Positions 1 to 39,901 of a stretch of 39,901 nt of DNA are shown piece by piece. The position numbers were made by a program, and so were the translations under genes. Within the stretch, counting starts at the first letter, position 1. The number at the start of each line of letters is the position of its first letter. The notes under the pieces were generated by a model, which worked only from the letters and a program-made list of their open reading frames with translations, searched no databases and was not told the DNA's origin. The DNA comes from an uncultured Ignavibacteria bacterium (GTDB taxonomy: Bacteria; Bacteroidota; Ignavibacteria; Kapaibacteriales; Kapaibacteriaceae): assembly GCA_937870915.1 (NCBI GenBank), contig CALMZQ010000195.1, positions 1 to 39,901 of the forward strand. The letters run 5' to 3'.

Positions 1-78
1 GGATGGGACGTAGGATGGGACGTAGGATGGGACGTAGGATGGGACGTAGGATGGGACGTAGGATGGGACGTAGGATGA
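1..78. repeat. 12-bp tandem repeat array (unit ggatgggacgta)
   Basis: Six perfect head-to-tail copies of the 12-base unit ggatgggacgta fill bases 1-72, followed by a partial copy (ggatga, 73-78). The array runs off the left edge of the window, so its full length is unknown. It lies immediately downstream of the minus-strand glycosyltransferase stop codon (79-81). There is no spacer structure, so it is not CRISPR. Confidence 0.97.
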
Positions 79-1359
79 TTAAAGGACACGTGTAGAGAGG
101 GCGAGTTGGCGTGCGAGCTGACTTGTTAGGGCTTTGCGATTGAATTGTTCAACCACGGACTCATCCGGACGGGGGAGAGCCCCTTTCTTCCAAGCATCGA
201 TCATTTCGTTGATGCAAAGTGCAATGGCTTCTACGTCATCCGGGTCTGTGATCCAGGAAGCCCCGTACCGTTCCGCATCCTTACGCAGTGCGCCATTGGG
301 GACACTTACAAGCAGTGGCTTGCGTGTGCCGAAATATTCGTAGAGCTTGGCACTGGAGATGGTGTCTGCATTACGTGTGTTACCAACCATCATCCACAAC
401 ACATCACTTTCCATGAGAAGCTTCACAGAATCTTCGTGGGCGCAATAGCCATGATCATGGATTACATCGGAGAGGCCAAACTTTTTAGCGGCCTTGCTGT
501 ATTCATCGCGCAACAGTCCGGCAAAGTGTAACTCAACGGGGACGTCTTTGCGTTCTGACATGACCTTCTTCATTGCTTTGAAGAATGGAATCGGCGTAAC
601 TACATCGTAGAAGATACCGGCATAGGTCAATCGAAACACACCGTCATTGCGCTTGTTAGGGGGCGAAGCAGGGATGTCTTCGGGATCGAATCCATGCGGG
701 AGAATCACGACATCTTCAAAGTTGAGATGGTTATATGTAGCAATCAGACGCTCTTTGAGTCGACGATTTGTGACGGTGATCCGCGAGGCATGCGTCAGCA
801 CATCATGCTCCAACGCTTGATGACGGTGAGCATGCCATGGAGTTGGATAGAAGTGGAATTGATTACCGTACCATAGGTCTCGATAATCCACAACCAGAGG
901 AATGCCCGTTTCTTCGCTGAGTTCAGCCGCTGCCATCATTGCTGAGAAGGGTGGACCACTCACAAAGATTGCGTCGAACGTGTGTTCTTTCACTAGTTCA
1001 CGAGCAAGACCAAGTGCTTGTTTTGCCCAACTGCGTTTGTTGTCGGGAATAAAGATTGTGTCGCTAGCCTTACGCATGAGCTTTCTCATCCACTCACGCG
1101 GCATCTTTACCGTACCCTTGCCCTTGAGAAGGGAATTGGGATCTGCGCCACTGGTTCGGTGAATGACGATGTCTCGTCCTTCTAGCTCATGGAGCAGGGA
1201 AGGATCATGGGCGTAATATGCCGTTGGTCCCGTAGTGATGACGTGTGGTTGCCACCCATTTTCGGGAAGATACTTTACAAATTTTGCGACGCGTTGTACG
1301 CCACTCAATCCCATTGGCGGGAAATAATAGGCGAAGACGAGGACGGAATGCTGTGCCAT
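79..1359 (-). CDS. Glycosyltransferase, GT-B type (family 4-like)
   Basis: This 426-residue protein looks like a cytoplasmic GT-B glycosyltransferase of the family 4 type, which moves a sugar from a nucleotide donor to an envelope glycan or lipid acceptor. The N-terminus carries the family 4 pattern YYFPPMGLSGVQR (about residues 12-24), a sugar-acceptor domain start followed by a glycine-rich loop. Near residues 340-355 the SSAKLYEYFGTRKPLL region matches the donor-binding Glu motif of the second Rossmann domain. There is no signal peptide or membrane segment. It is the last gene of a tight minus-strand run: guaB and the M24 aminopeptidase precede it, with a 6-base gap. A tandem-repeat array starts right after its stop. 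Donor and acceptor cannot be predicted from sequence. Confidence 0.88.
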   Translation of the reverse strand: MAQHSVLVFAYYFPPMGLSGVQRVAKFVKYLPENGWQPHVITTGPTAYYAHDPSLLHELEGRDIVIHRTSGADPNSLLKGKGTVKMPREWMRKLMRKASDTIFIPDNKRSWAKQALGLARELVKEHTFDAIFVSGPPFSAMMAAAELSEETGIPLVVDYRDLWYGNQFHFYPTPWHAHRHQALEHDVLTHASRITVTNRRLKERLIATYNHLNFEDVVILPHGFDPEDIPASPPNKRNDGVFRLTYAGIFYDVVTPIPFFKAMKKVMSERKDVPVELHFAGLLRDEYSKAAKKFGLSDVIHDHGYCAHEDSVKLLMESDVLWMMVGNTRNADTISSAKLYEYFGTRKPLLVSVPNGALRKDAERYGASWITDPDDVEAIALCINEMIDAWKKGALPRPDESVVEQFNRKALTSQLARQLALSTRVL

Positions 1360-1365
1360 TGCTCC

Positions 1366-2469
1366 TTACACGATCACGAGTTCGTGGGGGGCAGTAGTGA
1401 GGATCTTTGGACCGTTAGGAGTAACAACTACATCATCTTCGATGCGCATTCCAAACTTGCCAGGCAGATAGATGCCTGGCTCGATTGTGATCACACAATT
1501 CGACGGAATAGTCTCTCCCTTGTTCGCCGATGAAACACGAGGGTTTTCGTGTACTTCGTATCCGAGCCCATGACCAAGCGAGTGGCGGAAGTACTCTCCG
1601 TATCCGGCACGTTCAATGACCGTGCGGGCTGCCTTGTCGAGGTCAGCAGCGCTAACGCCGCTCACTGCCGCATCAAGTGCCGTCAGGTGTGCATCATAGA
1701 GAACACCAAACACTTCCATTACCTTTTTACCAGGAGAGCCTACGCAGAATGTACGCGTCATGTCGCTGTATAATCCATTCACACAGCATCCAAAGTCCAC
1801 CGTCACAACATCTCCGCTTTTGATCACAGCGGAACTTGCTCTACCATGGGGCATTGCACTGCGTACACCTGCAACCACGATGATATCAAATGCATCCTTC
1901 TCTGAACCTAACTCGCGGGTAGTGGATGCGAGAAACGTGGAGACCTGATGTTCGGTCATCCCCGGCTTGAGCATTCCCAACATTCGTTCATAGGCAGTAC
2001 TTGCGATCTGAGCTGCCTGACTGATACTCTTGATCTCAGCAGCACTCTTGACGCGTGTGATGTTCTCAACAATACCAACAACCTCAATGAGCTTCGCACT
2101 GCCAAGGGCCTTTTTCATCACCTTGTAGGCAGCAACGGAGTGTTTGGTTGGATCGAATCCAACAGTTTTCCACGTCTTAGCTAGCCCCTTCTTTGCAAGA
2201 GTTCCCCACGAATCGCGATCGATGATCACTTCAAGCCCGTCGAGCTTGATAAGTTCTTTGCGAACCTGAACTTCGTAGAGATCATTGGTGAAGAAGTATG
2301 CCTTGCGACCGGTTACGATTGCAAGAGCCGTAGATCCAGAAAAACCGAAGAGATAACGCAAACTAGGCACGTGAGCGATAACGTAGGCATCAAGTTTGTT
2401 GGCCTTCATCTCCGAGCGGAGTGCGGCAAGACGTTGTTTAGCGGTGTTCGTCTGAGAGGTTGTAGCCAT
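1366..2469 (-). CDS. pepP: Xaa-Pro aminopeptidase / M24 metallopeptidase
   Basis: This 367-residue protein is a M24 peptidase (creatinase/prolidase fold) that removes an N-terminal residue preceding proline, or splits Xaa-Pro dipeptides. The N-terminal creatinase domain covers about residues 10-135 and the pita-bread catalytic domain about 145-365. All five dinuclear-metal ligands are visible: D225 (VDFG), D236 (SDMTRT), H300 (GHGLG), E330 (IEPGIY) and E344 (RIEDD). The length fits the short PepQ/YpdF-like bacterial branch, shorter than E. coli PepP (about 440). No signal peptide is present, so it should be cytoplasmic. It starts 2 bases after the guaB stop and sits in the guaB-glycosyltransferase run. 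The family is certain; whether it is best named pepP or pepQ is not. Confidence 0.92.
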   Translation of the reverse strand: MATTSQTNTAKQRLAALRSEMKANKLDAYVIAHVPSLRYLFGFSGSTALAIVTGRKAYFFTNDLYEVQVRKELIKLDGLEVIIDRDSWGTLAKKGLAKTWKTVGFDPTKHSVAAYKVMKKALGSAKLIEVVGIVENITRVKSAAEIKSISQAAQIASTAYERMLGMLKPGMTEHQVSTFLASTTRELGSEKDAFDIIVVAGVRSAMPHGRASSAVIKSGDVVTVDFGCCVNGLYSDMTRTFCVGSPGKKVMEVFGVLYDAHLTALDAAVSGVSAADLDKAARTVIERAGYGEYFRHSLGHGLGYEVHENPRVSSANKGETIPSNCVITIEPGIYLPGKFGMRIEDDVVVTPNGPKILTTAPHELVIV

Positions 2470-2471
2470 GG

Positions 2472-4461
<1,990 letters not shown>

Positions 4462-4462
4462 A

Positions 4463-5962
<1,500 letters not shown>

Positions 5963-6013
5963 CTACCGTCGGAGATATCCCCAACCCAAGTCTTCTACTC
6001 AGCCCCGAATTGG

Positions 6014-6021
6014 TATTTTTG
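6014..6021 (+). promoter_or_regulatory. Probable -7 promoter box for thiolase operon
   Basis: TATTTTTG is a perfect match to TAnnTTTG, 61 bases upstream of the thiolase ATG in the divergent atpD/thiolase gap (5873-6082). The -33 region is weak. A small hairpin (gtacc-ctt-ggtac, 6028-6040) and GTAACTC repeats lie between the box and the gene. Confidence 0.55.
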
Positions 6022-6041
6022 TTGGCTGTACCCTTGGTACG

Positions 6042-6073
6042 GTAACTCCGTAACTCTGTAACTCCTTAACTGA
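6042..6073. repeat. Short GTAACTCC/T array upstream of thiolase
   Basis: Three perfect 8-mers (gtaactcc 6042-6049, gtaactct 6050-6057, gtaactcc 6058-6065) are followed by a degenerate copy (ttaactga). They use the same unit as the ten-copy array at 20490-20569. They lie 10 bases upstream of the thiolase start codon, in the predicted 5' leader. Confidence 0.9.
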
Positions 6074-6082
6074 ACAACCAGC

Positions 6083-7252
6083 ATGACCTACATCATCTCT
6101 GCCGCTCGTACGCCGATCGGGTCTCTACTTGGGTCTTTGGCTGACCTTAGTGCTCCACAATTAGGTGCCATTGCTATCAAGGCCGCTGTTGAGCGGGCAA
6201 AAATCAGCCCTGATGTCATCAGCGAAGTCATTATGGGTAACGTCCTCACAGGGGGCGTTGGCCAAGCTCCTGCACGCCAAGCCACGATCTTTTCTGGACT
6301 TCCGAATTCTGTACCTGCCATGACCATCAACAAGGTCTGTGGTTCAGGTCTCAAGGCTGTGATGTTGGGCGACCAGGCAATTCGCTGTGGCGATGCCCAG
6401 ATCGTAGTTGCCGGCGGACAAGAATCGATGACCAATGCGCCCCATGCCATGCTCGATTCGCGCAAGGGCGTCAAATTTGGCAATGCACGCATGGTGGACC
6501 TCATGCAGTGGGATGGACTCTGGGATGTGTACAATCAAACGGGAATGGGCGATGCGGCCGAGCTCTGTGCTTCGGAATGCAACTTCACGAGAGATATGCA
6601 GGATGAATACACGATCGAGTCGTATCAGCGCGCTCAGGAAGCGCAGAAGAACGGATGGTTCTCAGCCGAAATCGTTCCGGTCACAGTTGCCGGACGTAAG
6701 GGTGATGTGATCGTTGACACAGACGAAGAACCGATGAAGGTGAATTTTGATAAGCTTAAAACGCTAAAGCCTGCCTTTAAGAAGGACGGCACCGTGACTG
6801 CAGCGAGCTCGTCTTCGATCAATGACGGTGCCGCAGCTATCGTGCTCGCATCAGAAGCGGCACTCACAGTTCACGATTGTGAACCAATGGCTCGCATCAT
6901 CGCTCAAGCATCGTTTGCTCAGGACCCAATGTGGTTCACAACGTCACCCGTTGAAGCGATCAAAAACGTTGTTGCCAAAGCAGGCCTCAAGCTTGATGAT
7001 ATTGATCTCTTCGAGATCAATGAAGCCTTTGCCGTAGTTGCCCTCGCTGCAAAGCAACAGCTTGGCATTCCGCGCGAAAAGATCAATGTACAGGGTGGTG
7101 CAGTTGCCCTCGGCCATCCGATCGGCGCAAGTGGCGCTCGTATCCTTACAACGTTGCTGTACTCATTGAAACGTCAGGGCAAGAAGTACGGCTTGGCAAC
7201 ATTGTGCATCGGGGGCGGAGAAGCCTCAGCCGTTGTTGTTGAGATGATGTAG
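6083..7252 (+). CDS. atoB: Acetyl-CoA C-acetyltransferase (thiolase)
   Basis: This thiolase interconverts acetoacetyl-CoA plus CoA with two acetyl-CoA, or works on longer 3-ketoacyl-CoA in beta-oxidation. The 389-residue length is typical. The nucleophilic Cys is C86 in NKVCGSGLKAVML, the general-base region is GGAVALGHPIGASGAR with H345, and the second catalytic Cys is C375 in LCIGGGEASA. The short loop profile and MTYIISAARTPIG start resemble the biosynthetic AtoB/ThlA/PhaA branch, so the exact symbol is provisional. It is the first gene of a plus-strand set with isocitrate dehydrogenase and the TamB-like protein; a hairpin follows its stop. An acyl-CoA dehydrogenase lies nearby on the other strand, consistent with fatty-acid or butyrate metabolism. 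Confidence 0.93.
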   Translation: MTYIISAARTPIGSLLGSLADLSAPQLGAIAIKAAVERAKISPDVISEVIMGNVLTGGVGQAPARQATIFSGLPNSVPAMTINKVCGSGLKAVMLGDQAIRCGDAQIVVAGGQESMTNAPHAMLDSRKGVKFGNARMVDLMQWDGLWDVYNQTGMGDAAELCASECNFTRDMQDEYTIESYQRAQEAQKNGWFSAEIVPVTVAGRKGDVIVDTDEEPMKVNFDKLKTLKPAFKKDGTVTAASSSSINDGAAAIVLASEAALTVHDCEPMARIIAQASFAQDPMWFTTSPVEAIKNVVAKAGLKLDDIDLFEINEAFAVVALAAKQQLGIPREKINVQGGAVALGHPIGASGARILTTLLYSLKRQGKKYGLATLCIGGGEASAVVVEMM

Positions 7253-7265
7253 AAAAAGGCTAGCG

Positions 7266-7281
7266 TCGGGCTTTAGCCCGA
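7266..7281 (+). terminator. Small hairpin between thiolase and idh
   Basis: The perfect 6-base-pair stem tcgggc / gcccga with a ttta loop lies 13 bases after the thiolase stop. No T-run follows, so it is more likely a weak attenuator or mRNA-stabilising element than a full terminator. Confidence 0.4.
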
Positions 7282-7325
7282 TGAGGAGAAGAGGCGAAAG
7301 TCAAATCAATCATCAATGAGGACAA

Positions 7326-8705
7326 ATGAAGACGATTACGTTGATCGAAGGTGATGGGATTGGCCCAGAGATCTGTGAAAGTGTTGTTGCGGTCTTTGCA
7401 GCAGCCAAGGTTCCCGTTACATGGGAAAAGGCCATCGCAGGCTTGGAAGCGATTGAGAAGTTCGGGAATGGTGTGCCCCCTGAAACATTAGAGAGTATCA
7501 CCCGGAACAAGATCGCGTTGAAGGGACCTACAACAACACCTGTGGGTGGTGGGCATAAGAGTGTGAACGTCACGATCCGTAAGGGGCTTGAGCTATATGC
7601 AAACGTTCGTCTTGCAAAGTCGATGCCTGCCGTGGAGACGCGGTTCGACGGAGTGGATATCCTGATTATTCGTGAGAATGTTGAAGACACGTATGCCGGC
7701 ATCGAGCATTTTCAAACACCAAACGTTGCCCAGTGTTTGAAACTGATCACACGGCAGGGGTCAATGGCTGCAATTCGGTATGCATTTGAGGAGGCACGTA
7801 AGCTTGGACGGAAGAAGGTAACGTGTGTTCATAAAGCGAACATTCATAAGATAACAGACGGGTTGTTCCTCGAAGTATTCCGTCAGGTTGCTGCCGAATA
7901 CACGGATATTGAAGCCAACGACATCATCGTGGACAACTGCTGTATGCAGCTTGTGTCGCGCCCAGAACAGTTCGATGTACTTGTACTTCCAAATCTCTAC
8001 GGAGACATTGTCTCGGACCTGTGTGCCGGTATCGTTGGTGGACTTGGTGTTGCACCGGGTGGCAACATCGGGAAAAATTGTGCAGTGTTCGAAGCTGTGC
8101 ATGGTTCTGCACCGGATATTGCAGGAAAGGGGCTGGCCAATCCAACAGCGATCCTTCTTTCCAGTGTCCAGATGTTGCAATACATGGGTCACGTTGGGCA
8201 TGCAGAAATGATCCAGGACGCACTCACAGCAACGTTGGCTTCGGGAATTAAAACGCGTGACCTGGGCGGAACAGCATCAACGAAGGAATTCACTGAGGCC
8301 ATCATTGCCCGACTTCATCCTAATCACGATGTAGACCTCACACCTGTTATTATGGCAGTTCCTGCATTTCACGCACCTGAAGTGATAACAGAAGACTGGA
8401 CTTTGCATGGGGCGGATGTGTTTGTGGAGCATAAGGATGGCTTACCGGATATGCCGCAATCTGTTGGACCATTTACACTTCGGATGCTATCAAATCGTGG
8501 TACAAAGGTGTGGCCCGGTCCAACGCCCGATATCCTCCTCGTGGATCACTACCGCTGTAGGTACATTGCCAACGGACCTGTTACACGTCAGGACGTAGTT
8601 GCATTGCTTTACGAGGTCACTGCACAGGGCAAGGTATGGTGCCATGTGGAACTTCTCAATGAGGCTTCTGGTCAGGCTAGATACTCTAAAGCGCAGGGTG
8701 AATGA
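7326..8705 (+). CDS. icd: Isocitrate dehydrogenase, predicted NAD-dependent, with C-terminal extra domain
   Basis: This enzyme oxidatively decarboxylates isocitrate to 2-oxoglutarate in the TCA cycle. The 459-residue protein has the isocitrate/isopropylmalate dehydrogenase core at about 1-335 (EGDGIGPEI start; substrate loop around S79 in HKSVNVTIRK; Y123; K170; metal Asps D203, D227, D231). A C-terminal domain of about 120 residues resembles that of Thermus/Rickettsia-type IDH. At the cofactor-specificity site the sequence reads HGSAPDIAGKG: D264 and I265 replace the Lys-Tyr pair of NADP-dependent E. coli IDH, which predicts NAD+ use. The start has a good ribosome-binding site (gagga, 5 bases before ATG). 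Its stop overlaps the next gene's start (ATGA), implying coupled translation with the TamB-like gene. Confidence 0.92.
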   Translation: MKTITLIEGDGIGPEICESVVAVFAAAKVPVTWEKAIAGLEAIEKFGNGVPPETLESITRNKIALKGPTTTPVGGGHKSVNVTIRKGLELYANVRLAKSMPAVETRFDGVDILIIRENVEDTYAGIEHFQTPNVAQCLKLITRQGSMAAIRYAFEEARKLGRKKVTCVHKANIHKITDGLFLEVFRQVAAEYTDIEANDIIVDNCCMQLVSRPEQFDVLVLPNLYGDIVSDLCAGIVGGLGVAPGGNIGKNCAVFEAVHGSAPDIAGKGLANPTAILLSSVQMLQYMGHVGHAEMIQDALTATLASGIKTRDLGGTASTKEFTEAIIARLHPNHDVDLTPVIMAVPAFHAPEVITEDWTLHGADVFVEHKDGLPDMPQSVGPFTLRMLSNRGTKVWPGPTPDILLVDHYRCRYIANGPVTRQDVVALLYEVTAQGKVWCHVELLNEASGQARYSKAQGE

Positions 8706-11700
8706 TAGACGACCCAACGACATCTGAACAGACCGCAGTTCGCCGCCCATGGTGGCGACGAACTGCGGTCTTTGTGTTTCGTTGGATCTATCGCCTTACC
8801 GGCACTGCTATCATTCTTGCCGGTCTGATCGTCCTCATTGCACAGACAGAGATGGCTCGTACGTTCATGCGCAAGCAGGTGCTGAGCCTGATCAATGATC
8901 AACTTGAAGGCAGAGTTGCATGCGATGACGTTCACCTGGACATTTTTCGAGGAATTGTCCTTGAACATCCGCAGTTGTATGCCAATGGTACTATGGTGCT
9001 AGAAGCGGATCGGCTCTCGATCTCGTACGATCTGGCAGCCTTGTTCGGTCGTACACTGGCTGTGAATAAAGTTGAACTTGTCCGCCCGCGCATTGCCATC
9101 ATTCAAAGCAAGGATGGTGTATGGAATGTGTCGCATATTGTGAAGCCATCTGCAGACACCACCACAACGCCCCCTCCGAACCTGACTCTCCGCATACGGG
9201 GCATATCGATAACAGAAGGTACTGTGGTAGTCGATGATCGCACTACCGCTCGAGGTGACGGTTCTGTCTTTGACCCGATGCACCTCTCGTTAAAGGCATT
9301 TGAACTGCGCGCAGAAGTGCGGCTTGCATTGAAGGACCATGATTATACAATAGCAATCAATCATTTGTCATTCTATGATGAGTTCATGCGGACACTTGAT
9401 GTTCGAGAACTGACGATGGCCGCAAGAATCACACCGACGTTCCTAGACCTACAGTCCCTGGGAATAAAGCTTGTGAAGACAGAGTTAGCTTTGCGCGCAC
9501 GAATTGATAACCATGATGTTTTACAAGACGGGATCAACGACTCAATACTTGCTCTCCACCCGATCATTGGAGCGGTAGATGCTGAACGAATATGGGGACC
9601 AGATGTACATTTTGTTGTGCCGGATATCGACATTATAGACTCGTATACGCTCAAAGCAGATGCGGTGTTTGCCGGCGCGAATTTCAAGATCGATGATATC
9701 GATCTTCACTCGGGTGATGGTCACGTATTGGGGTCTGTATACCTCACGGACATCAATGATCCGGACCATCTTGGCATTGACATCAAGGTACATGATTCGC
9801 ATGCGCGATATGCAGATGTCCGCCGTAGGCTGCGTTTTGTGGAGATGCCCGATCTTCCGTTCCTCGGCACAACGGTCATGGATCGGGTTCACCTCACCGG
9901 TCATCCGGCTGATTCTCTCTGGTTCGAGGTGCACGGCGGAGATAGGCCGGGACATGTAGATGGTGAGATGAAACTCTTCCTTGCCGGCAAGCGGTTGGGT
10001 TATGAAGTGGACATGGAGATCAAGAATGGCGACCTAGCTGTGTTCGCCGACTCAGGAGTTGCAACTAAGCTCAATGGGCGAGTGTTGCTGAATGGAAGAG
10101 GCGTAACGCTTCAGGACCTCGAAGGTACCTATCAGATTGAACTCAATAGAAGCGTGGTGGCAACACGTCCAGTGCGACGTGCTCGACTCATGCTTCACGC
10201 TAATGGGGCAGGAGAGCTGACGGTAGATACGATGTTCGCGGATCTTACTCCGTTCAGACTCGACAGCATCGATGAATATGCACTCACACCCGATGATCGC
10301 TTAGTTGGATATCGCGGTGTGATCAATGTAGCAGATACCGCTCACCCAAGATATTCCGGACACGTCGAGTTTTCGGCCATTGATCTTGCTGCCTTGCTCG
10401 AAGCACAATCACTCCCAACACGCTTCACGGGCAGGCTGGACGTTGATGCGGAAGGAATTGAACTCGACAGCCTCTTAGGAAGTATTAGCGCAGAGATAGA
10501 CGAATTCTCTCTCGATGATCGTGCTCTTTTGCCGTTTACATTGAAGGGACAGATCACGAGTATTGGTGAGATTAAGTCGATCACCATTGAAGCCCCGTTC
10601 ATGTCGGGTGAGGTACACGGAGCCTTTCAACCTTCGAATCTGATCGGAGCGTTTGGAACAGCCGTTGACAATACCTTTGATGCCGTGAAGCAGCGCATCA
10701 GATACTTCTACCCAAACTCCGGATATGTAGAATACATCGGTGCTCCGGTAAAGCCGTTAGAAGCGTCGTTCAATGTTGTACTGAGAGATGCATCACCGCT
10801 GAATATTCTCATGGACAGCGTTACGTTGTCCGCGTCGGCACGTGTCCGAGGACGCATCATGTGTTCAACGGATAGTATGTTTTTGGACATTGATACGCTT
10901 GACGTAGCGGACCTCATCGTTCAAACCGATTCAACACGTATCATCAGTGACAGAGTACACCTTTCAACCACAACTCGTCTTGCGGATGTAGCAACATCAC
11001 CGAGGCTCATTGAATTGACGATTGTAGGTCGTATCGATTCCATGCTGACGGTGAATTCGATGCGTGTTAAGAAGCCGGTGATCAATATGTCTGCTCGAGG
11101 AGACTCAATCCGTCTGCGAGGCAGAGCCGAAGTGAATGATATCACAGCGGGAGTTGGGTTGATAGGACAATTCTACGCTGATTCTGCAGATCTCTTGATC
11201 GATTCGCTGCATGTGATCGTCGATACTGCGCGTGGCTTGGAATGGAGGTCGCTACATTCATCAGGATTGACCTTGCGTGATGGCAACTTCCGTGTGAGAG
11301 ATCTCGCAGTGCAGCGATTAGACGCTGAAGTAGTTGTTGCCAATGGTAGGTTCTCTACCGATCGGTTCGATAGCCTTGCCGTTGTTGTTCAGAATCTTAA
11401 CCTCGCCAGTATCCCACGATTTGTTGACCTGTCCGATGGACATCCGGTTCGGCTCATCGATGGAATGGTACGTGAGCTCACAGCTCGTATCAATGGTCCG
11501 TGGGAAGCCCCTGTGATGGACCTCGACATTGATGCTATCGGAGTTCGCTATAATGGGGAACTCATTGGCACTCTTGCAACTGCCCTCCATCACGAGAACC
11601 GCGATGTAACGGGCTCTGTAACCATCTCCAATCCTGCTCTCAAAACAGAGGTCAAAACTCTCGATCTCGTTGTGAAACATCTGCCCCTTGACCTCGGGCT

Positions 11701-13324
11701 TCGTGGAGTGAATGAACGACTCGTTAAAGGAAAGCCGGTTGATATCGAGATGCGAGCCAACAAGTTGGCCCTTGCAACCATTGAGCCCTTCCTCCCGGCT
11801 ATTGAGCGACTCCAAGGCATTGCAGACGGAATTATCACAGTTAAGGGGACAACGCCTGACGATATTGAACTCGGCGGGAATGCACGATTTAAAAACGCTA
11901 GCTTCTTGTCTTCAGCTACCAATATCATCTACGATGCTGATGGAGTGCTGCACCTCGAAGGTTCAAACCTCCATCTCGATACAGTTGTGATCCGAAATCG
12001 CGATCGAGACAGGAAGAATGGAATTGCCTATGCACAAGGGCTTGTTGTCTTCAACGGTCTTGCCGTAGAAAGCCTGGATTTCACAATACGTTCTCCCGGC
12101 GTTTTGGTCATGAATAAGGCATCGCAGGCAAGAAGTCCGGATATTTTTGGTGACATCGTCATAGCCACTGGAAAGAAGCCAATCCGTTTCTTTGGCAAGC
12201 TCGACTCTCCGATGCTTGAGGGCGACATCCACGTCTTGTATACAGACATCATTTTCCCACAAGAACGATCATCAACACGATCACGATACACTGCGTTTGA
12301 GTACAACCGCGCAAGTGACACAAACAAGCGGTACAATTCTGTCTTGGAACGTGCGATGCGAGAGCGGATAGCATCCGATACGTCAGTTCGAGACACCAGC
12401 AAGGTTCATCCTGTTGCCCGTGCCTTAGAGTCGATCGTAAAGAGTACCACGGCATCCTTTGTTGACATACTTCGATACGACCTTGACATCTATCTAAAGG
12501 GGCGAACACTCATGACAATGGTGTTCGGCATGTTCGAGATCCTTATCGCAGATTTGGAGCAAGTGGATCAACGAATTCCGTTGAATTTCACTGGACGATT
12601 CGTTGACGGTTCAACCAACCTACGCGGCAAGGTTCGGGTAAAAGATGGTACGTCCACGTACAAATTCTATAAGCCATTTGTAGCCAGTGGAACACTGGAC
12701 TTTACAAGTGGAGGTATGACCGATCCTACACTTGATCTGAAAGCTGTCTATAAGGATCGACGTACTCTCAGTGACAATAAGACCGAAGACTTCCGCGTTG
12801 AAATTCTTATCACTGGGACAAAACAGAAGCCAATCGCTCGTTGGTCTGTGTATCGGAATGACCGAAAACAAGAGGGAGACTCTGCCAAGATCACAGGAGA
12901 TGCCCTTATGCTCATTCTGGTTGGCAAAACACAGGACGAACTCACATCAAGTGGTCAAGGCAATCTTGTTGGTGAAGTGAACGCCTCACTTTCCGCCATG
13001 GCAACGAGTGCCCTTGGTGATCTTCTGAGTGGAGTAGGGGGCATTGTGCAAAGCACACAGATCGATATCGGGTCCGACATCACGCAATCTCGATTGACCG
13101 TTTCTGGTCAGCTCTTCAGTGATGTGAGCTATCGCCTTACCGGTCAGATCAGCGACTTCGCAGGCAATAGCACCATCACAATCTCTGTCCCGTTCACGGT
13201 ACTCTCAGACGCCGACGCTATGCGCTACTTCATGCTCGATGTCTCTCGCTCGGTAAACACCACGGGTAACATCACACGCTACCAGCGCCTGTGGGAAGTA
13301 AAACTCGGAGCACGGCTTCCGTAG
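8702..13324 (+). CDS. tamB: TamB-like / AsmA-superfamily envelope protein
   Basis: This 1540-residue protein is the bridge-type (TamB/YhdP/AsmA) family, thought to span the periplasm and move phospholipids or help outer-membrane protein assembly. One N-terminal membrane segment lies at about residues 32-47, after a short Arg-rich cytoplasmic tail. It is followed by an AsmA-like start (EGRVACDDVHLDIFRGIVL) and a very long run of amphipathic beta repeats. The C-terminal 250 residues carry the TamB (DUF490) signature: a VKDGTSTYKFYKPFVASGTL-type segment, then GMTDPTLDLKAVYK, then LILVGKTQDEL. No adjacent BamA/TamA gene is present. The start overlaps the idh stop by ATGA. The stop sits just before a repeat hairpin separating it from the convergent acyl-CoA dehydrogenase. 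Confidence 0.88.
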   Translation: MIDDPTTSEQTAVRRPWWRRTAVFVFRWIYRLTGTAIILAGLIVLIAQTEMARTFMRKQVLSLINDQLEGRVACDDVHLDIFRGIVLEHPQLYANGTMVLEADRLSISYDLAALFGRTLAVNKVELVRPRIAIIQSKDGVWNVSHIVKPSADTTTTPPPNLTLRIRGISITEGTVVVDDRTTARGDGSVFDPMHLSLKAFELRAEVRLALKDHDYTIAINHLSFYDEFMRTLDVRELTMAARITPTFLDLQSLGIKLVKTELALRARIDNHDVLQDGINDSILALHPIIGAVDAERIWGPDVHFVVPDIDIIDSYTLKADAVFAGANFKIDDIDLHSGDGHVLGSVYLTDINDPDHLGIDIKVHDSHARYADVRRRLRFVEMPDLPFLGTTVMDRVHLTGHPADSLWFEVHGGDRPGHVDGEMKLFLAGKRLGYEVDMEIKNGDLAVFADSGVATKLNGRVLLNGRGVTLQDLEGTYQIELNRSVVATRPVRRARLMLHANGAGELTVDTMFADLTPFRLDSIDEYALTPDDRLVGYRGVINVADTAHPRYSGHVEFSAIDLAALLEAQSLPTRFTGRLDVDAEGIELDSLLGSISAEIDEFSLDDRALLPFTLKGQITSIGEIKSITIEAPFMSGEVHGAFQPSNLIGAFGTAVDNTFDAVKQRIRYFYPNSGYVEYIGAPVKPLEASFNVVLRDASPLNILMDSVTLSASARVRGRIMCSTDSMFLDIDTLDVADLIVQTDSTRIISDRVHLSTTTRLADVATSPRLIELTIVGRIDSMLTVNSMRVKKPVINMSARGDSIRLRGRAEVNDITAGVGLIGQFYADSADLLIDSLHVIVDTARGLEWRSLHSSGLTLRDGNFRVRDLAVQRLDAEVVVANGRFSTDRFDSLAVVVQNLNLASIPRFVDLSDGHPVRLIDGMVRELTARINGPWEAPVMDLDIDAIGVRYNGELIGTLATALHHENRDVTGSVTISNPALKTEVKTLDLVVKHLPLDLGLRGVNERLVKGKPVDIEMRANKLALATIEPFLPAIERLQGIADGIITVKGTTPDDIELGGNARFKNASFLSSATNIIYDADGVLHLEGSNLHLDTVVIRNRDRDRKNGIAYAQGLVVFNGLAVESLDFTIRSPGVLVMNKASQARSPDIFGDIVIATGKKPIRFFGKLDSPMLEGDIHVLYTDIIFPQERSSTRSRYTAFEYNRASDTNKRYNSVLERAMRERIASDTSVRDTSKVHPVARALESIVKSTTASFVDILRYDLDIYLKGRTLMTMVFGMFEILIADLEQVDQRIPLNFTGRFVDGSTNLRGKVRVKDGTSTYKFYKPFVASGTLDFTSGGMTDPTLDLKAVYKDRRTLSDNKTEDFRVEILITGTKQKPIARWSVYRNDRKQEGDSAKITGDALMLILVGKTQDELTSSGQGNLVGEVNASLSAMATSALGDLLSGVGGIVQSTQIDIGSDITQSRLTVSGQLFSDVSYRLTGQISDFAGNSTITISVPFTVLSDADAMRYFMLDVSRSVNTTGNITRYQRLWEVKLGARLP

Positions 13325-13412
13325 CTAGAATGTTGAGAATGTTAGATTGTTAGATTGTTAGAGTGCTGCTTTCGTCTAGCACTCTAGCACTCTAGCACTC
13401 TAACAATCTAAC
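13325..13412. terminator. 8-bp-repeat inverted array, likely bidirectional terminator
   Basis: Bases 13349-13367 and 13394-13412 form a perfect 19-base inverted repeat. Both arms are made of 8-base tandem units: gttagatt, gttagatt, gttagagt on the left, and agcactct three times then taacaatc on the right. The loop is 26 bases. It lies between the convergent TamB-like gene and acyl-CoA dehydrogenase, and the right arm contains the dehydrogenase stop codon (13408-13410). No T-run is obvious, but position and stem strength suggest transcription termination for both strands. Confidence 0.75.
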
Positions 13413-14559
13413 TGACTTCCTTCAACAACTCCCTTGCGATCACGATATGTTGGATCTCGCTTGTGCCTTCGTAGATCTCGGTGATCTTTGCATCTCGGAG
13501 GTAGCGCTCAACAAGATATTCACGAACGTAGCCATAGCCGCCGTGAACTTGGATGGATTCGAGAGCGTTGTAGACGGCTGTCTGTGATGCCATGAGTTTT
13601 GCTTGTGCAGCAGCCTTGATGTAGTTCTGATGTTGATCCTTCATGTAGGCGGCACGATAGACAAGCATGCGCGAGGCTTCGAGTCGTGTTGCCATGTCGG
13701 CCAACTTGAGTTGGATGGCTTGAAGGTCTGCTATTGGCTTGCCGAATGCCTTGCGTTGGGTTGAATAAACCAACGCTGCATCGAATGAGCCCTTTGCGAT
13801 ACCGAGTGCCTGTGCAGCGATGCCGATCCGCCCGCCGTTCAGTGACTCCATCGCGATCTTAAATCCCTGTCCTACATCTCCAAGAACCTGGTCATCCGGT
13901 ACAAAAACATTGGTGAGTCCAATGGAACACGTATCGCTTGAACGAATACCCAGCTTGTCTTCCTTTAGACCAGGCTCAAAGCCGGGCGTGTCGCGCGGGA
14001 TGATAAAGCAGGAAATACCTCGGTGACGCAGCTCGCGATTGGTCTGAGCCATAACCAAATAGGTGCCGGCCGTTGTTCCGTTCGTTATCCAATTCTTGGT
14101 TCCATTCAAAACCCAACCGCCATCAACCTTTTCGGCTGATGTGTGCTGAGAGGTTGCATCAGACCCGGCCTCAGGCTCGGAGAGACAGAAGGCACCGTGG
14201 ACCTGACCCGTAGCGAGCGGGCGAAGCCACTTTTCCTTTTGTGCATCAGACCCATAGGTCTCTAGGCCCCAGCAGACAAGGGAGTTGTTCACTGACATCA
14301 CAACGCCTACCGAGGCATCAACGGCGGAGATCTCCTCCATGGCCAATACGTAGCTGAAAGCATCAAGTCCCGATCCGCCCCATTCTGGAGAGACCATCAT
14401 CCCGAGAAAACCCAGCTCTCCCAACTTTTTCACAATCTCCGTAGGAAAGATTCCGTTCTTATCACGCTCGATCGATGTGGGTGCAACTTCGTCACGCGCA
14501 AATTGGCGTGCTGTGTCGCGAATCATTTCGTGCGTCTCGGTTAGCTGGAGCGTGAACAT
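13408..14559 (-). CDS. Acyl-CoA dehydrogenase (short-chain/butyryl type)
   Basis: This FAD enzyme oxidises acyl-CoA to trans-2-enoyl-CoA and passes electrons to ETF. The 383-residue length is typical. The N-terminal alpha domain begins MFTLQLTETHEMIRDTARQF; the beta domain carries FCLSEPEAGSDA and WITNG; the C-terminal helical domain has QAIQLKLADMATRLEASRML. The catalytic Glu is E364 in YEGTSEIQ, the position used by short-chain, butyryl and glutaryl enzymes. The enzyme should be soluble and cytoplasmic. It follows anmK after 78 bases and has its own perfect TAnnTTTG box at 14594-14601, so it may be transcribed separately from nuoAB-anmK. Substrate chain length cannot be fixed from sequence. 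Confidence 0.94.
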   Translation of the reverse strand: MFTLQLTETHEMIRDTARQFARDEVAPTSIERDKNGIFPTEIVKKLGELGFLGMMVSPEWGGSGLDAFSYVLAMEEISAVDASVGVVMSVNNSLVCWGLETYGSDAQKEKWLRPLATGQVHGAFCLSEPEAGSDATSQHTSAEKVDGGWVLNGTKNWITNGTTAGTYLVMAQTNRELRHRGISCFIIPRDTPGFEPGLKEDKLGIRSSDTCSIGLTNVFVPDDQVLGDVGQGFKIAMESLNGGRIGIAAQALGIAKGSFDAALVYSTQRKAFGKPIADLQAIQLKLADMATRLEASRMLVYRAAYMKDQHQNYIKAAAQAKLMASQTAVYNALESIQVHGGYGYVREYLVERYLRDAKITEIYEGTSEIQHIVIARELLKEVS

Positions 14560-14593
14560 GCGGAAAACCTTGCGTGTTAATATCGTGAGACGG

Positions 14594-14601
14594 CAAAATT
14601 A
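14594..14601 (-). promoter_or_regulatory. Probable -7 promoter box for acyl-CoA dehydrogenase
   Basis: The minus strand reads TAATTTTG, a perfect TAnnTTTG match, 34 bases upstream of the acyl-CoA dehydrogenase ATG in the 78-base gap after anmK. A -33 element is not clear. Confidence 0.5.
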
Positions 14602-14637
14602 CGAAACACAGCTGAGTAGCGTAGAGTTCTCGGTTTT

Positions 14638-15735
14638 TCAAGCCTTTGCGATACTGCCCAGTACAACGGCTCGGCTAGCACCTGTCACCCTTGGAAGGTT
14701 GCCCGGGAGTCCATTGATCGTTCGCCATCCCAAATAGGCAAAAGCCATTGCTTCCTTGGCATTCCAATGTTCATGCACCACAATTGTAGCCTCAACTCCC
14801 GCCTCGCGTAGCAAGACTCCGATGCGTTCCAACAAGTATGAATTCTGCGAGCCCCCTCCAGAAACAAGAATTTCCGTTGTTGTAGGAGCGTATCGCTTGA
14901 TGTGGTCTGCAACCGACCATGCTGTTACCTCGGTCATTGTTGTAACAACATCTTCAAGGGGGCTTGATGGATGCGAATATTTTGTGATCAGCCGGCGCGC
15001 CTCGGACTCCGAAAACAACTCCCGTCCGGTAGATTTAGGAGGATCCTGGTTGTAGTAGGGGAAGGACGTACACTCTTGAAACATTGGTGGGATCACACGT
15101 CCGGCGCGACCTATATGCCCGTCTGTGTCGTATCGTTTTCCAAATGTGGATCTAATCCCGGCGTCGATCCAAACATTGCCAGGACCCGTGTCAAACGCCC
15201 ACACGTCTACGGTAGAAGCATTGCGAGGCAGGATGGTGATGTTTGCCATACCTCCCACGTTCAAAGCAACTCTATCGACGGTGGGGTGAACAAGCGTAGC
15301 TGCATCAAACACAGGGACGAGTGGAGCCCCTTGACCACCAAGTGCGATATCAGCGGAACGGAAATCGTGGATAACCGGAATTGACAGCAGAGCTGCGAGG
15401 GCTGGACCCGAGGCAGCTTGCCACGTAGAGACTGGAGGGTGGTGCCAAAGTGTTTGACCATGAATGGCCACACCGCTGAGCGGTTCAGAGAATGATCGTT
15501 CACGAACCACGGCCGCATAATCTCGGGCGAGGAAGAACGGCAGATCGCACAATTCTTCCATAGAAGCGCTTCCGGCGAGTGCGCGCATGATCAATTCTCT
15601 CGTGTCATCAGAGAAGGGGCGGGTCTCAAACGAACAAAGGGAGACCATGTGGCGGTCTCCCTTGTTTGAAATTTCGCAGATCGCCATATCGATCGCATCG
15701 ACTGACGTGCCCGTCATGATCCCGGCTATCACCAT
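14638..15735 (-). CDS. anmK: Anhydro-N-acetylmuramic acid kinase
   Basis: AnmK phosphorylates and hydrolyses 1,6-anhydro-MurNAc to MurNAc-6-phosphate in peptidoglycan recycling. The 365-residue protein has the ASKHA-fold hallmarks: [19 protein letters not shown] at the N-terminus (phosphate loop), SGVAIHGQTLWHHPP, LNVGGMANITILP and FDTGPGNVWID in the middle, and the adenosine motif VSGGGSQNSYLLERI near the C-terminus. The length is normal. The start codon overlaps the nuoB stop by one base (TAATG), so translation is probably coupled to the nuo genes, an odd partnership. No other muropeptide-recycling genes are nearby. Confidence 0.95.
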   Translation of the reverse strand: MVIAGIMTGTSVDAIDMAICEISNKGDRHMVSLCSFETRPFSDDTRELIMRALAGSASMEELCDLPFFLARDYAAVVRERSFSEPLSGVAIHGQTLWHHPPVSTWQAASGPALAALLSIPVIHDFRSADIALGGQGAPLVPVFDAATLVHPTVDRVALNVGGMANITILPRNASTVDVWAFDTGPGNVWIDAGIRSTFGKRYDTDGHIGRAGRVIPPMFQECTSFPYYNQDPPKSTGRELFSESEARRLITKYSHPSSPLEDVVTTMTEVTAWSVADHIKRYAPTTTEILVSGGGSQNSYLLERIGVLLREAGVEATIVVHEHWNAKEAMAFAYLGWRTINGLPGNLPRVTGASRAVVLGSIAKA

Positions 15736-16268
15736 TACGGTGTGACTATGAGATCGGACCGACGAATATCACCTGTATCCTTACCGAGATTGAGGAGCTG
15801 GGGCTTGGATTGAGCTACCTTATCCTGGATGAACATCAATGCATTCATCAGAGCTTCCGGACGTGGCGGACAACCCGAGACGTAAGCATCTACCGGTAAG
15901 AATAGATCAATACCTTGTACTACCGGATACGAGCGAAACATACCGCCTGTAGACGTGCAAACGCCCATGGCGATGCACCACTTTGGGTCCGGCATTTGAT
16001 CCCAAATCTTCTTTACTACCCAAGACATCTTATACGTTACCGTGCCGGCAACGATCATGAGATCTGCCTGGCGTGGCGAGAACGAAAATCGTTCTGAACC
16101 AAAACGCGATGAGTCCGCACGTGGTCCTCCAAATGCCATCATCTCGATAGCACAGCAGGAAATACCCATAGGCATAGGCCAAAGAGAATTTTTCTGCGCC
16201 CAGGTGATCAGCGAATCAACGGTAGTGGTGACGAATCCGTCACGCGCAATCTGTTCGTTCAATCCCAT
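15735..16268 (-). CDS. nuoB: NADH-quinone oxidoreductase subunit B
   Basis: This peripheral-arm subunit of complex I holds the terminal 4Fe-4S cluster N2 beside the quinone site. The 177-residue protein shows the four cluster Cys: the tandem pair C38-C39 in [10 protein letters not shown]104 in GVCTSTGGM and C133 in [10 protein letters not shown]. The start [11 protein letters not shown] was chosen because the longer open frame (37 extra codons) only overlaps nuoA and is unlike the family. It overlaps the end of nuoA by 10 bases and the start of anmK by one. The usual next gene, nuoC, is missing here and anmK takes its place. Confidence 0.97.
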
Positions 16269-16618
16269 CGTAGAGCACCTTTCTTGATGACGTAGAGATA
16301 GCCGCTGAACAGCAAGACCATGAACAGAACCATTGCGGCAAGACCGTAATATCCAAGTTCGCGGAACTGTACGGCCCAAGGATACATGAATACGATCTCG
16401 ATGTCAAAGAGGATGAACATCATTGCAACGAGATAGAACTTTACTGTGAATCGCTCACGAGCGGTCTTCACAGGTTCCATGCCGGACTCATACGTAGAGA
16501 GCTTTGTACGCGTGCTTTTACGCGGACCAACGTTCTCTGCGATCAAGATGTTCATCACGCCAAAGATCAGACCGAGAACGATCATGATCATAAGCGGTAT
16601 ATAGTCGAGGATCATCAC
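16259..16618 (-). CDS. nuoA: NADH-quinone oxidoreductase subunit A
   Basis: This small membrane subunit of complex I sits near the quinone channel. The 119-residue protein has three membrane helices (about 5-27, 60-80, 90-112). The conserved loop between the first two contains [12 protein letters not shown] (the ESG motif), and [15 protein letters not shown] follows, both hallmarks of the family. A strong ribosome-binding site (aggag, 5 bases before ATG) supports the start at 16618; the second Met (16615) is an alternative. A perfect TAnnTTTG box lies 22 bases upstream. It heads the nuoA-nuoB-anmK transcript and is divergent from the metallo-beta-lactamase operon. Confidence 0.96.
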
Positions 16619-16639
16619 AACTCCTGTTGTCTAGATAGG

Positions 16640-16647
16640 CAAAGATA
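16640..16647 (-). promoter_or_regulatory. Probable -7 promoter box for nuoA-nuoB-anmK
   Basis: The minus strand reads TATCTTTG, a perfect TAnnTTTG match, 21 bases upstream of the nuoA ATG. The short leader contains the aggag ribosome-binding site. Confidence 0.6.
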
Positions 16648-16679
16648 ACGATTCTCCCAACCCGTCGTAGTTTCCGCGT

Positions 16680-17333
16680 ATGCCAATTGTCCACGCATTT
16701 GAATGTGGCCCTGTAGCCACAATGTGTTATCTCGTTTGTAACCCCGCCCTGGCCCATGCCTACGTGGTGGATGCCCCATTTGGCTGCACCCAGCCGGTCA
16801 TGGAAGAGGTGGATCGTCAGGGCTGCACCATAACCGACATCCTCCTTACACATACGCATTGGGATCACACGGCAGATTGTGCTGGATTGGCGTCGGCAAC
16901 AGGCGCAAAAGTAGTGGTCCACGCGGCCGACCTCTTTCGGCTCATCGACCCGATGAAACATACCATTTGGCCCTTGCCATTCACCATTGCTCCGGTCCTC
17001 AACGCAATTCCTCTCGATGGAGTTCAGGGTGTTCTTGAGTTAGGGGGCGGGCAAGCCCCCTTGCGATTTATCCACACACCCGGGCATACGGAGGGCGGGA
17101 TGTGTTTTATCGATGATGCATCACGATATGTTTTTGCCGGAGATACGCTCTTCCGGGGCAGTGTTGGACGCGTGGATCTACCCGGTGGAGACGCGGCCAC
17201 CTTGCTCGAGGCCATACGCACAAGGCTCTTTGCACTACCGGATGACATGATTGTCTTTCCCGGCCATGGGCCAACCACCACCATTGGTGATGAACGAAGA
17301 GGGAACCCATACGTTGGAGAGAATGCAGAATGA
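16680..17333 (+). CDS. Metallo-beta-lactamase fold hydrolase (glyoxalase II-like)
   Basis: This 217-residue protein has the binuclear-zinc hydrolase fold. Visible ligands are H58, H60, D62 and H63 in THTHWDH, H136 in HTPGHTEGG, D155 in FAGDTLF, and a final His in FPGHG. The compact length and lack of a C-terminal substrate domain match the YcbL/glyoxalase II-like branch, which hydrolyses thioesters such as S-lactoylglutathione or related thiols. The physiological substrate is not predictable. It is cytoplasmic, with no signal peptide. Its stop overlaps the start of the LptE-type lipoprotein gene (ATGA). It is divergent from nuoA across 61 bases. Confidence 0.9.
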   Translation: MPIVHAFECGPVATMCYLVCNPALAHAYVVDAPFGCTQPVMEEVDRQGCTITDILLTHTHWDHTADCAGLASATGAKVVVHAADLFRLIDPMKHTIWPLPFTIAPVLNAIPLDGVQGVLELGGGQAPLRFIHTPGHTEGGMCFIDDASRYVFAGDTLFRGSVGRVDLPGGDAATLLEAIRTRLFALPDDMIVFPGHGPTTTIGDERRGNPYVGENAE

Positions 17334-17866
17334 AAAACGTTTCATACATCCTTCATGCGAGCCACATCATACACAAACTACTTTTGTCTGTTGCTTTGGT
17401 TGTACTAGCGGTATTGGCATCTGCTTGCTACTCCTTTCGCGGCGGGTCCGTCCCGGAACACATACAGACAATGTCTGTTGCATCGGTTATAGATCGAAGC
17501 GGTTTTGGTGACCCTACCTTCCGAGAGTTCTGCACGGAGACGCTTGTTCGCAGGTTCCGGAGCGACAACACCGTTCAACTGGTGGAAGACAATGGCGACG
17601 CGCGACTCTCTCCAGTGCTCACACGAGTACAGGATCAAATCGCAACGGTTCAATCGGGGGATCTTGAGAACCAACGTCGTATCGTGGTGGCAGTAGAAGC
17701 GGAATACTTCGATGCCGTCAAAAACAAGGTGGTGTGGAAGCGGACGTTCGAGAACTTCGACGTCTATGATGTGGCAGATGCAACAGAGGGACGGCGGCAA
17801 GCAGCCGAACGAGCTCTGCGACGTATCGCCGACGACATGCTCCTAGCCGTTGTCTCCGACTGGTGA
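17330..17866 (+). CDS. lptE: LptE-family LPS-assembly lipoprotein
   Basis: This 178-residue protein is a lipoprotein of the Bacteroidota LptE type, expected to plug the LptD barrel that inserts lipopolysaccharide in the outer leaflet. The N-terminal signal has a hydrophobic stretch at about 17-31 and a lipobox LASAC ending at Cys33. It is followed by the family signature CYSFRGGSVPEHIQTMSV, a VIDRSG segment, and a middle domain with FCTETLVRRF and KVVWKRTFENF. It is translationally coupled to the upstream metallo-hydrolase and tightly followed by the glycosyltransferase. No lptD is in the window. The signature is characteristic, but sequence conservation in this family is low. Confidence 0.82.
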   Translation: MKNVSYILHASHIIHKLLLSVALVVLAVLASACYSFRGGSVPEHIQTMSVASVIDRSGFGDPTFREFCTETLVRRFRSDNTVQLVEDNGDARLSPVLTRVQDQIATVQSGDLENQRRIVVAVEAEYFDAVKNKVVWKRTFENFDVYDVADATEGRRQAAERALRRIADDMLLAVVSDW

Positions 17867-17919
17867 ACGAACTGAACCAGAACGTTCTGTTCCCTTCACA
17901 TTTTAGGTCCGGTCACGCC

Positions 17920-19374
17920 ATGGAAGATCTGCTTCTCGGTGCGTACTTTCTTTCTCTTTGTGTCCTCTTCGCCTTTGGTCTGCATGGCCTGGTGATGATC
18001 TACTACTATCACAAGACACAGAAAGTCACGCACGAAGCCCCGACTCATTCTCGGGAAGACCTGCCTATCGTCACCATTCAACTCCCGTTCTATAACGAGT
18101 TGTATGTGGTAGACCGTCTTGTTGAGGCCGTTTGCCTTATAGACTATCCAAAGGACAAGCTCGAGATCCAGCTTCTCGACGATTCCACGGATGAGACCGT
18201 TGATCTCTCGCTTGCCCTTGTAGAGCGATTCCGCATGGAAGGCTTTGATATCAAGCATATTCACCGAACGAATCGTCAAGGCTATAAGGCGGGCGCACTC
18301 AAAGAGGGCCTTGCAATGGCTCGTGGAGAATTCGTTGCCATCTTCGATGCGGACTTCGTGCCACATCCGGACTTCCTTATCAAGACCGTCCCGTATTTCG
18401 CCGATGATAAGGTTGGCATGGTTCAAACACGCTGGGAGCATCTCAACGAGGACTACTCATTCCTTACTCGAGCACAAGCACTTGCTCTTGATGGTCACTT
18501 TGTGATCGAACAACAGATCCGTCACAAGGCAGGCTTCTTCATCAACTTCAACGGCACAGCCGGCGTGTGGCGCAAAAAGACCATCGAAGATGCTGGAAAC
18601 TGGCACAGCGATACACTGGCCGAAGATCTCGACCTTTCGTACCGTGCTCAACTTCGCGGCTGGCGCTTTGTGTTCTTGAATGATGTTACGTCGCCTGCAG
18701 AACTTCCTGCAGATATCAATTCCCTCAAAACCCAACAGTTCCGTTGGACGAAAGGGGCTGTTGAAACGGCAAAGAAACTTCTTCCTTCTGTATGGAAGAG
18801 CGGACTCTCCGTCAAGCACAAGCTTGAATGCACGGTCCACCTTACGAGTAACATCGTCTTCCCGTTCATCATGCTGGTTGCCTTCCTCAATGTACCGATC
18901 GTGATCATCAAGAACGAAGTTGGCGGATACGACGCGTTCTTCAGCTTCATGTCCATCTTCGTCCTCGCAAGCATTTCGTCGTTCTTGTTCTATATGTACG
19001 CGCAGCGTGCCATCCACCTCGATTGGCAGCGTAGACTCCTTCTCTTCCCGGTCTTCATGGCTGGATCGATGGGACTAGCCGTAAACAACACTCGTGCGGT
19101 GTTCGAAGCGATTATCGGTAAGAAGACGGAATTCAAGCGGACACCGAAGTACGCCATCGAACAGAACAATGATCAATGGAAGAAGAAGCGTTATGTGCAG
19201 AGGAAGATCGGCTGGATCGTGATGGTAGAACTTGGTCTCGCAGCCTACTTCGTCTTTGGTATCGTAACGTCTATTAGCTATCTCGAGATCGCGGCAATTC
19301 CATTCCAACTCATGTTCCTCATCGGCTTCGGAACCGTTGGCACTCTCTCTTTGCGCCACGCACTCGGTCGCTAA
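17920..19374 (+). CDS. Membrane processive glycosyltransferase, family 2 (cellulose-synthase-like)
   Basis: This 484-residue inner-membrane enzyme is of the BcsA/CslA-type family 2, which extends and often exports beta-linked glycans. A membrane helix at about 6-30 precedes the catalytic domain. All processive motifs are visible: D87-D88 in LLDDSTDE, DAD at 143-145, E235-D236 in TLAEDLDLSYR, and QxxRW at 272-276 (QQFRW). At least four C-terminal helices follow (about 305-480). The start at ATG 17920 is preferred because it begins just before the first helix; a GTG at 17863 overlapping the lptE stop (GTGA) is the alternative and adds 19 polar residues. There is no PilZ domain or bcs gene nearby, so the product could be a mannan, glucomannan or other glycan. 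A terminator follows. Confidence 0.9.
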   Translation: MEDLLLGAYFLSLCVLFAFGLHGLVMIYYYHKTQKVTHEAPTHSREDLPIVTIQLPFYNELYVVDRLVEAVCLIDYPKDKLEIQLLDDSTDETVDLSLALVERFRMEGFDIKHIHRTNRQGYKAGALKEGLAMARGEFVAIFDADFVPHPDFLIKTVPYFADDKVGMVQTRWEHLNEDYSFLTRAQALALDGHFVIEQQIRHKAGFFINFNGTAGVWRKKTIEDAGNWHSDTLAEDLDLSYRAQLRGWRFVFLNDVTSPAELPADINSLKTQQFRWTKGAVETAKKLLPSVWKSGLSVKHKLECTVHLTSNIVFPFIMLVAFLNVPIVIIKNEVGGYDAFFSFMSIFVLASISSFLFYMYAQRAIHLDWQRRLLLFPVFMAGSMGLAVNNTRAVFEAIIGKKTEFKRTPKYAIEQNNDQWKKKRYVQRKIGWIVMVELGLAAYFVFGIVTSISYLEIAAIPFQLMFLIGFGTVGTLSLRHALGR

Positions 19375-19397
19375 TCTCGCTCCTCAAGCAATAACCC

Positions 19398-19433
19398 AAC
19401 AGAAGGTTGAGCCTCGGCTCGACCTTCTGTTTT
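19398..19433 (+). terminator. Rho-independent terminator after family 2 glycosyltransferase
   Basis: A 15-base-pair stem (arms 19398-19412 and 19417-19431, one G-T pair) with a ctcg tetraloop is followed by a short T-run. It lies 23 bases after the glycosyltransferase stop and ends the metallo-hydrolase/lptE/glycosyltransferase transcript. Confidence 0.88.
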
Positions 19434-19445
19434 AACTTGTGCATT

Positions 19446-19491
19446 GTAACCTTGTAACCCCGAATCCCCGTAACTATGAAACTCGTAACAT
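19446..19491. repeat. Degenerate GTAAC 8-bp periodic stretch across the FAH gene start
   Basis: GTAAC or close variants recur at 19446, 19454, 19462 (gaatc), 19470, 19478 (gaaac) and 19485, mostly at 8-base spacing. The start codon of the FAH-family gene (19476-19478) lies inside this stretch. The unit resembles the GTAACTC array at 20490-20569. It may be a decayed array or partly coincidence. Confidence 0.5.
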
Positions 19492-20471
19492 ATCTCTCGA
19501 ATGCCACTGAACGCACTGGTGTGATCGTTGGTGATCGTATCATGGATCTAGAACGTGCTCATGCTATTTCCAAAGGTGTGGCACTGCAATGTTCCGCATT
19601 GCCTGCAGAGATGAATGCCTTCCTTCGCCTTGGACAATTAGCACTCTCTGACGTTCAGTCACTGATCTCCTGGTTCTCAATGGCAGAGTCATCGGAACAA
19701 CAAGGAGTTTCGGTGCCGGTAGAAGGGACAAAGCTCTGTGCCCCTGTACCACATCCCACATCGATGCGCGACGGATATGCCTTCCGCCAGCACGTTGAAG
19801 CTGCACGACGAAACCGAGGCGTTGACATGATTCCGGAGTTTGATGAGATTCCTATCTTCTATTTCACTAACCACCAAGCCGTGTTCGGTCCGGGAGATAT
19901 CCAAGTGCAAGAACTGCACTGCGATAAACTTGACTTTGAACTTGAATGTGCGATTGTAATAGGGAAGCAAGGTCGTAACATCAAGGCATCGGAAGCAGAC
20001 TCGTACATCGCCGGTCTTATGGTGATGAATGACTGGAGCGCTCGCACGCTTCAGATGAAGGAGATGATGCTTAACCTTGGTCCGGCAAAGGGTAAGGACT
20101 TCGCAACATCGATTGGCCCTTGGCTTGTTACATTGGATGAACTTGCCGACACAATAACATCAACTCCAAATGGCAATCAGTATGACCTTGCCATGTCAAC
20201 CCACGTCAATGGCACACTCGTTTCAACAGGAAACGTGAAGGACATGTCGTGGACGTTTGCACAGATCATTGAACGTGCTAGCTATGGAGTTACGCTTTAT
20301 CCAGGAGATGTGATAGGTAGCGGTACTTGCGGCACAGGCTGCTTTCTCGAACTTAATGGCTCTAAGGTATTCGATCCAGCATGGTGGCTCAAACCCGGAG
20401 ACGTTGTCACGTGTACGATCGATAGGCTGGGAGAGTTGACGAATGAAGTTACTCTAGTTACTAGTTACTAG
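19476..20471 (+). CDS. Fumarylacetoacetate hydrolase (FAH) family protein
   Basis: This 331-residue protein belongs to the FAH superfamily, whose members cleave C-C bonds of beta-diketo acids or decarboxylate/isomerise oxo-acids with a bound Mg2+. The C-terminal catalytic domain spans about 100-330. Metal-binding acids are visible in the FELECAIVIGKQGRNI segment (E-x-E) and the later Asp in MVMNDWSAR. The conserved KGKDFATSIGPWLVT and YPGDVIGSGTCGTGCF segments follow. The N-terminal domain (MKLVTYLSN, GDRIMDLERAH) is of the usual bacterial type. The substrate is not assignable; catechol or tyrosine degradation or acylpyruvate hydrolysis are options. The last residues (VTLVTSY) and the stop codon are encoded inside a TAGTTAC tandem repeat, so the C-terminal tail appears to have been shaped by repeat expansion. 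Confidence 0.88.
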   Translation: MKLVTYLSNATERTGVIVGDRIMDLERAHAISKGVALQCSALPAEMNAFLRLGQLALSDVQSLISWFSMAESSEQQGVSVPVEGTKLCAPVPHPTSMRDGYAFRQHVEAARRNRGVDMIPEFDEIPIFYFTNHQAVFGPGDIQVQELHCDKLDFELECAIVIGKQGRNIKASEADSYIAGLMVMNDWSARTLQMKEMMLNLGPAKGKDFATSIGPWLVTLDELADTITSTPNGNQYDLAMSTHVNGTLVSTGNVKDMSWTFAQIIERASYGVTLYPGDVIGSGTCGTGCFLELNGSKVFDPAWWLKPGDVVTCTIDRLGELTNEVTLVTSY

Positions 20472-20569
20472 TTACTAGTTACTAGTTACGTAACTCCGTA
20501 ACTCTGTAACTCTGTAACTCCGTAACTCTGTAACTCCGTAACTCCGTAACTCCGTAACTCCGTAACTCA
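20455..20569. repeat. TAGTTAC x5 / GTAACTC[CT] x10 inverted tandem array
   Basis: Five perfect copies of the 7-mer tagttac (20455-20489) are followed directly by ten copies of an 8-mer gtaactc plus c or t (20490-20569; the last copy ends in a). The two blocks share reverse-complementary cores (agttac/gtaact) and meet at 20489/20490, so the region can fold back on itself. It lies between two convergent genes: it contains the FAH stop codon (20469-20471) and ends 4 bases before the other gene's stop (20574-20576). It probably acts as a bidirectional transcription barrier; this is inference. Confidence 0.95.
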
Positions 20570-20573
20570 ACTG

Positions 20574-21947
20574 CTACTTCTCCACAACGAACAATGCTGT
20601 TCTGAAACGACGTTCAGAGCCCCACGTAAGGAGATATTGCCCGGTGGGCATGGATGCAGTGGAGATGCGGCACTCGTGCGGATCTTGAATCACGCCATGG
20701 CTAACTGTGCTGCCCTGCATAGAGTAGATGGTCCATGTAGCGTGATCATCTGCCGGATCGAGATCGCGTACGATGAGTTCATTGTCGGTAACAGTGCAAT
20801 TGAGTGTTGCATGCGACGCAGGGACAAGTGTTTCCGTAACGGATGTTGCTTCGTCAAAGATGAACGTACCCGTTTCCGCGGCCATATAGACCTTGTTGGT
20901 TGTTGGGTTTATGTGAAGTGACCATACGTTGCGTATGGTGTCTTCGCGTTCATTCACCCCCCAAGGAATATCGTCGAAACGTTGCCAAGACTCACCGCCG
21001 TTGGATGACCGATAAACAAGGCCATCGCCGATGATCAGCGTAGGCAGATTGCTTGTACGAAAGCCACCGATAAAGATGTCGTCCTTTCCATCTGCACCAT
21101 CGCGAACGGCAACAGACCACAAACTTGTATCCGAGAATGCGATTCTATCCCACGTGGCCCCGCCATCGACTGTTTTAAGAAGTCCACCATTGTCTCGAAT
21201 CGAGTCAGGCGCAGTGATGGCAACTACTGCATATCCGGTTGTTGGCACTCTACGCGAGAATACGATCTTTGGAATCTCTGCGTCACCGCTTATGGAAAGT
21301 TCTCCATTAAGAACCGGAACCCTACGCCAAGTTTTGCCATAATCGTCCGAGCGTGCCATAACGCCCCCTCTACAACCAACGAACAATATGTTGTTGCTGT
21401 CGGAACGTTGTGCGATAGTGCACAATCGCGTTGTGAATGTTGATGGGATTACCGAGATGCTATCCCATGTAGCACCGTTGTCGTGGCTTTTCCAGATACC
21501 GTTATTGGTGGTTCCACGTGCACCATAAAACGTACCCGGGAATTGAGTGTCCTCTATCAGAGCTTCCGCGATAAAATACATCCGAGCTCTCGCCGGACTC
21601 GAGTCTGTGAGAACACGGGCCCAAGTTACCCCGGCGTCCGAAGTTCTGCGTATACCATCGAATCCAAAGCCCCCTAGAATCAGCATATTTGAATCGAGGT
21701 TCGACCTAACACCGGATGTGATGAAATTCAACACATCAATACTTCCAATCTCAACAAGCTCCCATGAAGCGCCACCATCAAACGACCGATACATTTGGTT
21801 AGCCCAGTTTCCGGCCCAGATCGACTGAGTATTCTGAGCGTTAAAGAGGATCGTAAATGTCAGTTTTGGATTGAGGAGCTTCCAGCTCTGCCCAAACACA
21901 GGGATTACAGACCAGAACACAACAACAAGAGTGAGAAGCTTTTTCAT
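20574..21947 (-). CDS. Secreted Asp-box (BNR) repeat protein with sorting-domain-like C-terminus
   Basis: This 457-residue exported protein starts with a signal peptide (MKKLLTLVVVFWSVIPVFGQS, cleavage near 20). At least six Asp-box motifs of the type S-x-D-x-G-x-T-W follow: SFDGGASW, TSDAGVTW, SHDNGATW, SDDYGKTW, TVDGGATW and SSNGGESW. They predict a beta-propeller of the sortilin/Ycf48/BNR type. The last 85 residues (WTIYSMQGSTVSHG, MPTGQYLLTW, TALFVVEK) resemble a type IX secretion sorting domain. There are no sialidase catalytic residues to support a hydrolase call, so the function is unknown; cell-surface binding is likely. It is the second gene of a pair with a paralogue 18 bases upstream. 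Confidence 0.85.
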   Translation of the reverse strand: MKKLLTLVVVFWSVIPVFGQSWKLLNPKLTFTILFNAQNTQSIWAGNWANQMYRSFDGGASWELVEIGSIDVLNFITSGVRSNLDSNMLILGGFGFDGIRRTSDAGVTWARVLTDSSPARARMYFIAEALIEDTQFPGTFYGARGTTNNGIWKSHDNGATWDSISVIPSTFTTRLCTIAQRSDSNNILFVGCRGGVMARSDDYGKTWRRVPVLNGELSISGDAEIPKIVFSRRVPTTGYAVVAITAPDSIRDNGGLLKTVDGGATWDRIAFSDTSLWSVAVRDGADGKDDIFIGGFRTSNLPTLIIGDGLVYRSSNGGESWQRFDDIPWGVNEREDTIRNVWSLHINPTTNKVYMAAETGTFIFDEATSVTETLVPASHATLNCTVTDNELIVRDLDPADDHATWTIYSMQGSTVSHGVIQDPHECRISTASMPTGQYLLTWGSERRFRTALFVVEK

Positions 21948-21965
21948 GTGGTGATGTTAGAAAGC

Positions 21966-23327
21966 TTAACGAATCGTGATCATCGCACCAACGCGATCAC
22001 CGGCAACTACTCGGACAAGATAGGGGGCTGTTGGATACCCCGAAAGCTCAATACGTTGTATGCCATCACCATGTATCGTGCCCAATGCAATAACCTGGCC
22101 TAGCATGGATGAAATGGCATATGTGCCGGAGTAGAAATCATTGGGCATTGTTACAAGGACCGTGGTTCCGGATGAACGCATTGATATCTCACTGACAGGC
22201 GCAGCGTTTGTATGCACAGATGTTACTGCAGCTGAACGGTAAATGCCAACTTCCGTGGCCATCAAGACTTCATTGTGACCATCAACTTGTACAAGTGCAA
22301 ATCCCCACACATTGGCAGCCAGTTCTCCAAGTTCGTTGTCGGTCCATGTTACGTTGCTGAGGTCTTGCCACGTTACCCCGCCGTCTGGAGAGCGATAGAT
22401 AATGGAGTCGCCCTTGAGCGCTGGATTAGTCGTTGAAAGTTGCGAACCACCAACGAAGATCTCGTCGCCACTCTTGGTCGGAAAAACTTCAAGAGCATAC
22501 AAGGACGTATCGCGGAACTTCATCACAGCCCACGTAGCCCCATAGTCGGTGCTCACGTGCAGTCCGCCATTACCAGTGTTCTGAATCAGCGAATATTGAG
22601 CTGTTGCGTAGACTTTGCCCGGAGTTGTTGGGCTCCATCTGATCTGCGATCCATCAGTATCTGGCTGACCACCAAAGGCATAACCTGTGCTTACCCATGT
22701 TTTCCCTCCGTTGGACGACCTGTATATCGTTGATCGTCTGCCACAGGCCAACATAATGTGCGCGCTGTCTGCATCGGGGCAAATTGCAAGGGCTCTCATA
22801 CGATCTGTTCCGGTCATACCGGGAATAGCACCAAGGGAATCCCAATTCTCTCCTCGATTCACACTACGGAAGATCACTCCAGGTGAAGCTCGAATCAGAT
22901 ACATCGTGTCGGGCCGGCCAGGATGAAATGTTATACTCCCATTGCTGGACACTTCGAATCGTGAACCGATTGGATCTTTGAGTACATTCTCCCACGTCAT
23001 GCCTGCATCCGTTGACCGATCCAAGCCGGTGAATCCAACACCACCGGCAAAAAGCACAGTCGTATCTCGTGGGTGGAAGAGTAGGGTACTAATCTGAGAC
23101 GTCCCGCTTATATCACCGACAGATAGTTCCTGCCATGTGCTTCCGCCATCTGTAGATGCCAAGAAGCCTCGGGAATAATTCCCGGCAATCACAGAGGAGC
23201 GATTGAGCGGATTAGATGCAACGGAAAAAGTGGCCTTTTGGGGAACCGTCATCAGCCATTCCTGCGTCTGCGCATAGTTGGCAGAGATGATAAGTGCTAG
23301 TAGCGCAACGATGTAACCACGCATCAT
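21966..23327 (-). CDS. Secreted Asp-box (BNR) repeat protein, paralogue
   Basis: This 453-residue exported protein has a signal peptide (MMRGYIVALLALIISANYAQT) and the same architecture as its downstream neighbour. Six Asp-boxes are visible: STDGGSTW, STDAGMTW, SVNRGENW, SSNGGKTW, STDYGATW and SPDGGVTW. They are spaced through a predicted beta-propeller. The tail (GTYAISSMLGQVIALG, YLVRVVAGDRVGAMITIR) looks like a type IX secretion sorting domain. Similar order and length indicate tandem duplication with the gene at 20574-21947. It is preceded by a strong hairpin with a T-run that terminates the upstream gene. The biochemical role is unknown. Confidence 0.85.
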   Translation of the reverse strand: MMRGYIVALLALIISANYAQTQEWLMTVPQKATFSVASNPLNRSSVIAGNYSRGFLASTDGGSTWQELSVGDISGTSQISTLLFHPRDTTVLFAGGVGFTGLDRSTDAGMTWENVLKDPIGSRFEVSSNGSITFHPGRPDTMYLIRASPGVIFRSVNRGENWDSLGAIPGMTGTDRMRALAICPDADSAHIMLACGRRSTIYRSSNGGKTWVSTGYAFGGQPDTDGSQIRWSPTTPGKVYATAQYSLIQNTGNGGLHVSTDYGATWAVMKFRDTSLYALEVFPTKSGDEIFVGGSQLSTTNPALKGDSIIYRSPDGGVTWQDLSNVTWTDNELGELAANVWGFALVQVDGHNEVLMATEVGIYRSAAVTSVHTNAAPVSEISMRSSGTTVLVTMPNDFYSGTYAISSMLGQVIALGTIHGDGIQRIELSGYPTAPYLVRVVAGDRVGAMITIR

Positions 23328-23340
23328 TCAGGACTCCGAG

Positions 23341-23381
23341 AAAAACGAAAGGGGAGGCCGGACATGGTGTCCAGCGCCCCC
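23341..23381 (-). terminator. Rho-independent terminator after secreted 667-residue protein
   Basis: On the minus strand a GC-rich stem of about 14 pairs (plus-strand arms 23351-23364 and 23368-23381, one mismatch, 3-base loop) is followed by a T-rich stretch (aaaaacgaaa on the plus strand). It lies 28 bases after the stop of the 667-residue secreted protein and 14 bases before the next minus-strand start. Confidence 0.8.
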
Positions 23382-23409
23382 AAGTATACGAATTCGAAAT
23401 GTGTTCCGC

Positions 23410-25413
23410 TTAGCGAACCACGATGAATGGCTTCATGATGCGAACTCCGTCTACAACTAGAGCAACGTGGTACGTGCCAGCAGAGAATGCCGTAGCGTCC
23501 ACGTTCACACTGTGCATGCCAGAAAACATAGACTGAGGAGCAATTGTTTGCAATTGGTTGCCGAGCATGTCATACACTTCGATGCCAACTGAAGCTGCCT
23601 TGTCCAGCGTGAAGCTGACTTCGGCTGTTGACATTACTGGGTTTGGAGCAATTGAACCAAAGCGGAAGGTATAGTTCTTTTCGTCTTCTACGCTTACAAG
23701 TCCTGTGCGAGCGAAGTCAATGCTAGAGCCACCGTTCCAGATCAATTGTGCCACAGACTTCGGAAGGAGGGATGTGATTGTTCCTGTTCCTGTTCCGAGG
23801 ATTCGGAGGATTGGAACGTCGTTCGCAGACGGGACAACATCAGGCATGTATGTGCGGAATTCCATGTCTTCGTTTTGCGTAAGGTTCGTGGGAGTTGCGT
23901 ACGCACCACCAGCTCTTGGTCTTGATGTAAGGAAGAGGTCCGTATCGAACATGCTCGAAAGTGGATCGAGTTCAGTGAACGTGCCATTGGTCTGCTCGTC
24001 AAACACACGAATTGGTGCGAATGAATGGATCTTTGTTGTGTCTGGGTTGATGTCTACCCACTTTACAACAACTGTGTTACCATCGGCCGTAAGAGCAACT
24101 TGGATCTCGTGACCGCGACCATTATCATCTACTGAGATAGCTGGAGCCCCGATCGCAGTTGTGATTGAATCTTGAAGCTCAATCATTTGGAAATTCAACG
24201 TTTGCAATTCAGCCACTGGGTTCAAGGTCCACGTGCCAGCCTTATAATTGGCTTCTACAATGTGGAAGGTCAAAATCGTGTCGATGGCATTTGGATCCGT
24301 TGTACTGCGAATTCCCGTGGCGAGACGGTAGAAGACGGAATACTCATCCGTTCCGAACACAACGAAGTCGCCACCCGGATACGGTGTAAGGCCAGGCTGG
24401 AATGCAATGTCTCCGCCATGAGCAGCTGCGAACTGATCGAGCAAACTCACCGGCATAACATTCTCAGCACCCCATGTAACACCTTGGTCCGTGGACTTCA
24501 TCACCTGTACGCTGCGAGTTGCCTCTGCAGCTGTAGGGTTATTAAATGCGGCATAGATTGTACCTGCAGCATCTCCATCAAGTGCAACAGGAGCGTTGAA
24601 TGAAGATCCCAGTCCACCTGTGCTAGGTGCCCAATGATCCAACGCCCATGCGGATGGAATAGTTGGAGTTTGGCCGAAATCTTCTACTATGAGATTGAAG
24701 TTGAAATAGCCGTAGGCACCGTACTGAGTTGTAGCATCTGGGTTGAGTGTACCTGCCCAATGCACAGAACCGCTCGTGTTGTCAGAATAGAGATCTCCGA
24801 ATTGGATGGTATATCCAGAAGCCGGGGGTGTTTGGTCATTCATCGGAAGCTCGTACGAGCCTGCCTCGGTGCGATTCCACATGCTGAGTCCACCGTATGC
24901 AGCTGATGGCAGAGGATAGCGGATACCATAGACCATTACCGGGTACTTCGATGGATCCGTTCCTTCGTCAGGATTTACCCATCCGAAGACCGGCATACCG
25001 AAGAAGATGTCTGTTGTGCTCTGGATAATATCAAACGACCAGGTAGATCCATTATCTGCCGAACGAACAATTCCGATCTCTACGCCACTAATCTCTTGTG
25101 AAGCGTTGAAAAGTGCCTTGTTGCGAGCGATGTTCAAGGTGTTTGACTTGACGTCGTACTTGAACATGTCATTCGACACAGTTCCATACGGCCAATAGTG
25201 GAACTGGCTGCGAACGTCAGTTGTAAAGACGCGCTTGAACAAAACGCCTTGACCTTGCTCTTCCGGCTTAACGGATGTTTGCAGGGACCGGTCTGAGGCG
25301 GACAAAGCCATCGGGATACGATTGCCTTGCATGGACATTTGAGCCGCTGGCTGCTGTGCAACACTGAACACCGCAGATGCGGCGAACGTTGCAACGAGGA
25401 GAGCATGCTTCAT
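23410..25413 (-). CDS. Secreted protein with Asp-boxes and type IX sorting domain
   Basis: This 667-residue exported protein is of unknown function. The start MKHALLVATFAASAVFSVAQ gives a clear signal peptide and has a ggag ribosome-binding site; a 59-codon upstream extension is rejected because it reads through the promoter region. Asp-box-like motifs SADNGSTW and STDQGVTW suggest a propeller or sialidase-like fold. The C-terminal 85 residues are a clear type IX secretion sorting domain: SIAPNPVMSTAEVSFTL, then VYDMLGNQL, FSGMHSVNVDA, SAGTYHVALVVDG and the final KPFIVVR. It is the first of three neighbouring secreted Asp-box genes but is separated from the pair by a terminator. It is divergent from the Mrp gene. 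Confidence 0.85.
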   Translation of the reverse strand: MKHALLVATFAASAVFSVAQQPAAQMSMQGNRIPMALSASDRSLQTSVKPEEQGQGVLFKRVFTTDVRSQFHYWPYGTVSNDMFKYDVKSNTLNIARNKALFNASQEISGVEIGIVRSADNGSTWSFDIIQSTTDIFFGMPVFGWVNPDEGTDPSKYPVMVYGIRYPLPSAAYGGLSMWNRTEAGSYELPMNDQTPPASGYTIQFGDLYSDNTSGSVHWAGTLNPDATTQYGAYGYFNFNLIVEDFGQTPTIPSAWALDHWAPSTGGLGSSFNAPVALDGDAAGTIYAAFNNPTAAEATRSVQVMKSTDQGVTWGAENVMPVSLLDQFAAAHGGDIAFQPGLTPYPGGDFVVFGTDEYSVFYRLATGIRSTTDPNAIDTILTFHIVEANYKAGTWTLNPVAELQTLNFQMIELQDSITTAIGAPAISVDDNGRGHEIQVALTADGNTVVVKWVDINPDTTKIHSFAPIRVFDEQTNGTFTELDPLSSMFDTDLFLTSRPRAGGAYATPTNLTQNEDMEFRTYMPDVVPSANDVPILRILGTGTGTITSLLPKSVAQLIWNGGSSIDFARTGLVSVEDEKNYTFRFGSIAPNPVMSTAEVSFTLDKAASVGIEVYDMLGNQLQTIAPQSMFSGMHSVNVDATAFSAGTYHVALVVDGVRIMKPFIVVR

Positions 25414-25484
25414 GAAATACTCCAAGAGTGAAAACGGGAAAACGTGAGGTTCCGAATTTGGGGGTACCAATTGCGGTAGGGGGC

Positions 25485-25492
25485 TAAAGATA
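25485..25492 (-). promoter_or_regulatory. Possible -7 promoter box for secreted 667-residue protein
   Basis: The minus strand reads TATCTTTA, one mismatch from TAnnTTTG, 71 bases upstream of the start in the divergent gap 25414-25583. No clear -33 element is seen. Confidence 0.3.
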
Positions 25493-25539
25493 AGGATACC
25501 GTCTCTTTTGTTCGTTGCTGTTGGGCGGCAGGAGATCGG

Positions 25540-25547
25540 TATTTTCG
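25540..25547 (+). promoter_or_regulatory. Possible -7 promoter box for Mrp ATPase
   Basis: TATTTTCG (one mismatch from TAnnTTTG) lies 24 bases before the first candidate ATG at 25572. TTG occurs three times 16-30 bases upstream of the box, any of which might serve as a -33 element. Confidence 0.4.
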
Positions 25548-25583
25548 TTGTTCGAGTTCTCACCACCCCAAATGTTACAGCAA

Positions 25584-26666
25584 ATGACAAAATCAGACAT
25601 CATCTCCATACTCGAGCCAATCATTGATACAGACCTCGGGCAGTCACTAGCAGCGCTCGGAGCCATTCACGATGTTGAGATCTCGGGTAACCGTGTTCGT
25701 GTATTTCTCGATGCCGTACAGCCCCTTCACTGGGTTGCTCGCCGATTGGATCATGACTGTAAGGCAACGATATTGGCCAGTTTTCCCGGGGCTGAGATCG
25801 AAGTCTTGGTTCGTGAGCGAGGTGGTTCTACACGCCGCATGCCTGCACTGGCTGGTATAAAAAACCTTATTGCTGTTGCCTCCGGTAAGGGCGGAGTAGG
25901 GAAGTCTACAGTAGCAGCGAATTTAGCTGCTGCCTTGGCTCAACGTGGGGCATCTGTTGGCCTCCTAGATGCTGATATCTATGGTCCATCGCAGCCTACA
26001 ATGTATGGCCTTTCCTCAGAAACAATGCGTGCGGAGAAGTCTGCTGATGGTAAAGTGATCGGCTATCCAAACGAAGCTTATGGCGTAAAGGTAGCTTCGA
26101 TAGGATTTGTGATGCAACGTGACCAAGCAGCAATTCTTCGGGGCCCAATGCTAGCGGGATATTTCACGATGCTCGTTGAACAGATCGTATGGGGAGAACT
26201 CGACTTTCTCATTTTCGATCTCCCTCCAGGTACGGGCGATATTCAACTCACACTCACGCAACGGATCCCACTCACTGGCGCTGTTGTTGTGACTACACCA
26301 CAAGAAATTGCATTGGCAGATGTGCGTAGGTCAATACAAATGTTCTCCAAGGTTAACGTTGACGTGTTAGGGATCGTTGAGAACATGAGCTATTTCACGC
26401 CCCCTGATATGCCCGATCGCAAATATCACATCTTTGGTAAGGGGGGTGGACAATCCGTAGCGAATGAGTTCAAGGTTCCGTTCCTCGGCGAGATCCCGAT
26501 CGATGTTCGAGTACGAGAAGGGGCTGATGAGGGCTTCCCATTTGTCCTCGATCCAGAATCAGGTGCATTGGGTGACGCGTTTCGACAGGTTGCTGAAAAC
26601 ATCGTCCGCGAAACACGTCGGACAAATGCTCATACCACAGAAGCACCTGTAGAAATCTCTATATGA
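25584..26666 (+). CDS. mrp: Mrp/ApbC-type P-loop ATPase, iron-sulfur cluster carrier
   Basis: This 360-residue cytoplasmic protein is of the Mrp/NBP35/ApbC family, which binds and transfers 4Fe-4S clusters. An N-terminal MIP18-like (DUF59) domain covers about 1-85 (ISILEPIIDTDLGQSLAALGAI). It is joined to the ATPase domain with a deviant Walker A ASGKGGVGKST at about 99-109, then DADIYGPSQP and FDLPPGTGDIQLT. The usual CxxC after ENMSYF is replaced by TPPDMPDRKYHIFGKGGG. The start at 25584 is preferred by family comparison; an ATG at 25572 adds MLQQ. Its stop overlaps the start of the NifU-domain gene (ATGA), so the pair is co-translated and probably acts together. Confidence 0.93.
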   Translation: MTKSDIISILEPIIDTDLGQSLAALGAIHDVEISGNRVRVFLDAVQPLHWVARRLDHDCKATILASFPGAEIEVLVRERGGSTRRMPALAGIKNLIAVASGKGGVGKSTVAANLAAALAQRGASVGLLDADIYGPSQPTMYGLSSETMRAEKSADGKVIGYPNEAYGVKVASIGFVMQRDQAAILRGPMLAGYFTMLVEQIVWGELDFLIFDLPPGTGDIQLTLTQRIPLTGAVVVTTPQEIALADVRRSIQMFSKVNVDVLGIVENMSYFTPPDMPDRKYHIFGKGGGQSVANEFKVPFLGEIPIDVRVREGADEGFPFVLDPESGALGDAFRQVAENIVRETRRTNAHTTEAPVEISI

Positions 26667-26902
26667 CCGAGTCCTTGCGCCAAAGAATTGAGGATGCATT
26701 GGTTGAAGTGCGACCGTACCTCGCCGTTGATAATGGAGACATAGAGATCGTTCGATATGAAGAATCAACCGGTGTGTTAGAGCTACGTTTCTTGGGAGCA
26801 TGTAAGACGTGCTCGATGTCTGCCATGACCCTCCGTGCAGGGATAGAACGCGCTATTCGAATGCACCTCCCTGAGATCCGTAGGGTAGAAGCCGTGCAGT
26901 AG
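26663..26902 (+). CDS. NifU C-terminal-domain protein (iron-sulfur scaffold)
   Basis: This 79-residue protein is a stand-alone NifU C-terminal (Nfu-type) domain. Such domains hold a 4Fe-4S cluster between two subunits through a CxxC and deliver it to target enzymes. The family core VRPYLAVDNGDIEIV is at residues 16-30 and the cluster motif is C47-K-T-C50 in GACKTCSMS. The translational overlap with mrp and the missing CxxC in that Mrp suggest a combined carrier system. Iron-sulfur clients such as complex I are encoded nearby. Confidence 0.93.
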   Translation: MTESLRQRIEDALVEVRPYLAVDNGDIEIVRYEESTGVLELRFLGACKTCSMSAMTLRAGIERAIRMHLPEIRRVEAVQ

Positions 26903-26956
26903 ATCCACCCGGCAAAAATTTCTCTAAATCACGCTTTCTCATTTGAAAATTTCTCG

Positions 26957-26964
26957 TACCTTTG
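26957..26964 (+). promoter_or_regulatory. Probable -7 promoter box for tRNA-Val/tRNA-Leu
   Basis: TACCTTTG is a perfect TAnnTTTG match, 20 bases upstream of the tRNA-Val 5' end. A cTTTC sequence sits at the correct distance (about 18 bases) for a -33 element. The position is as expected for a stable RNA promoter. Confidence 0.65.
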
Positions 26965-26984
26965 CAGTCTTGCGTGATCGATTC

Positions 26985-27059
26985 GGGCGCTTAGCTCAGC
27001 TGGTTCAGAGCATCTGCCTTACAAGCAGAGGGTCGGGGGTTCAAATCCCTCAGCGCCCA
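26985..27059 (+). tRNA. tRNA-Val (anticodon TAC)
   Basis: This 75-base cloverleaf has the acceptor stem gggcgct/agcgccc, D-stem gctc/gagc, anticodon stem tctgc/gcaga with loop cttacaa (anticodon TAC), T-loop ttcaaat and discriminator A. No CCA is encoded. It is followed 6 bases later by tRNA-Leu and probably co-transcribed with it. Confidence 0.97.
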
Positions 27060-27065
27060 CAACAC

Positions 27066-27150
27066 GCAAGCGTGGCGGAACTGGCAGACGCACCGGACTC
27101 AAAATCCGGCGGGCTCAACACCCGTGCGGGTTCGACTCCCGCCGCTTGTA
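27066..27150 (+). tRNA. tRNA-Leu (anticodon CAA)
   Basis: This 85-base class II tRNA has a long variable arm (cgggctcaacacccgt). The anticodon stem ccgga/tccgg encloses loop ctcaaaa (anticodon CAA) and the T-loop is ttcgact. The acceptor stem is gcaagcg/cgcttgt with a G-T first pair, and the discriminator is A. No CCA is encoded. Confidence 0.95.
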
Positions 27151-27159
27151 CAAGCATCT

Positions 27160-27195
27160 ACACCCTCTAGGAACAGAACCTGCGAGGGTGTTTTT
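27160..27195 (+). terminator. Rho-independent terminator of the tRNA pair
   Basis: The 8-base-pair stem acaccctc/gagggtgt, extended by agg/cct, is followed by ttttt. It begins 10 bases after tRNA-Leu. Confidence 0.88.
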
Positions 27196-27203
27196 CGTTA
27201 TGA

Positions 27204-27248
27204 AAAAACCTCTCAGGTGGTTGGTCATTGACCACCTGAGAGGTTTTT
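27204..27248. terminator. Bidirectional terminator, perfect 18-bp stem
   Basis: The arms 27204-27221 and 27231-27248 are perfect reverse complements, beginning with five A and ending with five T, with a 9-base loop. It therefore has a terminator T-run on both strands. It lies between the plus-strand tRNAs and the convergent lipoprotein gene (stop at 27271). Confidence 0.93.
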
Positions 27249-27270
27249 AATTGTGTCCCCAATAGGGCGA

Positions 27271-27765
27271 TTATTTTAAGGCGTTCGCTATCAGCGAATC
27301 AGCATTGGTGTCTGTGTAGTCATTGTCACGAACAGAGGAACGGATAGCCCCCTTATCAAGGACATAGATTGCAGGCAGATCCGTAAGCGTGATCGTTGGC
27401 TGGTACGGATGTTTATCTGTTTGGCTTCGCATGGACCATACCTCTACACGGTTCAAGTCAACATTCGCTTTAATGAGAGTCTTCATCACTTGAGGAAACA
27501 ACCGTTGGGTGCCACGGCACGAACACGTTGGTTTTACGAAGATGCACACCTTGCGATCTGGTTGACTCGACATCGCCGTTGAGATGTCTGATACGACGTT
27601 TGCATTAGGGGTGTACGTCTCCATCTCGGCCACAAACCAAGAATATCCTGGTGTTTTGGTGAGTTCGTCCATCGTAAGCATTTCTGCCGATGTATCAACG
27701 GGTTCAGTTGTAGTGCAGGCCGAAAGCCCAACTACACAGGCGAGTACGAGAGAGAGGAGCTTCAT
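27271..27765 (-). CDS. Putative lipoprotein with thioredoxin-like fold
   Basis: This 164-residue envelope lipoprotein begins with the signal MKLLSLVLACVVGLSAC and is acylated at Cys17. The start is ATG 27765; a GTG at 27777 overlapping nuoK is less likely. The region VCIFVKPTCSCRGTQRLFPQVMKTL (about 73-97) looks like a thioredoxin-type beta-strand plus active-site helix, but with a CxC pair (C81, C83) rather than CxxC. A later LPAIYVLDKG strand fits the cis-Pro part of the fold. This suggests a thiol redox or metal-binding role facing the periplasm; the function is unproven. It directly follows nuoK (5-base gap) and likely shares its transcript. Confidence 0.7.
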   Translation of the reverse strand: MKLLSLVLACVVGLSACTTTEPVDTSAEMLTMDELTKTPGYSWFVAEMETYTPNANVVSDISTAMSSQPDRKVCIFVKPTCSCRGTQRLFPQVMKTLIKANVDLNRVEVWSMRSQTDKHPYQPTITLTDLPAIYVLDKGAIRSSVRDNDYTDTNADSLIANALK

Positions 27766-27770
27766 AGGGT

Positions 27771-28085
27771 TCACCACTTCATGATGTTGATTTCGTCAAC
27801 GTAGACTGTTTGTTTATTCCGGAACAATGCCAAGACAATCGCTAGGCCAACGGCAGCTTCTGCTGCAGCAACAGCCATGATGAAGAACACGAACATCTGG
27901 CCGGAGATATCGCCAGAGAAGGCTGAGAAGGCGACCATTGACAAATTCACGGCATTGAGCATGAGCTCAAGGGACATGAAAATGATGATCGCATTGCGGC
28001 GGGTGACAACTCCAGCAACACCGATCACAAAGAGAACGGCAGAGAGGATGAGGTAGTAGTCGAGAGGAATTGTTGTTGGGAGCAT
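27771..28085 (-). CDS. nuoK: NADH-quinone oxidoreductase subunit K
   Basis: This 104-residue membrane subunit belongs to the proton-pumping arm of complex I. It has three helices (about 7-25, 29-52, 60-85). The family motifs [13 protein letters not shown] (with a buried Glu) and [17 protein letters not shown] (second buried Glu) are present. The start is ATG 28085, 5 bases after the nuoJ stop; a TTG at 28094 overlapping nuoJ is an alternative. It is followed by a lipoprotein gene rather than nuoL. Confidence 0.96.
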
Positions 28086-28090
28086 CGAGG

Positions 28091-28606
28091 TCAACCTTCT
28101 TTCACATGGCGCTTGGCGAGTATCACGGAACCAATCAGTGCCGCAAGGAGAAGCAGGGAAACGGCTTCAAATGGGAAGAGATACGTTGTAAAGAGCGACT
28201 GGCCAATGGCTTCAGTCGTACCGATCTCAATTGCTTTTGGAGACAGGTCCATACGGCCGGTTGGACGGGCAATAACGGCTATACCGATCATCACAGCCAA
28301 CACAAGTGCCATAAGAGACCCAAGCGTGGTCCGCAAGCCACTTCGGTCTGGATGGGGAGGTTCTTTGCCCACGTTCAGAAGCATGATCACAAAGACCACA
28401 AGAACCATGATGGCTCCGGCATACACAAGAACCTGCACGGCAGCAACGAATTGCGCCTGCATCGTTAGGTATAGACCGGTGAGCATGAAGAAATGCGCTA
28501 CCAGCGACATGGCCGAGGCAACGGGGTTCTTTCGCGTAATCGTGAACACCGCTGAAGCAACGGCGCCAATTGCGAAAACGGAAAACATGATGACTTGGAG
28601 ACTCAC
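28091..28606 (-). CDS. nuoJ: NADH-quinone oxidoreductase subunit J
   Basis: This 171-residue membrane subunit of complex I has five predicted helices. It contains the family segments [22 protein letters not shown] and [22 protein letters not shown], with the pi-bulge helix region. The start is GTG ([16 protein letters not shown]), which places the first helix correctly; an ATG at 28588 would trim six residues. A perfect TAnnTTTG box 38 bases upstream suggests it heads a nuoJ-nuoK-lipoprotein transcript. nuoH/I and nuoL/M/N are absent here. Confidence 0.95.
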
Positions 28607-28644
28607 TGCCGGCTGTCCAAGGTTAGGGGCAAAAATGACGTCCC

Positions 28645-28652
28645 CAAATATA
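28645..28652 (-). promoter_or_regulatory. Probable -7 promoter box for nuoJ-nuoK
   Basis: The minus strand reads TATATTTG, a perfect TAnnTTTG match, 38 bases upstream of the nuoJ start, in the 68-base gap after relA. A TTTG lies only 6 bases further upstream, so the -33 element is not at the standard spacing. Confidence 0.5.
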
Positions 28653-28674
28653 CGAAGCCAAACGTGCCTTTGCT

Positions 28675-30930
28675 CTATGCCTCAAACCGTTCTACGGTCT
28701 GCACACCCTTGATCTTGTGCAACTTGTCAAAGATCTTCTTCAGATGATCCAGATCTGTTACGTACACGGTAAGGATCCCTTCGAACATCGAATCGTAGGC
28801 ATCAATGTTCACGCCGCGAATGTTGGTTTTTGAGATAGAGACCACGGCACTCGTGATCTCATTGAGCATGCCGGGGCGATCATCCCCCGTGATCTTCACA
28901 GCGGCCAGAAATTCATTTCGCTGAGATTTCGCCCAGTCCAGTGCTACCAATCGTGGTTTTAGCTTGTCGTGCAGGTCAATAACGTTGTGGCATGTAGCCC
29001 TATGCACTTTTATCCCACTGCCAATGGTCACAATTCCAACTACATCATCTCCGGGTACCGGATTGCAACATCTGGCGTAAGAGAAGAGGATCTTAGAGCT
29101 TGGAGCATCCTGCCCTACAAGGAACACGCCATTGGTGTTGTCTCGGGCTGTGTCCGTGTATTGCTCAAAGGTGAGGTTGGAAGGGGCTTCTTTAGTTACC
29201 GCAGATGTAGGTTGTACAAGGTTGAGTATCTGATCCCCGGCAGTTTCGGGAGATAGTGTACCGGACCCAAGAGCAGCATAGAATTCGGATCGGCTATCAT
29301 ACTTCAGCTTAAGCACGAGTTTCTCTAGGTCGTCTTCATTGATGTGGAGATTGAGTTTCTTTGCCCGCTTTTCCCACAGATCCTTGCCCTCTGCAACGCG
29401 CGCCCTGCGCTCATCATTGAGGATACGCCGAATATGCGTCTTTGCTTTGTGTGTGATAGCAATCCGTTCCCAATCACGGTGCGGTGTTTGGTTCCGTGAT
29501 GTGAGGATCACAACTTGATCCCCTGTATGTAGTGCATGGTCTAGCGGCACAATCCTGCCGTTGACCTTGGCTCCGATACACTTTGCACCTACCTGCGAAT
29601 GGATATCAAAAGCAAAATCAATCGGGGTGGCCCCCTTAGGAAGGATGCGGAGATCTCCCTTTGGTGTAAAGACGTAGATCTCGTCCTGATACAGATTGAG
29701 CTTGAAGCTCTCAAGGAGTTCCTTGGCTGCCTCTTCTCCGGCATTTTCAAACACATCGCGGACCCAATTGGCCCATTCTTCAAGGTCAGATGAATCTACC
29801 CAGGATGCTGTGCCACCGTTCTCGGCCTTGTATCGAAAATGGGCAGCTACACCACGCTCGGCAAAGTCATGCATTGCCCGAGTGCGAATCTGAATCTCAA
29901 CTCGTTTTCCATCGGCACTGATTACCGTAGTATGAAGCGATTGATACCCGTTCTTTTTGGGAACACTGATGTAGTTCTTAAAACGCTCGGGTACGGGACG
30001 GAAGATCTCGCTCACAATGCCGTAGGCAAGGAAACAATCGTTGTTCTCGTCCGTGTCTAAAATCAGGCGCACAGCAAAGAGATCGTAGAGCTCGTCCAAG
30101 GACTTACCCTGCGTTACCATTTTCTTGTAGATCGAATAGAGATGTTTCGGTCTGCCATTGATCTCAAATTTTACGCCATGTTCAGTTAGTCTCTCGGCTA
30201 TCGGTTTACTGAATCGTTCTATGAATTCTTCCCGCTCTTCTCTGGAGGTGTTGAGTTGACGTTTGATATCGTCATAGGCATCCCGGTGGAGTACCTTGAA
30301 CGACAAATCCTCTAGCTCCCATTTGATATTTCCAAGCCCAAATCTGTGCGCAAAGGGGGCATAGATCTCCATCGTTTCACGGGCCATTCGTTCCTGACGT
30401 TCTCTCGACAGCGATTCAATGGTGCGCATGTTGTGGAGTCGGTCTGCGAACTTCACAAGGATCACTCGCACGTCATTCACAAGCGACAACAGAAGCTTGC
30501 GGTAGTTCTCCGCCTGGGTAATCTCTCTGCTATTGAAGACATCAGAGATCTTCGTTGCCCCATCAACGATCTCTGCTACCTCTGCGCCGAATTCGGCACG
30601 CAGGTCCTTAAGAGAAAAGGTTGTGTCTTCCACAACATCGTGCAACAACGCCGCAACAACGCTGACATCATCGAGAGGGATCTCTCGCATAACGATGAGT
30701 GCAACATTCGCCGGATGCGTATAGTACGGCTCCCCTGAGACACGCAGATCTTTCTTGTGTGCCTCTACGCAGAATCGAAATGCTCGTGAGACCAGATCCA
30801 CGTTGAAACGCTGGAGATGACGCTTACCCTCTGCAATGAGAAAGGCAAGATCTGTCTCCACGTTCAATCCAAAAACGTGTTCCGGTTCATCAACTGCTGA
30901 TCGACGTTGTTTCGTCCCTGCCTTGGCCAC
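28675..30930 (-). CDS. rel: RelA/SpoT-family (p)ppGpp synthetase/hydrolase
   Basis: This 751-residue long RSH protein makes and degrades (p)ppGpp in the stringent response. Domains in order: HD hydrolase (about 45-190, with YYTHP and the intact metal-binding LLHDVVEDT); synthetase (about 235-360, GRPKHLYSIYKKM, ISVPKKNGYQSLHTTV, EIQIRTRAMHDFAE); TGS (about 400-460, VFTPKGDLRILPKGAT); a Cys/His domain (CCNPVPGDDVVG); and a C-terminal ACT domain (about 675-750). The intact HD suggests a bifunctional enzyme. The start is GTG 30930, just after the upstream gene's stop with a purine-rich aagggg before it; a longer frame to 30972 only overlaps the upstream gene. It is probably co-transcribed with the secreted thioredoxin/propeller gene. 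Confidence 0.96.
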   Translation of the reverse strand: MAKAGTKQRRSAVDEPEHVFGLNVETDLAFLIAEGKRHLQRFNVDLVSRAFRFCVEAHKKDLRVSGEPYYTHPANVALIVMREIPLDDVSVVAALLHDVVEDTTFSLKDLRAEFGAEVAEIVDGATKISDVFNSREITQAENYRKLLLSLVNDVRVILVKFADRLHNMRTIESLSRERQERMARETMEIYAPFAHRFGLGNIKWELEDLSFKVLHRDAYDDIKRQLNTSREEREEFIERFSKPIAERLTEHGVKFEINGRPKHLYSIYKKMVTQGKSLDELYDLFAVRLILDTDENNDCFLAYGIVSEIFRPVPERFKNYISVPKKNGYQSLHTTVISADGKRVEIQIRTRAMHDFAERGVAAHFRYKAENGGTASWVDSSDLEEWANWVRDVFENAGEEAAKELLESFKLNLYQDEIYVFTPKGDLRILPKGATPIDFAFDIHSQVGAKCIGAKVNGRIVPLDHALHTGDQVVILTSRNQTPHRDWERIAITHKAKTHIRRILNDERRARVAEGKDLWEKRAKKLNLHINEDDLEKLVLKLKYDSRSEFYAALGSGTLSPETAGDQILNLVQPTSAVTKEAPSNLTFEQYTDTARDNTNGVFLVGQDAPSSKILFSYARCCNPVPGDDVVGIVTIGSGIKVHRATCHNVIDLHDKLKPRLVALDWAKSQRNEFLAAVKITGDDRPGMLNEITSAVVSISKTNIRGVNIDAYDSMFEGILTVYVTDLDHLKKIFDKLHKIKGVQTVERFEA

Positions 30931-30937
30931 GTGCCCC

Positions 30938-33790
30938 TTACTTAACGATGATCGTCTTGTGGGCCACCTCATCGGCGGCTCTTACCACGAGAAAGTAACT
31001 ACCAGAAGGCAAGTACGAAACATCGAGTGTTCCGGAGGCATCTGCAATGGGCCCGGAATAGACGGTAGCCATGCGTTGTCCGGCCAGTGAATAGAGCTCA
31101 AGAATAGCGATTGCATCGGGCTGACCCATGAGTCGCCAGCTCGTAGTGGCAATCACAGGATTAGCGCCGATCGCAATGGCCAGGTTCGGGTTCGTTGAAT
31201 GTACTTCATCGGCAACATCCGTTGGATCCGGTGGAAGCGTGTCAGGGTCAGCAGCCTCCTCGAGCCATACAAGCCCCTTATCAAGGATGGTAGTGCGTTG
31301 AGTACCATCCAAGAAGCGAGAGGCATTTACCCCAAGAACAATACTGCGGTAGGATGGATTTTGATAGCGGACACTTCCGATAATGGTGGCGTTGGAACGA
31401 GTCATCATGGAGATTGAGCCCGGCTGTGAAAGACGGAACACAACATTCGGGACGAAGTCACCACCTCGATGGTGATCAAGGCGGGGGAGTTGTAGATCGA
31501 TATCAACCATACCGGCTGTAACGGGATCGCCCACAACACCTTGGAAGACGCGTTGGCCTTGATCATTGGTAACCTGGTCTGCGCCACGAAGCGAACAGCC
31601 AAATGCATTAAAGAAACCTACACTGTTCGGCAGGTCGGTGCGTAGGAGCAAGGGATCATCTGCGATGAGAAAAACTTCGATTTTGCGCTTCAACAATGAG
31701 AGCGTGATGGCGTTGTCTACGGCGTCTATCTCGCCAAAACTTCCACTGTTCCAAAGGACGGTTTTTAGGACATGAAGACTATCGGCAACAACATTGAAGA
31801 CATCTGACGTGAAGGCTACATATCCGGAACGCGTGGTTTGGTTAACTGCCTCAATGATGTTGTACGTTCCAACACGTTCGTCCTGAACAATGGCTCGGCG
31901 AACATTGTACGGTACGAGAATCGTTGTTGAACGAAGCCCGTTTGGTTCACCGGAGATCACTTCAGCACATTCTATACTCCAAAGCGAGAGGCTGTCACTG
32001 ATCGACACTGGGATCGAAACATCAGTTGTGACATTTGCAGAAAGAGGGGGGAGCGTGATTGGCTCGGACCATTCGGAGGCTACACCATCAGCGTTGCGAA
32101 CAAGGCGGTGAACCACTTGTACGTCTCTGATACCGGCCGATCCATTTGTATACTGGAATCGAACGGTATCCTGCGAGTACACAACGCGGGCCGCTACCTC
32201 TGCAACCAAGGTGTTGTCCGTAGACAAGTCGAGTCTACCAACCATGGCCTTTGATTTATCGACGAACCAAATGCGCCCATCAGGCCCTACGACAATACCG
32301 AGCAATTGGGTTGCTCCGGTTTCAATGGTTCCCATCGCTGATATGGAATCGCCGTTAATAGCATACATGTGGATGAGACCCGTTGCTCGATCTCCAACAA
32401 GAAGCCGATTGCCAACAACATCGATCCCAACCGGGACTTGAAGCCCGCTTGTGATGACGGCTTTCACAGAGGCATTGACTACCGACGAATACTCTGCGTA
32501 ATTCTCGTCACTTTCCGGAGGAGCAGTTAGGGGGCCTTCCACGGTCCCGCTCTTCGTGTCCAAAGTGTTCACAGTTGCCGTACCGGGATCGATGAAATAG
32601 AGGAGACCAGTTGATCGGTCGAGGGCAACATGTGCTGGCCGTCCACGCTCAACCGGGGTGATCTTCACATCAGTATAGCGACGGATGATACCATCGCGGT
32701 GATCGGTGCCACCTACTTCGTGTGGATCTCGGAAGTCATACCGACAGATGTCTTTGTAGCGAGCATCCAAAATCCAAAAGATGTTTGCACTGTCATGGGC
32801 AATGCCAAGTCCCCATGGACTCTGGTGCAGCATATCAAGATGTGACGCAAGTTTTGTGTTGTCGTCCTGATACCGCGATGCAAACACTGCTGTATCGCTT
32901 GACCAAAGTGTTGGCCCCATGAACATGTAATTCGCATCACCACTGCCTGGTTCTCCGTTCTGTGCTGTGCCAAAGGCGCCATTGTTTCCCATAGCGATTC
33001 CCATGGTACGCCACATGAAGTGGCTAGCGCGCGAATCCTTCTTTAGGCGCACGGCCTGTTGCGGAGTTCCAGCGTTGTGGATGACCATAATGGCATGCCC
33101 CTTGCTTTCTGCGGTCACAACCCACAGATCATTTGGGTGAAGGGCTGTGCGATTGAAATCCAGATCCAATGGATCGCGTAGTCCGTCCGCTGCCGATGCA
33201 ATGGTTGTTACGGTAGGAGTGGAGAGGAGATATCGATCCAGGAGGTTGACACTTGATTCCACGCGCACCGGTTCGGGTGAGGCGAAGGAGACTACTCGGT
33301 CGATCTCCATGAATGGTTCGCTTGAATAGACACTAAATGCTACAGTGCCACCTTTTACAACGAGGGTTGCATGGAGGTCTCTCAGAGTATCGTTGATTGT
33401 TGCAAGTGCTCCGAGTTCGCGAGCGATCGTACCATCGGTATCGGGCAAATATGTAAAGACATCCGTATCTAGTCCGGTCAGTTCTGCCATCTGGTCCCAA
33501 CGTTCTTTGGGATCTTCGCTTATAGCCAGCACGGTGATACCGAGTCGGCGGAGATCTGCGTTGTGCTCATTGAGATAGAGCAGCTGGCGAACACAGTGTG
33601 AGCATTCATATCCAAGGTAGCGAACCAAGATCACATTGCCGGAGGAAGCAGGGACCGAAGCAGGGAGTCGTTGGCCTACACTAACTGAACTTGGATAGAC
33701 CCGCATGCCGTGCTCGTCATCAAAAGCGAGAGCAGTTGTTGCCGCGGCAACAAGGATGGTGAGGGAGAGAAGTGTACGGATATGGTTCAT
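30938..33790 (-). CDS. Secreted thioredoxin-domain / beta-propeller protein with type IX sorting domain
   Basis: This 950-residue exported protein has an unusual fusion. Signal peptide: 1-22 (MNHIRTLLSLTILVAAATTALAF). A thioredoxin/AhpC-type domain spans about 35-170 with GYECSHCVRQL (redox pair C63-C66), ITVLAISEDPKERW and YLPDTDGTIARELGA. A long beta-propeller/NHL-like region follows (about 190-560; DPGTATVNTLDTKSG, VGDRATGLIHMY, GIVVGPDGRIWFVD). The next section is beta-rich. The final 85 residues form a type IX sorting domain (LELYSLAGQRMATVY, LPSGSYFLVVRA, TIIVK). Function is unknown; an extracellular disulfide or peroxide role is possible. It is immediately upstream of rel (7-base gap) and divergent from a lipoprotein gene. 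Confidence 0.85.
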   Translation of the reverse strand: MNHIRTLLSLTILVAAATTALAFDDEHGMRVYPSSVSVGQRLPASVPASSGNVILVRYLGYECSHCVRQLLYLNEHNADLRRLGITVLAISEDPKERWDQMAELTGLDTDVFTYLPDTDGTIARELGALATINDTLRDLHATLVVKGGTVAFSVYSSEPFMEIDRVVSFASPEPVRVESSVNLLDRYLLSTPTVTTIASAADGLRDPLDLDFNRTALHPNDLWVVTAESKGHAIMVIHNAGTPQQAVRLKKDSRASHFMWRTMGIAMGNNGAFGTAQNGEPGSGDANYMFMGPTLWSSDTAVFASRYQDDNTKLASHLDMLHQSPWGLGIAHDSANIFWILDARYKDICRYDFRDPHEVGGTDHRDGIIRRYTDVKITPVERGRPAHVALDRSTGLLYFIDPGTATVNTLDTKSGTVEGPLTAPPESDENYAEYSSVVNASVKAVITSGLQVPVGIDVVGNRLLVGDRATGLIHMYAINGDSISAMGTIETGATQLLGIVVGPDGRIWFVDKSKAMVGRLDLSTDNTLVAEVAARVVYSQDTVRFQYTNGSAGIRDVQVVHRLVRNADGVASEWSEPITLPPLSANVTTDVSIPVSISDSLSLWSIECAEVISGEPNGLRSTTILVPYNVRRAIVQDERVGTYNIIEAVNQTTRSGYVAFTSDVFNVVADSLHVLKTVLWNSGSFGEIDAVDNAITLSLLKRKIEVFLIADDPLLLRTDLPNSVGFFNAFGCSLRGADQVTNDQGQRVFQGVVGDPVTAGMVDIDLQLPRLDHHRGGDFVPNVVFRLSQPGSISMMTRSNATIIGSVRYQNPSYRSIVLGVNASRFLDGTQRTTILDKGLVWLEEAADPDTLPPDPTDVADEVHSTNPNLAIAIGANPVIATTSWRLMGQPDAIAILELYSLAGQRMATVYSGPIADASGTLDVSYLPSGSYFLVVRAADEVAHKTIIVK

Positions 33791-33844
33791 TGTGAAACCC
33801 GAGGTTGACGATTGCCGTATGTCGCGTTTTCGCGTTGAAAGTTA

Positions 33845-33865
33845 CCGACTTCCCAAGGAAGTCGG
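33845..33865. promoter_or_regulatory. Perfect 9-bp inverted repeat in divergent intergenic region
   Basis: ccgacttcc and ggaagtcgg flank a caa loop, in the 121-base gap between the divergent 950-residue secreted protein and the lipoprotein gene. There is no T-run, so it fits an operator or a leader hairpin better than a terminator. A smaller palindrome (cgcgttttcgcg) lies nearby on the left. A TAACTTTC box on the minus strand adjoins it. Confidence 0.5.
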
Positions 33866-33911
33866 ATATTGCAGGTGCTCGACGTGCGTTTCACTTTTTG
33901 AAGGTGCAGTC

Positions 33912-34550
33912 ATGATGATGTTGAAGCAGATCCTTGGCGTTGGTGCGATTTCACTGATGCTTGTTTCTTGTGGTGAAAAGGTAGACGAGGCAGCTGAGGC
34001 AATGAGTAACATGAAGTCCATTGCAGAAACAGCAGATGAAGCTCAGAAGACACAGGACGTACTCACAAAACGTCGCGAAGAACGCAGAGCAAAGGGCGAC
34101 ACTTTAGCTTTAGCGCCTGACGAGATAAAAAAGTTCCTTCCCGGAGATATCGACGGGTACAAAGCCGAAGAACCGGAAACTCAGTCGATGGATATGCAAG
34201 GGATGTCTTGGAGTGTTGCTTCCAAGGAGTATCGTAAAGACGATGGTTCAACGGTGAAAGTCACCATTACCGACTATAACGCAACAGCCGACATGTGGGC
34301 CGGCGCAACGATGATGTTTGCCATCAAGTGGAGCGTTGATAATGCCACTGAAACGAGCAAAACGATTCAAACCGATGATCCTTATGTGAACGGACATGAA
34401 CGTTTTGGAAAGCAGGATAAGAGCGCTGCAATCACCTATGGTCTTGGCGGACGTTTTCTCCTTCAGATCGAAGGCACGAATCAATCGAACACAGACTTCT
34501 TGAAATCTATCGCATCACGAATGGATCTCAAGAAGATGGCCGGTATGTAA
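33912..34550 (+). CDS. Hypothetical lipoprotein
   Basis: This 212-residue envelope lipoprotein starts at the first of three consecutive ATG codons (33912, 33915, 33918). The signal LKQILGVGAISLMLVSC has a lipobox with Cys at residue 20. A charged coiled-coil-like segment follows (about 25-65, rich in Glu, Ala and Lys: EAAEAMSNMKSIAETADEAQKT). Then comes a domain of about 140 residues with strands such as YKAEEPETQSMDMQ, STVKVTITDYNATADMW and GRFLLQIEG. I do not recognise the family. It is a single-gene unit, divergent from the 950-residue secreted protein and ended by a hairpin before tRNA-Pro. A longer in-frame extension upstream is rejected because it covers the divergent promoter region and lacks a signal. 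Confidence 0.8.
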   Translation: MMMLKQILGVGAISLMLVSCGEKVDEAAEAMSNMKSIAETADEAQKTQDVLTKRREERRAKGDTLALAPDEIKKFLPGDIDGYKAEEPETQSMDMQGMSWSVASKEYRKDDGSTVKVTITDYNATADMWAGATMMFAIKWSVDNATETSKTIQTDDPYVNGHERFGKQDKSAAITYGLGGRFLLQIEGTNQSNTDFLKSIASRMDLKKMAGM

Positions 34551-34556
34551 CGAACA

Positions 34557-34587
34557 AGCCCCCTCCGATACGAGATCGAAGGGGGCT
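34557..34587. terminator. Hairpin between lipoprotein gene and tRNA-Pro
   Basis: The arms agccccct and agggggct, extended by cgat/atcg after a mismatch, lie between the convergent lipoprotein gene and the minus-strand tRNA-Pro. T-runs are absent, but the GC-rich stem and position suggest termination for both. Confidence 0.65.
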
Positions 34588-34599
34588 GTACTATCGATG

Positions 34600-34674
34600 T
34601 CGGGGTGGCAGGATTCGAACCTGCGACCTTCTGCTCCCAAAGCAGACGCGATAACCGGGCTACGCTACACCCCG
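34600..34674 (-). tRNA. tRNA-Pro (anticodon TGG)
   Basis: On the minus strand this is a 75-base cloverleaf with acceptor stem cggggtg/caccccg, anticodon stem tctgc/gcaga, loop tttggga (anticodon TGG), T-loop ttcgaat and discriminator A. No CCA is encoded. Confidence 0.97.
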
Positions 34675-34681
34675 AGAGCGA

Positions 34682-34712
34682 CAAATATCGGGAGAATACT
34701 TGTATTTACAAA
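34682..34712 (-). promoter_or_regulatory. Promoter for tRNA-Pro (TTTG-N19-GATATTTG)
   Basis: On the minus strand TTTG (34712-34709) is followed after exactly 19 bases by GATATTTG (34689-34682), one mismatch from TAnnTTTG. The spacing is that of the Bacteroides consensus. The box ends 7 bases before the tRNA 5' end. Confidence 0.7.
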
Positions 34713-34747
34713 GAGAAAAACACCGTATATCGCAATCTCATTGGACG

Positions 34748-34846
34748 TTGTGTTCAAGACGATCACTCCCTATATTACCTCTGTGTGATAGGTGAGATGA
34801 AGAGTACCCCTAGACGAGTGGTGACGTCTGGGGGTTACTCGTTTTT
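34748..34846 (+). other. Possible small transcript or attenuator (promoter-like box plus terminator)
   Basis: TTG (34748-34750), a 20-base spacer and TATATTAC (34771-34778) resemble a promoter. The imperfect stem with arms 34802-34816 and 34825-34840, followed by gttttt (34841-34846), is a typical rho-independent terminator. Together they would define a transcript of about 60 bases. No upstream plus-strand gene needs this terminator: the preceding lipoprotein ends before the tRNA. It is either a small RNA or a transcription attenuator for the amidohydrolase operon at 34865. Confidence 0.4.
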
Positions 34847-34852
34847 AGACCG

Positions 34853-34860
34853 TAGATTTG
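34853..34860 (+). promoter_or_regulatory. TAnnTTTG box directly before amidohydrolase start
   Basis: TAGATTTG is a perfect -7 match but ends only 4 bases before the ATG at 34865. If functional it would give a nearly leaderless mRNA. Confidence 0.35.
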
Positions 34861-34864
34861 CCAC

Positions 34865-36160
34865 ATGCATCGTTACCTTCTTCTCGCAGTCTCCCTCTTG
34901 ATCCTTCTTTCTTCCGCACACAGTGGTGAAGAGATCCCCGGAGCACCTCAACGTCAAGCCATCGCGCTCATCAATGCAGTAGTTCATACTGCTACCGGGC
35001 CTACAATCAAGAATGCCACGGTGGTGTTCGATAAAGGTGTCATCACTGTTGTTGCTGCAGGAGCTTCAGCACCAACCACTGCACGTGTTGTTGACTGCAA
35101 GGGGGCTCATGTCTATCCGGGCTTCATTGCACCACTTACAACATTGGGTCTTACCGAGATCGATGCTGTGCGATCAACGCGCGACATGAGTGAAGCTGGC
35201 TCATTCAATCCGAATGCTCGTGCAGAGACTGCCTACAATCCAGATAGTGAACTCATACCAACAGTCCGATCGAACGGAGTTCTTCTTGCGAATGCAAGTC
35301 CGCAAGGTGGGACGATCTCCGGTCAGTCTTCTCTCATGCGCCTCGACGGTTGGACGAGAGAGGATCTTGCCGTGAAGAGAGTGTCGGGATTATTCCTCAA
35401 CTGGCCATCCATGGAAGTTTCCAATGCTTGGTGGATGCGCAAGCCGGCTGAAGAACAACGCAAGGACATCGAAAAGAATGTTCGTTCAGTTTACGAACTC
35501 TTTGAAAATGCTCGAGCCTATAGTGCAACGGTCAAGGCTGGCGTAGATACCACCTTGCGGGACATTCGCTATGAAGCAATGCGTGCGGTGTTCGAAGATT
35601 CCGTTCCATTGATGATTGAGGCGAGCACGCGCAGGCAAATCGAAGCCGTGATCGATTTTCAACGATCGTTCAATGTACGTGTGATCTTGGTTGGTGCCGA
35701 AGACGCACCCTTGATGATCCCTCAACTTCAACGATCAGGGATCGGGATCATCATCCCACGCGTGCATTCACTACCACGTCGCGACGAAGATGGCTATGAT
35801 AGTCCATTTATACTCGCAAAGACCCTGTCAGACGCCGGTATACCATATGCATTCTCAGAGTCGGGCGCATGGCAACAACGGAACCTGCCATTCCATGCCG
35901 GTACCGCCCGAGCCTTTGGTCTATCTGAAGAAGATGCAGTGAAGGGGCTCACCATCGGTCCAGCGAGGTTGTTCGGTATTGACGGACAATATGGTTCGAT
36001 CGAAGTAGGAAAGAGCGCAACGCTCTTTATCAGCACCGGTGATGCATTAGATAGCAAGAGTAACAATGTGATCGCGGCATTCATTGACGGACGTGAAGTA
36101 GACCTCGACAACAGGCATAAGCGTCTTGCGAAGAAGTATCGCGCGCGCAATTCACGGTAG
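34865..36160 (+). CDS. Secreted amidohydrolase-superfamily protein lacking the usual metal-ligand motif
   Basis: This 431-residue exported protein (signal MHRYLLLAVSLLILLSSAHS) has the composite fold of imidazolonepropionase-like amidohydrolases. The N-terminal beta domain (INAVVHTATGPTIKNATVVF) leads to the barrel entry VYPGFIAP. The last section (GLTIGPARLFGIDGQYGSIEVGKSATLFI) is the classic closing domain. Where active enzymes have GFIDxHxH the sequence is GFIAPLTTLGLTEID, so the first two metal His are absent. A conserved block (NPNARAETAYNPDSELIPTVRSNGVLL) matches a Bacteroidota-type secreted subfamily that I know from memory. Catalysis is therefore doubtful; it may bind ligands or use other residues. 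It heads a run with an alpha/beta hydrolase and M1 peptidase. Confidence 0.83.
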   Translation: MHRYLLLAVSLLILLSSAHSGEEIPGAPQRQAIALINAVVHTATGPTIKNATVVFDKGVITVVAAGASAPTTARVVDCKGAHVYPGFIAPLTTLGLTEIDAVRSTRDMSEAGSFNPNARAETAYNPDSELIPTVRSNGVLLANASPQGGTISGQSSLMRLDGWTREDLAVKRVSGLFLNWPSMEVSNAWWMRKPAEEQRKDIEKNVRSVYELFENARAYSATVKAGVDTTLRDIRYEAMRAVFEDSVPLMIEASTRRQIEAVIDFQRSFNVRVILVGAEDAPLMIPQLQRSGIGIIIPRVHSLPRRDEDGYDSPFILAKTLSDAGIPYAFSESGAWQQRNLPFHAGTARAFGLSEEDAVKGLTIGPARLFGIDGQYGSIEVGKSATLFISTGDALDSKSNNVIAAFIDGREVDLDNRHKRLAKKYRARNSR

Positions 36161-36164
36161 AGAT

Positions 36165-37061
36165 ATGGTCGATGGAACTCTGCTACATTCAGAAGCGATC
36201 CCGGTTCCGCCGGGAGCGATCTCAATGGCGCGCCGTGCCTTACAAGGTGAAGACCTGGCGAGGTTCGAAGCCGTTACGCTACATAACATCACCTACGCAA
36301 GCGATGGACTAAAGATCAAGGGATACTTGGCACTCCCACCAGGAGGGCAGCCCACGTATCCGGCCATTATCTTCAACCGTGGAGGAAGTGGTCCTCGCGG
36401 CGCGCTCACGCCCGAAACCGCAATGCCCCTTATCGGACTCTATGCTTCATGGGGCTATGTGGTTGTTGCTTCGAACTATCGTGGAGTTGCAGGTTCTGAA
36501 GGAGAAACAGAGGAATGGGGAGCTGGCGACGTCCGAGATGCATTAAATCTCTTGCCCTTGCTCGACGCTCTGCCCTATGTGGACCACGATCGAATAGGAC
36601 TCATCGGAGGCAGTAGAGGTGGAATGATGGCCTACATGATGCTGGCGAGAACGGAACGATTCAGGGCCGCAATAACGTTTGGAGCTCCGGCACGGATCAA
36701 TGCCGTAGAACACTCCGCCTACATTCGTAAAACAATGGTGAAACATCTTCTCCCCGGAAGTGTCGAGCAAGTAGAAGCAGAATTACGAAGTGCTGTTGTG
36801 TGGGCAGAGAAGATGTCACCTACTACTCCTTTACTTGTTCTACATGGAACCGGAGACCGTCGAGTAGACACCGAACACTCTTTGTACCTCGCGATGGAAC
36901 TGCAGAGACTACACCGACCGTACAAACTGATCTTGTATGATAATGCAGATCACGTTTTAGCCGGTAGAAGAAATGAATCAAACGCTGATATGCGATGGTG
37001 GATGGATCGGTATGTGAGAGATGGCTCACCCCTTCCTCGAACTGGTCCCCACGGTGCATGA
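36165..37061 (+). CDS. Alpha/beta hydrolase, S9 peptidase-like
   Basis: This 298-residue alpha/beta hydrolase is of the prolyl oligopeptidase/dipeptidyl peptidase catalytic-domain type. The catalytic triad is visible: S150 in GGSRGG, D231 in HGTGDRRV and H263 in DNADHVL. The oxyanion region is FNRGGSGPRG and the segment ASNYRGVAGSEG precedes it, as in S9 enzymes. No signal peptide or propeller is present, so it is probably cytoplasmic and could be a peptidase or esterase. The start ATG 36165 is 5 bases after the amidohydrolase stop; an upstream TTG frame overlapping that gene is rejected. Its stop overlaps an ATG of the next frame (ATGA at 37058), pointing to coupled expression with the M1 peptidase. 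Confidence 0.88.
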   Translation: MVDGTLLHSEAIPVPPGAISMARRALQGEDLARFEAVTLHNITYASDGLKIKGYLALPPGGQPTYPAIIFNRGGSGPRGALTPETAMPLIGLYASWGYVVVASNYRGVAGSEGETEEWGAGDVRDALNLLPLLDALPYVDHDRIGLIGGSRGGMMAYMMLARTERFRAAITFGAPARINAVEHSAYIRKTMVKHLLPGSVEQVEAELRSAVVWAEKMSPTTPLLVLHGTGDRRVDTEHSLYLAMELQRLHRPYKLILYDNADHVLAGRRNESNADMRWWMDRYVRDGSPLPRTGPHGA

Positions 37062-37093
37062 CAGATCAATTTGTCGGATTGAAAGGACAGGGA

Positions 37094-39151
37094 ATGATCG
37101 CTCGAGCAATGTTGAGTACGGTTCTGCTTGTTGGTGCACTGTGCACCCAATCGATGGTAGCTCAGGAGAACAAGTCAACCTTTGTTGATTGGCTCATCAC
37201 AGACGACGTGATGCAAGAGACCATGCAGCCGCGCCATCCGATGCGGTTGATGGCAGAGTCCTTTCCCCAAAGGGCTATCGATACCACAATCGACGCGATC
37301 TCCTATGATGCCGAGTTTGATTGGTACTCAGCGTTGCTCACGCCTAAGGTGCTCCGTCCGGAGCGCAAGGCCAATGCACGAATGAAGGCTGTTGTTGCTT
37401 CGCGTGTTGACAATCTTACTCAGATTGAGTTTGATGCGGTATCGCTGATTATTGACTCCATCACCAGTGGGGGCGCACCCATTCAGTTCACAAAGAACGT
37501 GCGTTCGGTTACGATGGTGCTCCCAACTCCGCTTCAGCGCGGCGAGAATGTAGAACTCATTATTCATTATGCCATCACTCGAGATGATAGGGCCATCTTC
37601 TTCTATAGCAAGAGTGATGCCGCGCTTGACAACTCTCCGTATGCAAGTGCATATACGATCTCTGAGCCAGAGGATAGCCGCAGGTGGTATCCGTGTAATG
37701 ACCAACCGGATGACAAGGCCTTGTTCTCCGTTCGGGTGCGTGTTCCTAAAGGATTCACCGCTGTATCCAACGGCGTTCGTATTGATTCGATTGGCGATGG
37801 AGATTCGGCGTCGTACCAATCTTGGAGGCATAACGTACCGATGCCCCCGTATCTCTTTGCTGTGTCTGCGTCGGAATACATCATGTACCCTCAGGTGTAC
37901 ACAAGACCGGACAGCTCCACGGTCCCGATAAGCAATTATCACTTTGACATCGACCAAAATGGCACCTTCTATAATGCCACACGCGCCTTGGCCAACATTC
38001 CGTTGATGTTTGAGGCGTTCGAAGAGCGATTTGGCGTCTATCCGTTCGAAACGTACGGTCACGTAACTGTAAGCCCCTTCCAATACGGCGGAATGGAACA
38101 CCAGACAATGAGCACCATCAACCGTCGCTGGCTTGCCGGAGATGTTGAAGGGGGCTATGCACACGAACTCGCTCACCATTGGTTTGGTGATCTCGTTACA
38201 TGTGCAACCTGGGCTGATATCTGGCTCAATGAAGGTGGTGCATCGTGGGGTGAAGCAGTGTATGAAGAACATCGCACCGGCGCTGCTGGGTATATGCAGG
38301 TTCTTTGGGCAAAGCGTGCGCGATACATGCAGACAGGACTGAATGAACCACCGGTCTATAATATTCCCATCGGCATCCTCTTTAACGAGGCAACCACGTA
38401 CAATAAGAGCTCGTGGGTCTATCATATGATGCGAAGGAACGTTGGAGACGATGTGTTCTTCCCGGCAATCAGATCGTATTTAGACAAATTCAAGGTGGGG
38501 TCTGCGCAAACCTATCAGCTCCTTGCACATCTGAAAGAGGCAGCTCCTAACCCACGTGTTTCATGGGACACGTTCTTCGATCAGTGGCTTGTTAAGGCCG
38601 GACATCCGGTCTTTGAAGTGATTGTTAGTACAACAACGAATCCAACGCCGTTCACGTATCGCGTTACTGTTGCACAAACACAATCGCATGAAAATGTGCC
38701 CGACGTGTTCATTACGCCGCTTCATCTTCGATTTGTTGGTTTTGGCGAAGTACTTGACACAACCATTATGATCGACACTCGAACAGTAACAAGAGATATC
38801 GTTGTTGGATTTGATGTAGATGAAGTGCTGATCGACCCAAAGAATGATATTCTCTGCGAAAAGGAAGAGACACCTGTAGGTGTTGACGATATTGTGGAGC
38901 AAGGTTCATTCTGTCAGATACTGGGCCTACACCCCATTGCTCAAGGGGCTCCACTTCGCATTTTCATTACGGACGGCGATACCGCAAGCCTGTTGATTCG
39001 TACGATCTCCGGAGAGAATATTGTGGCAAGCACAGTATCGTCAGGTGTGTCGCTCATTCCCACATCAACGCTTGTTCCCGGAGCCTATGCAGTATCCATT
39101 CGTAGTGGCGCGCGGTTGTACAACCAGACGGTTATCATAACAGCACAATAA
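37094..39151 (+). CDS. Secreted M1-family aminopeptidase with type IX sorting domain
   Basis: This 685-residue exported zinc aminopeptidase removes N-terminal residues from peptides outside the inner membrane. The start at 37094 gives a signal peptide (MIARAMLSTVLLVGALCTQSMVAQ) and follows an aggaca ribosome-binding site; the ATG at 37058 (ATGA overlap) is the alternative. The substrate-binding exopeptidase motif is GGMEH (in place of GAMEN). The zinc site is H357-E358-L-A-H361 with E380 18 residues later in LNEGGASWGE. The C-terminal 85 residues (LHPIAQGAPLRIFIT, SLLIRTISGENI, LVPGAYAVSI, TVIITAQ) are a type IX sorting domain. pdxH follows 11 bases later. Confidence 0.92.
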   Translation: MIARAMLSTVLLVGALCTQSMVAQENKSTFVDWLITDDVMQETMQPRHPMRLMAESFPQRAIDTTIDAISYDAEFDWYSALLTPKVLRPERKANARMKAVVASRVDNLTQIEFDAVSLIIDSITSGGAPIQFTKNVRSVTMVLPTPLQRGENVELIIHYAITRDDRAIFFYSKSDAALDNSPYASAYTISEPEDSRRWYPCNDQPDDKALFSVRVRVPKGFTAVSNGVRIDSIGDGDSASYQSWRHNVPMPPYLFAVSASEYIMYPQVYTRPDSSTVPISNYHFDIDQNGTFYNATRALANIPLMFEAFEERFGVYPFETYGHVTVSPFQYGGMEHQTMSTINRRWLAGDVEGGYAHELAHHWFGDLVTCATWADIWLNEGGASWGEAVYEEHRTGAAGYMQVLWAKRARYMQTGLNEPPVYNIPIGILFNEATTYNKSSWVYHMMRRNVGDDVFFPAIRSYLDKFKVGSAQTYQLLAHLKEAAPNPRVSWDTFFDQWLVKAGHPVFEVIVSTTTNPTPFTYRVTVAQTQSHENVPDVFITPLHLRFVGFGEVLDTTIMIDTRTVTRDIVVGFDVDEVLIDPKNDILCEKEETPVGVDDIVEQGSFCQILGLHPIAQGAPLRIFITDGDTASLLIRTISGENIVASTVSSGVSLIPTSTLVPGAYAVSIRSGARLYNQTVIITAQ

Positions 39152-39162
39152 GAAGCATAATC

Positions 39163-39804
39163 ATGGACATCGACGTTGCTTCAATGCGGAAAGAGTACTC
39201 CCGAGAAGAGTTAACGGAGGATTCTGTTCAACGAGACCCACTCGGTCAGTTTGCCAGTTGGTTCGATGAGGCCATTGCCTCAGCGTTGCCCGAACCAACG
39301 GCCATGGCTCTCTCTACGGCAACGTCGGACGGTAGACCTTCGTCGCGCATGGTCTTACTCAAAGGTGTTGATCAACAAGGGCTGGTATGGTTTACCAACT
39401 ACGCAAGCCGCAAGGGTGCAGAGCTGGATGCTAACCCATATGCCGCGCTCCTCTTTTTCTGGCCAGAGTTGGAACGCCAGATCCGCATTGAAGGACGAGT
39501 AGTTAAGGTCTCGCAGGCCGAGTCATTGAAATATTTCCTCACACGTCCGGTCGATAGCAAGCTTGGCGCATGGGCTTCACTTCAGAGCATTGTTGTTGCA
39601 TCTAAGGACGTGCTGCGTCATCAGTTTGAAAGTGCAAAGGCACGATTTGCCGATGGCGATGTACCGCTTCCACCACATTGGGGTGGGTATAGACTCATCC
39701 CCGAGTCCTACGAGTTTTGGCAAGGACGTCCATCACGTATGCACGATCGAATCCACTACCGCAAAGACAATGATGGGTGGACGATCGAACGTTTGTCGCC
39801 GTAA
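39163..39804 (+). CDS. pdxH: Pyridoxamine 5'-phosphate oxidase
   Basis: This FMN enzyme oxidises pyridoxamine or pyridoxine 5'-phosphate to pyridoxal 5'-phosphate, using oxygen. The 213-residue protein is full length. It has the N-terminal MRKEYSREELTEDSVQRDPLGQFASWF, the FMN-binding segments PSSRMVLLKGVDQQGLVWFTNYASRKG and FFWPELERQIRIEGRV, and the C-terminal FWQGRPSRMHDRIHYR and final WTIERLSP, all family hallmarks. It is cytoplasmic, with no signal peptide, and is the last gene of the run from 34865. The oxygen requirement suits aerobic growth. A tandem repeat array begins 10 bases after its stop and runs off the window. Confidence 0.97.
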   Translation: MDIDVASMRKEYSREELTEDSVQRDPLGQFASWFDEAIASALPEPTAMALSTATSDGRPSSRMVLLKGVDQQGLVWFTNYASRKGAELDANPYAALLFFWPELERQIRIEGRVVKVSQAESLKYFLTRPVDSKLGAWASLQSIVVASKDVLRHQFESAKARFADGDVPLPPHWGGYRLIPESYEFWQGRPSRMHDRIHYRKDNDGWTIERLSP

Positions 39805-39814
39805 GCTAGATACT

Positions 39815-39901
39815 AGTTACACAGTTACACAGTTACACAGTTACACAGTTACACAGTTACACAGTTACACAGTTACACAGTTACACAGTTACACAGTTAC
39901 A
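39815..39901. repeat. AGTTACAC 8-bp tandem array at window end
   Basis: Ten full copies of agttacac plus a partial copy (agttaca) run from 39815 to the window edge, so total length is unknown. The reverse complement, gtgtaact, belongs to the same GTAACT family as the arrays at 6042 and 20490. It starts 10 bases after the pdxH stop codon. Confidence 0.97.

Follow-up and report, generated by a model that had tools for sequence, protein, structure and literature searches.

At the stop codon of a fumarylacetoacetate hydrolase-family gene (FAH) of an uncultured Ignavibacteria bacterium lies a two-block inverted array, which is most likely a lineage-specific, slippage-grown pair of tandem arrays with a candidate effect on transcript ends. 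The block belongs to a genome-wide set of hypervariable tandem arrays with 7/8-bp units, which would grow out of short seeds beside genes, probably by replication slippage. At this junction, which in most relatives spans only a few base pairs, one array per stop codon would have grown toward the other until the space was filled, and transcripts of either strand are predicted to form a long imperfect hairpin. If it has any effect, this would most likely be on the two facing transcripts, whose read-through it may impede or stop or whose 3' ends it may protect, in a manner other than that of a classical U-tract terminator. We hold this account as a whole with moderate confidence. The DNA analysed, referred to here as the window, is a stretch of 39,901 nucleotides (CALMZQ010000195.1) forming one contig of a 3.32-Mb genome.

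The two-block array at the FAH stop codon

The original prediction described five TAGTTAC 7-mers set against ten 8-mers with a complementary core, and this arrangement was confirmed letter by letter (Table 1). Exact TAGTTAC units start at 20455, 20462, 20469, 20476 and 20483 (n = 5). Adjoining them without a spacer is GTAACTCN, repeated at 8-bp spacing from 20490 to 20562 (n = 10); the eighth base is C or T in nine of these units, and the tenth unit reads GTAACTCA. The longest match runs were 29 at period 7 and 31 at period 8; when the whole window was base-shuffled 50 times, they reached no more than 11 and 10. Written in repeats, as had been proposed, are also the FAH tail V-T-L-V-T-S-Y and its stop codon, the TAG at 20469 in the third 7-mer; the first V-T of this tail is encoded by a related GTTACTC just 5' of the exact units. 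The TAA of the 8-mers does close all three plus-strand frames within three copies, but this property, which had been singled out, is shared by the 7-mer block, whose TAGs at 20455, 20462 and 20469 already cover all three plus frames.

Table 1 Features of the window around and beyond the FAH junction.
Feature	Coordinates	Strand	Remarks
Third two-block inverted array, flanked by two minus-strand genes	3960..4046	.	GAACAGC / GCTGTTC
Lone GTAACTC[C/T] array in a divergent gap	6042..6071	+	ends 11 bp before thiolase start
Second two-block inverted array, convergent genes	13326..13410	.	TAGAATGT / TCTAGCAC
U-tract hairpin between upstream glycosyltransferase gene and FAH	19399..19433	+	own scan; similar hairpin in G003
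GTAAC x4 reaching and overlapping FAH start	19446..19490	+	sister species: GTAACCCC x12.6 here
Fumarylacetoacetate hydrolase-family gene (FAH)	19476..20471	+	Pfam FAA_hydrolase; tail VTLVTSY in repeat DNA
Left block, L-type (AGTTAC orientation)	20455..20489	+	five TAGTTAC; FAH stop inside third copy
Right block, R-type (complementary core, 8-bp unit)	20490..20569	+	ten GTAACTC[C/T/A]
BNR/sortilin-like facing gene	20574..21947	-	Pfam Sortilin-Vps10 + BNR repeats
AGTTACAC x10.9 past last gene	39815..39901	+	contig end inside array

Folding of the block from either strand was borne out by RNA folding of positions 20440–20580, which gave strong predicted structures for the plus strand (−39.8 kcal/mol, z = −5.2) and the minus strand (−51.6 kcal/mol, z = −6.0), neither of which was matched in stability by any of 200 shuffles. 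The predicted stem is built from AGTTAC paired with GTAACT, with small internal loops where a one-base linker faces a two-base one. Because these linkers interrupt the stem, an inverted-repeat search at default seed finds no inverted pair at the block.

Rho-independent terminators consist of a G+C-rich hairpin and a U-tract after the stop codon and are usable from both strands between convergent genes. The block resembles them in being a predicted hairpin after a stop codon between convergent genes, and is unlike them in having no U-tract, an interrupted stem and no counterpart at the orthologous junction in six relatives. The sequence contains no T-run after the block. A scan of 19300–20700 returned 0 terminator-like sites (1.0 in shuffles), the same scan also missing the hairpin at 19399, and an Rfam covariance search of 20300–20700 returned 0 matches at E up to 1. 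The ordinary U-tract type of hairpin does exist in the window, just 5' of FAH.

Arrays across the genome and their polarity at gene edges

Four 7/8-bp families recur throughout the genome. Three-copy pattern matches number 371 for GTAAC (184 + 187), 112 for GTGCTA (36 + 76), 221 for GTCAT (90 + 131) and 147 for AGCGAAY (75 + 72), totals that count pattern matches and not arrays, a long array yielding several; reversed-pattern controls gave 0 matches in the whole genome. Arrays were sampled in 759 kb, comprising 50 of 61 stretches (the window and 60 more, from which 11 mostly-N stretches were dropped), part of which was picked for containing arrays. In this sample, exact 5-mer runs of at least four copies occur 47 times at step 7, 43 times at step 8, three times at step 12 and once at step 13, and none occurs at steps 5, 6, 9, 10 or 11. 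Intergenic are 95 of the 97 merged arrays, and across the families conserved cores are joined by free 1–2 bp linkers. Both ends of the contig itself are perfect tandem arrays, of GGATGGGACGTA x6.4 (1–77) and AGTTACAC x10.9 (39815–39901), which suggests that the assembly breaks at arrays and that copy numbers are underestimated.

Chains of cores were found 113 times in the sample and 2 times on reversed sequence. The 96 chains lying in gaps between two called genes are used in the tallies below; the remaining 17 were found within called genes or where a stretch ends, and the left arm of the second two-block array was too degenerate for this census. Gene edges were set by a simple codon-score caller made for the analysis, not by annotation. 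The orientations AGTTAC, ATGAC, GAAYAG and GTGCTA are referred to here as L and their complements as R; the label of family F2 (GTGCTA) was flipped after its pair order was known, and those of F1, F3 and F4 stand as first written.

Within 30 bp of a gene edge, L points inward in 55 cases and R in 6 (n = 61), whereas further off the counts are 6:9 (p = 1e-4), this comparison omitting 20 of the 96 chains, which lie about equally near both edges. Start codons account for 17 of the 61 edge-near arrays, at a ratio of 17:0, and stop codons show 38:6. The same polarity is seen in three relatives (G009, G003 and G001), with L inward in 18 of 19 arrays near edges and in 7 of 10 further away, 8 of 37 arrays being left out (6 unclassified, 2 at contig ends). 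The sister-species cores were widened after the units were known, and some stretches were chosen for GTAAC matches; this result is therefore a replication and not a blind test. Period 7 or 8 also prevails in the samples of G009, G003, G001 and G011, with one step-12 run in G003.

Arrays at stops often open with the stop codon itself, as C-TAGTTAC, TGATGAC or TGAAYAG, and TAG terminates 19 of the 39 genes that have an array no more than 3 bp from the stop, compared with 102 of 541 (p = 5e-5). Apparently unrelated proteins encoded in four sampled stretches (L124, L125, L133 and L142) have NSE or ANSE as their C-terminus, the final codons and the stop being provided by GAATAGC arrays.

These signals at codons bear on a neutral reading, in which slippage arrays are junk tolerated in gaps, the polarity is what translation signals have left, stop-carrying units surviving at stops and ATG or GTG units being purged before starts, and hairpins are a by-product of two edges sharing one polarity. 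The confinement of polarity to the outermost 30 bp and the excess of TAG stops agree with it, as does the behaviour of F3 and F4 units, which are often stop-free in one orientation and whose polarity at stops is the stronger (27:6 against 21:14, p = 0.06). It is harder to reconcile with the F1 7-mers, which stand at 14:2 at stop edges though the avoided orientation carries TAA, and with paired arrays, whose sharing of families and partner-specific complementarity exceed permutation. On balance we consider neutral accumulation possible but doubtful.

Wherever neighbouring arrays are opposed, L precedes R (20 of 20 pairs); six more neighbours share an orientation. Both arrays belong to one family in 14 of the 20 opposed pairs, with 8.9 expected (p = 0.005), and the duplex energy of the arms beats that of permuted partners (p = 0.001 and 0.002). 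Under the slippage account, the arms would be complementary because one edge polarity governs both arrays. In the six cross-family pairs, complementarity is no greater than in other combinations, and mixed-family pairs were for this reason rejected as hidden hairpins. Most array-bearing gaps hold a lone array, and lone arrays also follow the polarity (25 of 36 at edges). Nor do they look like pairs that lost a partner, as the 47 lone arrays searched are accompanied by 3 partner cores against 3.5 expected under a plain base-shuffle control. Pairing is therefore not what makes arrays polar at gene edges; polarity stands as an independent property, with pairing superimposed on it.

Predicted structure follows pairing. 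Among the 59 of 70 array-bearing gaps that were folded (up to 330 nt, 25 shuffles each), gaps with paired arrays (n = 18) have a median z of −5.5/−6.5, with 16 of 18 below −3 on a strand, and gaps with lone arrays (n = 41) a median z of 0.1/0.2, with 8 of 41 below −3. For control gaps (60 of 179) the median z is −0.7/−0.9, and 11 of 60 fall below −3.

Orthologous gaps and a possible role at transcript ends

FAH is present in 11 of 11 genus members searched, its relatives being found in MAGs named Candidatus Kapaibacterium, Ignavibacteria or Bacteroidetes, of which G003 is the nearest. The stops of FAH and the facing gene are 102 bp apart in this genome (G000). Six array-free relatives have stop-to-stop gaps of 3, −4, 7, 6, 6 and 22 bp, and the distances are 31, 60 and 98 bp in G008, G005 and G009, where 7-mer arrays of other units (GTACTGG, GAGACRA) come after the FAH stop; distances refer to 9 of 10 relatives, as no facing gene was found in the G006 locus. 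Beside the 7-mer array, the enlarged gaps of G005 and G009 (L194 and L192) hold a palindrome without a U-tract. In G003 the stop-to-stop gap is 3 bp, and it is directly before the FAH start that this relative carries GTAACCCC x12.6. That most relatives compared at the FAH junction are without an array counts against our preferred account. Sampled stretches of G007, G014 and G012 (103, 20 and 40 kb) contain no arrays.

Eleven orthologous gaps were compared side by side. At three of them the opposed arrangement is kept in G003 (window 13325, L141 15980 and L142 477) with changed copy number and linkers; one of these pairs is divergent and one co-directional, and at window 13325 G003 has no more than a short inverted repeat of F2. 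Two gaps retain a lone R-type array ahead of a start (window 19375 in G003, L075 8516 in G009), and the family has changed at one, L141 19077, with a lone F1 array here and an opposed F3 pair in G003. The relative is array-free at four gaps (window 20472 in G003, L124 17667 in G009, L129 10611 and 2294 in G007). Evidence for a seed comes from L129 2294, where array-free G007 has a single CCGTAAC at the site of GTAAC x3 in G000. At the last gap, L135 8651, one gene only was matched and the gap yields nothing firm. Distribution, period, polarity and lineage-specific presence of the arrays are observed here, and growth by slippage is the probable process proposed behind them.

Among gaps of at least 30 bp, arrays occupy 21 of 41 convergent, 40 of 176 co-directional and 9 of 73 divergent ones in a sample partly picked for arrays; in the unpicked subset the counts are 5 of 11, 9 of 68 and 5 of 28, which is not significant (convergent against divergent, p = 0.11). 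U-tract terminator-like sites were found by our own scan in 1 of 21 convergent gaps with an array and 8 of 20 without (p = 0.009), the array-free gaps including far longer ones; among convergent gaps of up to 200 bp, the counts are 1 of 19 and 4 of 9 (p = 0.026). No such contrast appears among co-directional gaps, where 6 of 40 with an array and 14 of 136 without have a U-tract site. Short array-filled gaps offer little room for a second terminator, and the scarcity of U-tracts fits either arrays that replace terminators or arrays that grew at places in no need of one, such as the FAH junction.

The first of these options would make opposed arrays a selected bidirectional terminator or mRNA-end hairpin, standing in for U-tract terminators at convergent junctions and with the complementarity of the arms kept by selection. 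Such a role would account for the strong predicted folds on both strands, the paucity of U-tract sites in array-bearing convergent gaps, the retention of an opposed pair in G003 at 3 of 11 gaps while copy number and linkers changed, a complementarity of arms above that of permuted partners, and the U-tract-free palindromes of G005 and G009, whose FAH gaps are enlarged. It sits poorly with a FAH junction that is array-free in six relatives, with an orthologous convergent gap that holds a pair in G003 and a lone array in G000, with kept pairs of which one is divergent and one co-directional, and with lone arrays that are not structured and a block that has no U-tract. Selection for termination is an unlikely explanation of the system.

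For the block itself, the proposal of a bidirectional terminator has stood in part: the folds and the convergent-gap pattern favour it, and the missing U-tract, the presence of arrays at start codons as well and the six array-free relatives do not. Termination is a plausible candidate role for opposed pairs. A universal one was rejected, as U-tract hairpins are present in the genome and lone arrays are structured no more than controls; termination cannot be the general reason for the arrays. More speculative, and in our judgement improbable, is a self-renewing hairpin system. In it a polar 7/8-bp array would grow by slippage at each gene edge, the complementary core would persist although arms differ in unit length and linker, one family would take over from another at the same junction, and the product would act as a bidirectional transcript end that needs no U-tract.

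Relation to known short repeats

The closest published counterparts of the slippage-grown arrays proposed here are the GGGAATC and GGGGA(C/T)T heptamer repeats of Xanthomonas and Nostoc (Rehm et al. 2015, PMC4692102). In the excerpted text of that paper, heptamers lie in sense orientation less than 50 bp after stops and in antisense less than 50 bp before starts, two Xanthomonas genomes hold 70 and 75 inverted pairs in convergent orientation, and between sister species array length differs but arrays usually stay single or stay paired. They are discussed there as quadruplexes, transcripts starting or stopping more often at quadruplex-forming than at control copies. As in that heptamer type, many arrays of about 7 bp are found here genome-wide and mostly between genes, with the same polarity, overlap with stops, inward-facing inverted pairs and few arrays between divergent genes (PMC4692102, as excerpted).

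Unlike the G-tracts and quadruplexes central to the excerpted account of Xanthomonas and Nostoc, the units AGTTACN, AATGACN and GAAYAGN are mostly without G-tracts. At 20455–20569 no unit contains GGG or CCC, the G-tracts of three or more per unit that mark quadruplex heptamers being absent, and some GTAACCCC units elsewhere do carry G-tracts. As most units have none, the array architecture does not need quadruplexes. Further differences from the repeats as excerpted are the four families, the mixture of 7- and 8-bp units and the change of family at an orthologous site; half of the step runs here are 8-mers, a unit length that the published systems, as far as their excerpted texts go, do not stress.

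A second counterpart are the TAACTGA direct repeats of Beggiatoaceae, some Cyanobacteria and Bacteroidetes (MacGregor 2015, PMC4679880). As excerpted, these are in forward orientation, the largest class ending 1 nt before starts; F. litoralis has a reverse set right after a stop, and the Guaymas genome holds one family in two to six copies with a single inverted case. TAACTGA and GTAACTC have the letters TAACT in common and both are intergenic. Unlike the repeats in that excerpted account, opposed pairs are common here and many arrays follow stops. For the TAACTGA repeats near starts, binding sites for a nucleic-acid-binding protein have been proposed. Conserved cores with free 1–2 bp linkers and arrays ending at start codons would suit such a function here as well; a genome with four distinct cores, an orthologous site occupied by more than one family and sister species with units of their own would not, and we regard it as a very improbable origin of the arrays.

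REPs are recognized by a palindrome with a GTAG or CGTC tag and by repeat copies on both sides of a RAYT gene. In the portion of Di Nocera et al. 2013 (PMC3733652) available as text, they are described as 20–40 bp palindromes with one super-family linked to RAYTs. The arrays are like them in being dispersed extragenic hairpins, often opposed and mostly in convergent or co-directional gaps, and unlike them in having tandem arrays as arms; no transposase link was found. On a REP-like reading, mobile palindromes would have been spread by a Y1 (RAYT-type) transposase and their arms would have become tandem arrays later. The genome does contain two Y1_Tnp genes, and intergenic, opposed and often gene-downstream positions recall REPs as the excerpt portrays them (PMC3733652). 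About 3 kb at the two Y1_Tnp loci, however, has scattered single cores and no array of the four families, which gives no support to a RAYT link, and the absence of a fixed unit length, of partner traces at lone arrays, and the single-copy unit in place in G007 likewise disfavour mobile palindromes, making this origin highly unlikely. Around one Y1_Tnp gene, a 28-bp repeat (CCGGGAGAGTAAGGCTCCCGACG...) forms three clusters (L145:1110–1240, 1952–2114 and 2841–2895) and may be the own repeat of that transposase.

The Kapabacteria arrays belong with the Xanthomonas/Nostoc and Beggiatoaceae heptamers, a known but unexplained kind. No earlier description of such arrays in Kapabacteria was found in the literature searched, which included few subscription papers. 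What sets them apart is the lack of G-tracts in most units, the coexistence of several families with 8-mers, and the frequency of opposed pairs. In the excerpted literature, arrays of Xanthomonas, Nostoc and Beggiatoaceae have so far been discussed separately, in terms of quadruplexes and of a post-transcriptional regulator. The same edge geometry in another lineage, with units mostly free of G-tracts and with several families and octamers in a single genome, points to a cause independent of quadruplexes and of any single sequence. If the self-renewing reading were true, the polarity shared with the G-rich Xanthomonas and Nostoc repeats would amount to a general, quadruplex-independent rule, which would concern how such arrays start or survive at codons. 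Array-rich members and members array-free in their sampled part occur in one genus, which makes array birth, turnover and the possible terminator role testable. Nested opposed 7-mer arrays are also present on a deltaproteobacterial MAG contig, JACPFM010000029.1 (L035:3029–3313 and 8300–8585), with GTCGTCA/CTGACGA around GGTCGAA/TCGACCT, and TCAGTCG/CGACTGA, as units; opposed heptamer arrays therefore recur outside the Kapabacteria group.
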